NCBI RefSeq assembly: GCF_000337615.1
Contig: NZ_AOII01000067.1
Location: 1-64,000, forward strand
DNA from: Natrinema pallidum DSM 3751
Lineage (GTDB): Archaea; Halobacteriota; Halobacteria; Halobacteriales; Natrialbaceae
Reading direction: 5' to 3'
Length of the DNA stretch: 64,000 bases
Made by a program: the position numbers and the translations under genes. The notes under the pieces are model-generated. The model was not told the DNA's origin. It saw only the letters and a program-made list of their open reading frames with translations, and made no database searches. The stretch's first letter is position 1; every line of letters begins with the position of its first letter. Of the stretch, positions 1 through 64,000 are shown one piece after another.

Positions 1-88
1 TGGGGGTAAACACATACCGGATTTCTAATTGAATTCCCCGATTTTGAACCTACTGTCCTCCTGCGATTTCTGGGGGTAAACACATACC
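1..88. repeat. Direct repeat pair, 18-bp core, 70-bp period
   Basis: The 18-base core TGGGGGTAAACACATACC occurs at 1-18 and again at 71-88. After each core the sequence stays similar for about 12 more bases (an ATTT.TAAT-type stretch). The first copy starts at base 1, so the array may continue to the left outside the window. The second copy lies inside a decayed reading frame on the minus strand. Two copies without regular spacers are not a CRISPR array, and the core does not look like the haloarchaeal origin recognition box. Confidence 0.6.
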
Positions 89-375
89 ACATTTTTAATG
101 TGTATTTGAGCAACAGCAACTAGTGACTGTAATACTGTGTTATCGGTAGTAGTTGAATAATCTGACTCCATACGAAAGAGAACGATGTGAATTCGCGCGC
201 GTTCGCTTGAGTCTATACAGACTGCATCAAATGCGATACCACGCTGTCCAGCAGCGGGGCTCGCGAGTTAAGCTTCAAGGCCGGAATTATCGCCACAGTC
301 GTTCGGTACGATTTCACTGACACTCTCGAATCGTTCCATTCCTCTTGAGGATGAAAGACGTTCATCAGTCATCAT
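25..375 (-). pseudogene. Decayed small gene with an in-frame stop
   Basis: Reading from the ATG at 375, the frame gives MMTDERLSSSRGMERF and ends at a TAA at 268-270. The same frame then stays open for about 80 more codons, with protein-like composition (for example RIHIVLFRMESD), to a TAG at 25-27. The simplest reading is one gene of about 115 codons broken by a single nonsense codon. It could instead be a real 35-residue protein followed by unrelated sequence. The start overlaps the stop of the upstream frame (365-529), an operon-like arrangement. The region is clearly richer in AT than the rest of the window. I do not recognise the family. Confidence 0.4.
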
Positions 376-529
376 GACCCTCCAGCGATCCGATGGAAAC
401 TGGTTTGAGTTCGATATCGACACTTAGCCCATAGTGTTTCTCGACATCAAACCCAATATCTTCGAGCAACTCGCAGGGTTCTGCTGGCGGGAACCCTTTG
501 TCTCGGAACTCATGCCGACCACCTCTTAC
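365..529 (-). pseudogene. Coding remnant without a start codon
   Basis: A minus-strand frame runs from just after a stop at 530-532 to a TGA at 365-367, about 54 codons. It reads as plausible protein (it contains CELLEDIGFDVEKHYG and IELKPVSIGSLEG). I see no in-frame ATG or GTG near its beginning, so it looks like the 3' part of a truncated gene. Its stop overlaps the start of the next decayed frame, as in a former operon. An inverted repeat sits just at its 5' edge. The family is unknown. Confidence 0.35.
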
Positions 530-542
530 TTAAAGAGAGGTG
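520..542. repeat. Inverted repeat, 7-bp arms
   Basis: CACCTCT at 520-526 and AGAGGTG at 536-542 form perfect arms around a 9-base spacer. The element lies between the decayed genes and tRNA-Pro. It could be a terminator hairpin, an operator or the end of a mobile element; the sequence does not decide. Confidence 0.45.
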
Positions 543-624
543 TTTATTCCATGATGGCCCTAAGTGAACGTTGGAACTACAGGGTGCTCTCCCTGCAGTA
601 ATTTTCATCCAGGAAAACGTGAAA

Positions 625-695
625 TGGGACCGCCGAGAATTGAACTCGGGTCCTACGGACCCCATCCGCAGAGGATACCACTACCCCACGGTCCC
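625..695 (-). tRNA. tRNA-Pro (anticodon GGG)
   Basis: The minus strand gives a complete cloverleaf. The acceptor GGGACCG pairs with CGGTCCC before discriminator A, the D arm is GGGT/ATCC, and the T arm is CCGAG-TTCAATT-CTCGG. The anticodon loop ATGGGGT has U33 followed by GGG. The CCA end is not encoded. The 3' end faces the AT-rich decayed region at 1-624, the side on which elements usually integrate into tRNA genes. Confidence 0.93.
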
Positions 696-784
696 ACACG
701 TGAACCGATGGCCGTCTGCCGCTTAAGGGTGTCGTTTCGAAGCCGGTGCGTCACCGTGTTTCGTACCCAACCGATCGAGGCCGC

Positions 785-1693
785 TCAGACGAGTACGCGC
801 TCGAGGGCGACCACGAGACCGCTGTCAGCGTCCGCGGCACCGACCCGCTCGCCGAGACACACCGCTGCACCGTCGGGCGTGTAACAGGCGACCAGCGATC
901 CGTGGTCGATCCCGTCATCGGCCTCGAGCACGCCCGGTGCGTAGACGGGTGCGCCGTTGGCCACCTCGCGGGCCGCGTTCTCGGCGATGACGATGCTCGG
1001 AATCCCCTCGAGAATCCGCTCGGCGGGATCGACGATGTCGTACAGCGGTTCGGGGTCGTCGTCCTCGAGCCAGAAGCCGAGGGCGTCGAGGAAGTCGTGG
1101 GCGCTGTGGAGCGTGCGGTCATCGAACGGCTCCGTCGCCGTTCGGCGCAGGTGCCCCATGTGTGCCCCAGTACCGAGCGCTAGCCCGAGGTCGTGACACA
1201 GTTTGCGGACGTAGGTGCCGCTCTCACAGCGGATTCGCAGGAGGAGGCGGCGGTCCTCGACCTCGAGCACCTCGAGATCGTAGAGTTCGCGGACGCGGAG
1301 TCGGCGCGAGACCGCGCTCTTGCGCGGGGGCTTCTGGTAGATCGGGCCCTCGAACTCTGCGACGACCGATTCGGCGTCGGCCGGGACCGGCGCGTGACAC
1401 TCGAGGACGGCGACGTACTCCTTCCCGCCCTCGAGGAAGACCTGCGCGAGTCGGGTCGCGTCGCCGAGCATAACCGGGAGACAGCCGGTCACTTTCGGAT
1501 CGAGCGTCCCGGCGTGGGCGGCACGATCGATCGTCGACGCGACGCCGCGCTCGGCCAGCGTCTCGACGACGGCGTCCCGAAGCCAGCCGCTGACCTGATG
1601 GGAGGAGGGGCCGGGGGGTTTGTCGAGGTTGACGACACCGAAGGTGAGCAACTCGGCGGGCGAGCGAGCCGCCGGTGGGCCACGGAGCGTCAT
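785..1693 (-). CDS. cbf5: tRNA/rRNA pseudouridine synthase Cbf5
   Basis: This 302-residue protein is the archaeal TruB-family pseudouridine synthase. It is the catalytic subunit of H/ACA guide RNPs (with Nop10, Gar1 and L7Ae) and can also make Psi55 in tRNA. The N-terminal VNLDKPPGPSSHQV and the catalytic motif HAGTLDPKVTGCLPV, with its nucleophilic Asp, are intact. The C-terminal third matches a PUA RNA-binding domain. Length is normal for haloarchaea. Its start overlaps the cmk stop by one base (TGATG), so the two are co-transcribed; the pairing with cmk is common in archaea. Confidence 0.96.
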   Translation of the reverse strand: MTLRGPPAARSPAELLTFGVVNLDKPPGPSSHQVSGWLRDAVVETLAERGVASTIDRAAHAGTLDPKVTGCLPVMLGDATRLAQVFLEGGKEYVAVLECHAPVPADAESVVAEFEGPIYQKPPRKSAVSRRLRVRELYDLEVLEVEDRRLLLRIRCESGTYVRKLCHDLGLALGTGAHMGHLRRTATEPFDDRTLHSAHDFLDALGFWLEDDDPEPLYDIVDPAERILEGIPSIVIAENAAREVANGAPVYAPGVLEADDGIDHGSLVACYTPDGAAVCLGERVGAADADSGLVVALERVLV

Positions 1694-2268
1694 CAGAAGT
1701 CGGTCTCGAGGTCGACGAGTGCTTTTCCTTCGTCGCCGGCGTCGTCGTAGCGCTCGACGGCCGTGACGAGCATGTCGAGGACGGCGTCGGGCTCCCAGCG
1801 GGCCGTGTTCACCGAGAGATCGTAGATCGTCAGGTCACGAATGTCGATGCCGTAGTACTCATCGTACCGCTGAGCCTCGCTTGCCTCGCGGGCTTTCGTC
1901 TCTTCAGTCGCACGCGCGGGGTCCTTGTCCTCGCGCTCGGCGATGCGCTCGCCGCGCACCCGCGCCGGTGCATCGAGCCAGAAGCGGAAGTCCGCCTGCT
2001 CGCCGGCCAGCCAGCCCGCGAGTCTGGACTCGAGAACCAGATCGTCCTCCGCAACGGCGATCTCGCGCAGCCGTCGATCGAGGTCGCGATCGATCTCGTC
2101 GTTCTCCTCGGCGAGTTTGTTGAACTCGAGCGGGGTATAGCCGCGTTCGTCGGCCAGCTCTCGAAAGATGTCACCGCCGCTGACGTGGTCGAGATCGAAG
2201 GCGTCGGCGAGTAACTCCGCAGTCGTGCTCTTCCCGCTTCCCGGCGGGCCGGAGACGGTGAGTAACAT
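1693..2268 (-). CDS. cmk: (d)CMP kinase, archaeal type
   Basis: The 191-residue protein begins with a Walker A P-loop, GPPGSGKST, near residues 8-16. It continues with the archaeal cytidylate kinase signature [15 protein letters not shown]. It phosphorylates CMP and dCMP with ATP in the cytoplasm. Length and motifs fit the type-2 archaeal family. The gene lies directly upstream of cbf5 with a one-base overlap, 115 bases downstream of the EMC3/Oxa1-type gene on the same strand. Confidence 0.94.
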
Positions 2269-2383
2269 ACTCCCTCTGTGAGGGGGCCGGTAAAATGGGT
2301 TTTGAATCGGGGAGCGGAGGCGATGCCTTCTCGGGGCAGACGACCGGGCCGCGAGACGAGCACGGAGCGGCAGCGAGTCCCCC

Positions 2384-3334
2384 TCAGGTGCTCGCGGGCG
2401 ACATATCGATGTTCAGCGACTTGCGCAACAGCTGGGAGAACCCCATCGAGCACAGGAAGTACCAGACGATCCAGGCCTGCATCGGACCGAGTGCGCCCTC
2501 TTGCCACTCGATTTCACCGATGAGAGGCATCACGACGGTCCGCTCCGCGTCGCCGATGCTGCCCGTTCGGATCGACCAGTACATCCAGAGGAACAGCGGG
2601 ATCGTCAACAGCATGATCCAGACCATCGGACGGAACTGCTCTTTGAACATGCCGAGGTTGTCCGCCATGGCCTCCATCTGCTCCTCGCGGGCGCGCTCGA
2701 TCTCGTTCTCGAGGCGTTCGATTTCCGCCTCGCTTGCGCCCCGCTCTTCGGCGTCTTTCTTTTCTTGGCGGAGTTCCTTTTGCTCCTCCTGGACGGCCTG
2801 CATCCGCTCTTGGTACTTGCCCATGACCTCCGTGTTCATCAGGTTCGCCTGGAGCAGCGACGAGTAGAGGCCGGTGATCAGCGCGACCGAGAGGATCACG
2901 GCGTAGAACGGGAGCGCCGCATCGAGCGGACCGAGGACGGCGTTGACCGTACTCCCGACGACGTTCTGGATCGAATCGAACCAGTAGCCGGGCATCAACA
3001 GGAGCGCGCCAACGCCCGCGAGCTTGTCCCACTGCGACCAGCTCGATTCGTCCTCGTCGATGTCGACGTCGGCAGCGGCGCTGCTCCCGCCGTCACCGTC
3101 GAGGGCCCGGTCGAAGGCTTCGCGGTCGGCGATTTCGAACCCCTGATCGCCGTCGACTAACACTCCTTTTTCGATCAATCGCCCCCACTGGCCGCTCGTC
3201 AACTCGTCGCTGACGTCGGCCCATTGGACCTCGCCGCCGTTCCTGTCGGCCTCCTCGCGGATCGCCTCGAGAGCGGTCGCCATCGAGGAGTCCTCGCGCA
3301 CGAGGGCGTCGATCTTCTCGGCTGTACGCGTCAT
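2384..3334 (-). CDS. EMC3/TMCO1-type (DUF106) membrane insertase-like protein
   Basis: A 316-residue membrane protein. An acidic soluble N-terminal region (to about residue 95) precedes a membrane segment, a long charged coiled coil ([20 protein letters not shown] onward, about 170-220) and two further hydrophobic segments. This layout is that of archaeal DUF106 proteins, which belong to the Oxa1/YidC/EMC3/TMCO1 superfamily and are thought to help insert membrane proteins. In many archaea this gene sits near secY, adk and cmk, as here. The N-terminal extension looks like a haloarchaeal addition. Confidence 0.88.
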
Positions 3335-3647
3335 CTGCTTGTCCTAGGCGTCGTCCGGTATACAAGTGTTTTTCTTCGGTACTCCCAGCGGTTTCGGAAC
3401 ACTCGGCGACGTGTCGTTCGACCGGCGGGGACGGATGGCATCGATGAAACAGACGGAATCGCAGTCCGTGTCGCCGTGTCCGGCCCGTAACCTGTCCGCT
3501 GCCGCTCGGATACCCCGAGGCATCGCGGTGAGCACGCAGACGCGATAGCGAGCAGTCCCGTAGTATTCCGGACTATCAGTCCGATATGAACTGTTTGATC
3601 GGTCGAACGGTTTATTATTCGGAATCCCGAACGCTTGGTCGATAGAG
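3335..3647. other. Intergenic region with pilin-gene promoter
   Basis: I see no gene in this 313-base stretch between divergent genes. The AT-rich element TTTATTATT at about 3609-3617 lies 31-39 bases before the ATG at 3648, as expected for a TATA box serving the pilin-like gene. Confidence 0.5.
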
Positions 3648-5237
3648 ATGGGTTCACGACGTGGTGGCGGGGCAGTTAGTCCGTCGAAAAGGGGGGTAAC
3701 TGCGGTGATCGGCCTCGTGTTGTTGATCGGGCTGGTCGCAACCGTTAGCGTCGGTATCCTTCTCATCGCGGGGGACACGATGAACGACGCGGAACAGCGT
3801 TCGGAAAACGAGCGAGTCGAACAATCGTTCGTCGAGATGAGCCAGCAGATGGCCACGGTCTCATCGAATACCGATATCTCGCGGACGATGGAGTTCGACG
3901 CCGGCGAACGTGGTGCACTTGTCAAGACGGAGACCGGAACGATCAATATTTCCGGTCCGGATCTCAACGAGACCATTTCGATTCCGATCGGTGCCGTCGA
4001 GTACGAGGGGGACGATGGTACTCGTATCTCCTATCAAGCGGGAGGCGTCTTCCGCGAAACCGGCAACGAAACGCGGGTCGTCTCCGCGCCGCCGGTATAC
4101 TACGACAATAAGGATAACACGTTCTCGTTCCCGATCACCGAGGTGAACGACGATACGCAACTCGGCTCGGGCGATGTACGAATGTCCCATGCGGACACAA
4201 CTGCATACACGAACGTGACCTATGTCGAACAGAGTACTGTGACGGTCGAAATTACGAGCGAATACTGTGTCGGCTGGGAGGCGTACTTCGACGGTCAGAC
4301 CGCAAACGCGGAAGGGCAAGCGATCACGGAACGGTGTGGGAACGATAACACGATGATCGTGGAACTTGGTCGAACGGAGGTCGAAGGCGACTTCAGCCAG
4401 GCGGTGTACGCCGGTGGCGGCGGGATCGAACTCGGCCATCACCATGCCGAAATCGACGGGAACGTTACGACCGACGGCGAAATCCACGGCTCGGGTGATG
4501 TCACCGGAACCGAAACGGAGGGCAACCAGCAGTCGATTCCGTCGTTCGATAGCGTGATTCAGTCGAAAGTCGACGGCGCTGAACGGGGAGACGGTGAACC
4601 GATCGACCTCGGCGAGAACAAGACGACCCTCGAGGGCGGCAAGACGTACTACGATCCGGACGGGTTCGATCTACAGAACGACGTGACCGCGGACTTGGAC
4701 GATGGGAACGTGACGCTCATCGTCGACGGTGATATGAAATTTACTAATAGCGATCTCACGGTTGATCCAACCGGGGCCGCGGACAATACCTCGTTTCAGG
4801 TGTTCTCGACGGGGGATATGGCCATTGATAACCAGGACGTGTGTGTCGGAAGCTGTGACTACGGTTCCGGCGATGCCAAATCACTGCAGATCTACGGGAC
4901 CTCGTCGATGCTCGTCCACGTCGGGACCGGGAACTCGAAATTCGAAGGCATCCTGTATGCGCCACGTGACGAAGGATACGCCGAGTCGGAGGGGATCGAT
5001 CACTGTAGCCACGATGTGAACGGAACGGAACCGGACGTCTGTATCGCCGGCGGTGGCGGGGCGGCCCAGATATTCGGCACCATCATGGCAGGACCGATGT
5101 ACGTCGACAACAATTTCGAAATCGAACACGACACGTCGCTGACCGGCTTCGAACCGGACGTTCGCCACGGCGTCTTACCGCCCCGACTGACGTATCTCTC
5201 GATCGCAGTGCACGAAATCGATGTCGAAAACAACTGA
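3648..5237 (+). CDS. Pilin-like secreted surface protein (DUF7289 type)
   Basis: A 529-residue protein with an archaeal type IV pilin-like N-terminus. KRGVTAVIGLVLLIGLV (about residues 17-33) has the short basic leader, PibD-type processing site and hydrophobic helix of this class. The rest is acidic and rich in beta strands and Asn-X-Ser/Thr sites, with a Gly-rich middle (GGGGIELGHHH, about 263-273) and a repeat-like C-terminal half with two cysteine pairs (CVGSC near residue 400, then CSHDV and DVC further on). This fits haloarchaeal DUF7289 proteins, large pseudopilins or surface glycoproteins of unknown function. It ends five bases before the convergent adk stop. Confidence 0.75.
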   Translation: MGSRRGGGAVSPSKRGVTAVIGLVLLIGLVATVSVGILLIAGDTMNDAEQRSENERVEQSFVEMSQQMATVSSNTDISRTMEFDAGERGALVKTETGTINISGPDLNETISIPIGAVEYEGDDGTRISYQAGGVFRETGNETRVVSAPPVYYDNKDNTFSFPITEVNDDTQLGSGDVRMSHADTTAYTNVTYVEQSTVTVEITSEYCVGWEAYFDGQTANAEGQAITERCGNDNTMIVELGRTEVEGDFSQAVYAGGGGIELGHHHAEIDGNVTTDGEIHGSGDVTGTETEGNQQSIPSFDSVIQSKVDGAERGDGEPIDLGENKTTLEGGKTYYDPDGFDLQNDVTADLDDGNVTLIVDGDMKFTNSDLTVDPTGAADNTSFQVFSTGDMAIDNQDVCVGSCDYGSGDAKSLQIYGTSSMLVHVGTGNSKFEGILYAPRDEGYAESEGIDHCSHDVNGTEPDVCIAGGGGAAQIFGTIMAGPMYVDNNFEIEHDTSLTGFEPDVRHGVLPPRLTYLSIAVHEIDVENN

Positions 5238-5242
5238 GTCGG

Positions 5243-5878
5243 TTACGCCGCGTCTTCGATCGTTTCCTTCACCGCTTCCCACACGTCGTCCGGAGCCTGC
5301 TCGCCGTCGATGCGCTCGAGGTCGCCCTGCTCCTCGTAATGCTCGACCACGGGTTCGGTGTTCTCGTGGAAGACCGAGAGTCGCTCTCTGACCGTGTCTT
5401 CGGTGTCGTCGTCCCGCTGGACGAGGCGCGCTTCGACGTCCGGGTCCGCGGGCGGGTTGTACTCGACGTGGTAGATGTCGCCCGTTTCGGGGTCCAGCCG
5501 CCGACCCGTCAGCCGGTGGACGAGTTCTTCCTCGCCGACATCGAGGTAGAGAACGACATCGAGGTCGGTCATGTCCTCGAGTTCTTCGGCCTGTTCTAGG
5601 TTCCGGGGATAGCCATCGAGAACGAAGCCATCGGCCTGACTGAGTGCCTCGTCGACGATGGCATTGACGACTTCGTCGGGAACGAGTTCGCCCTGATCCA
5701 TGTATTCGCCGGGGGTGTCGTACTCGGTATCCATGTCGGAGATGTCCATCTCCTTATTGTTCCGCAGAGCGTCGCCGGTAGTGATATGATCGACATCGAA
5801 CTCCTCGATGATCTTTGCACTCTGCGTTCCCTTTCCTGCCCCGGGGGCACCGAGAATCAGGATTCGTGGCTGAGCCAT
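5243..5878 (-). CDS. adk: Adenylate kinase
   Basis: The 211-residue protein has the P-loop GAPGAGKGT at residues 9-17, the NMP-binding ITTGDALRNN, the DGYPRN motif, and the lid region GRRLDPETGDIYHV. It interconverts ATP + AMP and 2 ADP. The lid lacks zinc-binding cysteines and is of the short bacterial-like type usual in haloarchaea. In other archaea adk commonly follows secY; here about 9 kb separates them, including the oxidase genes. Confidence 0.97.
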   Translation of the reverse strand: MAQPRILILGAPGAGKGTQSAKIIEEFDVDHITTGDALRNNKEMDISDMDTEYDTPGEYMDQGELVPDEVVNAIVDEALSQADGFVLDGYPRNLEQAEELEDMTDLDVVLYLDVGEEELVHRLTGRRLDPETGDIYHVEYNPPADPDVEARLVQRDDDTEDTVRERLSVFHENTEPVVEHYEEQGDLERIDGEQAPDDVWEAVKETIEDAA

Positions 5879-5937
5879 AGGGCACGGTTCAGCGGCGGCA
5901 CATAAAGGCTTAAAGAATCGGGCACGATCATCCGATT

Positions 5938-6387
5938 ATGACGCGCTTCGCTGCCGCCGAGTCCGCCGAGCGACGGAAACTGTACGTCGACGCGATCACT
6001 GCCCACCGCGAGCGCGAGAGCGCGTTCCTGACCGTCGAAGCAGACGGGAACGCACTCGAGGCGAACGGCGAGACGGCCTCCGAACGCGGTCCCAATGCCG
6101 GCGAATCGGACGGACCAACCGATCCGAGCGTTCCATGGGTCCAGTTCGGCGACGGGACGATCAACCTCGACTGTACCGATGAGGAGTTGGATGCGCTGAA
6201 AGCCCTCCTCGAGTCGTTTCCCGCGTTCAAAATCGACGACCTGATCCGCCCCGAGGAAGCCGAGGGAGTGAACGTACGGATCAGCGCGAAGGCGGACGCA
6301 AACCGGATCGCCCAGCTCATCGACCAGGTGTTTCTCGAGGTATACGACCTGCCGGCGGCGTTTCGCGTCTGGGTCGTCGATATCTGA
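5938..6387 (+). CDS. Conserved haloarchaeal protein, function unknown
   Basis: A 149-residue acidic soluble protein. It has a helical N-terminus (AESAERRKLYVDAITAHRER), a low-complexity acidic linker (about residues 45-65), and a compact C-terminal domain containing WVQFGDGTINLDCTDEELD and VNVRISAKADANRIAQLIDQ. Composition and haloarchaeal codon use argue for a real gene. I do not recognise a domain with known activity. The gene diverges from adk with a 59-base gap holding both promoters. Confidence 0.7.
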   Translation: MTRFAAAESAERRKLYVDAITAHRERESAFLTVEADGNALEANGETASERGPNAGESDGPTDPSVPWVQFGDGTINLDCTDEELDALKALLESFPAFKIDDLIRPEEAEGVNVRISAKADANRIAQLIDQVFLEVYDLPAAFRVWVVDI

Positions 6388-6803
6388 CTGGCGTCCAATC
6401 GAAACGCCTCCGACCGACCACGAGAGGGAGGACGATCAGTCGGGGCCGGGTTTTGTCGAGCAGGTGGCGTACGACCGACCGGCTGGTCGACGCGTAAGCG
6501 AGACCGGATCCGGGGAAACATCCTCTCGAGCCGATCGTGGACGAATATATTCGGCGTGATGAGGTGTTACCGGCCGGGCGTGTCGGTGGTCGTCCGTGGA
6601 CACGAACCCTGGCAGCGACAGAAAAAAGAGTATCGGCCCCAATAGAACAGTGATGGATCGACGAGGCGGAGATCAGTCGGCTCGAGCGACACGGCAACGA
6701 TCCGCCGTCCCGGCGACCGATAGACGGCGTCACCCGGGCGGTTTCCAAATAGATAAGTGCCCTCAGCAATCAATCTCCGACATATAACCGGAGTTCAAAA
6801 GAG
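6388..6803. other. Intergenic region upstream of the oxidase genes
   Basis: This 416-base stretch shows no convincing gene on either strand. AT-rich promoter-like sequences are present near its end (AAATAGATAAG at about 6747-6757 and CATATAACC at 6781-6789). The first is better placed for a start at 6804. Confidence 0.4.
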
Positions 6804-7808
6804 GTGAATACAATCATCAACCTACTGACGACCCCGATGCAGAGGACACGTGCCGACGTGTTCGAGCAGATCTTTCTGGTCTTCCTCGGACTCGGTGCAC
6901 TCGTCGGAATCATCGTGATCGCGTATACATTGTATAACGCGTACAAATACCGCGACACCGGCGAGGCCGACGAGGGTGACGATCTGCCATCCCTCGGGGA
7001 GTTACCGACAGGCGGACAGGGCGGGAAGAAGCTGTTCCTCTCGTTCGGAATCAGCGCCGTTATTGTCATTTCGCTGGTGATCTGGACGTACGCGGCGCTC
7101 CTGTACGTCGAAGATCCCGGCGACGGTGCCAAGAGCGCACAGGAGGACGCGCTCAACGTCGAAGTCACCGGTGATAGCTTCGCCTGGTTCTTCGAGTACG
7201 AGAACGGCATCGAATCGACGAGCACCCTTCGTGTCCCCGCCGGCGAGCGGGTCTGGGTGGAGGCGACATCGGGTGACGTCTGGCACGCGTTCGGCATACC
7301 CGATCAACGGGTAAAAGCCGACGCGATTCCGGGCGAATACGACGAGACGTGGTTCCAGGCCGACGAATCCGAAGCCGGCCAACAACAGGAAATCAAGTGC
7401 TTCGAACTCTGTGGCGAGTACCACACCTCGATGGTCGGAACGCTACAGATCATGGACGCCGACGAGTTCGATCAGTGGATGGACGAGCAGTTGACGATGG
7501 CGTTCACGATCGAAGATCAAAACGGATCCCGCGTGACCGAGGGCTATGAACTCACGCTCGAGAGTCAGGAATCCGACTTCGAAGGGAGCTACACGGCCGA
7601 CGAATTCGACAACGGTACCATCGAAGTGTCCGACATCGAGCAAGCGGGCAAATACAACGTGACGATCGAACCGACCGACGGCCAGTTCGAACCGGTCGAA
7701 AACCAGTTCGACATGACCGGCCCGGTCGAGGAAACCTACACACTCGAGATGAACGCGACGGAACGTACTGCTAACGAAAGCGAAACGAACGACGGAGGTA
7801 GCGCCTGA
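6804..7808 (+). CDS. coxB: Cytochrome c oxidase subunit II
   Basis: A 334-residue subunit II of a haem-copper oxidase. Two N-terminal membrane helices (about 22-45 and 78-101) anchor an outer cupredoxin domain. The CuA ligands are complete: H161 (DVWHAFGIP), then C199, E201, C203, H207 and M210 in CFELCGEYHTSM. It would accept electrons from a copper protein such as halocyanin rather than from soluble cytochrome c; that donor is inference. The last 110 residues form an extra acidic beta-rich extension. The start is GTG at 6804; an ATG at 6837 is an alternative. It overlaps the next gene by one base. Confidence 0.95.
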   Translation: MNTIINLLTTPMQRTRADVFEQIFLVFLGLGALVGIIVIAYTLYNAYKYRDTGEADEGDDLPSLGELPTGGQGGKKLFLSFGISAVIVISLVIWTYAALLYVEDPGDGAKSAQEDALNVEVTGDSFAWFFEYENGIESTSTLRVPAGERVWVEATSGDVWHAFGIPDQRVKADAIPGEYDETWFQADESEAGQQQEIKCFELCGEYHTSMVGTLQIMDADEFDQWMDEQLTMAFTIEDQNGSRVTEGYELTLESQESDFEGSYTADEFDNGTIEVSDIEQAGKYNVTIEPTDGQFEPVENQFDMTGPVEETYTLEMNATERTANESETNDGGSA

Positions 7809-10291
7809 TGAGTGATCTGCCACCGAAGCGGTCGATCAAGCGCTGGCTGGTCACGACCAACCACAAGGACGTCGGCATCCTCTATATGGCGACGTCGATG
7901 TTCTTCCTGCTTTTCGGTGGGACCCTGGCACTGCTGTTCCGGACCCACCTCTGGCAATCCGGCGGGACGGGGCTGCTCACCAACGACCAGTTCTACCAGT
8001 CGGTTTCCGGGCACGGACTCATCATGGTTTTCTGGTTCCTGTCGCCGATCGCCAGCGGATTTGCGAACTATTTCGTCCCGCTCCAGATCGGGGCGAAGGA
8101 CCTCGCGTTCCCCCGTCTGAACGCCCTGAGTTACTGGTTCTACCTGTTCTCGGGCATCCTGATGGCGATCTCGTTCTTCCAGGGCGGCTCGTTCTCCGGC
8201 GGCTGGACGATGTACGCCCCGCTGAACGTGCCGACGTATACCCCGGCAATGCAGGCGATGACCGGCGGGAACTCGATGGTTCTCGCTTTGGTCCTGTTCT
8301 GTATCTCCATCACGATGGGGACGGTAAACTTCCTGACCACGATGCACCGATCCCGTGCTGAGGGACTCGGTCTGTGGAACATGCCGATGTTCTCGTGGTC
8401 GTGGCTGCTGACCGCCTGGATGATGCTGTTCGCGTTCGCGGCGCTGCTGGCAGCCGTGCTGTTACTCTCGGTCGATCGGCTGTTCCTCACGCAGTACTTC
8501 GCGACCGATCAGGGCTCGAGCCTGCTGTGGGCGCACATCTTCTGGTTCTTCGGCCATCCGGAGGTGTACATCGTCTTCTTCCCCGCCTTGGGGATCATGT
8601 TCGAGACGTTCCAGACGTTCACCGGACGACGACTGGTCGGCCGCAAGTGGGTTATCATCGCGATGGTCCTCGTCGCGGTCCAGTCGTTCCTCGTCTGGAT
8701 GCACCACATGTTCCTGTCGACGATCAACCTCCCGATCAAGACGCTGTTCATGGCGACGACGATCGGGATTTCGCTGCCCTTCGACCTGATGGTCTTCGCG
8801 CTGATCTATACGATGGTCAAAGGGCGCGTTCGATTTACCACGCCGTTCCTGTTCTCGCTGGGTGCGCTCGTGTTGTTCATCCTGGGAGGCATCACCGGCG
8901 TCTTCCTGGGTGCCGTCGTCCTCGACTACGAGTTCCGCGGCACCTACTGGGTCGTCGCGCACTTCCACTACGTGATGGTCTCGGGAGTGACAGCACTGAT
9001 GGGCGGCATCTACTACTGGTGGCCAAAGCTCACCGGGAAGATGTACTCCGAACGGCTCGGAAAGCTCAACTTCGCGGTCTACTTCATCGGCTTCAACCTG
9101 CTGTATTTCCCGATGTTCATGGCCTGGGAGACGCCACGGCGTGTCTTCCACTACGGTAGCGGTGCCCAGATCTATCATCAACTGGCAACCGTGGGGGCGT
9201 TCGTCTTCGGTGCCTCCTTCCTGATCATGTTCTTCACCCTCGGGAAGAGCCTGGTCTCGGGCCCCAAGGCCCCCGACAACCCGTGGACGTACTCCCGGAC
9301 CGCCGAGTGGGCGATTCCATCGCCGCCACCGCTCGAGAACTGGCCCGACCGGCCGAGCTACGCCAGCGGGAAACTCGAGTTCGTTGACGACACCGCGGCC
9401 GCGACCGACGGCGGCGTCGCACAGGAAGCGACCGGCACGGCAGCCGCGACGCACGAAGAAGAGCACGCCGATCACGCCAGCATCTGGCCGCTCGGCATCG
9501 GTATCGCGACGTTTACGTTCTTCCTCGGGCTCAGCGGCATCACGCCGTATTTCTTCTCGTTCGTCGAGTCACACATCCACAGCGGGGTCGGGAACTTCGT
9601 CACCCTCGATTCGGCACCCGCACAGAACATCGTCTACCCGGCCCTCATGGTGCTCGGACTGGCGATGCTCGCGGTCACGCTGTTCCAGTTCGGTCGCGAG
9701 CAGTTCACTGCACCCGAGATGGCCGTCGCCGAACGCTGGCCGTTCGGCGGCATCAGCAACGAGAAGCTGGGCGTCTGGGTCTTCCTGGCCTCCGACGTCG
9801 TCGTCTTCGGTGCCGCGATCGGTGCATACGTGTTCATGCGGATCCACATGGGTTGGCACGACTGGCATCTCGACTCGATCACCGAGGCCGGCCTGTTCAA
9901 CACGTACGTGCTGTTGACCTCGAGTTTCACCGTCATCCTCGCGCACGTGATGGCCGAGCGTGAGAACAAGAAAGGACTGCTCGGCGCGCTGAGTGCGACG
10001 GTTCTGCTCGGACTCGTGTTCATGGGCGTCAAAGCCTTCGAGTACAGCAGCAAGTTCGCGGACGGTCACTACTGGTTCAGCGGCATCGAGTACTCGCTGT
10101 ACTTCGTGACGACCGGCCTGCACGCGCTGCACGTCATCCTCGGGCTCCTGATCGCCCTGTTCATGATCTACCGCGTCATCTCGATCGACGCTTATCTCGA
10201 GGATCACATGCCCGTGGAGTACTTCGGTCTCTACTGGCACTTCGTCGACATCGTGTGGGTCTTCCTGTTCCCACTGTTCTACCTGATGTAG
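7808..10291 (+). CDS. coxAC: Cytochrome c oxidase subunits I and III fused
   Basis: The 827-residue protein joins subunit I (residues 1 to about 540) to subunit III (about 640-827) through a linker with two membrane helices. Subunit I keeps haem ligands H69, H385 and H387, CuB ligands H250, H299 and H300, the cross-linked Tyr of HPEVY (Y254), and the D-channel residues D98 and E252. The position of the K-channel lysine (PTGIK in classical A-type enzymes) reads LPFDLM, with Met at 328. The enzyme reduces O2 to water and pumps protons in the cell membrane. The I-III fusion is known in haloarchaea and thermophiles. Confidence 0.95.
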   Translation: MSDLPPKRSIKRWLVTTNHKDVGILYMATSMFFLLFGGTLALLFRTHLWQSGGTGLLTNDQFYQSVSGHGLIMVFWFLSPIASGFANYFVPLQIGAKDLAFPRLNALSYWFYLFSGILMAISFFQGGSFSGGWTMYAPLNVPTYTPAMQAMTGGNSMVLALVLFCISITMGTVNFLTTMHRSRAEGLGLWNMPMFSWSWLLTAWMMLFAFAALLAAVLLLSVDRLFLTQYFATDQGSSLLWAHIFWFFGHPEVYIVFFPALGIMFETFQTFTGRRLVGRKWVIIAMVLVAVQSFLVWMHHMFLSTINLPIKTLFMATTIGISLPFDLMVFALIYTMVKGRVRFTTPFLFSLGALVLFILGGITGVFLGAVVLDYEFRGTYWVVAHFHYVMVSGVTALMGGIYYWWPKLTGKMYSERLGKLNFAVYFIGFNLLYFPMFMAWETPRRVFHYGSGAQIYHQLATVGAFVFGASFLIMFFTLGKSLVSGPKAPDNPWTYSRTAEWAIPSPPPLENWPDRPSYASGKLEFVDDTAAATDGGVAQEATGTAAATHEEEHADHASIWPLGIGIATFTFFLGLSGITPYFFSFVESHIHSGVGNFVTLDSAPAQNIVYPALMVLGLAMLAVTLFQFGREQFTAPEMAVAERWPFGGISNEKLGVWVFLASDVVVFGAAIGAYVFMRIHMGWHDWHLDSITEAGLFNTYVLLTSSFTVILAHVMAERENKKGLLGALSATVLLGLVFMGVKAFEYSSKFADGHYWFSGIEYSLYFVTTGLHALHVILGLLIALFMIYRVISIDAYLEDHMPVEYFGLYWHFVDIVWVFLFPLFYLM

Positions 10292-10612
10292 CAATCCGTC
10301 GCTACACGGGATTCGTTTTCTTCGGTTTGTGTTCTGCTCGGCAAGCGAGAGCAGCGGATCGCAACGGCCGCAGTGCTCTCGAGCACTACGATACTGAGCG
10401 CCGTCAGTACGACGAGGGGCCGACGCGTCTGCGAGACGTCGTCGGACCGACAGCGCTCTCGTCGCCGCGTAGCGCCGGACGGCTACTCGCGTTCGACGGT
10501 CGAGCTGTCAGTGCCGGGTCGACTCTCGGTGTGTCCGGCCACGGGTCCGAGCGCCGTCAGCCGAAGCCGGAACTAGTGAGTCGTCAACATCGCCGTCGAG
10601 TCGGACCGGCCG
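10292..10612. other. Intergenic, no gene seen
   Basis: The 321 bases between the convergent oxidase and protease genes hold no supportable gene. A T-rich run near 10314-10328, just after the oxidase stop, could be its terminator. Confidence 0.35.
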
Positions 10613-12253
10613 TCACCGCCTCCCGACTCGGTACCGTACCAGAACGGCGAGGGTCAAACTGACCACGATGAGAACGCCGGCGATGAAAACGGGACTCGAG
10701 GGAGAACGTGCCCCCTCACTCGGGTTTGAATCGCTCGCGTTGCCGGCGACCGAGTCATCGGACGGCCGGCGGACGGCGACGAGCGCGTCAGCGGCGGCTT
10801 TGGCATCGACGATGCCGTGCCCGTAGCGGGTCTCGAGCGGTTCCGTGCCATTGGCCGTCGTCGTGTCGCCAGTGACTGTGCCGGCCGCGGGCATGCGAGC
10901 CGTTTCGGTTATCACCGTCGTGATCTCGTCGGGCGTCGCGTCGGGCTCGATCGACAGGAGTAACGCGGCCGTTCCGGAGACGTGCGGGGCTGCCATCGAC
11001 GTTCCCGGCATCGATCGGTACCCGCCGCCCGGAGCGGCGCTCGTGACCGCGACACCAGGGGCGACGACATCGGGGACGACGTACGACGGTGGGGCCGTCC
11101 AGTCCGGCGGCGCTGCCGCCCACTCGGTCCGATCGATCCGCTGTCCGCTGGAGAACGAGGGGACAGCGCCGTTCCGATCGACTGCGCCCACGCTGATCGT
11201 CTCGTAGACGTTTCCGGGGGAGCCGGATGTCTCCGGTCCGTCGTTGCCGGTCGCACCGACGACGACCGCACCGCTTTCCCGCGCGTTCCGGACCGGATCG
11301 ATAAACGGTGCGTGTTTCCCGGTCGCACCGAGACTCAGACTGATCACGTCGGCGTCCTGCCGGACGGCCCACTCCATCCCGGCGACGACCTGCGCGAACG
11401 ACCCGTTCGTGTCGGTCATCACGAGCCCGTGAAGCAACTCCGCCTCGGGGGCGACGCCGATCGCGGTTCCGGTCGTCGCTCCACCGGCTACCGTCCCGCT
11501 CACGTGCGTTCCGTGCGTTCCCGTATCGTGTGGCGTCGACCCCGCGACGCGCCCGCCTGTCGCGTCGAACTCCGCCCATCCGCCGGGATAGGTCGGATCG
11601 GACGGATCGTCCGTCGCGAGGTCGATATCGGGGTGGCCGGTATCGACGCCGGTATCGAGGACCGCGACGCGAACGCCCTCCCCGCGGGTATCGTAGGCGT
11701 CCCAAGCGTCGGTGGCATTGACTTGCGCGAGCCCGGCCGTGGTTCGTCGTTCGCCGCCCGCTAACGCGGCCGCTCCCGACGCCGTCGCGTTCACGCGATC
11801 CGGCCGCTCGGGAACCGACACCTCGACGTTCTCGTGGACGGCTTCGACCGCACCGAACCGGTCGAAGGTCCCGTAGTCGACGGCGTCGGTATCGACCTCG
11901 AGCAACACGGCGTTGGTGAGCCAGAACGTCTCTTTGACGTGGAGCCCGTCTCTCCCCCGTGCGTACTCGAGGAGCGGCTCCTGTGTCGACTCGGCATGGG
12001 TCTCGAGCCGTCGTTCGGTCTCGTCCGCGCTGATTCCGGCGGGGATATCGGGCTCCTCGAGTCGGATCACGGCCTCGACCGTCGGTCCGTCCGTAGGGAG
12101 GTCAGCATCGACGACGATCGGGTTGTCATCGGATTCCGGTGCATCGGTGGCGCTGTCCGAACCGAGTACACCCGGACCGACACCGGACGTCAGCAGGAGC
12201 CAGGCGACGACGAGGGTGAGTACGGGAGCCGTTCCCGAGCGGACTGACGGCAT
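10613..12253 (-). CDS. Halolysin-like subtilase with C-terminal membrane anchor
   Basis: A 546-residue secreted serine protease of family S8. It has a hydrophobic N-terminal signal (about 8-30), an I9-like propeptide (about 55-145) and a peptidase domain with D200 (VLDTGVD), H247 (HGTHVSG), oxyanion N337 and S419 (GTSMAAPHVSG). After a Ser/Asn-rich spacer comes one membrane helix (about 520-538) and a basic tail, so the enzyme is probably held at the cell surface. Classical halolysins instead carry a C-terminal beta domain. No Tat twin-arginine motif is visible at the start, unlike most halolysins, which suggests the Sec route. Confidence 0.9.
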   Translation of the reverse strand: MPSVRSGTAPVLTLVVAWLLLTSGVGPGVLGSDSATDAPESDDNPIVVDADLPTDGPTVEAVIRLEEPDIPAGISADETERRLETHAESTQEPLLEYARGRDGLHVKETFWLTNAVLLEVDTDAVDYGTFDRFGAVEAVHENVEVSVPERPDRVNATASGAAALAGGERRTTAGLAQVNATDAWDAYDTRGEGVRVAVLDTGVDTGHPDIDLATDDPSDPTYPGGWAEFDATGGRVAGSTPHDTGTHGTHVSGTVAGGATTGTAIGVAPEAELLHGLVMTDTNGSFAQVVAGMEWAVRQDADVISLSLGATGKHAPFIDPVRNARESGAVVVGATGNDGPETSGSPGNVYETISVGAVDRNGAVPSFSSGQRIDRTEWAAAPPDWTAPPSYVVPDVVAPGVAVTSAAPGGGYRSMPGTSMAAPHVSGTAALLLSIEPDATPDEITTVITETARMPAAGTVTGDTTTANGTEPLETRYGHGIVDAKAAADALVAVRRPSDDSVAGNASDSNPSEGARSPSSPVFIAGVLIVVSLTLAVLVRYRVGRR

Positions 12254-12361
12254 GATACACTTACTATGTCGCGATGAAATAAAGGGATTCTGAACGATCC
12301 ACGTCCGTAGACGGTGGGATGGTCGCGAGTATACACCCTCTCGAGCCGTCAGACCGGTCGC

Positions 12362-12649
12362 TCAGCCCGCCCAGACCAGCGCGTAAATGAACGTAAACAG
12401 GAAGTAGACGAGAAACACGGAGATGGCTGCCTTGAAGTGGAACGTGAACAGGTCGTACTCCTCGTCGTCGCGTTCCTCGTCGAAGACCTCGCGTTCGGCG
12501 TCGGAACACTCCTCGGCGTGATCGACGCCGATGTGGAACGTCACGTATCGTTCGGCGCGAAACGGCCGGCCGCAGTACGGACAGGTTCCAGCTGGCGTCT
12601 CGTCCGCGGGGACATCGTACTCGCGCTCGAGCGCTCGGTCGGTCGCCAT
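12362..12649 (-). CDS. Zinc-finger protein with C-terminal membrane segment (DUF7410-like)
   Basis: A 95-residue protein. A C2H2-like finger (CPYCGRPFRAERYVTFH followed by a second His) occupies residues about 23-44. An acidic linker leads to a single hydrophobic helix, ISVFLVYFLFTFIYALVWAG, at the very C-terminus. Proteins of this type occur near oxidase genes in haloarchaea, so a role in oxidase assembly or quality control is possible but inferred. It is on the same strand as the polytopic protein 63 bases upstream. Confidence 0.8.
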   Translation of the reverse strand: MATDRALEREYDVPADETPAGTCPYCGRPFRAERYVTFHIGVDHAEECSDAEREVFDEERDDEEYDLFTFHFKAAISVFLVYFLFTFIYALVWAG

Positions 12650-12712
12650 TCGGTCGATGCTTGTGGTGTCGCGAGCAAGTGTTTGCCGGTTCGGCTGCCG
12701 AGACGGGCTCCG

Positions 12713-14143
12713 TCAGCCCGGAACGTAGGGCGGGCTCATCGTCCCCTGCGAAACGAGATAGAGACTCACCATCGTAAAGAAAACCATGACGACGATGAGC
12801 GGATACTGGCTCCTGATCGCCTGGAGCTTCCCGGGGAACAACTCGAAGGAAACGGTGTGGGCGACCCACACCGCGAGGACGTGCCCCAACAGGATGCCGG
12901 CGATCTCGACGTAGCCGAACCAGCCCGGCAACGCGTACCGGGTCGGGTTCGGCGGCGGGTTCAACGGCATCGCCAAAGCATCGAGCAGCGACGGCCACAG
13001 CGAGAGTCCGAATCCGACGTAGTGTGCGAGGTGGTAGCCGGCGGCGATAGCAAGCAGCGGCGCGGCGAGTCTGTAACCGAGGTATCGCCGCGAGAGGTAC
13101 GTCTCGGCTCGCTCGCGAGTCCGGTCGATGGCGACCCAGTAGACCTTCCAGAACAGGGCGAAGCCACCAACGAGCAAGAGGAGATAGACAAGTACCGGCG
13201 GGAGTCCGATCCCGACCAGCGCTTCGATGGTCCAGACGCCAGCCGGCGTAACGATAAAGCCGCTGTAGGTCAGTTCCCAGACCAGCGCGAGCACGAATGC
13301 TACGAGCGACGTGTCAGTGATGAGATCCGGCTCGCTCAACCGCGACCCGGGATATCGGAGTTCGAGCCCGTCGTCGGTTCGCTGAATCGGTGCCACGGCC
13401 CCGTAGAGGCGAAACCACAGCGAGAGGGGGTCGCCGCGTCGAAACCACGTCGCCGGCGAAAAGACGACCGCGCCCGAAATCGTAAACAGCGAGTACATCA
13501 CGAGGATGGCTACCAGCGCCCGGGCCGTAGTCGTCAGGGGTGCGACGACCTCGAGCCAGACGAACGTCAACAGTGCGACGACGGCAGGCCAAGAGTCGTA
13601 CGAGGAGGGGTACGATTCGTAGCCGTTCGGGAGCACCTCGGCGATCCGCCGCCAGGGGTTGAGTGCCGGCCACGGGTTACCGACGGTGTAGGCGACGATC
13701 GTCAACAACGCACGCCCGCCGACGAACGTCACCAGGACGGTCGCGCTGACCAGTCCGATGTTCGGCCCGCCGATGCCGGCCACGAAGACGAGCACGAGTC
13801 CGAGGAGTCCGAGCACACCCAACAGGAGCGATCCCGCAGTCAGCAGTCGGTCGAGGGACTGCTCGAGCGCGTGGTCGTGATAGGCCCCGATCACGTCGCG
13901 GTCGGTGACGAGCATCGTCAACAGAGCCGAAGCACCGACGGTACCGCCGCCGGTCGCGAGGTAAAGCCACGTCGGGACGCTTACGTCACTGCTGCCACCG
14001 CTGAGACCGGCAGCGACGTTGCTGGCGGCGGCGACGCCGGCACCGATAGCCAGCGCAACGAACGCGACCGCGAGGCCGATACCGCATCGGCGGACGACTA
14101 CCGACCGTCCACTCATTGCCGGCCGTTCGGACTGGTCGTGCAT
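12713..14143 (-). CDS. Polytopic membrane protein, probably respiration-linked, function unknown
   Basis: A 476-residue protein with about 10-12 predicted membrane helices. Notable loops include VGNPWPALNPWRRIAEVLP and SYDSWPAVVALLTFVWLE; the C-terminal half contains several His and Tyr residues in or near helices (AGYHLAHYVG). Similar large membrane proteins lie beside cytochrome oxidase genes in haloarchaea and some actinobacteria, where they carry unreliable names. The neighbours (subunit IV-like gene divergent, zinc-finger gene downstream) suggest an accessory role in the terminal oxidase. I cannot assign an activity. Confidence 0.75.
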   Translation of the reverse strand: MHDQSERPAMSGRSVVVRRCGIGLAVAFVALAIGAGVAAASNVAAGLSGGSSDVSVPTWLYLATGGGTVGASALLTMLVTDRDVIGAYHDHALEQSLDRLLTAGSLLLGVLGLLGLVLVFVAGIGGPNIGLVSATVLVTFVGGRALLTIVAYTVGNPWPALNPWRRIAEVLPNGYESYPSSYDSWPAVVALLTFVWLEVVAPLTTTARALVAILVMYSLFTISGAVVFSPATWFRRGDPLSLWFRLYGAVAPIQRTDDGLELRYPGSRLSEPDLITDTSLVAFVLALVWELTYSGFIVTPAGVWTIEALVGIGLPPVLVYLLLLVGGFALFWKVYWVAIDRTRERAETYLSRRYLGYRLAAPLLAIAAGYHLAHYVGFGLSLWPSLLDALAMPLNPPPNPTRYALPGWFGYVEIAGILLGHVLAVWVAHTVSFELFPGKLQAIRSQYPLIVVMVFFTMVSLYLVSQGTMSPPYVPG

Positions 14144-14232
14144 CTACGTGTCGTTTCCAGTTCCCGAGTACCGTCCGCGACGAGCGGTGGATACGCAGTG
14201 GGATCACGTTCCGTTCGGGGTCATATGAGGAA

Positions 14233-14243
14233 GGTATAAGTAT
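14233..14243 (+). promoter_or_regulatory. TATA box for the subunit IV-like gene (leaderless)
   Basis: GGTATAAGTAT lies about 27 bases upstream of the ATG at 14266, the distance from a TATA box to the transcription start in archaea. The transcript is therefore probably leaderless. This supports the short 88-residue product rather than longer readings of the frame. Confidence 0.6.
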
Positions 14244-14265
14244 CCGTCACCCACATTCACCACCA

Positions 14266-14532
14266 ATGGCGAGCATTCGGACGTACAGCCTGATTTACGT
14301 GGCACTGCTACTGCTGGCTACGGGGAAATTCGCTTTTTTCCACTTCCCGGAGATATTTAGCGAACAGGTTGCGATTGCCGGGACGATGGTGTTGGCGGCC
14401 ATCAAGGTCTCGCTGATCGCCGGTTACTTCCAGCACCTGAAGGACGAACCGCGGTCGGTCACCTACATGATGCTCACTGCGTTGTTCATGGTGCTCCTGT
14501 TGACCCTCGCCGCAGGCTACTCCATCCAGTAA
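14266..14532 (+). CDS. Cytochrome oxidase subunit IV-like protein
   Basis: An 88-residue membrane protein with three helices. It belongs to the prokaryotic subunit IV family (COX4_pro), recognised from the layout and the conserved AAIKVSLIAGYFQHLKDEPR loop between helices 2 and 3. It probably completes the haem-copper oxidase whose subunits II and I-III are encoded at 6.8-10.3 kb. The ATG at 14266 is chosen because a TATA box lies 27 bases upstream. Confidence 0.88.
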   Translation: MASIRTYSLIYVALLLLATGKFAFFHFPEIFSEQVAIAGTMVLAAIKVSLIAGYFQHLKDEPRSVTYMMLTALFMVLLLTLAAGYSIQ

Positions 14533-15142
14533 TTCGTTTCGAACCGTCACCCGTTCCGCGGGGTACATCTACACGTTTCTCGCCGTTTTCCGTCACCGCA
14601 CAGCGCCGGTACCCCTGTAGTCCGCTACATTTCGAGATACTCGCCTCGCTCAGTGCTCACCGGACGGCCAGAGACGCCCCTCACGAAGAAGGCGAGTGGA
14701 ACGTCCCCTCCGTCGTCCGACCACGACGGTCGGCTGAGAGGACGACGTGCCGTCCATATCGGCAACGAAATCAGACGAGTCCGCCGGCTACGGCCGAGAG
14801 TCCGAGCCACTGCTCGTCGGTTCCGCACCGCCGTCTCGCGTGACCGCTCCGTCACAGTCGTGCCAGGGCAGTATCGAGGCACCGACACCAGGCCAGGACG
14901 AGGTCCGCGCGTTTTCCTGCAGTGGGCCGGATGTCGTTCCAGCCGACCGCGTCTCCATTCTCCTCCTCGAGTACGGCTGTCATCCGCGGCGTCGGATCGA
15001 GAGGTCCCTGGGCAAAACGAGAGTCGGGGCTCCGCCGACTCGGCTCAGGCGTTTCGCGGTCGGACGACTCACGTCGCGTCGTGAGCAGCGCCGACGATCA
15101 CGTGAGCAAGTCGACGACCGGAAAGAAAACGAGTGCGGGTCG
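14533..15142. other. 610-base region without supportable gene
   Basis: Open frames exist on both strands, but their products are Arg/Ser-rich with no acidic haloarchaeal character and no recognisable motif. They look like chance frames in GC-rich DNA. The stretch lies downstream of secY and may hold decayed sequence. No RNA gene was seen. Confidence 0.45.
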
Positions 15143-16618
15143 TTATTCGCTGCCGAACATCTGGCGCATCATCGGATGCATCTCCATCATCTGCTCCTCG
15201 GCGATCTCCTCGTACAGTTTGTACGTGATGGAGACGGCCAGCAGCAGTCCGGTTCCGCTGATGCCACCGATGGTCCCGAGCATGTTCGCACAGACGGCCA
15301 GCAGGCCGACCAGCGCGCCGCCGATGACGGTCACCTGCGGGATGTACCGCTCCATGACCTTCTCGATGACGCCGACGTTCTGTCGGAAGCCGGGGATCTG
15401 CATCCCGGAGTTCTGGATCTGCTTTGCCGTCGATTCGGGCCCCATGTCAGTGGTTTCGACCCAGAAGATGGCAAAGACCGCGCCACCGACGATCATGAAG
15501 GTGACGTCGATGCCGATCCGGATCATCACTTGCCACCACTCCTGGGAGACGTTCGCCGTCCACCACATCCAGCCCTGTCGGGAGTAGATCGGGGCCACGT
15601 AGTAGAAGAACCCACTGACGGGCTGGCCCTGCTGTGAGTAGGTTCCGATCCAGGCGGGCATGTTCCCCCACTGGCTGTTCAGGATCTGTCCCATGAACTG
15701 GACGTTCGCTTGCACTGCACGAACGAGGATCATGGGCAGGACGCTCGCGTAGATGAGCTTCACGGGGAAGCGTCCACGCGCACCCTTCACTCGAGCGTGG
15801 CTGAGCGGGATCTCGACGCGAACCGACTCCGCGTAGACGACGATCCCGAAGATCAGCAGCGTCGTGATCAGCCCGATGAGGTTACCTTCGGTGACCAACA
15901 GGGCGTAGAGCCCCTCGCCGGACGCGATCGAGCCGATCTCGATCTGCCCGGTCAGAATCTGGTACCAGCTGTAGAAGAACCCTTGCGAGTTGGGCTGGAT
16001 GAAACCGTTGACCAGACGCTGGCTCACGCCGGCGATGATGAACAGACCGATCCCGCTGCCGATGCCCCACTTGCTGACGACCTCGTCCATGTAGAGGATG
16101 AGGATCCCGCCAACGAATATCTGGGCGAACATCAGGACCTGGATCTGCGTCGCGGTGAGCGCCATCCCACCGAGTTGCATCGACGTCTTGGCTGGCAGGA
16201 AGCCCCCTCCCGGCGGACCGGAGAACACCATCGGGAGCCCGGTCAGAATAACCATCAGGATGACCAGCAGCTTCTGGAGCCCCTGATAGAGGACCTGGTC
16301 CCGTGGGTCGTCCGTGTCGAGCCCGAGCAGGTTCGCCCCGCCGAGCAGTTGTAAGACGATGCTCGCGGTGACGATCGGACCGATACCGACCTGCAGAACT
16401 GATCCGTGTGCCCCGGCGAGGATCGCACGGAACTCACCGAAGAGATCGCCCGACCCGCCGGTCTGGTACCCGAGCAGCGTGATGCTCGTCAGGAAGAAGT
16501 ACAACATCAGGATACCGGCCGTCCACATCAGCTTGCGCTTGAAGGGGACGTGCCCCTCCGGACGGCGCACTGCTGGCATCCGCGTGAGGACCGGTTCAGC
16601 GGCTTCCTTCCATCCCAT
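15143..16618 (-). CDS. secY: Protein translocase subunit SecY
   Basis: The 491-residue channel subunit of the Sec61/SecYEG translocon, with about ten membrane helices. MGWKEAAEPVLTRMPAVRRP and the following KRKLMWTAGILMLYF match archaeal SecY, as do the GSGIGLFIIAGVSQR loop and the PGFRQ-type motif (IPGFRQNVGVIEKVMERYIP) late in the protein. It secretes and inserts proteins at the membrane. The gene ends the ribosomal superoperon, three bases after rpl15, so it is co-expressed with ribosomal proteins. Confidence 0.97.
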   Translation of the reverse strand: MGWKEAAEPVLTRMPAVRRPEGHVPFKRKLMWTAGILMLYFFLTSITLLGYQTGGSGDLFGEFRAILAGAHGSVLQVGIGPIVTASIVLQLLGGANLLGLDTDDPRDQVLYQGLQKLLVILMVILTGLPMVFSGPPGGGFLPAKTSMQLGGMALTATQIQVLMFAQIFVGGILILYMDEVVSKWGIGSGIGLFIIAGVSQRLVNGFIQPNSQGFFYSWYQILTGQIEIGSIASGEGLYALLVTEGNLIGLITTLLIFGIVVYAESVRVEIPLSHARVKGARGRFPVKLIYASVLPMILVRAVQANVQFMGQILNSQWGNMPAWIGTYSQQGQPVSGFFYYVAPIYSRQGWMWWTANVSQEWWQVMIRIGIDVTFMIVGGAVFAIFWVETTDMGPESTAKQIQNSGMQIPGFRQNVGVIEKVMERYIPQVTVIGGALVGLLAVCANMLGTIGGISGTGLLLAVSITYKLYEEIAEEQMMEMHPMMRQMFGSE

Positions 16619-16621
16619 ATG

Positions 16622-17110
16622 TTATTCCTTGTCCTGTTCAGCGTCGGCTTCGGCGTCGTCGTCCTCCTGTGCTCGCTCCGAGATGACTGCCTCGCCGCCG
16701 GCAGCCTCGAGCTTCTCCGCGGCCGCATCGGAGAACGCGTCCGCCGTTATCTCGAGCGTGTTCCGGACCTGTCCGGACCCGAGGACTTTCACCGTGTCGA
16801 CCTCGTGGCCGTCCTCGACGATGTCGCGTGCGTCGAGTCGGTAGCCGTCGTCGGTCTCCTCGGCGAGATCGTCAGCGACGTAGAGGATCGCGTCCTCGTC
16901 TAGCTTCTGGACGTCGATCTCCGCGACATCCTCGCGGATGTCGTGGGGTCGCTTGAAGCCGTGTTTGCCCTTCGGTTCGTAGTTGTGGAACTCGTGTTTG
17001 CTGCGCCCGGCACGGCCGCGGCCACCACGGTGGCCCGCACCGCGTCGGTTCTTGTGGGAACCGCCGCTGTGGGTTCGCGATCCGCGCTGGCGTCGTTTTT
17101 TACTCGTCAT
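16622..17110 (-). CDS. rpl15: Ribosomal protein uL15
   Basis: A 162-residue large-subunit protein. The Gly/Arg/His-rich N-terminal tail (RGSRTHSGGSHKNRRGAGHR) and the following RGRAGRSKHEF are diagnostic of uL15, whose tail threads into 23S rRNA. The C-terminus carries an acidic haloarchaeal extension (about 145-162). It lies two bases after rpl30 and three before secY. Confidence 0.96.
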   Translation of the reverse strand: MTSKKRRQRGSRTHSGGSHKNRRGAGHRGGRGRAGRSKHEFHNYEPKGKHGFKRPHDIREDVAEIDVQKLDEDAILYVADDLAEETDDGYRLDARDIVEDGHEVDTVKVLGSGQVRNTLEITADAFSDAAAEKLEAAGGEAVISERAQEDDDAEADAEQDKE

Positions 17111-17112
17111 GG

Positions 17113-17583
17113 TTATCGCATCGATTCTAGGAGGTCGTTAATCTCCCCTGTTGTATGCTTTCCGAGTTGGCCGCCCTCAACGGTCGGCTTTTTGATACCG
17201 TCGTGACCCCCCCGCGGTGGGTGGAGTCGAAGCGTCGGTGACAGTCCCTCGTCACGAAGCGTCGTCTCCTCCGCCAGGAGCGCGTCGGCCAGTTCACCGA
17301 AGTCGCTGTATTCGGTGTTGTCCGCCAGCCACTCCTCGTCGACGTCGGACTGATCCCCTTCGAGGGGTTCGGCTCGCTTCGCGAGCAGGGTCTCGAGGAC
17401 GTCCGCGTCGGGCTCGCCGACGGCGACGTAGTCGTTGACCTTCGCGATCATCCCCTCGTAGGCGTCGGTCTCGGGGACGAGCGTACAGTGGTTGACGTTG
17501 TGGATGTTGAGCATCGACAGGGTATCCTGAACGTCGTCCTGTCGGTTCACTTCGCCGCGAATCTGGACGATTGCCTTCATCAC
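17113..17583 (-). CDS. rpl30: Ribosomal protein uL30
   Basis: A 156-residue archaeal uL30. It starts [19 protein letters not shown] and includes the [13 protein letters not shown] segment typical of the family, with the longer archaeal C-terminal part ending LLESMR. Two start codons are in tandem (ATGATG); the outer one overlaps the rps5 stop by four bases, which suggests coupled translation. Confidence 0.95.
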
Positions 17584-18236
17584 TCGCTCACCTCGACTTC
17601 CTCACGGTTTGGTCGACGGCGCGGGTGCCGCGACTGCGAGGCGTTCTCGAGCGCGTTGTAGGTTGCCTTCGCGAGGTTGACCGTCGTTCGAGTGTTGCCG
17701 TGGCTCTTGGTCCAGGCGTTCTCGATGCCGGCCAGCTCGAGGACGTGACGGACGGTGTCGCTGGCGGCCAGTCCCAGCCCTTCGGGGGCGGGAATGACCT
17801 CGACCTCGACGGAGCCGGCTTTGCCGGTCGTCCGTCGGGTCAGCGAATGTGGCCGATCCGAGCGGTCCTCCCAGGAGCCCGATCCGCGCGGGACCTGGAT
17901 CATGTTCAGCTTCGCGATACCGATCGCCTTCTGGATGGCAGAGCCAACCTGATCGTCTCGGCCTTCGGCGTAGCCGATGAACCCGTCGCGGTTGCCGACG
18001 GCAACGACACAGCGGAACTTCACGCGTCGTCCGGAGTCGGTCATCCGCTGGACCATGTTGATGTCCAGCACTTCGTCTTCCAGTCCGGGGAGGAGTTGGT
18101 CGACGAGTTCGGGTTCCTTCAGCGGGAGGCCAGAGTTGAGGGCATCCTCCATCGTCTCGATGTCGCCCTCCTGGACCTTCCGGCCGAGACGGGTGACTGG
18201 CTGCCAACCGCCGTCGTTGTAGTTGTTTCCACTCAT
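17580..18236 (-). CDS. rps5: Ribosomal protein uS5
   Basis: A 218-residue small-subunit protein. The double-stranded RNA-binding fold is recognisable from [20 protein letters not shown], followed by the family motif in [20 protein letters not shown] and the C-terminal domain. S5 supports decoding accuracy and mRNA handling at the entry site. It overlaps rpl18 and rpl30 by four bases at each end. Confidence 0.96.
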
Positions 18237-18781
18237 TCGAGAATCGCCTCTCGTACGTCGTCGAAGTGTTCGGGGAGATCAGTCGCGTCGAAATCGCCGC
18301 TGTACAGCGGCTCGTCCAACTGTTCGGCGTACTCGGCGATATGCTCGCCGCGCGTACGCGACCAGTCCGCGAGCACGCTGTCGTTGTGCGGAATCTCGAG
18401 GCCGGCGTCGATCGCGCCCTCCTGTACCGCGAACACCTTGTTGCCGGGCGTCGCCGTGTTGAGACCGATGTCGAGGACTGCTTCCTCGAGACCTGCCTCG
18501 ACGGCTCGTTTGCCGGCCAGGAGGCCGGTCAGATACGCCGCGGAAATGTTGCCCGTGGGTGCGTCCCAGCCGTACTCCGCCAGATCGCTCGAGTGTGCAC
18601 TCGCAAGCGTCTCGTCTCCCTGAGGTCCGGGAGTGATCAGCTGCGCCGTAGTATGCTTGTTGCTCTTGCGAGCAACCAGGCGTGGCTTGCCCGATTTCAG
18701 CAGGCGCAACCTCTGGTGGTAGTCCGTCCGGACCTCACGGCGACGCCGCATCGGTACTTTGTATCGTGGTCCTGTCGCCAT
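18233..18781 (-). CDS. rpl18: Ribosomal protein uL18
   Basis: A 182-residue 5S rRNA-binding protein. The basic N-terminus [20 protein letters not shown] and the [17 protein letters not shown] strand are typical of archaeal uL18, which is longer than the bacterial form. It works with uL5 in the central protuberance. It overlaps rpl19e by one base and rps5 by four. Confidence 0.95.
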
Positions 18782-19230
18782 TATTGGTCACCGTAGGTTT
18801 CGTCGATATAGTTCAACAGGTACCGGACGCTACGGAACTCCCCGCCGCCAGCCTTCTTGTAGAGCTCGCGGTACTGCGTGGGCGTGAGTTCGCCCTTGTC
18901 GCGGAGTTCGCGCAGCTTCCGTCGCTGTGCGCGAATCTTGTTCTGCCATTCGTCTTTCTCGTTCTGGCGTGCGCCCTTCTTGCCGCGGCGCTTGCCCTGC
19001 CCGTTCTGGTGGCCGTAGGCGCGCTTTGCGTTGCGCTCACGAGCGCGGCCGCGGGAGTTGCCCGAGGGGTCGTCGGCCTGAATGCGACCCTCGTCGACGA
19101 GTTCGCGGATCTCGTCGCGCGTGATCGCTTCGGCGATGTCGCCCTGCGCATCGGGGTCGAGCCAGACGCGGTTCTCGCCGACGTCCAAGACGTCAGCGGC
19201 GAGTCGCTTCTGTGCTGTGAGATCAGTCAT
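18781..19230 (-). CDS. rpl19e: Ribosomal protein eL19
   Basis: A 149-residue archaeal/eukaryal-type large-subunit protein. It begins [18 protein letters not shown] and contains the NRVWLDPDA motif. A long, very basic, Arg/Lys/Gly-rich helix (about 60-115) extends over the rRNA. It overlaps rpl32e by eight bases and rpl18 by one. Confidence 0.95.
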
Positions 19231-19948
19231 CGGATTCCACCTCGACTTCCTCGTAGGTCGGGTTCAGGACACGAATGCCCTGTTCTTCGGCGATCTCTTC
19301 GATCCGCTCGCGCTTGCGCGCACCGACGGCGGATGCGATTCGAACCGCCTCACGGGAGCCGTCAACGCCCTCGAGGTCGTCCGTGTTCTCGACGTAGACT
19401 TCCTCGAAGCCGCTGGGGTGTTTCCCGCGGACTGCTTTCGGCGTGCGGTAGCCGGCCTGAACTTTCGGGCCCTTGCCCTTGACGCCGCGGCGCTGCTTGG
19501 ACAGCGTCCCGCGGGGTCGACGCCAGGACTCCGGCGTCCGCTTTTTCTTGTGGTAGTCCTGTCGATTGAACTGCGGTTTCCCTTCGCTCCGTCGGCGGTT
19601 GAGGAGTCGCTCCTCGTTCTCGGAGAGGTCGGGCGTCTTCTCGGTCAGCCCGCGAGCCTGCAGTTCGGTCTCGACGTCTTCGTCGGCTTCCGCCTCGGCC
19701 TCGGCACCCTCGTCTTCGATCTCGGCTTCGGTTTCCTCGGTGACTTCGAGGTCACCGACGTCGGCCTTGATACGGGCGGCGAGTGCGTTCCCGACGCCGT
19801 CGGCTTCGGCGAGGTCGTCCTGATCGGCTTCCTTGACGTCCTGGATGGACTCGAAGCCGGCGTCACGCAGTGCGTCTGCCTTGCTCGCACCGACGCCGCT
19901 GATGTCCTCGAGCTCCTGGGGTTCGTCGTTCGATTGGTCGTCTGCCAT
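19223..19948 (-). CDS. rpl32e: Ribosomal protein eL32 with N-terminal helix-hairpin-helix extension
   Basis: A 241-residue protein. The eL32 core (about 110-235) includes [20 protein letters not shown] and the [15 protein letters not shown] motif. The first 60 residues form helix-hairpin-helix repeats ([20 protein letters not shown]), followed by a very acidic linker. The same extended form, of about the same length, is known from the Haloarcula marismortui ribosome, so it is not an error. It overlaps rpl19e by eight bases. Confidence 0.95.
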
Positions 19949-19951
19949 CTA

Positions 19952-20485
19952 TCAGGCACCTCCTTTGGCGGGTTTGTTGGTGATGTAGACCCCGTCCTGG
20001 AAGACGCGGGTGTCCTTGCCGCTGACCTTCGTCAGCTGCTCGATGTCCGCCGCCGTCTGTCCGACATCCTCCTTGCTGGGGCCGGACAGGACGAGTTGCT
20101 CGTCGTCGACGGAGACCTCGGTGTCACCGTGGATAGTCGTTCGTCGCGGTGCCTTTTCGCCGAGGAAGTTCTCGATGACGACCTCGTCGCCCTCCACGCG
20201 GACCTGCATCGGGAAGTGAGAGTAGAAGACCTCCATCTCGTACTCCCAGCCCTCGGTCACACCGTGGATGGCGTTGGTGATGTGGCTCTCGAAGGTGCCG
20301 ACGGTCGAATTCGTCTTCGCGTCCTCGGCACCGCTTTCGATTACCACCTGGTCGTCGTCAGTCTCGACGGTCACGTCGGGATACCAGAGACGCCGGGTTA
20401 CGGCGCCTTCCGGACCCTCGACGGTGACGTCGAACCGATCGACCTCGACGGTTACGTTCTCGGGGATTTCCAGTTCGACTCGCAT
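19952..20485 (-). CDS. rpl6: Ribosomal protein uL6
   Basis: A 177-residue protein starting MRVELEIPENVTVEVDRFDV, the classic archaeal uL6 N-terminus. Two repeated alpha/beta domains follow, and near the end come DIEQLTKVSGKDTRVFQDGV and the terminal YITNKPAKGGA. Longer readings of the frame are rejected because the homologous start is at 20485, two bases after rps8. It lies near the factor-binding site of the large subunit. Confidence 0.96.
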   Translation of the reverse strand: MRVELEIPENVTVEVDRFDVTVEGPEGAVTRRLWYPDVTVETDDDQVVIESGAEDAKTNSTVGTFESHITNAIHGVTEGWEYEMEVFYSHFPMQVRVEGDEVVIENFLGEKAPRRTTIHGDTEVSVDDEQLVLSGPSKEDVGQTAADIEQLTKVSGKDTRVFQDGVYITNKPAKGGA

Positions 20486-20487
20486 GA

Positions 20488-20880
20488 TTAGTAGACGTAT
20501 GCGATCACCTGGCCCCCAATACCCTTCTCGCGCGCCTCGTAGTGGCTCATGATGCCACTGCTCGTCGTAACGACGAGGGCACCGAAGTCCCGAGCGGGGA
20601 GATAGCGCTTCTCCCACTTCTCGAAGTCCTCGGAACCAACGGCGTAGCGGGGCTTGATGGGGCCGCACTCGTTGATCGCTCCTTTCAATTCGACCTCGAA
20701 CTGACCGGCTTTGCCGTCGTCGACGTACTCGAAGCCGTCGATGTACCCGCGGTCGTAGAAGACCTCGAGTACGCTGCCAATCTCGTTCGAGGCGGGCGTT
20801 ACCTCGTGGGTAAGATGACCCACGCTCTCGGCGTTGTCGAGTCCCGAGAGCGCGTTGCTGAGTGGATCGTTTCCGGTCAT
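20488..20880 (-). CDS. rps8: Ribosomal protein uS8
   Basis: A 130-residue small-subunit protein that organises the central domain of 16S rRNA. The start [20 protein letters not shown] and the C-terminal RNA-binding motif [20 protein letters not shown] are typical. The start at 20880 is chosen by homology. It is separated by one base from rps14. Confidence 0.96.
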
Positions 20881-20881
20881 G

Positions 20882-21067
20882 TTATCGGTACTTCCTGAAT
20901 CCCATGTCGCGGGCGATCTCGCGGAAGCACTGCCGGCAGAGGTTGATGTCGTACTTCCCGACAAGCCCCTGCTCGCGGCCACAGCGCTGACAGGACTCGA
21001 TCTGTCCCGTTCGCTTCGCGGCGTGCTCGCCCGTGCGGTCGTTCTCTTCGGTTTCGCTTTCACTCAT
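20882..21067 (-). CDS. rps14: Ribosomal protein uS14, zinc type
   Basis: A 61-residue protein with the four zinc ligands C26, C29, C44 and C47 (CQRCG and CRQCF) and the terminal MGFRKYR shared by all archaeal uS14 proteins. An acidic 20-residue N-terminal extension is added. It overlaps rpl5 by eight bases. Confidence 0.96.
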
Positions 21068-21599
21068 CGTCCGTGTCCTCCACGCTCACGTCGAAGTTCG
21101 CCTCGAGGAAGCCGATGGCGTCCTCGGGAGTCAGTCGGTGCTTCGACGGGATCGACCGGGTTGCCTTGTCGCGTTTGGCGATGCGGTAACCCGGACGCAC
21201 CAGGTTAACGGTGACGTCTAGTCCGTAGATCCCGATGCTCGGATCGTACTCCTGGCTCGGGAAGTCGGTGTGCTCCTCGACGCCGAAGCTGAAGTTGCCC
21301 GTGTCGTCGAACTGGGCCGCCGACAGCTCCGTCAGCGGCAGCGACTTCTCGAGGAACTCGTAGGCGTCGTCGTCGCGGAGGGTCACCTTCGCGCCGATCG
21401 GATCGCCCTGCCGAATTCCGAAGTCGGGTTCGGTTCGCTTGGCCTGGGTCCGGACGCTGTCCTGACCCGTGACCTCCTCGATGATGTCCTCGGCTTTGCC
21501 GAGTTCGCGACCGCCCTGTCCGACGCCCATGTGGACGACGACCTTTTCGACGCGCGGTTCGCGCATCTCGTGGAACTCACCGGAGTCGGCTTCACTCAT
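21060..21599 (-). CDS. rpl5: Ribosomal protein uL5
   Basis: A 179-residue 5S rRNA-binding protein. It contains [19 protein letters not shown], the [20 protein letters not shown] region and [19 protein letters not shown]. The start at 21599 (MSEADSG) is chosen because it matches family length and overlaps rps4e by only eight bases. It ends with a short acidic tail overlapping rps14. Confidence 0.96.
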
Positions 21600-22290
21600 C
21601 GTCTTCACCCGTGAAGTTCTCGTCGATGACGACGACGTACTCTTCGACGGTTTCGAAGCCGCCGTCGTCAGTCGAAACGCCGACACTGTTCGAACCGCTG
21701 CCCGGCGTGATATCGATCGTGTCGATCTCGCCGACCTTGCCGCCGTGGTTGCCACGGACGGCCGTCACGAGTGCGCCTTCCTCGTAGGGGAAGTGCGCGA
21801 CGACGGACTTGTCGTCGTTGTCGATGACGATCGAGTCCTTCGGTTCGTACTCGTCGTCGACGATGACGTTCGTGCCGTCGTGCAGCGTCAGTTGGGTGTC
21901 GCCACCCGACACTTGCTGCTTGTTCACGATCTTGCCGAGGCGGCTCTGGGCCGATTCCTCGTCGATCTCGGTCAGCGCGAGCCGACCGCCCTCGTCGGGG
22001 AAGACGCGGTAGTACTCGTCCCGCCCGGGGAACGCAACGATGTCGAACATGCCGATCGGGCGCTGTTCGTCGTTGATCGGAACCCCGTTGATGAGGATCG
22101 AGTCCTCCGAGAGGGCATACCGTGCTTCCTTCCGCGAGTCCACGTAGCCGAGCACGTCCCGCAGGAGGACGACGAGCGGCACGCCGTCTTCGCCGTGGGG
22201 ACCGGCGTCGGCCTTGACCGTGAAGGTCTCGGTCTTTCGCTCGACCGGCCAGGACTTCGGTACCGAGAGTCGTTTCTGGTGTTTCGTCAT
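21592..22290 (-). CDS. rps4e: Ribosomal protein eS4
   Basis: A 232-residue archaeal/eukaryal-type S4e. It starts [19 protein letters not shown]. An S4-like RNA-binding segment ([20 protein letters not shown], about 50-75) is followed by the central S4e domain (about 75-165, including [10 protein letters not shown]) and a C-terminal KOW-like part ([20 protein letters not shown]). It overlaps rpl24 by four and rpl5 by eight bases. Confidence 0.96.
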
Positions 22291-22643
22291 TCGCTATCAC
22301 CTTCGAGACGCGCCTCGCGACGCTCGTCCTCGAGATCGAGCTCCGTGATCCGGACGTTCGAGGGGTCGAGCGGCCGCGGCACTTCCTCGCCGTCGGCCGT
22401 CTCAACGGTCACGTCCTCGACGTGGACGGTTCCGTCCTCGAGGATCGCGCGCATGACCTCGCCTTCCTCGCCGGCGTGGTCGCCGCGCATGACCTCGACC
22501 GTGTCGCCCGCGTTGACGCGGGTTCGACGGGTGTCGTACTCCTCGCGGAGCTCGTCGGACAGCGTCGCGTGCAGCTGCTTCTGTCGCTCGTGCAGCGGCG
22601 CGTTTCGCGTCTGCGTTCGCTGTTTGTGTGGTTGTTCAGTCAT
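22287..22643 (-). CDS. rpl24: Ribosomal protein uL24
   Basis: A 118-residue protein with a KOW motif ([20 protein letters not shown], about 42-61) that binds 23S rRNA near the exit tunnel. The basic N-terminus [20 protein letters not shown] is typical of archaeal uL24. An acidic tail follows. Two bases separate it from rpl14. Confidence 0.95.
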
Positions 22644-22645
22644 AT

Positions 22646-23047
22646 CTATACGATCATCGTCGCCGTACTGGCGATTGCTCCGAAGCGCTCTGCGACTTCG
22701 CGGGCGATCGGCCCCTTGATCTCCGTACCGCGGGGCTCCTCGTTCTCGTCGATGATGACCGCCGCGTTGTCCTCGAACTTGAGCCGCGTGCCGTCGGGCC
22801 GGCGGATCGATTTCCGCTGGCGGACGACGACGGCCTCGAGGACCTGTCGGCGCATCTCGGGGGTTCCCTTGGTGACCGAGACGGTCACTTTGTCACCGAT
22901 TCCCGCCTTCGGCTGGCGGTTCTTGGTGCCGTGGTAGCCCGCGACGCTGATGACCTTCAGTTCACGCGCGCCGGTGTTGTCGGCACACGTGACCAGCGAG
23001 CCCTTCTTCAGGCCCTGCGTGACGTCGGCCTTCATCGCCTCCATCAC
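22646..23047 (-). CDS. rpl14: Ribosomal protein uL14
   Basis: A 133-residue protein at the subunit interface. [20 protein letters not shown] and [20 protein letters not shown] are diagnostic. Two start codons are in tandem; the inner ATG (23044) overlaps the rps17 stop by one base and the outer by four. Both are possible. Confidence 0.96.
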
Positions 23048-23481
23048 TGATCACCCTCGTCTGCAGCCGCGGCGAGGTCCTCGTCGGAGAGCGCCGGCTC
23101 AGGCTCGGCCTGGCTCGTCAGCTCTGCGAGGTCCTCCGCGGTTGCTTCGTCGGTTACTTCGACGACCACGTGCGATTTCGTCTTCGACAGTGGTCGGGTC
23201 TCTGCGATCTTGACCGTGTCACCGACCGAGAGCGGCTCGAGCACGCCCGGTACGTGTGCCGGGATGCGCGAGCGTCGTTTCATGTGTCGGTCGTACTTCG
23301 GGACCGCCACATCGTACTCTCGCTCGACGACTACGGTCTTGTCCATGTCCGTCGAGACGACCGTCCCTTCGAGGATCTGCCCTCGAACGGAGAGTTCGCC
23401 GTAGAACGGACACTTCTCGTAGTCGTATTCCTCCGGGTTCTCTGGTTCCGGAGGGGTGTCAACGTCTAGTCCTATTGCCAT
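23044..23481 (-). CDS. rps17: Ribosomal protein uS17
   Basis: A 145-residue protein. The archaeal-type start [14 protein letters not shown] leads to [20 protein letters not shown] and the OB-fold core with [11 protein letters not shown] and [15 protein letters not shown]. After the core comes an acidic Ala/Glu-rich tail of about 35 residues that shorter family members lack. It overlaps rnp1 by ten bases. Confidence 0.95.
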
Positions 23482-23990
23482 GGTGAGTCACCATTCGTTT
23501 CCGTGCGTCGGGCGGGTCGTGAGAGCAGCCGCGATCCATCGACCGTAACGTAGGCTACATCCTCGCCAGCAGCGCGACGGTGATCCCGTGAGGGGACATC
23601 GTCGCGACAGCCGGCGGCCTCGCCGCCGGCTCGGTCCGCCGCGGACGAGGATCGATCCTCGGAATCCCCGGCGGGTTCAGTGTTGGCCAGTTTGGACGCA
23701 GTCCCCGACCCCTTCTCGGGTTCCCGGACCTCGTCCGGAAAGCCGTCGAGGGTCCCTCGACGGTCGTCGGCGGCGTCATCTGTGAGCGCGAACTCGAACG
23801 TCGAGCCCGATTTCGGCACCATCACGACCCGAGACTCGCCGTCGCGTCGAACCTCTATGGAGAGGGTCTTCGTCGTCTCGATGACGACGCGCCCTGCAAG
23901 CCCCACCCGCGAGGCGTCGTCGCTCTCGACGACGCGGACGGGGAGGCCGTTGAGTTCGTGTCGCGGCAGGGTCTCGGGTGTCAGTGCCAT
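23472..23990 (-). CDS. rnp1: RNase P protein component 1 (Rpp29/POP4) with unusual insertion
   Basis: A 172-residue homologue of archaeal Rpp29, a subunit of RNase P, which matures tRNA 5' ends. Residues 1-70 give the Sm-like barrel start (LPRHELNGLPVRVVES, VGLAGRVVIETTKTLS, VMVPKSGSTFEFAL). The C-terminal strands reappear only after about residue 145 (VAYVTVDGSRLLSRPARR). The roughly 70 residues between are Asp/Glu/Gly/Ser-rich and look disordered. The conserved place between rpl29 and rps17 supports the call. The start at 23990 is chosen by homology. Confidence 0.9.
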   Translation of the reverse strand: MALTPETLPRHELNGLPVRVVESDDASRVGLAGRVVIETTKTLSIEVRRDGESRVVMVPKSGSTFEFALTDDAADDRRGTLDGFPDEVREPEKGSGTASKLANTEPAGDSEDRSSSAADRAGGEAAGCRDDVPSRDHRRAAGEDVAYVTVDGSRLLSRPARRTETNGDSPWQ

Positions 23991-24003
23991 TGGTGTCGTT
24001 CTG

Positions 24004-24234
24004 TTATTCGGCGTCCGCTTCGACTTCGTCGTCGAGGTCGCCCTCTTCGCGCTGAATCGTCTTGATTCGCGCGATTGTACGACCCAACTCGCCGATACGG
24101 CCCGGGTTCTCCGGGGCCCCACCGGCCGCGAGAACGGACTTCGCGTTCAGCAGTTCCGTCTCGAGTTCCTCGAGTTCTTCCGCCCGCTCTGCGGGCGTCA
24201 TATCGCGGATCTCCTCGACGTGGAGGATCGCCAT
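24004..24234 (-). CDS. rpl29: Ribosomal protein uL29
   Basis: A 76-residue helical-hairpin protein at the tunnel exit. It contains [20 protein letters not shown] and the second-helix motif [14 protein letters not shown] short acidic tail follows. The start overlaps the rps3 stop by one base; 13 bases separate it from rnp1. Confidence 0.94.
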
Positions 24235-25178
24235 CAGGCGTCACCTCCCTCGTCTGCGTCCTCGTCTTCCATCTCCTCGACGAGTTCCTCGGCCTCCGCT
24301 TCGACGTCTTCCTCGAGTTCCTCGAGTTCTTCCTCGACATCTTCGTCGCCGCCGGGGACCTCGACCTCGTCGAACTCCTCGTCGGCGTCGACCTCTTCCT
24401 CGATGACCTCCTCGACGACGTCCTCGTCGAGGTCGGTCTCGGTCTCGGCGTCGGCGACCTCTTCGGCCGCAGCCTCGGTCTCGGCATCCGCGTCGGCCTC
24501 CTCGGGTTCGCCCTCGAGGAGTTCCTCGACGCCCTCGGCCTCGTTGACTTCGACGGCGTCCGGAACGACTTCCTCCGGATCCATGTCTTCGCTGACCTCG
24601 AAGTCGTCGGGCAACTCGGCACCCGGCGGGATGATCTTCACGTCGACACCGATGGTGCCGAGTTTCATGACCGCGACGCCCTGGCCGTGGTCGACGACCT
24701 CCTCCGCGGGCTCGCCGTTGTGCTTGATGTAGCCGCGGTTGAACTTCTCGACACGCGATCGTGCGCCGGTGACCTTCCCGGACAGGACGATCTCCGCGCC
24801 GAGCGCGCCGGCTTCCATGATCCGGTCGATCGTCGTGTGACCGGCCTTCCGGAAGTACCAGCCGCGCTCGAGTGCGTTGGCCAGCCGGTCCGCGACGATC
24901 CGTGCGTTGAGGTCGGGTTCTTCGACCTCCTGGACGTCGATCTGGGGGTCCTCGAGGTTGAATCGATCCTCGAGAGCCGTCGTGACCTTCCGAATGTTCT
25001 CGCCGCCTTTGCCGATGACCATCCCCGGCTTCTCGGCCTTGAGGACGATCTGGGTTCCCATCGGCGTCTTGGCGACGTCCATACCACCGTAGCCCGCACG
25101 GCCGAGTTCTTCCTGGAAGAACTCGTCGATCTGGGACCGCTGCAGGCCGTTCTCGATGAATTGGTGTTCGTCAGCCAT
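24234..25178 (-). CDS. rps3: Ribosomal protein uS3 with long acidic tail
   Basis: A 314-residue protein. The KH domain ([20 protein letters not shown], about 54-73) and the C-terminal S3 domain (to about residue 205) are intact and contact mRNA at its entry. About 100 more residues are almost entirely Glu, Asp, Ala and Val. Acidic tails are common in haloarchaeal S3, but this one is long. It overlaps rpl22 and rpl29 by one base each. Confidence 0.95.
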
Positions 25179-25657
25179 TAGCTATCACCTGCTTCGTCCT
25201 CGTCGACTTCTTCGACGACGATCTCGACGTCGACCTGCGGCGTGTTCCACGAGGAGGCACGCCCCATCGCGCGGGGCTTGCGGCCCACGGACTCGCCGAC
25301 CTTGTGGGCGGCGACGTGGACGATTTCCATGGATTCGCCGTCGAAGCCCTGATGATCCGCGTTGGCTTCGACGTTCTCGAGCAGATCGAGGAACTCCTTG
25401 GAGACCTTCTCCGGGTACTTGCCGGCGTCCCAGCCGTCGATGTCGGAGCGGTGTCCGGCACCGGCGTTGTGAGACTTGAACGGCACCGACTGGGTCTCGT
25501 CGATTACGTCCTGAAGGTACGCCTGGGCCTCGGCGACGGTTCGGCCCTTGATCTCGCGTGCGACCTCCTTGCTGTGCTTGTTGCTCATATGACGCTCCCG
25601 AAGCATGGCTTTCGCCGTCGCGTCGGGATCGGCGTCGACTGAGTAGTTGATTCCCAT
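25178..25657 (-). CDS. rpl22: Ribosomal protein uL22
   Basis: A 159-residue protein that lines the exit tunnel with a long hairpin. The start [20 protein letters not shown] and [20 protein letters not shown], the hairpin region, fit archaeal uL22. An acidic C-terminus follows. It overlaps rps3 by one base. Confidence 0.95.
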
Positions 25658-25664
25658 ACGTGGA

Positions 25665-26087
25665 TCACTTCAGTGGGACGAACTTCGACGATCGGGTCGC
25701 GCCGATACCGGCCTGTCCGTGCTCGACCGAGGTCCGCGTCAGCTGGAACTCGCCGAGGTAGTGGCCGATCATTTCGGGTTCGACGCGAACGCGTTCGAAC
25801 GCCTGTCCGTTGTAGACCTCGAAGGTCATTCCAACGAACGCCGGCAGGATCGGCATATCCCGCAGGTGCGTTCGAATCGGATCGTTCGCCGTCTCTTCTT
25901 CGCCCTTCTCGCGGGCCTCCTCGAGAAGCTTCTCCTTCTCGACGGAGAGACCGCGCTGGATACTTCGCCGCTGTCGTGCGGGGAGCAGTTCCACGACTTC
26001 GTCGAGCTCCATGTCCTGCAGCTCCTCGAGCGTGTGGCCGCGGTAGGTGAACTCACCTTCACGGCCGGTTCGGTACTCCTGACTCAT
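25665..26087 (-). CDS. rps19: Ribosomal protein uS19
   Basis: A 140-residue small-subunit head protein. It has the archaeal N-terminus [17 protein letters not shown], the core [20 protein letters not shown], and the terminal [12 protein letters not shown]. It overlaps rpl2 by four bases and is seven bases from rpl22. Confidence 0.96.
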
Positions 26088-26806
26088 TTGTTGCCACCTC
26101 GACCGGTGCTCCGGGAGGCGATGTCACCGACTTTCCGTCCCGGCGGGGCGTCCCGCGAGACGGACTTGGGTTTGCCGGGGTGTTGGCGGCCGCCGCCACC
26201 GAACGGGTGGTCGACGGCGTTCATCGCGACACCGCGGACACGAGGCCACTTGGTGCCCCGGGCCTTCATCTTGTGATACTTGTTACCTGCCTTGACCATC
26301 GGCTTCTCCGTTCGACCGCCACCGGCAACGACGCCGATGGTCGCTCGACACTGCGGGTCGAGGCGCTTGACCTCGCCGCTGGGAAGCTGGATGACCGCCG
26401 CGTTGCGGTCGTGGGTGATCAGGTCCGCGTTCGTCCCCGAGGCGCGGGCGAATCGGCCGCCGTCGCCCGGGTTCGACTCGACGTTACAGACCGGCACACC
26501 TTCGGGAATCTCCGCGAGCGGAAGCGTGTTGCCGGGCTTGATCTCGGCGGAGACGCCGACCTGCAGTTCCTCGCCGACGGTGATGCCTTCCGGTGCGAGG
26601 ATCAGACGCTGGTCGCCGTCCTCGAACTCGACGGCGGCGATCGGCGCGGATCGGGCCGGGTCGTGTTCGATGTCGACGACCGTCCCGCGGACGATGTCGT
26701 CGTCCTCCTCTTTCTTGTGCTCGAGGTCCGCCTTGTATCGGTGCGACGGGGCACGGAACGTGGAGGTCCCGCGACCGCGTCGTTGTCCTTGAATGCGTCG
26801 TCCCAT
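26084..26806 (-). CDS. rpl2: Ribosomal protein uL2
   Basis: A 240-residue protein next to the peptidyl-transferase centre. The hallmark motif [20 protein letters not shown], with the conserved His, lies near residues 197-216. The N-terminus [20 protein letters not shown] is archaeal. It overlaps rps19 by four bases and lies two bases from rpl23. Confidence 0.97.
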
Positions 26807-26808
26807 TC

Positions 26809-27063
26809 TCAGAACACCCCGATTCGCGAAGCGACTTCCTGTGCGTCGTCCTCCTCGGAGAGGCGGACGATGGCTTTCTTTTTGCCCTTCATCGTTACCT
26901 GTGTGTTGACGTTCCGGACCGAGATTTCGAACCGCTCCTCGACCTCGTCCCGGATTTCGGGCTTGGTCGCGTCCGTGTTGACGACGAACTGGAGTTTGTT
27001 CTCGAAGTCCATGTCGTTCATCGCCTTCTCGGTGACGAGGGGGTGTTCGATGACCGAGCTCAT
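26809..27063 (-). CDS. rpl23: Ribosomal protein uL23
   Basis: An 84-residue protein at the tunnel exit, where signal recognition particle and chaperones dock. VIEHPLVTEKAMNDMDFENK and RNVNTQVTMKGKKKAIVRLS are family motifs. It overlaps rpl4 by four bases. Confidence 0.96.
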   Translation of the reverse strand: MSSVIEHPLVTEKAMNDMDFENKLQFVVNTDATKPEIRDEVEERFEISVRNVNTQVTMKGKKKAIVRLSEEDDAQEVASRIGVF

Positions 27064-27812
27064 CGGTCAGCCACCTCCTCGAGCGCGCTTTCGGTCCAGA
27101 CGGTGAGTCGTCCCGGCTGTGCGCCGGGCGCGAGATCCTCCGCGTTGACCTCAGCGGCCGTCGTCACGTCGGCACCGGCGAGGTTTCGAGCCGCACGGGA
27201 CGGGCCGGTCTCGCTGGAGGTGACGAAGAGGATCGACGTCGGCGTCTTGTACTTGCGGCCACGGGCTTTCCCCTGACCGGAGCGGACGCTGCGACCCTCG
27301 TCGGCGCGTTCGATGTCGTCCGCGAGGCCGGCTGCCTCGAGGAAGTCGACGACCTCGCGGGTCTTCTGGAGGTCCTCGAACTCGTCGTCGACGACGACGG
27401 GAATCTCGGCGTCCTCGTCGAACTCGTGGCCACGCTCGGCGACGAGTTCGGCGTCGGTCGTCGCAGCGACGGCGCTGCGAACGGCCAGTTTCTTTGCTTT
27501 CGTGTTGATCGATGCGGACTGGTCCTTCTCGGCTTTCGGCGGGTGTGCCTTGCGTCCTTTGACGGCCTGGGGGACGCGCCGAGCGCGACCCTCCTGTCGT
27601 GGAACGTGGGCCATCCCGCGGCCGCTACCGAACGATTCGGCCGGCGTTCGAAGGCCGGCGAACTCGTCGGCACCGTAGTCCTGTTTTCGGTTTGCTTGGG
27701 CGGCGCGAACGGCACGAGCGATCAGGTCCGGGCGGTACTGGGTCTCGAAGACCGCCGGGAGCTCGATCGTGTCCGCGTCCGAGCCGTCCAGGTTTCGTAC
27801 TGTTGCGTCCAT
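27060..27812 (-). CDS. rpl4: Ribosomal protein uL4
   Basis: A 250-residue archaeal uL4, whose extended loop reaches the tunnel constriction. The start MDATVRNLDGSDADTIELPA, the loop region FGSGRGMAHVPRQEGRARRV and the C-terminal domain ending LTVWTESALEEVADR are typical. In bacteria L4 represses its own operon; nothing here shows that. Confidence 0.96.
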   Translation of the reverse strand: MDATVRNLDGSDADTIELPAVFETQYRPDLIARAVRAAQANRKQDYGADEFAGLRTPAESFGSGRGMAHVPRQEGRARRVPQAVKGRKAHPPKAEKDQSASINTKAKKLAVRSAVAATTDAELVAERGHEFDEDAEIPVVVDDEFEDLQKTREVVDFLEAAGLADDIERADEGRSVRSGQGKARGRKYKTPTSILFVTSSETGPSRAARNLAGADVTTAAEVNAEDLAPGAQPGRLTVWTESALEEVADR

Positions 27813-27815
27813 ATG

Positions 27816-28835
27816 TTATCCCTGGTTGGATGCGGTGGAGACGTAGCGCACCTCGGGATCGAGGCGCGGCTGGTCTCCGGGTCGGATCGCCGGGCGGAAG
27901 CGTACGAGACGCTGCTGTGGCCCGGGGAGCGAGCCCTTGATCAACGCGTGCGGGCCGTCGACTTCGCCGTAGTTGACGAAGCCGCCGTCGACCGTCGCGT
28001 CCGCGCCGTCGCCGATGTCGACGAGGCGCTTGTTCAGTTCCGTCCGCTGGTGGTAGCCGGTCTGCCCCTGCTGGGGGACCGTCGAGCGGACGCGGGACGG
28101 GTTCCAGGGGCCGAGGTTGCCGATGCGGCGACGCCAGCCCTGGCGGGCGTGTTTGCCCTTGCGCTTCTGGACGCCCCATCGCTTGACGGGGCCCTGCGTC
28201 CCTTTCCCTTTCGTGACGCCGCTTGCGTCGACGTACTCGCCGGCGCGGAACACGTCGTTCATGACGTGTTCGCCGCCGTCCTCGATGATCTCGAGGGCGA
28301 AGTCGACGCGGTCGCCGACGGAACCGCCGCCGACGCGCGTTTCCATCACGTCCGGTTTCTTCTTCGGAACCGAGGGGACGTCCCCCGGGACCGTGTGGGT
28401 GATGACGCGAACGTCGTCGACGCGACCCTCCTCCTGGAGGCCACGGAGCTCGTCCGTGGCGGCGTCGGTGTCGTACTCGTCACCGGGAAGGTCCAGGACG
28501 CGATCGAGTTCGGGAACGAACTCGTCGGTCCAGACCTCGGTTATCGGCTTCATACCGTACGGCGTGTCTTCGTACGCTCGCAGCGCGACGGCGCGCATCG
28601 GCGGCGTCTCCACGATCGTCACGGGGACGGTCTCTTCCATCCCTTCGGTCGGCGAGTTCGCTTTATCGTCGACCATGACGACGTGGGTCATGCCGGCCTT
28701 GTAGCCCGCGAAGCCCTGGAGCGTCGGCTGTCCGTCGTCGTCCGGCCACGAGTTGAAACGTGGGACCTCGCTGGTCGCACGCTGTCGTGGACCGAACCCG
28801 AGTGAGCCTTTGCGTGGTGTATTTGCTTGTGGCAT
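27816..28835 (-). CDS. rpl3: Ribosomal protein uL3
   Basis: A 339-residue archaeal uL3. The start MPQANTPRKGSLGFGPRQRA, the GYKAGMTHVVMVDDK motif and the extension GVQKRKGKHARQGWRRRIGN, which reaches toward the peptidyl-transferase centre, are all present. It is an early assembly protein. Four bases separate it from the upstream methyltransferase gene. Confidence 0.97.
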   Translation of the reverse strand: MPQANTPRKGSLGFGPRQRATSEVPRFNSWPDDDGQPTLQGFAGYKAGMTHVVMVDDKANSPTEGMEETVPVTIVETPPMRAVALRAYEDTPYGMKPITEVWTDEFVPELDRVLDLPGDEYDTDAATDELRGLQEEGRVDDVRVITHTVPGDVPSVPKKKPDVMETRVGGGSVGDRVDFALEIIEDGGEHVMNDVFRAGEYVDASGVTKGKGTQGPVKRWGVQKRKGKHARQGWRRRIGNLGPWNPSRVRSTVPQQGQTGYHQRTELNKRLVDIGDGADATVDGGFVNYGEVDGPHALIKGSLPGPQQRLVRFRPAIRPGDQPRLDPEVRYVSTASNQG

Positions 28836-28839
28836 TCTA

Positions 28840-29745
28840 TCACTCTCTCAGTGAGAGGGGAGCGAGCGTCGCGAACAGAGCCTCCTCCGTTCGCACGACC
28901 TCGCTTCCCTGATCCGGAACCGTGTTTAGCCAGAGGTCGAACCCCGGATCGGCGGTGGGTTCGACTCCGTTATCGGCTGCGTCGTCCCGGTTGGACGACG
29001 GTTCGATCGCGTCGTCTTGTCCGGACGACGCTTCGATGGCCGATTCCTCGATTCCGAGGATAGCCGGCAGCCCTCTCTCGGGCGCGCCGAAGGCGACGGT
29101 CATCCCGTCGCGCTGGACGCGTCCGGCCAGCGTCTCGAGCCGTCCGACGGTGAGTTCATCACCGAATCGGGAGGCTGCAATGCGGACGCCGGCATCCTCA
29201 CGGCCGAGTGCTGCCTGCAGGTCCGTTTGCTCGATCGAAAGCCCCGGGAGGGGCTCGTCGACGAGCTTCGCTCGGACCGGTCGTCGCGAAGAGATCCTGA
29301 CGGTCACGCGCTCCCCCTCTTCGACCGCCATTTTCGGCGGTACGTTGAGGGAGATCGGGTGTTGCAGTCCGCAATTGACCCGGACGCGCCCTTCAGGTCC
29401 GACCTCGGTCACGATTCCTTGTCTTGACGACCCCGAACCGGTAGATTCGGAGCCGGTCTGTGACATGGCGCGGAGCGGCGGCAAGACGCCCGCGTACTCC
29501 AGTTCGTTCCGCATCCCCCATGCCTCGTTGCGGAGGTATGGGGGCGTTGCGGCGTACCGCAACACGGTTTGTACGAACCCGCCGTCGAACTGCCCGGTTT
29601 CCCCATCCCGATCGGGATAGACGACCAGGCGATCAGCCCGGAAGATCGTCGCCGCGCGGGCGACGTATCCGAGTTTACGAGTTGCCTCGCGTTTGTCTTC
29701 GGCTTCCCGGCTGAGCGACGACGGCACGAGTACGCTGACAGTCAT
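28840..29745 (-). CDS. SPOUT-type RNA methyltransferase (C9orf114/SPOUT1 family)
   Basis: A 301-residue protein of the Methyltrn_RNA_3 family, predicted to methylate RNA with a knotted SPOUT fold and an inserted OB-like domain. MTVSVLVPSSLSREAEDKRE and the YLRNEAWGMRNELEYAGVLP segment are family hallmarks; the inserted domain is about 110-165. A short acidic low-complexity stretch (about 240-270) is inserted before the C-terminal part. It is the first gene of the superoperon, a place this family often takes in archaea; the substrate is not certain. Confidence 0.88.
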   Translation of the reverse strand: MTVSVLVPSSLSREAEDKREATRKLGYVARAATIFRADRLVVYPDRDGETGQFDGGFVQTVLRYAATPPYLRNEAWGMRNELEYAGVLPPLRAMSQTGSESTGSGSSRQGIVTEVGPEGRVRVNCGLQHPISLNVPPKMAVEEGERVTVRISSRRPVRAKLVDEPLPGLSIEQTDLQAALGREDAGVRIAASRFGDELTVGRLETLAGRVQRDGMTVAFGAPERGLPAILGIEESAIEASSGQDDAIEPSSNRDDAADNGVEPTADPGFDLWLNTVPDQGSEVVRTEEALFATLAPLSLRE

Positions 29746-30046
29746 GCCGATACGCTTCGGCGCCGCGTCACTAGACTGTAGCGATGTATTGCGGAGAGGG
29801 TCTTAAAAGAATAGCGGATTCGATTCCGGCTGTCAACGCCTCTCACCCACGAATTCGTGCCGAACGGACACACACTCACTCAAGGTGACTGATCACGATC
29901 GTCTCCGATCGATGTGGATGCTATTGCCGCTGTACGTCGTAGTTCGTCGGTCCGAAACTCGAAAACCGGCATGCTGCGGCATGCCGATGCCGGGTTGATT
30001 CGCAACCCTTATACATCTATCCGGCAGTAGGTATGAATGCAACAGG
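29746..30046. promoter_or_regulatory. Promoter region of the ribosomal superoperon, with hairpin
   Basis: This 301-base gap holds no gene. On the minus strand CTTTTAAGA at about 29804-29813 is a likely TATA box for the superoperon. Further right, CGGCATG (29967-29973) and CATGCCG (29980-29986) are perfect 7-base arms around a 6-base loop. The TTATAC element at about 30009-30014 is a TATA box for the first tRNA-Gly. Their use is inferred from position. Confidence 0.5.
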
Positions 30047-30117
30047 GCGCTGGTAGTGTAGTGGTATCACGTGACCTTGCCATGGTCACAACCTGGGTTC
30101 AAATCCCAGCCAGCGCA
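30047..30117 (+). tRNA. tRNA-Gly (anticodon GCC), copy 1
   Basis: The acceptor GCGCTGG pairs with CCAGCGC before discriminator A. The anticodon loop TTGCCAT reads U33-GCC, and the T arm is CTGGG-TTCAAAT-CCCAG. It has no intron and no encoded CCA. It is identical to the copy at 30389-30459, including nine bases after the 3' end. Confidence 0.96.
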
Positions 30118-30388
30118 CTTCTCCGACGATTACCCTAACCGAGCGCTGCGTATGCGCTTACTACCGTTTCGTCGTCTCTCAGTTTCTCGTCTCGGTGTAT
30201 CCCAAACCGGCGGTCGAAGGTCGGCTATCGTCCGCCCGCCGTCACTTCGCCCGGAACGGTGGAAGTCGGCTCGTGAACGGGTACCACAGGGAGGCGCTCG
30301 TTCGAGGTTCGTTATATATAAATAGCGGTGGCACGACCGTTCTGATACACTCGAGACGGAGTGTCCGACGGCGCGGTGCTGATCGAGC

Positions 30389-30459
30389 GCGCTGGTAGTG
30401 TAGTGGTATCACGTGACCTTGCCATGGTCACAACCTGGGTTCAAATCCCAGCCAGCGCA
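30389..30459 (+). tRNA. tRNA-Gly (anticodon GCC), copy 2
   Basis: This copy is identical in all 71 positions to the tRNA-Gly at 30047-30117, and both are followed by CTTCTCCGA. Upstream sequences differ. Here a strong TATA element, TTATATATAAATAG, lies at about 30311-30324, so the copy may have its own promoter. The pair looks like a local duplication with a 342-base offset. Confidence 0.96.
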
Positions 30460-30629
30460 CTTCTCCGAAAACAAGTTCACGAGCCACTGCGATAGCGTGT
30501 CGCAAGGGGACGTGCAGGCAGTCAAACTGGGTTCGAGCGCGGACGGCGGAGCAGTGGCCCGTCCCCGACTGAATTCCTGTGAGCGAGGGTCCCCGGAACG
30601 GGACCGACGCGGTGTCCCTCGAGTCCGCG

Positions 30630-31064
30630 CTACTCGAGAGGAACGGTATCCGGCCCGTGCTCCGCTCCGCCACTTTCGTCGGCGAGGTCCCGAAGGGCGA
30701 GTTTCAGGTTTCGCTTGTTGGCCTTCCAGACGGCGTCGAAGGCGACGCCGAGGACGGGAACGGAACCGATGACGGTGTCGATGCCGATGTTCACGAGCAT
30801 GCGAAGCAGCGTCGACTGGGAAACGCCCAGTCGGGCGGATTCGGCGGCGAGATACAGCGAGACGGCCGCTGCAGCGGCGTCGCCTGCCCCGGGAAGGATG
30901 CCGACGATCGGGTCGATACCGATCCTGCTGTCCGTGCCCGGCACGCGGAACCCCTCGTCGAGGGTGTGCGCGACGACGCGCATGCGCTTGATCGCCGCCT
31001 CATCGACCCTCGCGGGGAGGTCGTTCTCGAGCGCCTCGAATTCCGACCGAGTATTACGTCTCAT
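30630..31064 (-). CDS. DUF4112 membrane protein
   Basis: A 144-residue protein with the DUF4112 signature DSRIGIDPIVGILPGAGDAA (about 45-64), followed by two hydrophobic segments (AAAAVSLYLAAESA and NIGIDTVIGSVPVLGVAFDA) and the terminal NKRNLKLAL. These small membrane proteins are widespread and of unknown function. The start at 31064 (MRRNTRSEFEALE) gives normal family length; longer readings add non-homologous sequence. Confidence 0.85.
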   Translation of the reverse strand: MRRNTRSEFEALENDLPARVDEAAIKRMRVVAHTLDEGFRVPGTDSRIGIDPIVGILPGAGDAAAAAVSLYLAAESARLGVSQSTLLRMLVNIGIDTVIGSVPVLGVAFDAVWKANKRNLKLALRDLADESGGAEHGPDTVPLE

Positions 31065-31382
31065 ATTATTTGATTTGGCGCGTGCGCGAATAAGCACGTG
31101 GGCGGCCGTAGCAAGCGGTCGACCGTTCGGTTCGCGCTGCCTCGAGACGAACCGGCCGAAAGCGTCGGCCAACGAGATGGAAACAGCTGATTTCGTCACA
31201 AAAGCCCGTGTTATTCCGACCGCCACCGACGGGATCGATCGTGATGGTCTTCGCAACGGGTGGTTGCCGGCCGAATTCACGGCAACCCTAATTTCACACA
31301 TACTGTCTTTTTCCGGTGTCGAGTAGCTTTTATACCGCAAGTAACTACGATACAATACACGATTGAGCGATCAGACATAGCA

Positions 31383-31736
31383 ATGCAGACTGAACTTACA
31401 ACCGCGGACGGCACCGACGATCTCCAGTACGACCAGCCCAACGACCGCTACGTCTTCCACCACGATACCGACGGCACCGCGACGATTACGACGACGATCG
31501 TCCACGCACTCTCGTCGATCGCGGACACCGACGTCTCCCAGGGGGAGTTTTCCCTGTACGACAGCGTCGATCCGGACGCGCTCGACCGCATCTTCAGCAA
31601 GAAAGCCGACGGAACGGAACGAACGGGGGGGCACATCGCCTTCACCGCCCTGGAACACGAGGTGTACGTCTACGCGAACGGCGACGTCATCATCTACCCG
31701 CCCGCGGAGACGCCCGGAACGCCGACGACGAACTGA
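31383..31736 (+). CDS. HalOD1 output-domain protein
   Basis: A 117-residue protein made almost entirely of one halobacterial output domain 1 (HalOD1), a small alpha/beta module found alone or fused to response regulators and thought to act in regulation. YDQPNDRYVFHHD, IVHALSSIADTDVSQGEFSL and the ending IAFTALEHEVYVYANGDVII are typical. TTTATA near 31328 could be its TATA box. No DNA-binding domain is present. Confidence 0.82.
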   Translation: MQTELTTADGTDDLQYDQPNDRYVFHHDTDGTATITTTIVHALSSIADTDVSQGEFSLYDSVDPDALDRIFSKKADGTERTGGHIAFTALEHEVYVYANGDVIIYPPAETPGTPTTN

Positions 31737-31894
31737 CACCGCGTCAGTCACCTCCCGCACGCAGTCACCCTGATCGTTTTCCACCGACCGGTTCACGGCC
31801 CACGAGCGATGCGACCCGACGAACTGTGCGACCACCGTGGGGACCGCGGTCCGTATGAGACGGTTTTACGTCCTGTCGTCCCGCAACACTCACT

Positions 31895-32209
31895 ATGACG
31901 GTCGTCGCACTACTGAGCGTGGCACCGGTAATCGAGGACAGCATGGCCGGCGAGGTCGCGAAGGCAGTCGAGGCGCTCGAGGGGTTCGACGTCTCCTACG
32001 AGACGAATCCGATGGGGACGGTGATCGAAGCCGAAACGACCGATGAACTCTTCGCGGCCGCGCAGGCGGCCCACGACGCCGTCGATGGTGATCGAGTGAG
32101 CACGGTCCTGAAGATCGACGACAAACGGACGCGAGACATCGACGCCTCGGAGAAGGTCACGGTCGTCGAAGAGCACCTCGGGCGGCCGGCCACCAATCGC
32201 GACGCCTAA
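31895..32209 (+). CDS. Thiamine-binding protein (MTH1187/YkoF-like)
   Basis: A 104-residue protein of the MTH1187 (DUF77) family, which binds thiamine and may deliver or buffer it. VVALLSVAPVIEDSMAGEVA and YETNPMGTVIEAETTDELF are the conserved segments. Length is normal. GGTTTTACG at about 31862-31870 is a plausible TATA region for a leaderless or nearly leaderless transcript. Confidence 0.85.
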   Translation: MTVVALLSVAPVIEDSMAGEVAKAVEALEGFDVSYETNPMGTVIEAETTDELFAAAQAAHDAVDGDRVSTVLKIDDKRTRDIDASEKVTVVEEHLGRPATNRDA

Positions 32210-32396
32210 CCGCAGGTGCGGACGGACTCGCTGCTAGCCTCGCTGGGCGGTCGTCCGCGACGGGCGTGGTGGCGTCACCGACGGGGGCGTTCGAAGACGC
32301 GGGCCGTACCGTCGCGCACAGGGAGCTACCTTATGTCAGACGTCGGTCAGACGCCAACGGACAAACGGTTTTACCACGGAGGCTGAACCACGGGGC

Positions 32397-33329
32397 ATGG
32401 AAAGTCTCAATCGCATGGCGATCGAGCTGGTCGACGAGGCCCTCGACTACGCCGAGGAGTTGAATATCGGTGGCTATGACCTCGAGAACGACGCGACGGT
32501 CCTCGACTTCGGGCTCGAGTTCGACGGCGGGATCGAATCGGGGCTGCTGTTGACCGAGATACAGACCGCGGGGATGGCGACGCCGAGCTACGAACTCGGC
32601 GAACTCGGCGACGCCTCGGTTCCCTACGTCGAGCTATCGACGGACCAGCCGGCGCTCTCGCTGCTCTGTTCCCAGAAGGCCGGCTGGGAGGTGCTGACCG
32701 AGGACTTCGAAGGGCTCGGCAGCGGTCCCGCCCGGGCGCTGGTGGCCGAAGAAGAGGAGTTCCGCCGTATCGGCTACACCGACGCCTTCGACCTGACGGC
32801 ACTGGCGATCGAGACGGAAGCGGACCCGACCGAATCTGTCGCCGAACACGTCGCCGAGCGCGCCGAGGTCGAGACGAGCAGCGTCTTCCTGCTCGCCTAT
32901 CCAACCGCGAGCCTCGCCGGCAGCATCACGAACGCCGCCCGTGCCGCCGAACTCGCGACGTTCCGACTCTCCGAGCTCGGCTACGACCCCCTCGACATCA
33001 TCTCTGCGACCGGTCGCGCGCCGGTCGCACCCGTCGCGGACGACGAACGGACGGCCATCGCCCGGACGAACGACGCGATCGCCTACGGCGGGCGAGCGCA
33101 TCTCACCGTCCGGGAGGACAGCGACCACTTCGACTCGGTTCCGTCCACGGCCGCCGCGGACCACGGCCGCCCGTTCGGTGCGGTCTTCGACGACCTCGAC
33201 TGGGACTTTTCGGAGGTGCCCTCGGATCTCTTCGCGCCCGCCTCGGTGACGGTCGACGTGGTCGGCGGTCCGACGTACGTCCACGGCGAGACGGACGAGG
33301 ACCTCCTCGTCGACTCCTTCGGGCTGTAG
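32397..33329 (+). CDS. mch: Methenyltetrahydromethanopterin cyclohydrolase
   Basis: A 310-residue Mch, which hydrolyses a methenyl-tetrahydropterin to the formyl form in C1 metabolism. LNRMAIELVDEALDYAEELN, GLLLTEIQTAGMATP, GSGPARAL and DIISATGRAPVAPVA match the family. Non-methanogenic haloarchaea keep this enzyme for C1-carrier interconversion; whether it uses methanopterin or folate here is not visible. The gene is followed three bases later by a small gene, probably co-transcribed. Confidence 0.95.
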   Translation: MESLNRMAIELVDEALDYAEELNIGGYDLENDATVLDFGLEFDGGIESGLLLTEIQTAGMATPSYELGELGDASVPYVELSTDQPALSLLCSQKAGWEVLTEDFEGLGSGPARALVAEEEEFRRIGYTDAFDLTALAIETEADPTESVAEHVAERAEVETSSVFLLAYPTASLAGSITNAARAAELATFRLSELGYDPLDIISATGRAPVAPVADDERTAIARTNDAIAYGGRAHLTVREDSDHFDSVPSTAAADHGRPFGAVFDDLDWDFSEVPSDLFAPASVTVDVVGGPTYVHGETDEDLLVDSFGL

Positions 33330-33331
33330 TC

Positions 33332-33850
33332 GTGCAGTTCAAGCCAGTTCCAGAACCGCCCGCGGACCGTACGCTCCTCGCGACGGTCCGGCGAGCCCTC
33401 CCCGCGACCGCCGGGGATGTCGACGACTGTTGTCAGCGACTCGTCGACGAGACGCCACTCGAGACCCGCGAGGCCGCAGCGACGTGGCTCACCTTCCTGC
33501 GCGCGCTCGAGATCGCGAGCGAGGACCCGGCGGGCTTTCGCCGTCGCGACGCGGGTTCGGGCACCCCGGACGACCACGATCGGGAGGAACTCGGGCGGGC
33601 GTTTCGCGACCGCGTCTACGGGGCCGAACCGGTGCTGACCGTACTCGAGCGGGCCGACGGCCCACGGACGGTCGAGGAGGTCGTCGATGCGGTTGGGGAG
33701 CAACGGCGGGCCGACGGCCGAACGCGACCGAGTCGCGCCACGGAGCACCGACGCGAACGGATCGAACGGCTCCTCGGGTGGGCCGTGGTGTTCGATCTGG
33801 CCGAGCGAGACGGGGCCGGATACCGGTCGACACGGGCATCCGAGACGTGA
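33332..33850 (+). CDS. Haloarchaeal protein of unknown function downstream of mch
   Basis: A 172-residue acidic and Arg-rich soluble protein starting at a GTG (33332), two bases after the mch stop. It contains CCQRLVDETPLETREAAATW and TVLERADGPRTVEEVVDAVG, which look like helical winged-helix-type repeats. The position suggests coupling with mch, but no catalytic motif is seen. It may be a regulator; that is speculation. Confidence 0.65.
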   Translation: MQFKPVPEPPADRTLLATVRRALPATAGDVDDCCQRLVDETPLETREAAATWLTFLRALEIASEDPAGFRRRDAGSGTPDDHDREELGRAFRDRVYGAEPVLTVLERADGPRTVEEVVDAVGEQRRADGRTRPSRATEHRRERIERLLGWAVVFDLAERDGAGYRSTRASET

Positions 33851-33937
33851 GCCGCGGTGGTCTCTCGAGGGGACAAAATGCCCGAAGCGATACGGGTGTC
33901 CGATTGCTGCGACGAAACGCCACGTCCCCGGGCCGCG

Positions 33938-34333
33938 TCAGGGGTCACGCTCCGTCGGTTCCTGGCCGTGTTTCGCCTCTTTGATCATCGAGCAGAGGTA
34001 CTCGTCGCCCCACTCCTCCATCGCGCGAATGACTGGCTCGATCGCCTCGCCGTGATCGGTCAATCTGTACGTGACGTGATGGGGCCGTTCGCTGACGACC
34101 GTCCGTTCGATCAGGTGATTCTCCTCGAGGGTCTTGAGCGACTTCGAGAGCGACTTGCTCGAGATGCCGCTGGTCGACTTCTTCAGATCACTGAACCGGA
34201 GGGAGCCGTGTTCCAACAACCGATAGATGACCACCGGGTCCCATTTGTTTCCCATTATCTGGATCGTAGCCGTCACCGGACACCAGGGCTCATCACTATG
34301 CTGATCGATCATCCGTCGGAGGTTTTCTCTCAT
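33938..34333 (-). CDS. HxlR-family transcription regulator
   Basis: A 131-residue winged helix-turn-helix protein. Cys18 and WCPVTATIQIMGNKWDPVVI start the HxlR domain; LRFSDLKKSTSGISSKSLSK is the recognition helix region; HHVTYRLTDHGEAIEPVI forms the wing and dimer helix. HxlR regulators often sense redox or aldehyde stress through a conserved Cys, so C18 may be the sensor; that is inference. The target is unknown. Perfect inverted repeats lie about 250 and 1000 bases upstream. Confidence 0.88.
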   Translation of the reverse strand: MRENLRRMIDQHSDEPWCPVTATIQIMGNKWDPVVIYRLLEHGSLRFSDLKKSTSGISSKSLSKSLKTLEENHLIERTVVSERPHHVTYRLTDHGEAIEPVIRAMEEWGDEYLCSMIKEAKHGQEPTERDP

Positions 34334-34691
34334 AGTTACCTATCAAGGGACGTTGGTATCCGGACGACTCCGTTCTCGAAACGGCAACTCGCGAATATCG
34401 TCCCCGACCGCTCGATCAACAGGGGAGTGTATTAGCCCTTGTCTCCGTCAATTCGCTCCGGATAGAGGTCAGCGAAAACGACTCCCGTAACTCCGAGTTG
34501 GCCGCGCCAATACCGGCAGTAACGCGGACTCCACGGCGATGTAGAATCCTGGATATATACGATCGGACACTCCAAAAGACTGGTTATAAATACCAGTATG
34601 ATGGGCGTAAATAATCCATGTCTGCGGAAACAGTACTCCCGACTCCCTGCGAACAGCCGCCGACAGTCGAAAGGAAAAGGGAGGGGTCGGG
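34334..34691. other. Intergenic region with palindromic TATA element
   Basis: No gene is supported in these 358 bases. The notable item is a perfect inverted repeat around TATAAAT at 34579-34597. Near 34335-34340 a GTTACC motif (GGTAAC on the other strand) sits just before the HxlR start. Confidence 0.45.
34579..34597. promoter_or_regulatory. Perfect inverted repeat enclosing a TATA box
   Basis: ACTGGT (34579-34584) and ACCAGT (34592-34597) are perfect arms around TATAAAT. The TATA box would start a transcript at about 34613-34618 on the plus strand, antisense to the end of the hyperacidic gene, or leftwards toward the HxlR gene. A dimeric repressor bound here would block TATA-binding protein. 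The regulator is unknown. Confidence 0.5.
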
Positions 34692-35246
34692 TTACAGTTC
34701 CTCTTCGAGATCGGTAGACTCGGTCTCGAGTTCAACCGTCCCGTCTTGGACTTCGAGGTCGACGTTGTTGGTTTCGTACTCCAAGGAGTCGTCGGAGACC
34801 TCCATCTCCGTGTCTCCGACGGTGAAGTCTTCGACCGACCCGTCGCTGAATTCGAAGTCGACATCCTCACCGTCGTTGGTCTCGGTCTCGATATCAGCGT
34901 CGCCTTCGCCCTCGTAATCGAGACCAGCACCGTCGAGTTCGTAGCCGTCGTCGGTCGTTTCGAGATCGACACCCTCAGGCGTCTCTAAGTCGATATTACC
35001 GTCCGAATCGACCTCGAGATCGGTACCGTCGTTGTCTTCGAACTCGATACTATCGGATGTGGCATCGAGTTCGACGCCGTTCTCTTCGAAATCGACGCCA
35101 TTAGCGGCGTCCACACCATTGTCGTCCGTGTCATCCCCGTCGTCCTGTGCAGTTACCGGTCCGGCCATCCCCACGATGAGTCCGATACCGATCGCGGCGA
35201 TGAGCGCGAGCCGGAATACATCTGTTGTCTTATACATTGTGTTCAC
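34692..35246 (-). CDS. Hyperacidic secreted repeat protein
   Basis: A 184-residue protein. After a signal peptide (ALIAAIGIGLIVGMAGPVTA, about 13-32, with an Ala-X-Ala-like end) the mature part is more than 40 percent Asp and Glu and has almost no Lys or Arg. It is built from short alternating beta-type units of the kind VDLETxxxGxEL repeated about ten times. No Cys, no anchor and no enzymatic motif are visible. It could bind cations or form a fibre outside the cell. ATG at 35246 or 35237 is the start; MYKTTDVFRLAL from the second looks equally good. Confidence 0.7.
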   Translation of the reverse strand: MNTMYKTTDVFRLALIAAIGIGLIVGMAGPVTAQDDGDDTDDNGVDAANGVDFEENGVELDATSDSIEFEDNDGTDLEVDSDGNIDLETPEGVDLETTDDGYELDGAGLDYEGEGDADIETETNDGEDVDFEFSDGSVEDFTVGDTEMEVSDDSLEYETNNVDLEVQDGTVELETESTDLEEEL

Positions 35247-35588
35247 TGCACGGAGCGACTGCTCCGTACAGTACGACAGACACCGACGAAGCGAAAAAGA
35301 GTATCTGAATGATGTGTTACCGAGTATATGGTAACACAGTAGAAATCGGGTTACGAGCCGGTTACCCGGCCACTATTACCGCAGAGCCCGTAGGTAGAAA
35401 GACGGTTCCGTCTCGTGGATGGACCCAGTCGTTCGGGTTCGGACCGCCGATCGCTATCGGGTTCGTTTTCGCACCAACCGCGCAACCTATCACGTCCCGT
35501 GCCATTCTGTGCATATAAAATCAACGACGGGAGCGGAACTCGAGGCGGCGGGCCCAACGACGCGATGAGGTGGCCTCGACGGAATCGA
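35247..35588. other. Intergenic region with inverted-repeat operator
   Basis: No gene is supported in these 342 bases between the hyperacidic gene and the end of proA. It includes the inverted repeat at 35314-35337. Confidence 0.45.
35314..35337. promoter_or_regulatory. Perfect 8-bp inverted repeat with TATA-like centre
   Basis: GTGTTACC (35314-35321) and GGTAACAC (35330-35337) flank GAGTATAT. It lies about 70-90 bases upstream of the hyperacidic gene start. This is a typical dimeric operator layout. The half-site GGTAAC also occurs just before the HxlR gene start, so the HxlR protein is a candidate binder, but that is only a suggestion. Confidence 0.5.
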
Positions 35589-36926
35589 TTACTCCTCGGA
35601 CAGGCGGCCGGGAACCCAGTCACCGTCGAACTCGTTGTGGGTGTACGGCTTGGCGTCCTCGCCGGCGTAGGTCGCGACGAGTTGTCCGTCGCCTTCGAGA
35701 TGGTACTTGTACGTCGTCAGCCCCTCGAGCCCGACGGGGCCGCGGGCGTGGATCTTGCCGGTGCTGATGCCGACCTCCGCGCCGAGCCCGAACCGGTAGC
35801 CGTCGGCGAAGCGGGTCGAGGCGTTGTGGAAGACGCTCGCGGAGTCGATGCTGCGCATGAACGTGCTCGCGCGGTCGGCGTCCTCGGTAACGATCGATTC
35901 CGTGTGCTTCGAGCCGTGGGTCGTGACGTGATCGATCGCTGCCTCGAGCGAGTCGATCACCTTGATCGAGACGATCAGATCGCCGTACTCGGTGTCCCAG
36001 TCGGCCGCGGTCGCGGCCGCGACGTCGACGATCTCGCGGGTGCGTTCGTCGCCGCGAATCTCGACATCGGCGGTCTCGTAGCGGTCGGTGATCGTCGGCA
36101 GGAACTCCTCGGCGACGCCCTCGTGGACTAGCAGGGTCTCGACGGCGTTACAGACCGCGGGATACTGGACCTTGGCATCGTAGGCGATGTCCTCGGCCAT
36201 CGAGAGGTCGGCCGCGTCGTCGACGTAGACGTGACAGATCCCCTCCGTGTGGCCCAGTACGGGGATGCTCGTGTTGTCCTGAATGTAGCTGACGAACTCG
36301 GAGCTCCCCCGCGGCATGAGGAGGTCGATCGACTCGTCCATCTCGAGCAGCGCATCGACGTCCTCACGGGCCTCGATGTGTTGGGCCCAACCGTCCGGGA
36401 TGCCGGCGTCGGCCGCGGCGTCCTCGATGATGTCGAAGAGGATCCGGTTCGAATGCAGCGCCTCGCTGCCGCCCTTGAGGATGACCGCGTTCCCCGACTT
36501 CAGACCGAGCGCGGCGATCTGGACGAGCGCGTCGGGGCGAGACTCGAAGACCGTTCCGACGACGCCGATCGGGACGGCGACCTTGTAGAGTTCGAGGTCG
36601 TCGTCGAGTTCCCTGGCCGAGAGCGTCCGGCCCAGCGGATCGTCCTGTTCGGCGACGCTGCGGACCATCTCGGCGATGTTCTCGATCTTCGACTCGGAGA
36701 GCGTCAGCCGGTCGACCAGCGCCTGCGTGTACTCGCCGTCCTCGAGCAGCCGATTGCCTGCCTCGACATCGGTCTCGTTTTCGGCGAGGATTTCGTCGGT
36801 GCGGGCTTCGATCGCGTCGGCGATGGCGTGAAGCGCCGCCTTCCGCTCCTCGTCGGAGAGCATCGCCAGCTCGAGGGCCGCGTGCTGTGCCTCCTCGACG
36901 TCGGCTTCGATGTCGGTTTCAGTCAT
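35589..36926 (-). CDS. proA: Gamma-glutamyl phosphate reductase
   Basis: A 445-residue aldehyde-dehydrogenase-fold enzyme that reduces gamma-glutamyl phosphate to glutamate semialdehyde with NADPH, the second step of proline synthesis. [32 protein letters not shown], the [13 protein letters not shown] loop and the catalytic Cys in [14 protein letters not shown] are present. It is the last gene of proC-proB-proA; its start overlaps the proB stop by eight bases. Confidence 0.96.
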
Positions 36927-37752
36927 CGCTCACACCGTTGATGGGGACGAATATGGTCCCCACGGGCTTTGCAGTAGCGATCTGCTCGAGTACGTCGGGC
37001 TCGGTGGACTTCGCGATGATGGCCGGAATCCCGTGTTCGCTGACATCGCGTGCGCCTTCGACTTTCGTCTGGATGCCGCCGAAGCCGTCGGACGTGGTCT
37101 CGCCGATAATTCGCTGGACCTCGTCGTAGTTGGTGCCGACCGCCTCGATGCGCTCGGCGTCGTCGTCTTCCTTCGGGTTGCCCGTGTAGACGCCGCCGAC
37201 ATCGGTGAGCGTGACAAGCAGGTCGGCGTCGACGCCCATGGTCGCCGCCGACGAGAGCATGTCGTTGTCGCCGATCCGGATCTCCTCGGTCGCGACGGCG
37301 TCGTTCTCGTTGATGATCGGGACGACGCCCCAGTCAAGCAACGTCTCGACGGTGTTCCGGAGGTTCGTGAACCGTTCGGGGTTCTCGAGGTCGTGCTGGG
37401 TGAGCAGGAGTTGGGCCACTTTCCGGTCGTACCGGTCGAAGCTCTCGGTATAGCGGTGCATGAGGTGGCTCTGGCCGACCGTCGAGAGCGCCTGGGACTC
37501 CTCGACGGTCCCGCTCGACTGCTCGATCCGGCCCGTCCCCGCGCCGATGGCACCCGACGAGACGAGGATGACTTCCGTGTCCCGCGAGAGGAGGGCCTCG
37601 ATGTCGTCGACGAGTTTGTCGAGTTTCCCGTCGTCGAGGTTCGAATCCTCGTCGGTCAGGGAATTGGTCCCGGCCTTGACGATCACGCGGTCGGCGTCGG
37701 CCGCGAGCCGTCGCGCCTCCGTGACGGTCGCCTCCTCGAGTCCCTTACTCAT
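36919..37752 (-). CDS. proB: Glutamate 5-kinase
   Basis: A 277-residue amino acid kinase that phosphorylates glutamate, the first and usually feedback-inhibited step of proline synthesis. [45 protein letters not shown] and [19 protein letters not shown] are conserved. The C-terminal PUA domain of the bacterial enzyme is absent, so this is the short form. It overlaps proC and proA by eight bases each. Confidence 0.96.
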
Positions 37753-38521
37753 CGTTGAATTCGGCCGCCAGTTCCGCCGACCGTTCTTCGGCCGCCGCCA
37801 CCGCCTCGGCGACGTTCGCTTTGGCGTCGCTGTCCCAGAGGACGTCCATCCCCTCGATGGTCGTTCCGTTTGGCGAACAGACGGCGTCGATCAGGTCCTC
37901 GATGTCTCGGTCCGATCGGAGGACGGTCTCGGCCGCACCTTTGAACGTCTGTGCGGCCAGCGTCTCGGCGTGGGCTTCGTCGAGGCCACCCTCGACGCCC
38001 GCCTCCGCCATCGCCTGAATGAGATAGAAGACGAAGGCGGGACCGCTCCCGTTGACCGCAGTCGCGATGTCCATCTGGCGCTCGTCGATTTCGGCGAACT
38101 CGCCGACGTCATCGAGCAGCGTCCGCACCTCGTCGGTGACGCCTTCGGCGGTCACGGCCGCCGCCATATCGCGCGTCTCGGCGGCCAGGTTCGGCATGAT
38201 CCGGACGACGTTCGCGTCGGTCCGCGCATCGACGTAGTCGGTAGAAACGCCCGCAGCGATGGAGAGCAGCGTCTGCTCCGGGGTGAGATCGAGATCGTCT
38301 AGCACTGCGCCGACGATGTCCGGTTTCACCGCGACGATAACCACATCCGACTCGGCCGCTTCCGAGACGTCCGATGTCGTGCGGTCGACGTAGTCGGCGA
38401 CCGACTCGAGGGCGTCGGGATCGAGATCACACGCGACTACCGTGTGATTCCCGGCCCGCCAGAGCCCCTTGATCAGGGCGCTCCCCATGTTTCCGCAACC
38501 GATAACGCTCGTCTGTACCAT
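37745..38521 (-). CDS. proC: Pyrroline-5-carboxylate reductase
   Basis: A 258-residue enzyme for the last step of proline synthesis. The NAD(P)-binding start [20 protein letters not shown], then [14 protein letters not shown], and the C-terminal [19 protein letters not shown] are standard. It is the first gene of the operon proC-proB-proA, which encodes the whole route from glutamate to proline. Confidence 0.96.
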
Positions 38522-38710
38522 CTTGTCTTAGTTCAGGAACCGAGGCGAACATACCAACTTTGGTTTCGATCGGTCCGGCGGCGTCGAGCCGTCCGTCCGG
38601 GTTGCAGTAGAAACGCGGCGAGACGCCCCATATACCGTCGATTCCGTGACCCGACCCGTCGAGAGGGCGGCGCGAGGCGGACGGACGGTACGGCGATACT
38701 CGATGCCTTC

Positions 38711-39406
38711 TTACGTGAACCCGAGGATGACGGACGTGATCGCGTCGACGATCGTTTCCCAGACCGAGATACCCGTCCCAATCTGCAACACCGTATCGAG
38801 CCCGAAAAAGAGGAACAGTCCTGCGCCGGCGAGGTGGGCAAGCCTGGCATCGAAGCGGTGAGAGAACCTGTGGAAGAAGTAGGCGTTGACCGCGCTCACG
38901 GGAACGATCGCGAGCATTTCGCCGGCCCAGATCGCGGGGTGAGCACCGTACTGAACGGCGAGCCCGATCGTGACGAGTTGGGTCTTGTCGCCGAACTCCC
39001 CGACAGCCATCAGGGCGAAGATCGGCACGAACCCGCGGAGATACGGCGGCAGGTCGTAGCCGCGGATCGAAACGTCGATCTCCGCGGCCGTCGCCGCACC
39101 GCCGTTCGTTACGGCCGGTCGCCGGCTGCCCTCGGGTGCCGATCGAACGAGCAGGACCGCAAAGAGCAGGAACAGCCCCGCCGTGATCGCATCGAGATAG
39201 ACCCGTGGGAGGACGCCTTGAATCGCCGCACCGAAGCCGATTTCGAGGGCCGTCCAGCCGGCGAACGCACTCGCCGCAGCGGCGACCACGATCCGGGGAT
39301 CGTACCGAGTCGACAGCCCCGCGATGATGAACTGACCCTTCTCACCGGGGAGCACCGACAACTGCAGGACGAACGCGGCGACGAGAACTTCGAGCCAGCC
39401 AGTCAT
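38711..39406 (-). CDS. TMEM165/GDT1 family (UPF0016) cation transporter-like protein
   Basis: A 231-residue membrane protein with about six helices in two repeats and a central acidic loop. The second repeat keeps the family motif EFGDKTQ (137-143). The first repeat has PGEKGQ (20-25) in place of the usual E-x-G-D-K-T. GDT1 proteins move Mn2+ or Ca2+ against H+, with the two motifs forming the ion site, so this member may be altered. It has its own promoter region between a divergent neighbour and the pro operon. Confidence 0.82.
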   Translation of the reverse strand: MTGWLEVLVAAFVLQLSVLPGEKGQFIIAGLSTRYDPRIVVAAAASAFAGWTALEIGFGAAIQGVLPRVYLDAITAGLFLLFAVLLVRSAPEGSRRPAVTNGGAATAAEIDVSIRGYDLPPYLRGFVPIFALMAVGEFGDKTQLVTIGLAVQYGAHPAIWAGEMLAIVPVSAVNAYFFHRFSHRFDARLAHLAGAGLFLFFGLDTVLQIGTGISVWETIVDAITSVILGFT

Positions 39407-39592
39407 GCGTCGAACACGATGACGGAGCGATGTCGGTCAGTGACGCCACCGATCATACTCCGTGTTAGCCCCGTCTAATGTATACGTATTATGGATCAAA
39501 CAGCTGGCGGGCAGCGATCGGCGCGCCGAACGAAGAGCGGGCGTACGGTCCGCTCGGTCCGGAAGCCGGAGTCGTTCCTCGCTTCGGGGCGG

Positions 39593-41194
39593 TTACTCCA
39601 TCGGGGACACGTCGGTGACCGTCCCGACGCCCTTGCTTCGGCCCTCCCGGAAGACGAACTTCTGTCCCTCCTCGATGAGATACGGACGGAACTTGAACCG
39701 GACGGTGCTCTTGCCCGTATCGCCCGGCAGGAGTCGGCCGTCTTCGGGGTAGAAGGCCGCGGCCTCGCCGATCGTCTCGAGGTGGACGACGGGCTCGTAC
39801 CCCTCGCCGATCCGTGTCGGGTGGTTGAGCACCATGACCTCGGCTTCGAACTCCCGGACCGGGTCGGGATCGGCGTCCCGGGGAAGCAAGACCATGCCGC
39901 GTTCGATGGCGCTTTCTTTGATCCCTTTGAGCGCGATCCCGACGATCCGGCCGGCTTGTGCCGCATCGACCCGGTGGTAGTGCATCTCGATCGAGCGGAC
40001 CTCGACCTCCTGGAAGCGGCCGTCGGACATCGGGCCGATCAGGAGTTCGTCGCCGGCCTCGACTTCGCCGGCCATGACGGTGCCGGAGGCGACCGCACCA
40101 ACGCCGGTCACCGAGTAGCTCCGGTCGACGTACATCCGGAACTCGCCGGTGTCCTGGGCGGTCTTGGGGAGCCGATCGAACAGTTCATCCAGCGTCTCCA
40201 ACCCCTCCATCGTGATCGCGCTGGTTTCGACGATCGGGACGACCCGCTCGCTGATCTCCTCGAGCGCGGCGTTGACGCCGTGACGGCTGACCCGAAGCGG
40301 TGATTTGTCGACTTCCCGGAGCAGGCGCTCGACTTCGCGTTCGACCTCCTCGACGCGGTCCTCGTCGACGGTGTCGGTCTTCGTGATCGCGACGATCGTC
40401 GGGAGGTCGGTCGCGAGCAATACGCCGAGGTGTTCCCGGGTCGTTCTGGTCGGTCCGTCATCGGCGGCGACGACCAACAGCCCGTAATCGAGTTTCTGGC
40501 CCACGAGTCCGCGGATCGTCGTCCGAAGCCACGGCTCGTGGCCGACGGTATCGACGAAGGAGACGAGCCGATCGGCCTCCTGAACGACCGCGGCGCGGTC
40601 GGCCTTCCGATCGGGGTTCCGGACTCGAACCGGCCCCTCGTCGTCGAAGCCGTAGACCGCGTAGGACAGGTCGGCGGAGAGGCCGCGCTCGACCTCGTGG
40701 GGCTGAACGTCGAGGAACGCGCGGGTCGCACCGTCCCCGTCGTCGGGTTTGCCCGTCACCAGCGAGCCGACGAGCGTACTCTTTCCGTGGTCGACGTGGC
40801 CGGCCGTTCCGACAACGACGTGTTCGTCGTCCGTCTCGAGGACGCCGCCCTCCCGGACCTGTGCGACGCCGACCAGACCCTCGTTGATCCCCCAGGTCTG
40901 GACGTCCTCGATGTGTGCGTCGGCCTCCTCGGCGAGCAGCGAGAGGACGTCCATCGTCTCGGAAAACGTCTCGGGATCGATACCGGCGAGACCGCCGTCG
41001 TCGGTGACGCCAACCACGTACGTCGCCTCGCCGTCGCCCGAAAGGAGTCGATGTCGGAGTTGCGCGGCCAGGCTCTCCCGCCGTCCACCCTCGAGGTGGA
41101 CGTCTCGTGACAATCGCTCTTTGAATTCGACGTTGCCACCGTCCTGTTCGCCACGGTCCAGGGCCCGCTCGAGGAGGGCCCGGTCACGGCTCAT
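39593..41194 (-). CDS. GTPBP1-like translational GTPase
   Basis: A 533-residue GTP-binding protein related to eukaryotic GTPBP1/2 and EF-Tu. An N-terminal accessory domain (about 1-120) precedes the G domain with G1 GTAGHVDHGKST (129-140), G3 DTVGHEPW, G4 TKTD, and two beta-barrel domains. The family is linked to ribosome rescue and mRNA decay in eukaryotes; the archaeal role is not settled. The ATG at 41194 (MSRDRALLERALDR) is preferred over 41221 because the extra nine residues lack family character. Confidence 0.88.
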   Translation of the reverse strand: MSRDRALLERALDRGEQDGGNVEFKERLSRDVHLEGGRRESLAAQLRHRLLSGDGEATYVVGVTDDGGLAGIDPETFSETMDVLSLLAEEADAHIEDVQTWGINEGLVGVAQVREGGVLETDDEHVVVGTAGHVDHGKSTLVGSLVTGKPDDGDGATRAFLDVQPHEVERGLSADLSYAVYGFDDEGPVRVRNPDRKADRAAVVQEADRLVSFVDTVGHEPWLRTTIRGLVGQKLDYGLLVVAADDGPTRTTREHLGVLLATDLPTIVAITKTDTVDEDRVEEVEREVERLLREVDKSPLRVSRHGVNAALEEISERVVPIVETSAITMEGLETLDELFDRLPKTAQDTGEFRMYVDRSYSVTGVGAVASGTVMAGEVEAGDELLIGPMSDGRFQEVEVRSIEMHYHRVDAAQAGRIVGIALKGIKESAIERGMVLLPRDADPDPVREFEAEVMVLNHPTRIGEGYEPVVHLETIGEAAAFYPEDGRLLPGDTGKSTVRFKFRPYLIEEGQKFVFREGRSKGVGTVTDVSPME

Positions 41195-41402
41195 ATCCGC
41201 TGGTAGTAGATCACATGGCAAAAGCCTTCCCGTGCATTGACAATAGGTGTCATGGGAGTGCTACGCGTTGATACGGAAGCGGCGACTCGCCGACGGGGCT
41301 GGCCGTCGAATCGCCGAGAATTGAACTCGCGTCGGCGGTGGAATACCCACCAGGGACGCATTCCGGGGCCGGTTTCAAGACGCTCGAGGTCCTACGGGCG
41401 AT

Positions 41403-41582
41403 ATGAGCGTCAGCGGCCTCTGTCAGATCTGTGAATCCCGTCCCGCCAAGGAGCGGTGTTCCAACTGCGGCACGCTCGCGTGCGAGGGACACTTCGAGGA
41501 GTCAACGGGCCTGTGTGCTGACTGCGCCTCGCAGGCCCGGCCGGGTCCCGGGAACGACGACGTGGGAATCAACCGGTTCTGA
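41403..41582 (+). CDS. Small zinc-finger protein, 59 residues
   Basis: A short protein read from the ATG at 41403: Cys at 7 and 10, 19 and 22, Cys27 and His30, and Cys38 and Cys41. This gives two interleaved zinc sites, similar in spacing to HIT- or B-box-type fingers. Small zinc-finger proteins are abundant in haloarchaea and mostly of unknown role. The next gene starts three bases after its stop, so the two form an operon. Confidence 0.8.
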   Translation: MSVSGLCQICESRPAKERCSNCGTLACEGHFEESTGLCADCASQARPGPGNDDVGINRF

Positions 41583-41584
41583 AC

Positions 41585-41842
41585 GTGACCTCGATCCGTG
41601 ACCTGCTGGGCGACGCGCTCGGCGTCGGCGAGACGTATCGCCTCCGACTCGAGGAGCGCGACGGCCTCCTCGTCGCCGCCCACCCGAACGATGCGAGTCC
41701 GATGGACATCGCCGTCGTCGAGGGACTGGACCGGCTCGAGGAACGACCACCGACGGAGCCGGTGACGGTCGAGATCGTCGGTCGAGTCGTCGGCGGGCGG
41801 ATCGCGGGACGGGTGGTCGAGTCCGGTCCTCGAAACGCGTAA
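41585..41842 (+). CDS. Small haloarchaeal protein with beta-barrel-like end
   Basis: An 85-residue protein starting at a GTG (41585), translationally close to the zinc-finger gene before it. It reads TSIRDLLGDALGVGETYRLR near the start and VTVEIVGRVVGGRIAGRVVE at the end, suggesting short beta strands of a TRAM- or OB-like barrel. The fold is a guess. No catalytic motif is seen. Confidence 0.6.
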   Translation: MTSIRDLLGDALGVGETYRLRLEERDGLLVAAHPNDASPMDIAVVEGLDRLEERPPTEPVTVEIVGRVVGGRIAGRVVESGPRNA

Positions 41843-42043
41843 CTTTTTGCCGTTCTCGTTGCTGTGCCTTCGGACTGTAGCGACCCCGATACTGCTCGAG
41901 GACGGCCTCGAGATCGTCCCAGTCACTCGAGTCGAATACGGACAGTGGAACGATCGAAGCGATAGACAGTGGCCCATGTTCGACGAAGGATACGTCTCGA
42001 ACGACACGGTCGGCTTTCGTCGTCTACCGTACTGATCGGTCGC

Positions 42044-42439
42044 TCACTCTTCGTTGTGAAGGTTCGTAACGTCCATCACGTCCTCGAGCGGCCGGATCTC
42101 GAAGTCACTATCGGCAACCACGTATTCGTCCCCGGTCGAACGTGCAGTTGCGGCGATCATGGCGTCTCGGTGGGACAGTTCGCTTCCGTCCTCGATAGCC
42201 TCATTCTGTAACCGTGAGGCTTCCAAAGCCAGCTGTTCGTTGAACTCGAGCGCCTGCACACCGCTGAATTTCTGCCGTTCTTCGGTCGGGTCGAAGTCTT
42301 GCGATCCCGCAGGCCCGTTCAGGACCTCGAACACGCAAATCGTCGACGTCCACCACGGCTGTCGCTCATCGAGATACTCGATGACAGTTCGGTCGTTCCG
42401 CAGATATTCGATGATGGTCGAACTGTCGAGAAACGTCAT
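42044..42439 (-). CDS. vapC: PIN-domain toxin VapC
   Basis: A 131-residue PIN nuclease. The acidic active-site residues D5 (MTFLDSS), E38 (FEVLNG), D92 (SHRDAMIAA), and D110 and D112 (VVADSDF) are all present. VapC toxins cut tRNA or rRNA when freed from the antitoxin. The gene starts four bases inside the antitoxin gene, the usual antitoxin-toxin order. Confidence 0.92.
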   Translation of the reverse strand: MTFLDSSTIIEYLRNDRTVIEYLDERQPWWTSTICVFEVLNGPAGSQDFDPTEERQKFSGVQALEFNEQLALEASRLQNEAIEDGSELSHRDAMIAATARSTGDEYVVADSDFEIRPLEDVMDVTNLHNEE

Positions 42440-42633
42440 CGCCAGTTCTCCCGAGACTGCCTGATCGACTCCTTTGCCCGTTCTGCTTGCTCATCCGACC
42501 ATGCCCCGGCTTCGATCGGTTCTTCAGTAGCGGTGACTCGTTCTAAGAATTCGTCCCAGGTTTCGCCGTCTCGCTTCAATTGGTCCAGCCGTTCTTTAGT
42601 GGCCGAATCGACCGGAATAGACGTTCGGCTCAT
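42436..42633 (-). CDS. vapB: VapB-type antitoxin
   Basis: A 65-residue protein. An N-terminal ribbon-helix-helix-like segment (SRTSIPVDSATKERLDQLKR) is followed by WDEFLERV and a charged C-terminal helix that would wrap around VapC. It overlaps vapC by four bases. Two palindromes immediately upstream (42634-42654) are likely its operators, giving autorepression by the VapBC complex. Confidence 0.88.
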   Translation of the reverse strand: MSRTSIPVDSATKERLDQLKRDGETWDEFLERVTATEEPIEAGAWSDEQAERAKESIRQSRENWR

Positions 42634-42654
42634 ATGAATTCATAGTGAATTCAT
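42634..42654 (-). promoter_or_regulatory. Tandem palindromic operators of vapBC
   Basis: ATGAATTCAT (42634-42643) and GTGAATTCAT (42645-42654) are palindromes centred 11 bases apart, one helical turn. They fill the space between the vapB start codon at 42633 and an upstream TACAAA-type TATA element on the minus strand near 42655-42661. The transcript is probably leaderless and would be blocked by bound VapB. Confidence 0.65.
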
Positions 42655-42765
42655 CTTTGTAGGTGTTTCGCCGGCGCGAGGAGTGCGCCGACCACCGCTG
42701 TACCGACGACGATCACTGACTCGAGATCAGTGCGATCGCCTCGAGCGCGCCAGCTACTATCGGTA

Positions 42766-43614
42766 CTACTCTCGGTACTGATTGAGCCGCTTCTTCAGTC
42801 GCTTCGCGGCCTGCCCGCTCGCTCTCGCGAACTCCTCGCCGTCGTCTCGCGGCTCCGCCGCTCGACTGTCCGAGGCGCTTCGCGCCTCGTTATCTTCCCC
42901 CGCGAAAATGATCCCCCGCGAGGAGTTGACTAACCCGACGCCGTCGGCCAGCCCGTACTCGACGGCTGCCTCGGCATCGCCGCCCTGCGCCCCGATGCCG
43001 GGGACGAGGAAGGGGAGGTCGGGCACCTGCTCGCGCAATTCCTCGAGTTCCGCCGGCTGGGTCGCGCCGACGACGAGCCCGACGTTGTCGTTCTCGTTCC
43101 AGAGATCGGCCAGCGCCGCGACCCGCTCGTAGACCGGTTCGCCGGTCTCGAGTTCGAGGTCCTGAATGTCGGCTCCGCCCGGGTTGGAAGTCCGACAGAG
43201 GACGAAAACGCCGGCTTCCTCGTTCGCCAGGAACGGCTGGAGCGAGTCCCGGCCCATGTAGGGGTTGACGGTGATCGCATCGGCTTTCGCGAGCAGTTGG
43301 GCGTACTGGCGGGTCGTGTTGCCGATGTCGGCCCGCTTGGCGTCCAACAGGACCGGCACGTCCTTGCCGTGGGCGTACTCGATCGTCTCCTCCAAAGCGG
43401 CCCAGCCGTCCGGGTCCTCGTAGAAGGCCGCGTTCGGCTTGAAGACGGCGGCGTGGTCGTGCGTCGCGTCGATAATACGGCGGTTGAACGCCCACCGCGG
43501 GAGGTCGTGTTCCTGCAGGTGGTCGGGAATGCGCGACGGGTCGGGGTCGAGTCCGACGGAGACGACGCTGTCGACCGTTCGAATGCGGTCGTGCAGTCGG
43601 TCGAAGAAGTTCAT
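42766..43614 (-). CDS. pyrF: Orotidine 5'-phosphate decarboxylase
   Basis: A 282-residue TIM-barrel enzyme that decarboxylates OMP to UMP in pyrimidine synthesis. The active-site motif VLLDAKRADIGNTT, the phosphate-binding VPGIGAQGG and LVNSSRGIIFAG are present, matching the subfamily-2 PyrF type. About 35 acidic and basic residues (EDNEARSASDSRAAEPRDDG) are inserted near the C-terminus. The ATG at 43614 (MNFFDRLHDRI) is chosen by homology. Confidence 0.95.
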   Translation of the reverse strand: MNFFDRLHDRIRTVDSVVSVGLDPDPSRIPDHLQEHDLPRWAFNRRIIDATHDHAAVFKPNAAFYEDPDGWAALEETIEYAHGKDVPVLLDAKRADIGNTTRQYAQLLAKADAITVNPYMGRDSLQPFLANEEAGVFVLCRTSNPGGADIQDLELETGEPVYERVAALADLWNENDNVGLVVGATQPAELEELREQVPDLPFLVPGIGAQGGDAEAAVEYGLADGVGLVNSSRGIIFAGEDNEARSASDSRAAEPRDDGEEFARASGQAAKRLKKRLNQYRE

Positions 43615-43797
43615 GGCGGGACTGGCCCCGCGACGGTCGAAAAGGTTGCTATCCGCTCGGCCGACCGCACGGGTACCCGTCGACGGCCCCGATCGGCTCG
43701 GCGGCGTGCTCGCGTCGGCTTCGGTCGACGCTGACGGACGCACCGGGGCCGACGGACACGGAGACGGTATCCGATACCGCCGACGGCTCGAGCCGCG

Positions 43798-44217
43798 TTA
43801 CGCCTCGAGAATTTCGATCAGGTTTCCCTCGGGATCGCGCAGAAACATGATCGTGGTCCCGCTCTCGGTCGTCCGCGGCTCGCTGATCGTCGGCACGTCC
43901 TCGGGAAGGCGCTCGGCGACGGACGCGAGATCGTCGACCGCGAAGCCGACGTGTGACGCGCCCGGTTGATTGAGCCCCGCCGCCGGGGAGCCCCGCGCTT
44001 CGGGGTCGTACTCGACGAGTTCGATCTTGATACCGTCCGCCTCGAGATGTGCGAACTCGGCGCTGGCACCGTCGACGTCGACGGCGTCGGCGAAGGCCTC
44101 ACCGCCGACGCTGAACCGATCGGTGACCGAGAGGTCGAGCACGTCCCGGTAGAACGCAAGCGTCTCCTCGAGGTCGGCGACGGTGAGACCGACGTGGTGT
44201 GCGCTGAGAGCCGTCAT
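43798..44217 (-). CDS. VOC-superfamily (glyoxalase-like) protein
   Basis: A 139-residue metal-binding protein of the vicinal oxygen chelate fold. HHVGLTVADLEETLAFYRDV starts the first module with a metal-ligand His; ASHVGFAVDDLASVAERL and FLRDPEGNLIEILE complete the second, with the terminal Glu. Candidate activities are glyoxalase I or methylmalonyl-CoA epimerase-like; the sequence alone does not decide. A methylglyoxal synthase gene lies 1 kb away on the other strand. Confidence 0.88.
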   Translation of the reverse strand: MTALSAHHVGLTVADLEETLAFYRDVLDLSVTDRFSVGGEAFADAVDVDGASAEFAHLEADGIKIELVEYDPEARGSPAAGLNQPGASHVGFAVDDLASVAERLPEDVPTISEPRTTESGTTIMFLRDPEGNLIEILEA

Positions 44218-44300
44218 TACTCCGTGGTACGAGCGCGCCGGAAAAACGCTTCCGGCTGCGCCGCCCGCGGTCGGCGATGGCGGCCGTATCGCCCCTCCGC

Positions 44301-45101
44301 TCACTCGACGACGGCCCGGACCTGGAGGTACTCGACGCGGACGGCGTTGTCCCCGAACCAATCCTCGAGCGCGGCGACGGCGTCCCGGCGGAGCGCGGCC
44401 CGCGCGTCGTCGTCGTCCATCCGCCGGAGGACGGGTGAGAGCGGCCCGGACTCCTCGGCGAACTCGCGCCAGAAGTGATGGGGCGTGGCATACCGGAACT
44501 CGAGCAGCCGCCGCTGGAACGAGCAGTCGGCCGCCCCGGCGAACTGCTCGCGGACGAAATCGGGGTCGCCCCACTCGAGGTGGGACCACGGGTCGCTCGG
44601 CGAGTCGGCGACGTGATCGGTCAGGACTTCGGTGAGGTCCCCGACGACGCCGGTGGGCGACCACGCAGTGAAACAGACCCGACCGCCGGGTTTGGTCACG
44701 CGGCGAAGCTCCGCCCCGGCGCGGGTCGAGTCCGGCGCGAACACGTGACCGAAGTTCGAGAGGACGACGTCGAACGCGTCGTCGGGAACGGGCAGCGTTT
44801 CGGCGTCGCCGGCAAGCCAGGTAATGTCGTCGTAGCCCGCGAGGCTCGCGTTTTCGCGGGCGAGGTCGAGCATGTCGTGGGCGAGGTCGAGGCCGACGAC
44901 TGCTGCGCCCGCTCGGCGAGCAGTCAACGCGGCGTTGCCCGTCCCGCAACCGACGTCGAGGACGCGGTTGCCCGGATCGATACCGGCGACGTTGATCAGC
45001 CGTGCGATGGCGGGCAGCATGTTCGGTGCCATCGCGGGATAGCGACCGGCCGACCAGACGTGTCTCGCCGATTGCTCTCCGGATTCGGTCGGGTCTGTCA
45101 T
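44301..45101 (-). CDS. Class I SAM-dependent methyltransferase
   Basis: A 266-residue methyltransferase. SAM-binding motif I is VLDVGCGTGNAALTARRAGA (about 44-63), followed by the acidic loop VVGLDLA, motif II in AFDVVLSNFGHVFAPD, and GGRVCFTAWSPTG. It resembles ubiquinone/menaquinone-type or arsenite-like methyltransferases of the UbiE group, but the substrate cannot be named. It stands alone with its own promoter region. Confidence 0.85.
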   Translation of the reverse strand: MTDPTESGEQSARHVWSAGRYPAMAPNMLPAIARLINVAGIDPGNRVLDVGCGTGNAALTARRAGAAVVGLDLAHDMLDLARENASLAGYDDITWLAGDAETLPVPDDAFDVVLSNFGHVFAPDSTRAGAELRRVTKPGGRVCFTAWSPTGVVGDLTEVLTDHVADSPSDPWSHLEWGDPDFVREQFAGAADCSFQRRLLEFRYATPHHFWREFAEESGPLSPVLRRMDDDDARAALRRDAVAALEDWFGDNAVRVEYLQVRAVVE

Positions 45102-45250
45102 ACCCAGTCCTCAGTCGCCACGAACAAAAATAGGTAGCTAATTCGAACTGCTTTCGGCCGGCATCGGATGCCAGGTTCGAGGACCGCCGGCAAACCCGAC
45201 GGCGCTCGGTCCGGAGCAGCGTTTATCTCCCCCGAGAATGAGGGACGGGT

Positions 45251-45619
45251 ATGACGCGCGTCGCGCTCATCGCCCACGACGAGAAGAAAGCGGACCTCAT
45301 TGACTTCGCACGGACACACGAGGCACAGCTACGAGCGTACGACCTGATCGCGACCGGGACCACGGGACAGCGGCTGATAGACGAGACCGGCCTCGAGATA
45401 GAACGCAAGGAGTCGGGGCCGCTCGGCGGCGACCTGATGATCGGGTCCGAGGTCGCGGAGGGGAGCCTCGACGGCGTCGTCTTCCTCCGCGACCCGCTGC
45501 GAGCCCAGCCCCATGAGCCCGATATCTCGGCACTGCTCCGGATCTGCGACGTCCACGACACGGCGCTCGCGACGAACCTCGCGTCCGCGGAGTTCCTCAT
45601 CGAGGGACTGGCGGAGTAG
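45251..45619 (+). CDS. mgsA: Methylglyoxal synthase
   Basis: A 122-residue enzyme that turns dihydroxyacetone phosphate into methylglyoxal and phosphate. VALIAHDEKKADLIDFAR, IATGTTGQRLIDE with the phosphate-binding TGTTG, and SGPLGGDLMIGSEVAEG with the catalytic Asp are the family motifs. Haloarchaeal MgsA is known and is thought to bypass lower glycolysis. Length is slightly short at the C-terminus compared with E. coli, but the core is complete. Confidence 0.94.
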   Translation: MTRVALIAHDEKKADLIDFARTHEAQLRAYDLIATGTTGQRLIDETGLEIERKESGPLGGDLMIGSEVAEGSLDGVVFLRDPLRAQPHEPDISALLRICDVHDTALATNLASAEFLIEGLAE

Positions 45620-45722
45620 CCCGTCGCCGTCTCGTCGCCCGAGCGGGACCGACACGCCCGCGGGCGACGACCGAGCGGGCGGAAGGGACAGCTTCAACCA
45701 GCTCGAGCCCCCTGTCATACCC

Positions 45723-46382
45723 ATGCCACGAGCGGTCGTCTTCGATCTCGATTACACGCTCGCCGTCCCGCGACGGGATCGGGCGACCCTTCTCGAGGAA
45801 GCCACGGCCGCGACGGGCGCGCCGTCGCTCACCCGGCAGTCGTACCTCGAGGCTCACCGCCGAAACCTCACCAGCGAGACGCGCGAGCCGATCTTCGCCG
45901 ACCTGCTCGCGGACAGCGAGAGCGACGCCGATCCGGCCGCCGTCGCGACGGCCTACCGCGAGACGATCGCCGACGCCCTCGAGCCGCTGCCGGACGTCGA
46001 CGCGATGCTTGCGGAGTTCCGCGGCGCGTACCGGGTCGGACTGCTCACCAACGGCCCGGTCCGCGCCCAGCGGCACAAACTCGAGACGCTGGGCTGGGAG
46101 GACGCCTTCGACGCCGCGCTCGTAACGGGTGAACTCGAGGCCGGCAAACCCGACCCGCGAGCGTTCGAGGCGATTACCGATGAATTGGGCGTCGCGCCCG
46201 GCGATGCGGTCTACGTCGGCGACGAGGTCGAAGCCGACGTGCGGGGTGCGACCGAGGCCGGGTTGCGGGCGATTCAAGTGCTGCTCGCGGACGGTCCCGA
46301 CCCCGATCCCCGCGCCAGCGCCCACGTCGAGCAGGCGGACATCGCGGCGACGCTGCCGGAGATCGTCGCAGCGCTCGACTGA
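45723..46382 (+). CDS. HAD-superfamily hydrolase
   Basis: A 219-residue phosphatase-like protein. Motif I VVFDLDYTLA has the nucleophilic Asp and acid-base Asp, motif II is LLTNGP, motif III the Lys in GKPDPRAF, and motif IV GDEVEADVRGA. A helical cap (about 20-90) places it in subfamily I. Phosphoglycolate phosphatase and 2-haloacid dehalogenase are close relatives; the substrate is unknown. It follows mgsA in the same direction after 103 bases. Confidence 0.88.
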   Translation: MPRAVVFDLDYTLAVPRRDRATLLEEATAATGAPSLTRQSYLEAHRRNLTSETREPIFADLLADSESDADPAAVATAYRETIADALEPLPDVDAMLAEFRGAYRVGLLTNGPVRAQRHKLETLGWEDAFDAALVTGELEAGKPDPRAFEAITDELGVAPGDAVYVGDEVEADVRGATEAGLRAIQVLLADGPDPDPRASAHVEQADIAATLPEIVAALD

Positions 46383-46431
46383 CGTGCTAGCCGCCACGAA
46401 CCGGCACGCGCCACCGCTCGCGATCCAGAGG

Positions 46432-46824
46432 CTACGCGTCGCGTTCCTCGAGCCGACGGCTCACGGTCTGTAACACGTCCGTCGCTCGCTTGACCGCGGC
46501 CCCGCTCTCGACGAAGACGAGCGTTTTTGGCGGCTGCGTTGCCTTCGGCCGTACCCTGAGGTCGGCATCGGCTGCCGCCGCTGCCGCGATGTCCTGTCCC
46601 GCCTCGAACTCGAGGTGGGCTCTGTCATCGTGGACGAAGACGCGAGCAATTCGTTCGTCGCGGCGAGTCACGTCGTAGGCGCGCGCGCCGTCGGCCGTCG
46701 GCTCGACGTCCCGATCGGCGTTGGTGACGGCGTACTCTGCGAGTTCTCCGTCCTCGCGGCCGTCGACCTCGCTCGAGAGGAGTTCGGCGATCCGGCGACC
46801 GTCGGTGATCCGTTCCTCGACCAT
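46432..46824 (-). CDS. Conserved haloarchaeal protein, function unknown
   Basis: A 130-residue acidic protein. RITDGRRIAELLSSEVDGRE starts it, a central beta part reads RVFVHDDRAHLEFEAGQD, and the end KTLVFVESGAAVKRATDVLQ looks helical. No family with known activity is recognised. It follows the DUF2240 gene in the same direction after 23 bases, so both may be co-transcribed. Confidence 0.7.
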   Translation of the reverse strand: MVEERITDGRRIAELLSSEVDGREDGELAEYAVTNADRDVEPTADGARAYDVTRRDERIARVFVHDDRAHLEFEAGQDIAAAAAADADLRVRPKATQPPKTLVFVESGAAVKRATDVLQTVSRRLEERDA

Positions 46825-46847
46825 ACCTGCCGGTCGGGACGGCGAGA

Positions 46848-47306
46848 CTAACCGTCTTCGGTGTCGAGGACGGCGTCTCGGGCGACCGGGGCCAGCTCGT
46901 CGACATCGACCCCCTCGCGGCGGGCGTAGACGACCGCGGCTGCCTCGATGGTCAGCCCGAGTTCCTGCTGGAGGGTGTTGATCGCGCCGACCGCCTCCTG
47001 TTTTGCCGTGCCCTCGGCGACCAGCGAATCGAGGACGCGTTCGAACGCCGAGCGTTCCCGCAGGAGGTCCTCGTCGGGGGCGAAGTCCTCCGGCACCGTC
47101 ACCTCGCCGGGATCGAACGTGACCGCGAGTCCGTCGTCGCCGCGCTCAAGGAGTCCCTCGCCGGTGGCGACGTCGATCAGCCGCGTGGCCTGATCGGGGG
47201 AAAACCAGTCCCGATCGAGCGAGAGGGCGACGACGAACTCGTTTTCCTTGAGGCGACGGGTACCGTTCTGGATGAACGGGGCGGCGACCGCGACGCGGAG
47301 GCTCAT
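46848..47306 (-). CDS. DUF2240 family protein
   Basis: A 152-residue archaeal protein. MSLRVAVAAPFIQNGTRRLK and NEFVVALSLDRDWFSPDQAT match the DUF2240 family, found only in archaea. LIDVATGEGLLERGDDGLAV looks like a winged-helix segment, suggesting nucleic-acid binding. It is placed between the RNase HI gene and a conserved gene on the same strand. The start at 47306 is chosen by family length. Confidence 0.8.
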   Translation of the reverse strand: MSLRVAVAAPFIQNGTRRLKENEFVVALSLDRDWFSPDQATRLIDVATGEGLLERGDDGLAVTFDPGEVTVPEDFAPDEDLLRERSAFERVLDSLVAEGTAKQEAVGAINTLQQELGLTIEAAAVVYARREGVDVDELAPVARDAVLDTEDG

Positions 47307-47382
47307 CGGAGTCGACTTCCTCGAGCGGTGAGAAAACGATGACGGTTCCGCCCGACCGCGGTCGGGACGGTGCCGTCGGCGA

Positions 47383-48024
47383 TCAGTCGGAGGCGCGACC
47401 GCCGCCACCGCTGTTGCGATCGGCTCGGGACGGCGGCGGGAACTCGCCGGCGCTGGGCTCCGGGGCTTCGGGGAGGACACAGCGGTCGGGTTCGCGATTG
47501 ACGTGCCGGTACTGGGTCGGCGCGTTCGCGAGCGGATGGGCGGGGTTTTGGTCGCTGTCGATCCGTGCGGCCCGCACCTCGTCGAACCCGTTGAGACGGG
47601 CCCGAATCCCGCGCCAGTGATACCGTGTCGCGGTCGGGATGGAGACGGGACGTGGCGACTTCCCATCGGGATGCCGCGTCGCGAGGATGGCGCTGTTGAC
47701 GTTACTGGCGAGCGCATCGTGGTCGATGAGGACGCCGACGGCGGCGTCCTGCGGCGCTCGCGCGGCGAGGACGTCGAGTCCGAGGTGGAGGGCGCGGTAC
47801 TCGGCGACGTTGTTGTCCGGCGGCGTGTCCGCGGTCGCGACGCGTGCGACGCGAGTGCCGTCGCGCGTTTCGATAACGGCACCCAGCCCACCGCCCGAAC
47901 CGCGGAAGGACCCGTCAGTAGCGACGTAGAAGTCACGGTGATGGGTCCGAGGGGGATGGGCGATGTGAGGCGTGGGCGACTCGTCGAACAGATCCCGCAG
48001 TGCGGGCCGGCCGTGAGCGGCCAT
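47383..48024 (-). CDS. rnhA: Ribonuclease HI
   Basis: A 213-residue haloarchaeal RNase HI, which removes RNA from RNA/DNA hybrids. The catalytic acids are D37 (VATDGSF), E75 (NNVAEYRAL) and an Asp in GVLIDHDALASN (101 or 103), with the final Asp/His region in SDQNPAHPLANA. An N-terminal extension of about 30 residues and a disordered Pro/Ser-rich C-terminal tail flank the domain. Confidence 0.9.
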   Translation of the reverse strand: MAAHGRPALRDLFDESPTPHIAHPPRTHHRDFYVATDGSFRGSGGGLGAVIETRDGTRVARVATADTPPDNNVAEYRALHLGLDVLAARAPQDAAVGVLIDHDALASNVNSAILATRHPDGKSPRPVSIPTATRYHWRGIRARLNGFDEVRAARIDSDQNPAHPLANAPTQYRHVNREPDRCVLPEAPEPSAGEFPPPSRADRNSGGGGRASD

Positions 48025-48299
48025 AGGAGGCCGTAGGCCGGTTATCTACTTAATTATGTCGTCCGAGATAACAAATGACAATGTAGCCCTGGTGAGCGCT
48101 CCGTGTGGGACAGTCCCGTTCAACAATCAGTCACCGGAAACAAAGCATCATCGTGGCTAACCGAAGTTCGGTAAACAGCACAGAGACAGGCGCTATCCGC
48201 CGACTATGGGGCCCGACACAGGTGCGCGTTTCGTCCGGGCGATCCGGACCCAATCTGTGTTGGCAGCAGGAGTAATACCACTGGGTGCTAAATCGACCT

Positions 48300-48665
48300 A
48301 TGAACCAGACGAACGCCAGTCGGATGGAAGCGGCCTGTTCCCTTCTCGCGGAGTCAGAACGCCGGTTTCTCCTCTACCAGCTCGCGGACGAGGGCTCCGC
48401 GAACCTCGAGGACCTCATCGTCCAGGTCGCGGCCTGGGAACTCGACGCGCGCGCCGACACGATCGACAAGGAGGTGCGACAGCGCGTCTACGTCTCACTG
48501 GTTCACAACCACCTGCCGCGGCTCGAGGACTACGACATCATCGAGTACGACCTGCGGAGCGGCGATATCGTGCTGGCGGAGGGGTTCGAGGACATCAAGC
48601 CGCTGCTCGAGCAGTTCAGACAGACCGAAGCCGAACCCGAACTCCGGGAGCGACCCCCGCTCTGA
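48300..48665 (+). CDS. DUF7344-type winged-helix protein
   Basis: A 121-residue protein with the haloarchaeal pattern SLLAESERRFLLYQLADEGS followed by LEDLIVQVAAWE and SLVHNHLPRLEDYDIIEYDL, a winged helix-turn-helix related to DUF7344. Such proteins are thought to regulate transcription. The start at 48300 (MNQTNAS) is preferred to one five codons earlier by family length. Confidence 0.75.
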   Translation: MNQTNASRMEAACSLLAESERRFLLYQLADEGSANLEDLIVQVAAWELDARADTIDKEVRQRVYVSLVHNHLPRLEDYDIIEYDLRSGDIVLAEGFEDIKPLLEQFRQTEAEPELRERPPL

Positions 48666-48790
48666 GCCGCCCCCGGTCGGCCGGACCCGACCGCCGTCGT
48701 TCGTCTCCCGTCCGGTGCCATAGAGAGTCGCGTGCCGGCAAGTTCGTTCTGAACCGTAACGCATAGGGGGTCCCTATCGAGATAGCCTTC

Positions 48791-49717
48791 GTGAGCCGCT
48801 ATCGAAACCTGTTACTTTTCCTGATACTCGCAACGTTGTGGGGATCGGCCTTCGTCGCGATCAGCGCCGGCCTCTCCTACATTCCGCCGGTCCTGTTCGC
48901 GGCGCTGCGCTACGATATCGCCGGCCTCCTGATGCTCGGCTACGCGGTCTACGCCGTCGAGCATTGGCTGCCCCGTGGCCGACTCGAGTGGGCGCAGGTC
49001 GCCGTCGGGGCCGTGCTCTTGATCGCGGCCTATCACGCGTTCCTGTTCGTCGGGCAGCAAAACACGACGGCCGCGGCGGCGGCGATCCTGGTGAGCCTCT
49101 CGCCGGTCCTGAGTACCGGGTTCGCGCGGCTGTTGGTGCCCTCGGACGCGCTCTCGCCGGTCGGCATCGTCGGCGTCGTCATCGGTCTGGTCGGGGTCGG
49201 CGTCATCGTCCAGCCCGACCCGGCCAACCTCCTGGCTACCGGCGCGGTGGCGAAGGGACTCGTCTTCTGTGCCGCGGCCGCGTTCGCCCTGGGCAGCGTC
49301 CTCACTCGCCGGCTCGACGCCTCACTGCCGATCGAGACGATGGAAGCCTGGTCGATGCTCGGGGGTGCCCTCGTCATGCACCTCGTCAGCGTCGCGATCG
49401 GCGAGCCGATCGAGCCCGCGGCGTGGACCAGTCCCGAGGCGATCGGCGCGCTCGCGTACCTGTCGGTGGGCGCGAGCGCGGTCGGTTTCCTCATCTACTT
49501 CGACCTGCTCGAGCGACTGGGTGCCGTCGAGATCAACATGGTCTCCTACGTCGCACCGATCGTCACCGCGGTCGTCGGCTGGCTCTACCTGGACGAAGTC
49601 GTCGATACCGCGACGCTTACCGGGTTCGCCCTCATCGCCGTCGGCTTCCTCCTCGTCAAGCGGCGAGCGATTCGGCAGGAAGCCGACACCGTCCGGTCGC
49701 GTAGCTCGAGCGAGTGA
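48791..49717 (+). CDS. EamA/DMT family transporter
   Basis: A 308-residue membrane protein with ten helices in two EamA repeats. The start LLLFLILATLWGSAFVAISA and the motif NTTAAAAAILVSLSPVLSTG in repeat 1, and VEINMVSYVAPIVTAVVGWL in repeat 2, are typical of the drug/metabolite transporter superfamily. Substrate (amino acid or metabolite export) is unknown. The start is GTG at 48791. Confidence 0.88.
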   Translation: MSRYRNLLLFLILATLWGSAFVAISAGLSYIPPVLFAALRYDIAGLLMLGYAVYAVEHWLPRGRLEWAQVAVGAVLLIAAYHAFLFVGQQNTTAAAAAILVSLSPVLSTGFARLLVPSDALSPVGIVGVVIGLVGVGVIVQPDPANLLATGAVAKGLVFCAAAAFALGSVLTRRLDASLPIETMEAWSMLGGALVMHLVSVAIGEPIEPAAWTSPEAIGALAYLSVGASAVGFLIYFDLLERLGAVEINMVSYVAPIVTAVVGWLYLDEVVDTATLTGFALIAVGFLLVKRRAIRQEADTVRSRSSSE

Positions 49718-49786
49718 GCCGCCGGGGACGGGCCACGCCGGTCGGTCCGGTGCGGGTGATCGGGCGGCCGCCGACGGGCCGCGCCG

Positions 49787-50059
49787 CTACCGGCGATGTG
49801 CGTGGCCGACGTAGAGCGCGAGGAGGTTGGTGACCAGCAAGCCGAGGAACAGCACGCAGTCGAGCGAGGACGACAGCCCGGTCGCGAGCAGGGGGAGGTA
49901 CAGCACCGGCAGAGCGACCGCCGTCCAGAACCCCGCGGCGCGAATCGGGGACGCGAGCCCCGGCACGGCGCGCTCGAGCGCGCCGTGGTCGTCGTCGCAG
50001 CGGTCGCTCGTTGGACTCGACTCGCCGGACCGCTGTTGGGACGGGCGCGGGCTCGGCAT
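49787..50059 (-). CDS. Small membrane protein, function unknown
   Basis: A 90-residue protein. An acidic, polar N-terminal half is followed by two hydrophobic helices (AVALPVLYLPLLATGL and VLFLGLLVTNLLALYVG) and a short basic end GHAHRR. The hydrophobic pattern with normal haloarchaeal codon use supports a real gene. No family is recognised. Confidence 0.55.
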   Translation of the reverse strand: MPSPRPSQQRSGESSPTSDRCDDDHGALERAVPGLASPIRAAGFWTAVALPVLYLPLLATGLSSSLDCVLFLGLLVTNLLALYVGHAHRR

Positions 50060-50257
50060 CGAACGTAGCGGCTCACCCGTGCCGGCGACGACGCAAATAT
50101 CGGCCCCACCGTTTCGGGCCGTCTCACGAGCGGCCCGCAGTCGGGCGGTGTGAACGGGAGCTTTCCCGTGGGAAACATCTCGTTTCCCTCGCTACCCGCG
50201 GCCGCTCGGCCGCGAGGTCGTCGTCGGGAGGGGGAAAGCGCCCGCGACGGGGGCCAG

Positions 50258-50398
50258 TCAGGTGAGTCGCTCGCCGTCGTCGTCGAACGCGAGTTCGCAG
50301 TCGTCACAGAGCCACCAGCCGACGAGCGGGTCGCGCCGGGCGATCTCCGCGCCGCACTCGAGACACCGCCGCGAGGGCTCGTCCGCAGGGGCGGTCAT
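50258..50398 (-). CDS. Small zinc-finger protein, 46 residues
   Basis: A short protein with two Cys pairs, CLECG and CDDC, separated by ARRDPLVGWWL. It is of the CPxCG-related small zinc-finger class that is common in haloarchaea. Its start overlaps the stop of the preceding zinc-finger gene by four bases, so the two are co-translated. Confidence 0.75.
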   Translation of the reverse strand: MTAPADEPSRRCLECGAEIARRDPLVGWWLCDDCELAFDDDGERLT

Positions 50399-50652
50399 TC
50401 GTTCGGCCCGCCGTGCTCGGACGCACCGCGGGCGCGCGAGATCAGCCCCGGCGGGACCGAGCAGCCACAGGGGCTGACCGTTCCCGTGTGGGGGCCGCTG
50501 GCGGTCACGAACGTCACGGGCTCGCCACAACTGGGACACTCTGGACGCGACCACGAGCCGTCGTCGCTCGTATCGGGCTCGTCGCTCCCGTCGGAGCCGC
50601 CGCTCCCGTCGAGGGCGTCACTCCCATCGGACGCGTCACCCATCGCGCTCAC
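50395..50652 (-). CDS. Small zinc-finger protein with acidic Ser/Asp-rich N-terminus
   Basis: An 85-residue protein. About 35 Asp/Ser/Gly-rich residues (beginning MSAMGDASDGSDALDG) precede PECPSCGEPVTFVT and SPCGCSVPPGLISR, a four-Cys zinc site. The ATG at 50643 is an alternative start. The gene diverges from the structured RNA element at 50788-50986. A decayed copy of its 5' part lies at 50982-51190, produced by a local tandem duplication. Confidence 0.72.
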   Translation of the reverse strand: MSAMGDASDGSDALDGSGGSDGSDEPDTSDDGSWSRPECPSCGEPVTFVTASGPHTGTVSPCGCSVPPGLISRARGASEHGGPNE

Positions 50653-50787
50653 CCCTCGAGCCCGACGGCGACGCGACGGCCGCTGGGACCGGCACGGAGC
50701 GGGCTGGGAACGGCGCGGACACCGCGGCGGTCCCCGCGGCGACTGCTGCGGGCAGCGCAGGGGCTAGTCGGAGGTGGCGATTCGGCT

Positions 50788-50986
50788 GTCGTGCGGGATG
50801 TTTATATCCCGGTAGAATGAACGGAATCATGCTTCCGAAATCCCTCGTGTGGGATTTGGAAGCCCGTCTCGGGTGATCCAGCACCCGGGGCGCTTTCGTA
50901 CGCCCCTCTCGGAGACGTGGCCTCCGCGTTAATGGTTGGTCTGTTGTTACGTATGCCTACTGTTTCCGGTGGGGAAGTTATCGCTC
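50788..50986 (+). ncRNA. Structured RNA element, copy A, with own TATA box
   Basis: TTTATAT at 50801-50807 would start RNA near 50828. The predicted RNA then forms a hairpin (arms 50831-50843 and 50851-50863). Next is a three-way junction with no unpaired bases between its first stems: 50865-50870 with 50912-50917, 50871-50875 with 50882-50886, and 50887-50892 with 50901-50906. A last helix is 50922-50927 with 50969-50974. The 199-base unit recurs at 51282-51480 with 12 substitutions and no gaps. Eight of the 11 changes in the RNA are in loops and two keep pairing. No protein frame is shared beyond the repeat. I do not recognise a known RNA family. Confidence 0.65.
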
Positions 50987-51190
50987 AGTTCGAGGCTGCT
51001 GGACGAGGAGTCGGTCCCCGGTCGATGGCTTTCTCCAGGCGGAATCTCCGTGCGGCGGCCTCGCTTCCTCGAGAGTGGTCCCCGCACAGGCACACCCGTT
51101 CGATGCCGCCGGAATCCACGAACTGTCGTCGTTCGCAGCACGGTCGTCGCCTCCGTCAGTTCCGTCACTCGCGTCGGACCCATCGCCCAT
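50982..51190 (-). pseudogene. Decayed copy of the zinc-finger gene
   Basis: From an ATG at 51190 the frame reads MGDGSDASDGTDGGDD and then DDSSW, clearly related to the intact gene (MGDASDGSDALDGSGG, DDGSW). The CPSCG zinc site is missing, apparently by internal deletion, and the frame then runs on into sequence antisense to the end of RNA copy A. The stretch between this ATG and RNA copy B also matches the corresponding stretch upstream of copy A. The whole is one arm of a tandem duplication of about 494 bases. Confidence 0.6.
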
Positions 51191-51281
51191 TGTGCTCCTC
51201 CCTCGAGTCGAAGACGGCGCGGAGACTGCTACGGGCAGCGCGAGGGCCGACCGGAGCCGGCGATTCGGCTTTCGCAGCAAG

Positions 51282-51480
51282 GTCGTGCGGGATGTTTATA
51301 TCTCGGTAGAATGAACGGAATCATGCTTCCGGAATCCCTCCTGTGAGATTTGGAAGCCCGTCTCGGGTGCTACTACACCCGGGGCGTTTTCGTACGCCCC
51401 TCTCGGAGACGTGGCCTCCGCATTAATGGTTGGTCTGTTGTTACGTATGCTTACTGTTTCCGGCGGGGAAGTTATCGCTC
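51282..51480 (+). ncRNA. Structured RNA element, copy B, with own TATA box
   Basis: This is the second copy of the unit at 50788-50986, offset by exactly 494 bases and about 94 percent identical. Its TATA box is at 51295-51301 and the expected RNA start is near 51322. The junction stems are unchanged. The pair at 51464 is C where copy A has U, turning a G-U into a G-C pair in the last helix. One change, at 51346, breaks a pair in the first hairpin. The copy ends 64 bases before the convergent asd gene. Confidence 0.62.
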
Positions 51481-51544
51481 GCCTCGAGCGAGCGCCGCAC
51501 CCGCGCTCGATCAACTGGGTGAGAAAACGGCGAGCACTCGACCG

Positions 51545-52279
51545 CTACGCACGGCCGTCGTCGAGACCGGTCCCGGCCGGCGACTCGAGCACCACGGTTT
51601 CGCCGGCGGTCATCGAATCGCCCGTCTCGACCGCGATGTCCTCGATGTCGACTGCGGGCGGAAACAGCAGGTCGACGCGGCTGCCGAAGGCGATGTGGCC
51701 GATCCGATCGCCGCGCTCGAGGCCGTCGCCGCGCTCGGCGTAGGGATGGATACGACGGGCGAACGCCCCGGCGATCAGCGTTACCTCAGCGTCCGAATCC
51801 GGTTCGGCGGGGCTGGCGGTCGGCGTCTCCGCCGCTTCCGACTCTCCGTCGCCGTCCGCGGCCGTCGCCGACTCTCCGCCGGTCGCCGGCAGGTTCGGGG
51901 AGTCGGTCTCGAGGCGGACGTGGACGCGTTCGTTGCGATCGGACTCCTTCGAGAATGCGGGGCGGTTCGCGCCGGCGATATGTTCGACGTCGGTGACGCG
52001 GCCGGCGAACGGGGCGCGGACGACGTGGACGTGCCAGACGTTCATGAACACGCCGAGCCGGACCCGGTCGCCCTCCTCGCGGAGGACGGAGACGGTGCCG
52101 TCGGCCGGCGAGACGACGCCCGTCGGCGGCGGGGTGCGCTCGGGGTCGCGAAAGAACGCGAGCGTCCCGGCACCGACCGCGAGCGCGACGAGGCTCGCCG
52201 TGACGCTGACGAAGATGGCGAACGGGGCAGCGAGCAGGGGAAGGATGGCGTACTTCCAGGCCCCCGGCGCGAAGTTCAT
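51545..52279 (-). CDS. asd: Archaetidylserine decarboxylase proenzyme
   Basis: A 244-residue pyruvoyl enzyme of the phosphatidylserine decarboxylase family, making archaetidylethanolamine. Two N-terminal hydrophobic segments are followed by FFRDPERTPP, VVSPADGTV, FMNVWHVHVVRAP and the self-cleavage site Gly199-Ser200 in HIAFGSRVDLLFP. In haloarchaea this short type is tied to archaeosortase ArtA protein anchoring. An acidic, disordered insertion of about 40 residues (124-163) is unusual. The start at 52279 is chosen by homology. Confidence 0.92.
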   Translation of the reverse strand: MNFAPGAWKYAILPLLAAPFAIFVSVTASLVALAVGAGTLAFFRDPERTPPPTGVVSPADGTVSVLREEGDRVRLGVFMNVWHVHVVRAPFAGRVTDVEHIAGANRPAFSKESDRNERVHVRLETDSPNLPATGGESATAADGDGESEAAETPTASPAEPDSDAEVTLIAGAFARRIHPYAERGDGLERGDRIGHIAFGSRVDLLFPPAVDIEDIAVETGDSMTAGETVVLESPAGTGLDDGRA

Positions 52280-52714
52280 GAACGAATCGACGGGATCGAA
52301 TCGTATGGCCGTTACGGAACGGTCATTCAGCGTCGCTCGCACGTCGACCGCGTGCAGTCCGGCGGCGCGGAACCCGGGGACCGATCCCACGGCTGGCGAT
52401 CGTTCGTCGACCGGCGCGGCGACCGTGGCCGCTGACTCGCCGTCACCTGCTCGCCCGAGGGCCGTCGATCACCGCGGACTCGTTGCAGCGGCGACTGTAG
52501 GCCGGCCGTACCTCCCGATAGCCCGCGTCTTCCGCCGTCGCGGGCCGATTGCCGAACGAGCAGCGGGCTCGAGCGACCGACCCGGACACGGGGACGGTCG
52601 CATCCCGCGGCGATGCGGTCGCCGCGGATTGGGTTTTCCCGCCGCTACAGAGCCGCCGTGGCCGCTGGTGACCGAGCATAACAATGGGCCGCTTCGTGTC
52701 GCAAGCGATCGCCA
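52280..52714. other. Intergenic region between divergent genes
   Basis: I see no supportable gene in these 435 bases between asd and the lipoprotein gene. Frames crossing it have shadow-like composition. It must hold the two divergent promoters, but no clear TATA box stands out. Confidence 0.4.
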
Positions 52715-53941
52715 GTGATGCAACGACGAACGTATCTCGGCGCGGCCGCGGCGGTCGCGCTCGCCGGCTGTTCGAGCACCGAAGAGGCAGAGAACGAGAC
52801 CGCGGACGACGGGTCCGCCGAGGACGGAGCGGCGTCCGGCGACGGGGCTGAGGTCAACGCGTTCGACGACTTCGAGGACATCAGCGAGTGGAACGTTCCG
52901 ATCGGGACCCTCTCGGCGGACGCCGATCGATCGTACACCGGGTCCCAATCCGCGCGGCTCGAGTCGGGCGACGGGGACGATCAGGTCAGACTCGTTCGGG
53001 ATCTCGCAACGCCCCGCGATTTCTCGGGGACCCGTCCCGCACTGGCGCTGGCGACGGAGGAGCAGGCCGATATCGTCGTCCAGTTGCTCGACGAGGACGG
53101 CGACCGGATCGACTTCCGGCAGCGCATCCACACTGATACGCCGCTCGTACAGTGCAACTTCGGAATCGACACTATCGACGGCGACCCGGACTGGAGCGCC
53201 GTGAGCGAGGTTCAAATCATCCGCTGGACGGGCGAGGACGACAAAGGGGCGGTGTGGGTCGACGACCTCCGGTTCGTCGACGCGCCGGAGACCGGGCAGG
53301 TCATGCTCCAGTTCGACGGCGGCTACGAGACGGACTACACCCGCGCACTTCCGATTCTCGAGGAGTACGACTACCCGGCGGTATCGTTCCTCACGACGGG
53401 GCGAATCCGCGAGGCCGACAGCGACGAGGGCGAGCACCTCGTTCGCGATCAGGTGACGGCACTCGCCGATGCCGGCTGGACGATCGGGAGCCACTCGGCA
53501 CACGGGGCTGACCTCACCGACCTCTCGTCGGATCGCGACCCCGAAACGGAGGTCAGCGACGCCGTGGCGTGGCTCGAGGACGCGGGGTTCGAGTCGGGCG
53601 CGCGGTACTTCTCGTATCCGTACGGTCGGTACGACGAGGACACGCTCGAGGCCGTCACGGCGCACCACGACCTCGCGTTCGCCGGTCGCTACCCGTCCCA
53701 GGGGGCCGCCGTGAACCCGCACCTCTGTTCGCGGGTCACCGCTCCCGACGCCGACGAGGCGCGTTCGATACTCGACCTCACCGCCGACCGAGGCGGCATC
53801 ACGTCGCTCGCCTTCGGTAAACTCGACGACGACGCCGAGTCCGTGCTCGCGGAGACGGTCGCCTACCTCGCCGAGCTCGAATCGGCCGGCGAACTCGAGG
53901 TGATCCGCCCGTCGGATATCGAGGACACGGTCGGCCACTGA
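52715..53941 (+). CDS. Tat lipoprotein with NodB-like (polysaccharide deacetylase) domain
   Basis: A 408-residue protein exported by Tat (QRRTYLGAAAAVALAGC) with a lipobox LAGC that leaves a lipidated Cys. After an acidic spacer comes a beta-sandwich, carbohydrate-binding-like domain (about 48-190), then a NodB-type domain with MLQFDGGYETDY, IGSHSAHGADL and FSYPYGRYDEDTL. The usual TFDDG motif reads QFDGG and the second metal His is shifted, so deacetylase activity is uncertain. It probably acts on cell-surface glycans. GTG at 52715 or ATG at 52718 starts it. Confidence 0.85.
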   Translation: MMQRRTYLGAAAAVALAGCSSTEEAENETADDGSAEDGAASGDGAEVNAFDDFEDISEWNVPIGTLSADADRSYTGSQSARLESGDGDDQVRLVRDLATPRDFSGTRPALALATEEQADIVVQLLDEDGDRIDFRQRIHTDTPLVQCNFGIDTIDGDPDWSAVSEVQIIRWTGEDDKGAVWVDDLRFVDAPETGQVMLQFDGGYETDYTRALPILEEYDYPAVSFLTTGRIREADSDEGEHLVRDQVTALADAGWTIGSHSAHGADLTDLSSDRDPETEVSDAVAWLEDAGFESGARYFSYPYGRYDEDTLEAVTAHHDLAFAGRYPSQGAAVNPHLCSRVTAPDADEARSILDLTADRGGITSLAFGKLDDDAESVLAETVAYLAELESAGELEVIRPSDIEDTVGH

Positions 53942-54039
53942 CTGCCTCGTCCCGCCGCTCGAGCCGTCGCCGGCGCAGCGAACGCGGAAGTGTCGGGAGC
54001 GCGTCGTCGGGCACCCAGGGACGGTGTGTCCCGCCAATC

Positions 54040-56880
54040 TCAGTCCCAGAACGACTGCGTTCGGGCGTACTCCCGTTCCTTCGAGAGGATGTCGCGGTAG
54101 AACTCGGCTTCGTCCTCGCGGAGCTTGTTGATGATCTGGGCGGCGTTGTGGGGGCCGACCCCGCGGGCGGCCATGGCGATCACGGCCTGTTTCCCGTGGC
54201 TCTGTACGAGACTCGCCGCTCGGAACGCGCGTTCGGTCAGCTCCCGCTGCTCCGCGTCTTTTGCCTGGGACCTGACCGCCTGCACGACCTCGTCGGCCCA
54301 CGGGTTCAGCGAGGCGATCCGCGTCGAGCCACAGTCGGGACACTCGGGTTGGTCGGCCACTCGCTTGACCGTCGTTTTCACCTTCCACTCCGTGCAGTGA
54401 GTACACAGCAGGATGACGCGGTCGTTCCGAAGCCGCTCTTTGACCGTCTGGATGACGCTCGCATCGGCGTTTTCCGGCGCGAGCAGTTCTTTGCCGCCCG
54501 AGGACCGACCCCCCAGTCCGACCGGCGTCCGGCCACGGTGGGTCACCACCTCGAGCGCCTCCGATTGGACCCCCTCGAGTACCGCACTCGCGCGCTCGAT
54601 ATCGAGGTCCTCGTGGAACACTTCCCGGATCGCCTCCTCGTACATCGGCGTGTCCTCGAGCGCCGAGAGCAACCGATCGTTCGAGAGCCGGCCAGAGCCC
54701 TTCGCTTGCCAGCGCTTGAGTGCGCCGAACTTCGCGGACACCTGCGTCAGCCGGAACGCGAGGGCGTCGGAGTTCTTGAGCCCGAGTTCGACGATCGTCT
54801 CGACGTGGTCCGGATCGGTCTCCTCGAGCACCTCGATGACCTCGCTGGTCGCGATCGAGTGCGGGACCTCGAGTTCGATCCGGTAGGGATCGGTCTCGAG
54901 ACCAACCGAAGAACCGGCCCGCTGGCCCAGCAGCGCCGACAGCATCCGCCCGAGCGTCTCGTTGGCCGCGTGGCCGAAGGACGCGTTGAGGACGATCGTC
55001 CGCCCCTGTCGCTCGAGGACCAACCGCTCGGCCGTCGGCATCGGCGATTCGCCCTCGATCTGTCGCTCGAGTTGGGCGCAGGCCTCGGTCAGGGTGTACT
55101 CGTCGGCGGGATAGCGGCCCGCGAGTTCCCGACCGACCGCGGCGGCGTCGGCCCCGGCGGCCAACTGCGGCTCCGCAACGGCGCGAATCTCGCCGACCTC
55201 GCCCGCCACCGCGGCGGGAACGGGGATCTCCTGCCCGATCCAAGAGGGGACCTCGCCGGCGGGGTCTTCGATCGGGCTGACCTTGACTCGAGCCTCCTCG
55301 TCGTCGATCTCGGCGATCCGCCACATCTCGCCTCGCTGGATGAACACCGCGCCGGGCTGGGCGAAATTGACGACGAACCGCTCGTCTAAGGTTCCGATCT
55401 GGCCTCCCGAGGCGATGTCGTGGACCTCGTAGGTCTCCTCGTCGGGAATCATCGAGAGGTTCGCGTAGACGTACTGCCAGGTGCCGCCGGTGGTCTCGAT
55501 GCGGTCCTCGCCCTCGTCGAACCACAGGATGCGGTTGCGATCGAGTTCCCCGATGATCTCACGGATCGTCGCTTCGGGCACGTTCCGGAACGGATACGAC
55601 CGCGTGACGGTCTCGACGGCCTCGTCGACGGGGGTGTCCCCGCGGCTCTGGACGATCGCCGGCAACTGGTTGGCGACCACGTCCAGACTGCCCTCGTGGA
55701 TCGCCGCCGGCTCAACCTCGCCATCGCGGGCCCGGCGGGCGATCGATAGCGCCTCGAAGGTGTCGTCCGGCCGCGTCGTGACGATCGTCCCGCTCGAGAC
55801 CGCGTCCTGTCGGTGGCCCGCCCGCCCGATCCGCTGGAGGAGTCGCGTGACCTGCCGCGGGCTCTTGTACTGGATCACGTGATCGACCTGTCCGACATCG
55901 ATCCCGAGCTCCATCGAGGACGTACACAGCAGCCCGTCGATCTCGCCGGCCTTGAACCGGTCCTCGACGTCGATCCGGGCCTCCTTCGAGAGCGAGCCGT
56001 GGTGAACCCCGATCGGTAACTCGAGTTCCTTGAACCGCGAGCCCAGCGCCTCGGCAGTCTGTCTCGTGTTAACGAAAATCAGTGTCGACTCGTGCTCGGC
56101 GACCAGGTCACGGATCACTCGGACGTGGCTGGCCGTGTCCGCTTCGGTCAGCAGTTCCCCCGCCAACCGCTCGTCTTCGGCCGTGACCTCGGGTTCGCGC
56201 ACCGTCACGTCGACGTTGCTTCCGACGTCGATCTCGCGGATCTCACAGGGGCGGCCGCCCGTGAGGAACTGCCCGACTTCCGCCGGGTCGCCGACGGTCG
56301 CCGAGAGGCCGATCCGTTGGACCGGGCCGGCGAGGTCCCGGAGCCGCTCGAGGGCGATCGCCAACTGCGCGCCACGTTTCGAAGCGGCGAGTTCGTGGAC
56401 TTCGTCGATCACGACGTGAGAAACGTCCGCGAGCGCCTCCCGAAGGCGCTCGCCCGTCAGCATCGCCTGCACGGTCTCGGGCGTCGTGATCAACACGTCC
56501 GGCGGATCCTCGGCTTGCTTGCTCCGCTGGTAGTCCGTGGTGTCGCCGTGGCGGACATCGACCGCGAGGTCGAGGTACTCGCCCCACCACTCGAGGCGGT
56601 CGCGCATGTCGCGGTTCAGGGCCCGCAGCGGGGTGATATAGAGCGCGCCGAATCCCTCCGGCGGACCGTCGCCGGCAACCAGGTGATCGAAGACGGGCAA
56701 CATCGCCGTCTCGGTCTTGCCGCTCCCGGTGGGCGCGATCACCAGCGTGTTTTCGCCGGCCGACAGCGGCGGAATCGCCAGTCGTTGCGGTGCCGTCGGT
56801 CGGGAAAACCCGCGCTCGGAGAGCGCGCCACGAACCGTCGCTCCGAGGTGCGTAAACGCCGCGACATCCCCGTCAGTCAT
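54040..56880 (-). CDS. lhr: Lhr-type ATP-dependent helicase
   Basis: A 946-residue superfamily 2 helicase. Motifs: the Q-motif region RPTAPQRLAIPPLSAG, Walker A APTGSGKTE, TPLRALNRD, Walker B VIDEVHEL, LSATVGDP, and QRIGRAGH in the second RecA domain. The winged-helix and beta-domain Lhr core follows. Near the C-terminus a zinc site has C826, C829, C847 and C850 (CTHC, CPDC), and a helix-hairpin-helix-like end reads GVGPHNAAQIINKL. Archaeal Lhr proteins unwind DNA forks and hybrids in repair. It is a single gene. Confidence 0.94.
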   Translation of the reverse strand: MTDGDVAAFTHLGATVRGALSERGFSRPTAPQRLAIPPLSAGENTLVIAPTGSGKTETAMLPVFDHLVAGDGPPEGFGALYITPLRALNRDMRDRLEWWGEYLDLAVDVRHGDTTDYQRSKQAEDPPDVLITTPETVQAMLTGERLREALADVSHVVIDEVHELAASKRGAQLAIALERLRDLAGPVQRIGLSATVGDPAEVGQFLTGGRPCEIREIDVGSNVDVTVREPEVTAEDERLAGELLTEADTASHVRVIRDLVAEHESTLIFVNTRQTAEALGSRFKELELPIGVHHGSLSKEARIDVEDRFKAGEIDGLLCTSSMELGIDVGQVDHVIQYKSPRQVTRLLQRIGRAGHRQDAVSSGTIVTTRPDDTFEALSIARRARDGEVEPAAIHEGSLDVVANQLPAIVQSRGDTPVDEAVETVTRSYPFRNVPEATIREIIGELDRNRILWFDEGEDRIETTGGTWQYVYANLSMIPDEETYEVHDIASGGQIGTLDERFVVNFAQPGAVFIQRGEMWRIAEIDDEEARVKVSPIEDPAGEVPSWIGQEIPVPAAVAGEVGEIRAVAEPQLAAGADAAAVGRELAGRYPADEYTLTEACAQLERQIEGESPMPTAERLVLERQGRTIVLNASFGHAANETLGRMLSALLGQRAGSSVGLETDPYRIELEVPHSIATSEVIEVLEETDPDHVETIVELGLKNSDALAFRLTQVSAKFGALKRWQAKGSGRLSNDRLLSALEDTPMYEEAIREVFHEDLDIERASAVLEGVQSEALEVVTHRGRTPVGLGGRSSGGKELLAPENADASVIQTVKERLRNDRVILLCTHCTEWKVKTTVKRVADQPECPDCGSTRIASLNPWADEVVQAVRSQAKDAEQRELTERAFRAASLVQSHGKQAVIAMAARGVGPHNAAQIINKLREDEAEFYRDILSKEREYARTQSFWD

Positions 56881-56988
56881 CGGAACGCGCTAGGCACGAC
56901 CGGCGGATAAGCGCCACGTTTCCGGCATCTCGAGGGCCTCACTCGAGTCGGAACCGGATTCCGACGACCGCTGTCGCGTCCGGCGGCG

Positions 56989-57414
56989 TCACTCCTCGGA
57001 CTCGGCGTCGTCGTCGGCGTCCACGTCGCCGGTGGGCTCGACATCGGGAGCGGTCTCCGAGGTCCCGCTTTCGGGACCGTCGATCGTGATGTCCGTGAGA
57101 TCGTCGGAAACGGTAGCCCCGGCTCGATTCCGGAGGGTGTCGATCGATCGCTCGTCCGGTACGGTGTCGGTGGCTCGGTCCCGGAGTGCAGCGGGGACGG
57201 TGCCCTCCATCTCGTCCCGCACGTCGGCGACCGACTGGACGGGCACGTCGTCCCGCGGTCCCAGGACTCGTAAGACGGCGTAGGTGAACGCGAGCAGCCC
57301 GACCGCCGTGAGGAGATGGCCGCCGAGACGCCGCCAGGACGGAGCGGCAGCCGTCGATTTCGGTCCGGACGCCGCGTTCAACCGCTCGTCGGCGGGTGTT
57401 CGAGGTCGCATCAT
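56989..57414 (-). CDS. Small anchored acidic protein
   Basis: A 141-residue protein. A basic N-terminus precedes one hydrophobic segment (LLTAVGLLAFTYAVLRVLG, about 34-52), then an acidic domain with VRDEMEGTVPAALRDRATDT and a Glu/Asp-rich tail. Tandem ATG codons at 57414 and 57411 are possible starts. No known domain is recognised; it lies between the helicase and an ABC exporter on the same strand. Confidence 0.6.
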   Translation of the reverse strand: MMRPRTPADERLNAASGPKSTAAAPSWRRLGGHLLTAVGLLAFTYAVLRVLGPRDDVPVQSVADVRDEMEGTVPAALRDRATDTVPDERSIDTLRNRAGATVSDDLTDITIDGPESGTSETAPDVEPTGDVDADDDAESEE

Positions 57415-57497
57415 GACACGTACGGGCCCGGCGGGCAAGTGGGTTCCGGGTGCGAAAGTCGACACCGGTCACGGCCCCCGAGGCGACCGGCTCGCAG

Positions 57498-58727
57498 TCA
57501 GGCCTCGAGATGGTCGATCCGGGCGTAGCGGCCCGCTCGCCAGCCGGCGACGATCGCGACGACCGTGCCGACGACGAGCGCCAGCGCGAAGCCGCTGAGA
57601 TAGACCTCGAGCGGCGTCTGCAGGAGGTTCTCGAAACCGAGGACCGACGCCGAGAACCGGTTCAGTCCGAGCACGGCAAGCGGCGTCGCCGCGAGACCGA
57701 CGATCCCGCCGACCAAGCCGATGACGAGCCCCTGTGCGCCGATCGTGCCGGCGAGGACGCGTCGAGACAGGCCGATCGCCCGGAGCGCCGCGAGTTGCTC
57801 GCGTTGCTGGTGGGCCACGAGCGCGAACAGGTTCGCCGTCAGGACGACGCCGCCGACGACGGCGAGCCCGACCAGCGTCGCGCCGCTCGCAAGGACGACC
57901 GTCCGCTCTTCGATCATCGACGCGACCTGTTCGTCGCTAGTTCGTACGTCGTACTCGGGGTACGCCTCGCTGAGGTCGCTCGCGACGGCGTCCCGGTCGG
58001 CATCGTCCGCCACGTCCACAGTGATGAACGTCGCTCGGTCGGTTCCCGACGTGCCGGCGATCGCCTGTAAGTCACCCAGCGGCATCGTCACCGTCGGCGA
58101 ACTCAGATACCGCGAATAGTAGTCCGCGGTCCCGACGACGGTGAACTCGTGGGCCGCGGCCGTTTGTCTGCTCGTCCCGACGGCGATCGTCTCCCCGACG
58201 GAGACGTTCATCGCGTCGGCGACGCGCGGGTCGATCACGATCTCGTTGGTCGTCGGCTCGTCGGGCGGGGGACCGGCGGCAGCCTCCTCGTCGACAGCGA
58301 ACCCGCTCCCCGCCCGGAAATCGAACCCCTCGTGGGTTTTCTGGACCCCGACTGCGGGCCTGCGTTCCAGTTCCGAGGCGTTCGGTCCGACGTAGACATC
58401 GTACATCGCGATCGGAGACGCGGTCCGAACGTCATCCCGGGCGGTCATTTCGGCGGCCATCCCGTGGGCTCCCACAAGCGGGTTCTCGGTCCCGCTGGCG
58501 GCCGGATCGACCGGATCGCTCGAGACCCAGATGTCCCTGTTGGCCCGGTCCAGTCCCTTCTCGCCCTTTTCCACGACGCCGACGCCGAGGCTCGCCAGGA
58601 CCGTCACCGAGAGCACGGCCAGCGTGACGGCGAGAACGGTCAGCGCCGTTCGACCGGGCGACCGCCGAAGCTGTGCGATCGCGAGCCCGACGACGGCGCG
58701 CGTTCTGACGATCGCGCGTCGCAGCAT
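57498..58727 (-). CDS. ABC transporter permease (FtsX/MacB type), second subunit
   Basis: A 409-residue membrane protein. One N-terminal helix (TALTVLAVTLAVLSVTVLAS), a large outer domain (about 50-270), and three C-terminal helices with the FtsX signature QQREQLAALRAIGLSRRVLA identify a MacB-like permease. Its start overlaps the stop of the other permease gene by one base. With that gene and the ATPase it forms a three-gene export or lipoprotein-processing system. Confidence 0.9.
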   Translation of the reverse strand: MLRRAIVRTRAVVGLAIAQLRRSPGRTALTVLAVTLAVLSVTVLASLGVGVVEKGEKGLDRANRDIWVSSDPVDPAASGTENPLVGAHGMAAEMTARDDVRTASPIAMYDVYVGPNASELERRPAVGVQKTHEGFDFRAGSGFAVDEEAAAGPPPDEPTTNEIVIDPRVADAMNVSVGETIAVGTSRQTAAAHEFTVVGTADYYSRYLSSPTVTMPLGDLQAIAGTSGTDRATFITVDVADDADRDAVASDLSEAYPEYDVRTSDEQVASMIEERTVVLASGATLVGLAVVGGVVLTANLFALVAHQQREQLAALRAIGLSRRVLAGTIGAQGLVIGLVGGIVGLAATPLAVLGLNRFSASVLGFENLLQTPLEVYLSGFALALVVGTVVAIVAGWRAGRYARIDHLEA

Positions 58728-60010
58728 TATCGAGCCACCTCCTCGAGAACGGCCGTCCGCGCGGCCACAGCCAGCGGGTAGGGAACGGCGACCAGCCCCG
58801 CGACGAGCGCGACGCCGATCGCGTACGGGACGAACACCGGATGGAAGTGAGCGACCGTCCCCGGCGCGACGGTCGCACCGGCGACGGCGTTGACGGCAAC
58901 GATGCCCGCCGCGCCGAGGCCGATGCCGACGATCGAACCCACCACCGTCGTGATCCCCGTCGACACCGCGACGACGGCGAGCCGGCTGCGGGTCGGGAAG
59001 CCGACCGACTCGAGGACCGCGAGGGTGCGCCGATCCTCGTCGACGGTCATTCCCATAGTCGTCGCGACGAACGACGCACAGACGGTCACGCCGACCAGCA
59101 GCGCGATCACGCTCGTCGCGAACGCCAGCCCGTCCTCGAACAGCGTCGACGGATCGGTGCCGCCGGCTACCTCGACCGCCGCAGCGGGGTAGGCGTCGGT
59201 GGCGGCCGACCGCGCCGCGTCGGCCTCGCCCCAGAGCAGCAGCCGATCGGCGAGTTCCCCGGTCTCCGCGCCCGAGAACGACTGGAGTTCGCTCAGGTGA
59301 ACCAGTGCGATCGGCGCACCGCTACCGCCCGCCCCCCCGTCCGCGACGGCCGTCACCGTCACCGAGGGCGTCCCCCCACCGGCTCGCTCCGCCCCGCCCA
59401 TCGAGACGGACAACTCGTCGCCCGCGGTGGCGTCGAGTCGCTCCGCGGCAGTCGGTGAGAGGACGAGCTCCCGATTCCGCGGTCCGTCGTAGCTCCCGTT
59501 GGCATAATGCGGGTCACCGGGCTCGAGAGCCGTGGTCGGCAGCCCCGCGACGGTTCGGGACTCCCCGTCCGGTACGAAGCCGATCAGTCGAACAGTTCGT
59601 GGGTCGCCGTCCGTCGACTCGAGTCGCGCCGTCTCGACTAACACCGGCGAGGCGTGCTCGACGCCGTCTCGCGAGCGGATCGCCGCGGCTCGCTCGTTGG
59701 TCGCGCCGAGTCGCGGCCCCTCGACGCCGTCGACCGACGACAGCGTCCCGCTCTCCTCGGGCGTGATCCGGACGTCCGCGTCGTCCGCGGTCGCCATGCC
59801 GCCGTCAGCGAGCGCCAGCGCGACGCCCGTCACGACGACCAGAAACGCGATCGTCAGCGCGACGGCAGCGACCGTCGACGTGATCCGGCCCCTCGTCGTT
59901 CGTGTCGCACGTCGCCACCATCTCGAGAGCGTCAGCCCGATGACCCCTCGCCAGCGCGTCCGACGCCGCGGCTCTGCGTCCACGGGAGGGTCCGCGGCCT
60001 CATCGGACAT
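58727..60010 (-). CDS. ABC transporter permease (FtsX/MacB type), first subunit
   Basis: A 427-residue membrane protein with the same layout as its neighbour: one helix (ITSTVAAVALTIAFLVVVTG), a large outer domain, then three helices with VDEDRRTLAVLESVGFPTRS, the FtsX-domain motif. The ATG at 60010 (MSDEAADPPVD) is chosen; it overlaps the ATPase stop by 11 bases. The two permeases probably form a heterodimer. Confidence 0.9.
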   Translation of the reverse strand: MSDEAADPPVDAEPRRRTRWRGVIGLTLSRWWRRATRTTRGRITSTVAAVALTIAFLVVVTGVALALADGGMATADDADVRITPEESGTLSSVDGVEGPRLGATNERAAAIRSRDGVEHASPVLVETARLESTDGDPRTVRLIGFVPDGESRTVAGLPTTALEPGDPHYANGSYDGPRNRELVLSPTAAERLDATAGDELSVSMGGAERAGGGTPSVTVTAVADGGAGGSGAPIALVHLSELQSFSGAETGELADRLLLWGEADAARSAATDAYPAAAVEVAGGTDPSTLFEDGLAFATSVIALLVGVTVCASFVATTMGMTVDEDRRTLAVLESVGFPTRSRLAVVAVSTGITTVVGSIVGIGLGAAGIVAVNAVAGATVAPGTVAHFHPVFVPYAIGVALVAGLVAVPYPLAVAARTAVLEEVAR

Positions 60011-60776
60011 CGTCCACCCGTCCGTCACACAGGGTGACGACCCGATCCGCGACCGCGAGCGTGGCCTCGTCGTGTGAGGCGACCAGCACCGCCCGCTCGC
60101 GTCCGACATCGGTCAGCAACTCGAGGACATCCTGGCCCGTCGCCGTATCGAGTTCGCCCGTCGGCTCGTCGGCGACGATCACGTCCGGGTCCGTCGACAG
60201 CGCCCGCGCGATCGCGACGCGCTGGCGCTCGCCGCCGCTGAGTTCGCTCGGGAGATGGGTCGTTCGGTCGCCGAGCCCGACCGCCTCGAGCAACGTTGTC
60301 GCACGGTCCCGGCGGGCGGCCCGCGGAACGCCCGACTGGACGAGCGGCAACGCGACGTTCGCGCGAGCGGAGAGCGACGGGAGAAGGTGGAATCGCTGAA
60401 ACACGATGCCGACATGGCGTCGCCGCAACCGCGTTCGCTCCGCGTCGGACAGCGCCGCGATGTCGGTTCCCCGAAGCTCGACGCTGCCCGCCGTCGGGAC
60501 CAACAGCCCCGCGACCGCGTGTAACACCGTCGACTTCCCGCTCCCGCTCGGCCCCTCGAGTCCGACGATCGACCCGGTCGGGACGTCGAGGGCGACGTCA
60601 CGGAGTGCGGTCACCGTCCGCTCGTCGCCCGAGCGAAACCGGCCGCCAGTCGACCCGTACTCGTGGGTGACTCCCTCGAGGCGGACGGCCGTCGCCGATT
60701 CGCGTTCGTCCGCCCGATCCCTCGCCGACGATCGCGAACCGCGTACTGATTGCTTGGACATTCGCAACGATCTCAC
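60000..60776 (-). CDS. ABC transporter ATP-binding protein (MacB/LolD type)
   Basis: A 258-residue ATPase. Walker A is GPSGSGKST, the signature LSGGERQRVAIARAL, Walker B VIVADEPTGELD, and the switch His lies in VLVASHDEAT. LRDVALDVPTGSIVGLEG and RRRHVGIVFQRFHLLPSLSA are typical of the LolD/MacB subfamily. ATG at 60761 (MSKQSVRGSRS) is an alternative start. It is the first gene of the three-gene operon. Confidence 0.93.
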   Translation of the reverse strand: MRSLRMSKQSVRGSRSSARDRADERESATAVRLEGVTHEYGSTGGRFRSGDERTVTALRDVALDVPTGSIVGLEGPSGSGKSTVLHAVAGLLVPTAGSVELRGTDIAALSDAERTRLRRRHVGIVFQRFHLLPSLSARANVALPLVQSGVPRAARRDRATTLLEAVGLGDRTTHLPSELSGGERQRVAIARALSTDPDVIVADEPTGELDTATGQDVLELLTDVGRERAVLVASHDEATLAVADRVVTLCDGRVDDVR

Positions 60777-60824
60777 TCCCAGCGGACGAGCCGGCGGCTC
60801 ATTGTTTCGACCCGGTTACCCCTG

Positions 60825-61295
60825 TCAGACGGGCGCTACAGACCGTTGCCTGGAGACAACGGACTCGAGACCACGCGCGTGCAGGGGCTGTCCGGTCCGT
60901 TGGGTGCCGACGCGGGTCCGGACGCCGTCGACCTCGCCGACCTGATTCTCCCACGGGAGCTGCAACCGCTCGCCGCTCTCCCAGTGACGCATGTTCGGGA
61001 ACCGCGGGCCGATGTTGTACGACGCTTTCCGTTCACCGCGGCCACGACCCTTGATATCCCACTCGTACAGGCGTTCGGCGTTGATACCGTCGGACAGCCG
61101 CGGCGCGAACCCCGACTTGCTGTAGCTCACCTCGAGGTGCCAGGGCTCGCCGTCGATCTCGGTCGTGATCTCGAGGTAACCCTCGAAGGGCGGTCCGAGC
61201 ATGATCGACGAGAGCGCGTCGTAGGGGCCGCGGCCCCAGTCGGGCCACTTCCATCGGCCGTCGATCTCGTGCGGCGTCGTCTCGACCTGCGACAC
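60825..61295 (-). CDS. Conserved haloarchaeal protein, function unknown
   Basis: A 156-residue protein rich in Trp, Arg and Gly. It reads WKWPDWGRGPYDALSSIMLG and YLEITTEIDGEPWHLEVSYS, then NIGPRFPNMRHWESGERLQL. It has the look of genes carried by haloarchaeal proviruses and integrated elements, but I cannot name a function. It begins two bases after the next zinc-site gene ends, so both are one operon. Confidence 0.62.
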   Translation of the reverse strand: MSQVETTPHEIDGRWKWPDWGRGPYDALSSIMLGPPFEGYLEITTEIDGEPWHLEVSYSKSGFAPRLSDGINAERLYEWDIKGRGRGERKASYNIGPRFPNMRHWESGERLQLPWENQVGEVDGVRTRVGTQRTGQPLHARGLESVVSRQRSVAPV

Positions 61296-61297
61296 CG

Positions 61298-61594
61298 CTA
61301 CTCACCTCGCTCGCGTTCGCTCTCGAGTAGGCCGGTCAGGACCGCGACGGGGTTCCACCATGTCGCACTCTGACAGCCGTAGCAGACGTGCTTGAACGAC
61401 GTGCAGTCCGTCGCCTCAAGGACCGATGGATCGGTCTGCGGATCGACTTCCATCTCCACGAGCGTCGCGCGCTTGACGCGCGTCCGCCCGCAGCCGACGC
61501 AGACCGCATCGACCGGGATACCGGTCCGGCCAGCTGTCGAACTCGCCAACTCGGCCTCGAGGTCGCGGTCGTCCCGATCGGCGTCGACGCCCAC
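61298..61594 (-). CDS. Small zinc-site protein, function unknown
   Basis: A 98-residue protein. Two Cys pairs, CVGCG and CYGC (with an extra Cys in TDCTSF), frame a likely zinc ribbon between about residues 32 and 75, followed by TWWNPVAVLTGLLE. It is translationally linked to the gene downstream. Together they probably belong to a decayed or resident mobile element next to tRNA-Tyr; that is inference. Confidence 0.62.
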   Translation of the reverse strand: MGVDADRDDRDLEAELASSTAGRTGIPVDAVCVGCGRTRVKRATLVEMEVDPQTDPSVLEATDCTSFKHVCYGCQSATWWNPVAVLTGLLESERERGE

Positions 61595-61636
61595 CGCGGA
61601 CCACCCCGATTTTCGAAGGCCCGGACGAACGGACCG

Positions 61637-61876
61637 TTAGACATCGGGCTCATTTCCGTGACGGCCGAGCGCTGTTTCCGGATCCGGAATCGAAACGGGC
61701 TGACCGGCAGCGGAGCCGCGGCTTATCCGGGCGTACGAGTCACACGAACCGCAGCGGTGCGCGCGATCGTCGTCGTCACCGAAAACGCGCCGGAATCGGT
61801 CACTGACATGGGCTCCGCAGTGCAGACACGTCGAGTGGTCGACCGATGGACCCAGCGTGACCGTCACGCTGACCAC
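61637..61876 (-). CDS. DUF7563-like zinc-finger protein
   Basis: A 79-residue protein with the haloarchaeal pattern CLHCGAHVSDRFRRVFGDDD and then CGSCDSYARISRGSAAG, two Cys pairs forming one zinc site. This matches the DUF7563 group, often found in several copies per haloarchaeal genome and on proviruses. Function unknown; DNA or RNA binding is likely. Confidence 0.75.
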   Translation of the reverse strand: MVSVTVTLGPSVDHSTCLHCGAHVSDRFRRVFGDDDDRAHRCGSCDSYARISRGSAAGQPVSIPDPETALGRHGNEPDV

Positions 61877-62044
61877 CCCGTCGATCGACTACAAAATTCG
61901 CCCGCAGGCGTCCACCCGGCACTGGAACCAAGTTCCACTCCGGATTTGGCCCCCGAGATCTGAAACGCGAAACCGCCAGTAAAGCCTCTCGGAGTGACGA
62001 AAACGACGTTATCCGGTTTGACTACGCTTCGGCGAGAATCCGAG

Positions 62045-62118
62045 TCCGCCCTCCCCGATTTGAACGGGGGGCAAGTCGATCTACAGTCGACTGCTCTACC
62101 AGTCTGAGCTAAGGGCGG
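62045..62118 (-). tRNA. tRNA-Tyr (anticodon GTA)
   Basis: The minus strand folds fully: the acceptor CCGCCCT pairs with AGGGCGG before discriminator A. The anticodon stem GTCGA/TCGAC holds the loop CTGTAGA (U33-GUA), and the T loop is GTTCAAAT. A C1-G72 pair is the archaeal Tyr identity element. No intron is present. Its 3' end faces the three small zinc-site and unknown genes at 60.8-61.9 kb. Confidence 0.94.
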
Positions 62119-62246
62119 GCGCACTCAAACGTAGCCGCCGTGGTACACATAAGGGTTATTATTCGGGACGAGGTGGAACGTGTCAGCGACCGTGATCAGC
62201 AGCATGATTGATATAGCAGGCGTGATAACACGGGAGCAACTCGCCA

Positions 62247-62861
62247 ATGAGCAAGATCACGTTCCGCGCCGACGACGATCTCGTCGAGCAACTCGAGGAG
62301 CTGGACCGCTCCAAGAGTGAAGCGATGCGGGAGGCGCTGCGCTCGTATCTCGAGTCCGACGGAACGGCGCGGAGCGGTGGGGATCGGAACTGCGACACGA
62401 AGGGCGCAATCGACGAACTGGTTCGGAAACGGGTCGACGAACGACTCGAGGCTCGATTGCGTGAACTCGGACTCGAACGTGTGGACGCACGAACACCGTC
62501 GACGGATCCACAAGCCGTTACCGTTACCGTCTCGCTCGAGGGGGAACCGCGGTCCGACGAACGCGCCGATCGCGGGCGCACGCGCGAGACGGTAGTGACT
62601 CAGCCGACCGACGACGGAGAGCGGGCGCGGACTCACGAGCCGTCGGACACACCGTCCGGCGACGGTGACGTTCAGTGTAACCAGTGTGGCGACCAACTCG
62701 AGGGGAACCACGTATACTGTCCCAACTGCGGCGAAAAGGCCTCGCGGCGGTTGTTCTGTGACTGCGGCGACGAGGTCCGTTCGGACTGGTCGTTTTGTCC
62801 CGGGTGCGGTCGTCGGACACCGGCGGCGGACGTTCTCGAGTCCGACAATCACCAGTACTGA
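62247..62861 (+). CDS. cdrL: Ribbon-helix-helix regulator with double zinc ribbon (CdrL)
   Basis: A 204-residue protein. An N-terminal ribbon-helix-helix DNA-binding domain (KITFRADDDLVEQLEELDRS, 1-35) is followed by a charged helix, an acidic linker and two zinc ribbons at the C-terminus (C144, C147, C158, C161; C171, C173, C184, C187). Architecture and place just upstream of cdrS-ftsZ2 match CdrL of Halobacterium and Haloferax, which controls the cdrS-ftsZ2 operon. The upstream gap contains GTTATTATTC, a possible TATA box. Confidence 0.88.
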   Translation: MSKITFRADDDLVEQLEELDRSKSEAMREALRSYLESDGTARSGGDRNCDTKGAIDELVRKRVDERLEARLRELGLERVDARTPSTDPQAVTVTVSLEGEPRSDERADRGRTRETVVTQPTDDGERARTHEPSDTPSGDGDVQCNQCGDQLEGNHVYCPNCGEKASRRLFCDCGDEVRSDWSFCPGCGRRTPAADVLESDNHQY

Positions 62862-62866
62862 CCGGT

Positions 62867-63038
62867 GTAAGACACTGAAAGTCAGACTCGGCGAAAGTTT
62901 TATTATCCAAGCCGGACATCCAATTATTCGCGTAAGACGGATTGTCTTACACCCGTCGAAAAGACGGAAAATCGCCCGATGTCGGGCAGTTCCGTCGTAA
63001 GACACGCCGCGTCTGACAGGGGCGCGCCACCGTCTTAC
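62867..63038 (+). promoter_or_regulatory. Five GTAAGAC/GTCTTAC elements in the cdrS-ftsZ2 control region
   Basis: GTAAGAC occurs at 62867-62873, 62932-62938 and 62997-63003. GTCTTAC occurs at 62944-62950 and 63032-63038. The central two form a perfect palindrome with a 5-base spacer (62932-62950). A TATA-like TTTTATTATCC lies at about 62898-62908, so the palindrome falls near the expected transcription start. Several starts are spaced at 65 bases. The layout suggests cooperative binding of a ribbon-helix-helix regulator such as CdrL or CdrS. Confidence 0.75.
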
Positions 63039-63056
63039 CCAACGGGGAATACAACC

Positions 63057-63236
63057 ATGGAGCGTGTGACACTGCGTATCCCGAAACAGCAGATCGAGGA
63101 AGTAGAGCAACTGGTCGACTCGGGCGAGTTCCCGAACCGGAGCGAAGCGATCCGGTCGGCCGTCCGTGAGATGATCAACGAGCAACAGGACGGACCCAGC
63201 GAACAGTCCGGTAAACGCAACTGGGCCAAGGTGTAA
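63057..63236 (+). CDS. cdrS: Ribbon-helix-helix cell-division regulator CdrS
   Basis: A 59-residue protein that is essentially one ribbon-helix-helix domain: [20 protein letters not shown] with the strand and first helix, then [17 protein letters not shown]. The gene ends two bases before ftsZ2, so both are translated from one mRNA. CdrS is known in haloarchaea as a regulator that couples growth to division. The ATG at 63057 is chosen by homology. Confidence 0.92.
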
Positions 63237-63238
63237 CG

Positions 63239-64000
63239 ATGCAGGATATCGTTCAGGACGCCTTAGAGAACGCGGAGGAAGAGGCCCGGGAGATGGACGC
63301 CCCGATGGACGACGACGAGTTCGGGGAGCCACGAATCGTCATCGTCGGCTGTGGCGGTGCCGGTAACAACACCATCAACCGGTTGTACAACATCGGTGTC
63401 GACGGTGCCGACACCGTGGCGATCAACACGGACAAACAGCACCTCAAGATGATCGAGGCCGACACGAAGATCCTCGTCGGTAAATCGCTCACGAACGGGC
63501 TCGGAGCCGGCGGCGACCCGTCGATGGGCGAACGCGCGACCGAGATGGCCCAGGGAACGATCAAGGAAGTGCTGGGCGACGCGGATCTCGTCTTCGTGAC
63601 CGCGGGGATGGGCGGCGGGACCGGCACGGGTGCCGCCCCCGTCGTCTCGAAAATCGCCAAAGAGCAGGGTGCGATCGTCGTCGGGATGGTCTCGACGCCG
63701 TTCAACGTCGAGCGCGCCCGCACGGTCAAAGCCGAGGAAGGCTTGGAGAAGTTGCGTGATCAGGCCGACTCGATCATCGTACTGGACAACAACCGACTGC
63801 TCGATTACGTCCCGAACCTGCCGATCGGGAAAGCGTTCTCGGTGATGGACCAGATCATCGCCGAGACGGTCAAGGGCATCTCGGAGACGATCACACAGCC
63901 GTCCCTGATCAATCTGGACTACGCCGACATGTCCACGATCATGAACCAGGGCGGCGTCGCGGTGATGCTCGTCGGCGAGACCCAGGACAAGAACAAGACC
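63239..64000 (+). CDS. ftsZ2: Cell division protein FtsZ2 (5' part)
   Basis: The first 254 residues of a tubulin-like GTPase; the gene runs off the window. [20 protein letters not shown] binds nucleotide, [20 protein letters not shown] is the tubulin signature, and [20 protein letters not shown] follows. The N-terminus [20 protein letters not shown] and adjacency to cdrS identify FtsZ2 rather than FtsZ1. In haloarchaea FtsZ2 drives constriction at mid-cell. No stop codon is seen before base 64000. Confidence 0.96.

Follow-up and report, generated by a model that had tools for sequence, protein, structure and literature searches.

Organization of the twin loci

The window, by which we mean the whole stretch of 64,000 nucleotides of Natrinema pallidum DSM 3751 analysed here, carries two copies of an element whose parts are listed in Table 1. 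In the minus sense, a TATA-type promoter is followed by an RNA of ~100 nt containing a three-way junction and a hairpin, an AUG, a basic ORF and a zinc-ribbon gene, a strand and an order of parts that comparison between copies establishes. The two copies (50788-50994 and 51282-51488) extend over 207 nt, are 93% identical without gaps and show a spacing of 494, as a preliminary description of this DNA had reported for two near-identical units. What that description had seen as twins, however, are members of a multicopy family with adjoining zinc-ribbon genes.

Table 1. Predicted features of the two copies in the window, with the observations that define them.
Feature	Position	Strand	Basis or remark
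TATA-type promoter, copy 1, CAGTAGGCATACGTAA	50947..50962	-	alignment of the copies
Leader RNA, copy 1, strand A to AUG	50828..50927	-	covariance model R1
Strand A, GGAGGCC, 5' side of junction-closing helix P2	50919..50925	-	P2 pairing in 106 copies; cross-family covariation
Junction hairpin P4, GGGGCG...CGCCCC	50887..50906	-	folding in all families
Junction hairpin P3, GGGTG, 6-nt loop, CACCC	50871..50886	-	loop varies between copies
Strand B, GGGCTTCC, pairs with A or alternatively A'	50858..50865	-	permutation test
Hairpin P1, between B and A', AAATCCC...GGGATTT	50838..50857	-	folding, alignment
Strand A', GGAAGC, directly before the start codon	50831..50836	-	near-copy of A in all families
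Leader ORF, copy 1, 64 aa, basic, MIPFILPGYKHPARQPNR...	50636..50830	-	stop beyond the zinc-ribbon ATG, overlap 8
Hairpin P5 in leader ORF, CGGGAUAUAAACAUCCCG	50794..50811	-	holds the plus-strand TATA string 50801-50807
CPxCG zinc-ribbon gene, 82 aa, CPSCG...PCGC	50395..50643	-	ORF and family comparison
Leader RNA, copy 2	51322..51421	-	covariance model R1, 65.7 bits on minus
TATA-type promoter position, copy 2, degenerate	51441..51456	-	alignment of the copies
Truncated leader ORF, copy 2, 31 aa	51229..51324	-	11-nt insertion breaks the frame
Decayed zinc-ribbon gene, copy 2	50978..51190	-	acidic N-terminus retained, CPxCG/PCGC motifs gone

Judging from its sequence, copy 2 is a decayed tandem duplicate, which explains the exact spacing of the copies. 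Its leader ORF stops well short of the start of the zinc-ribbon remnant. The same pair is present in another genome (G008), where copy 2 diverged faster (84% vs 94%).

A zinc-ribbon ORF of 53-112 aa adjoins nearly every Natrinema copy of the element, on the minus strand and in a fixed orientation, with the consensus CPxCGxPV..T.TGP..G...PCGC.VPP. The protein is encoded in 87 of the 125 genomes of the family, at 1 to 31 copies each, and searches of Pfam, NCBIfam and PDB returned no family and chance-level matches only. At 50258-50398 of the window, also on the minus strand, a small ORF resembling a zinc finger (MTAPADEPSRRCLECGAEIARRDPLVGWWLCDDCELAFDDDGERLT) begins within the zinc-ribbon ORF, ~4 nt short of its end; this arrangement suggests that the leader ORF, the zinc ribbon and this third ORF may form an overlapping three-ORF operon.

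The leader ORF opens at the AUG that ends the RNA and mostly comprises 31-64 codons (MIxYILPGYKRPARxxNR...). In 97 of 104 copies, the end of this ORF and the beginning of the zinc-ribbon gene share 4-14 nt (4 nt in 45, 8 nt in 42 and 10-14 nt in 10), and two different frames are used. Early stops interrupt its frame in 4 of 104 copies, whereas the two other frames show them in 35 and 13, and at four loci (L101, L117, L131, L143) leader peptide and zinc ribbon make up one continuous protein through in-frame fusion. The description of the element as a stand-alone RNA is hard to reconcile with an AUG placed directly at the RNA end and with this recurrent overlap.

Upstream of the RNA, the minus-strand TATA motif (family consensus CAGTAGATATAAGT) is weakened in this genome and reads GTATAAG in a sister genome. 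It occurs in most copies, at a constant distance of ~27 nt before strand A. We also found it 5' of zinc-ribbon genes that lack the RNA (L072a, L076, L079, L084, L085, L105, L121), and we therefore assign the motif to the gene and place the RNA within the gene's 5' leader. The covariance model R1 scored copy 1 at 66.0 bits (E 1.4e-14) on the minus strand vs 21.5 bits on the plus strand, scores on which the building of R1 from the minus sense has a bearing. The structure thus sits at a fixed position and strand, behind a promoter and directly 5' of a coding region, as a cis-regulatory leader does. As for a stand-alone RNA, a promoter on its own strand is not conserved with it, and the strand predicted to be transcribed does carry a consistent coding neighbour. 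We are highly confident that the twin element represents the structured leader of a minus-strand mRNA.

Conserved pairings and spread of the leader family

Compared with shuffled sequences, the 98-nt cores of the two copies folded well above chance on both the plus (z = -4.7 and -3.6) and the minus strand (z = -5.8 and -5.3), and the three-way junction of the preliminary description is real. Read in the minus sense, the RNA of the family consists of strand A (GGAAGCC..), a short helix CUC/GAG, P4 (GGGGCAU..AUGCCCC), P3 (GGGUG, a loop of 5-8 nt, CACCC), strand B (GGCUUCC), P1 and A' (GAAGCC), followed by the AUG.

Within Natrialbaceae, the covariation score and the count of double-change cells lay above all 500 shuffles, while the tally of pairs showing double changes (five) was reached by 119 of 500. 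This modest column covariation is due to the strong conservation of the helices, and the strong evidence comes from comparison between families. Other haloarchaeal families keep the TATA motif, A, P4, P3, B, A' and the AUG with different helix sequences: A and B read, among others, GGAAGACCGGUGCC and GGCACCGGUCUUCC with A' GAAGACC-AUG, GGGAAC.. and GGUUCCC with A' GGUAACCC-AUG, or GAAACC and GGUUUC with A' GAAACC-AUG. The P3 stem likewise shows compensatory replacement (GAGUG/CACUC, GCGUG/CACGC, GGGCG/CGCCC), and the three-way junction was recovered in nearly all of the 17 sequences that we folded. In a permutation test on 16 sequences, chosen and parsed by hand, both complementarities, A:B and B:A', proved sequence-specific, with none of 2000 permutations equalling the observed stem length. 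On this hand-picked set, a junction domain is thus combined with a mutually exclusive pairing that involves the expression signal, as in riboswitches.

The present genome holds 10 members of the family by blastn and 12 by covariance model. The unit was matched in 22 of the 41 genomes searched, and all 22 belong to the same genus. An exact core pattern retrieved 114 stretches from a collection of 84,980 species, and among the matches listed 80 of 80 were Natrialbaceae. Plasmid relatives were found in Natrinema, Natribaculum, Halopiger, Halostagnicola and Halomontanus. The preliminary description had proposed a covariance model, and R1 retrieved relatives across haloarchaea: the leader family extends throughout Natrialbaceae, where it can reach tens of copies in a genome, and other haloarchaeal families have relatives that are weaker and have diverged in sequence. 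The latter matches, which we parsed by hand (leaving out L227, which showed no structure), are individually weaker, mostly with E values of 1e-5 to 1e-11 per genome. The exact core pattern had no match in the viral contigs of IMG/VR. A viral origin was considered and rejected, the two matches of a sister pattern in a seemingly unrelated phage-type contig being taken as chance.

Rfam, searched with the copies and their relatives at gathering and permissive thresholds, returned no family (best chance match 18.6 bits, with 47 needed). The earlier view of a genuine structured RNA that evolves by structure and belongs to no recognized family is borne out. The window also holds a pair of tRNA genes, ~340 nt apart and equal in Rfam score (30047-30117 and 30389-30459). 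We regard the element as an undescribed cis-regulatory leader family, and we withhold the label of riboswitch, whose defining test is ligand binding.

A putative translational switch and the genes it precedes

We favour, with moderate confidence, the reading of the element as a leader that acts in cis in the manner of a switch, probably on translation, and heads operons that join a basic peptide to a zinc finger of the Brz/Bp4 type. We infer that transcription would start ~27 nt downstream of the TATA motif, placing the 5' end of the RNA at strand A. Pairing of A with B would close the three-way junction with its hairpins P4 and P3; B could alternatively pair with A', the near-copy of A that directly precedes the AUG, and P1 would accompany this pairing. 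As long as A:B is in place, A' and the start codon would be free and ribosomes could translate the leader ORF. As the stop of this ORF overlaps the zinc-ribbon start, control exerted at the first AUG would be carried to the zinc ribbon by re-initiation. Conversely, if A were disengaged, whether by a ligand, a protein, an effect of salt or temperature, or 5' trimming, B:A' may close over the start region and both genes would be off. The mean helix energy is -15 kcal/mol for A:B and -7.6 kcal/mol for B:A'; being much the stronger, A:B would make ON the probable default, and switching would need help.

For the switch function taken by itself, we see the balance as even. The leader might instead be purely structural, serving 5' end protection, mRNA stability, translation efficiency or as the source of a trans-acting 5'-UTR-derived sRNA, with the likeness of A' to A stemming from shared ancestry or from the needs of a constant fold. 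The large excess in stability of A:B over B:A' and the retention of the leader upstream of several different small proteins would fit this explanation, to which we assign a minor but real probability. Against it, A' tracks B across families whose helices differ wholesale, and it abuts the AUG, as an expression platform would.

The leader of Natrialbaceae precedes mainly CPxCG zinc ribbons, some of them with a weak HalOD1-like domain ahead of the ribbon, and otherwise other small cysteine-rich proteins; outside Natrialbaceae and the family f17, it stands before further small, often cysteine-rich ORFs. That one leader stands in front of different small proteins argues for a signal common to them and not for autoregulation by a single protein. 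More tentatively, and with less than even confidence, we consider a haloarchaea-wide class of riboswitch-like leaders that would sense one common signal and set the levels of small zinc-finger regulators.

Several loci depart from the common layout. At L201-L204 and L210, the protein encoded behind leader and leader ORF matches HalOD1 weakly and is fused to a CPxCG zinc ribbon, and by this match these loci link the leader family to halobacterial output domains. In f17 (L214-L217, L228-L230, L234, L235, L240-L242), a genome can hold as many as 17 copies of a diverged RNA, which stands before proteins that match the SWIM zinc finger weakly; in several of the upstream regions, TTTAATACC and recurring motifs similar to ATAGGATATGG lie around the promoter. 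Furthermore, ~8 copies, L194-L200 in a Halopiger djelfimassiliensis-like genome (G052) and L208 in G008, share ~350 nt past the leader ORF (GGGGGATTCCCGCGAGG...) without a zinc ribbon; the L197 copy lies upstream of an aRF1-like release-factor gene.

Alternative readings and relation to known systems

A plus-strand TATA string does exist at 50801-50807, as the preliminary description had stated. It lies inside the minus-strand leader ORF, however, where it corresponds to the Gly-Tyr-Lys codons GGA TAT AAA, and it is kept in most, not all, Natrialbaceae copies. In Halovivax the P5 stem is retained with TTTTTG in place of TTTATA, at ~10 further loci the RNA is kept and the plus-strand motif is absent, and the string has no counterpart in other families.

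If both strands were transcribed, this element could drive an antisense RNA over the leader and its AUG, as Sok does on hok/mok. We consider this improbable, although it would be in keeping with the presence of a TATA-like element ~27 nt from the structure on either side, the two converging on it, and with the near-total conservation of codons 9-10 (AAA in 106 of 107, plus T), which goes beyond coding need. As in hok/mok leaders, an ORF overlaps the main small ORF, a foldback offers alternative pairings, and the units are multicopy. On the other hand, the products would be acidic, soluble zinc-ribbon proteins with a Brz-related layout, unlike hydrophobic toxins, and the plus-strand element is lost in several lineages. 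Moreover, P5 explains the conservation of codons 9-10 equally well: codons 8-13 are constrained at the nucleotide level, and pair 8.1-12.2 of this hairpin is G-C in 153, A-U in 60, G-U in 8 and A-C in 3 of 231 copies, with A-U compensating for the common G-C in 60.

That the plus strand yields a stand-alone non-coding RNA from 50801-50807, divergent from the zinc-ribbon gene, is very improbable, even though the string lies 27 nt before a stable hairpin that shows G-U pairs on the plus strand in some copies. In the minus sense, G-U-type pairs exceed A-C-type mismatches in both P2 (63 vs 11 in 106 copies) and P5 (28 vs 5 in 231 copies), a bias that favours the minus strand, and the conserved minus-sense TATA would be left unexplained. 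This divergent RNA was our initial reading; we dropped it in view of the TATA motif at genes without the RNA, the stop/start overlap of the leader ORF and the RNA copies that lack a plus-strand TATA. Minimum free energy was uninformative as a strand test: taken over all leaders, the predicted energies give the minus strand no advantage, the sense strand being lower in 44 of 106 and P1 alone leaning towards plus. Finally, we find it hardly credible that the unit is a dispersed repeat or a MITE-like mobile element that plays no part in the adjoining genes. The copy number, which can reach tens in a genome, and the ~350 nt shared without a zinc-ribbon gene by several Halopiger djelfimassiliensis copies might point to this, but the copies are highly diverged and yet keep structure, ORF and stop/start overlap, conservation is found only together with the coding unit, and viral contigs showed no exact core match.

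The switch-like leader that we favour stands before a layout known from Halobacterium salinarum, in which the pairs Brz-Brb and OE2447F-Bp4 each join a very short basic ORF to a small acidic protein of the CPxCG type, the two being co-transcribed, and in which Brz and Brb act on bop transcription (PMC3184054). Here too, a small acidic CPxCG gene (~53-62 aa in H. salinarum) is paired with a small basic ORF in one predicted unit, a likeness of gene layout and type. The bp4 ORF likewise comes first and shares 7 bp with the beginning of the zinc-finger gene. In contrast to our loci, the transcription start reported for bp4 leaves almost no 5' UTR and no structured leader was described (PMC3184054), and the bat/boa regulator genes that adjoin the H. 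salinarum pairs were not seen at the loci studied here.

In translational riboswitches that have a three-way junction as their aptamer, such as the TPP class, the 3' strand of the junction-closing helix can alternatively pair near the start codon, as we propose for strand B. The present leader differs in having no Rfam match, in preceding small zinc-finger genes, in its many copies per genome and in being archaeal; as of 2021, the fluoride riboswitch of Thermococcus was the only experimentally determined natural archaeal riboswitch (PMC8241225). L4-Archaeoglobi and other ribosomal-protein leaders are structured archaeal mRNA leaders as well, but they belong to different genes and showed no similarity to our leader in the Rfam scan. 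In the window itself, an L4-Archaeoglobi ribosomal leader was detected at 29297-29396 on the minus strand (75 bits), in this haloarchaeon.

Natural cis-regulatory RNAs are scarce in archaea, haloarchaeal mRNAs are mostly leaderless, and the products of tiny zinc-finger genes make up a large group of haloarchaeal micro-proteins about which little is understood. Here, a leader with an apparent expression platform recurs many times per genome in front of such genes, together with a basic-peptide ORF that automated annotation would be prone to miss. The family links to the Brz/Brb regulators of bacteriorhodopsin and could provide a concrete, mutable model for the control of haloarchaeal translation through a structured 5' UTR. 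If the more tentative reading of a haloarchaea-wide class with one common signal holds, it would reveal an RNA-controlled regulon of archaeal micro-proteins operating through start-codon sequestration and translational coupling.
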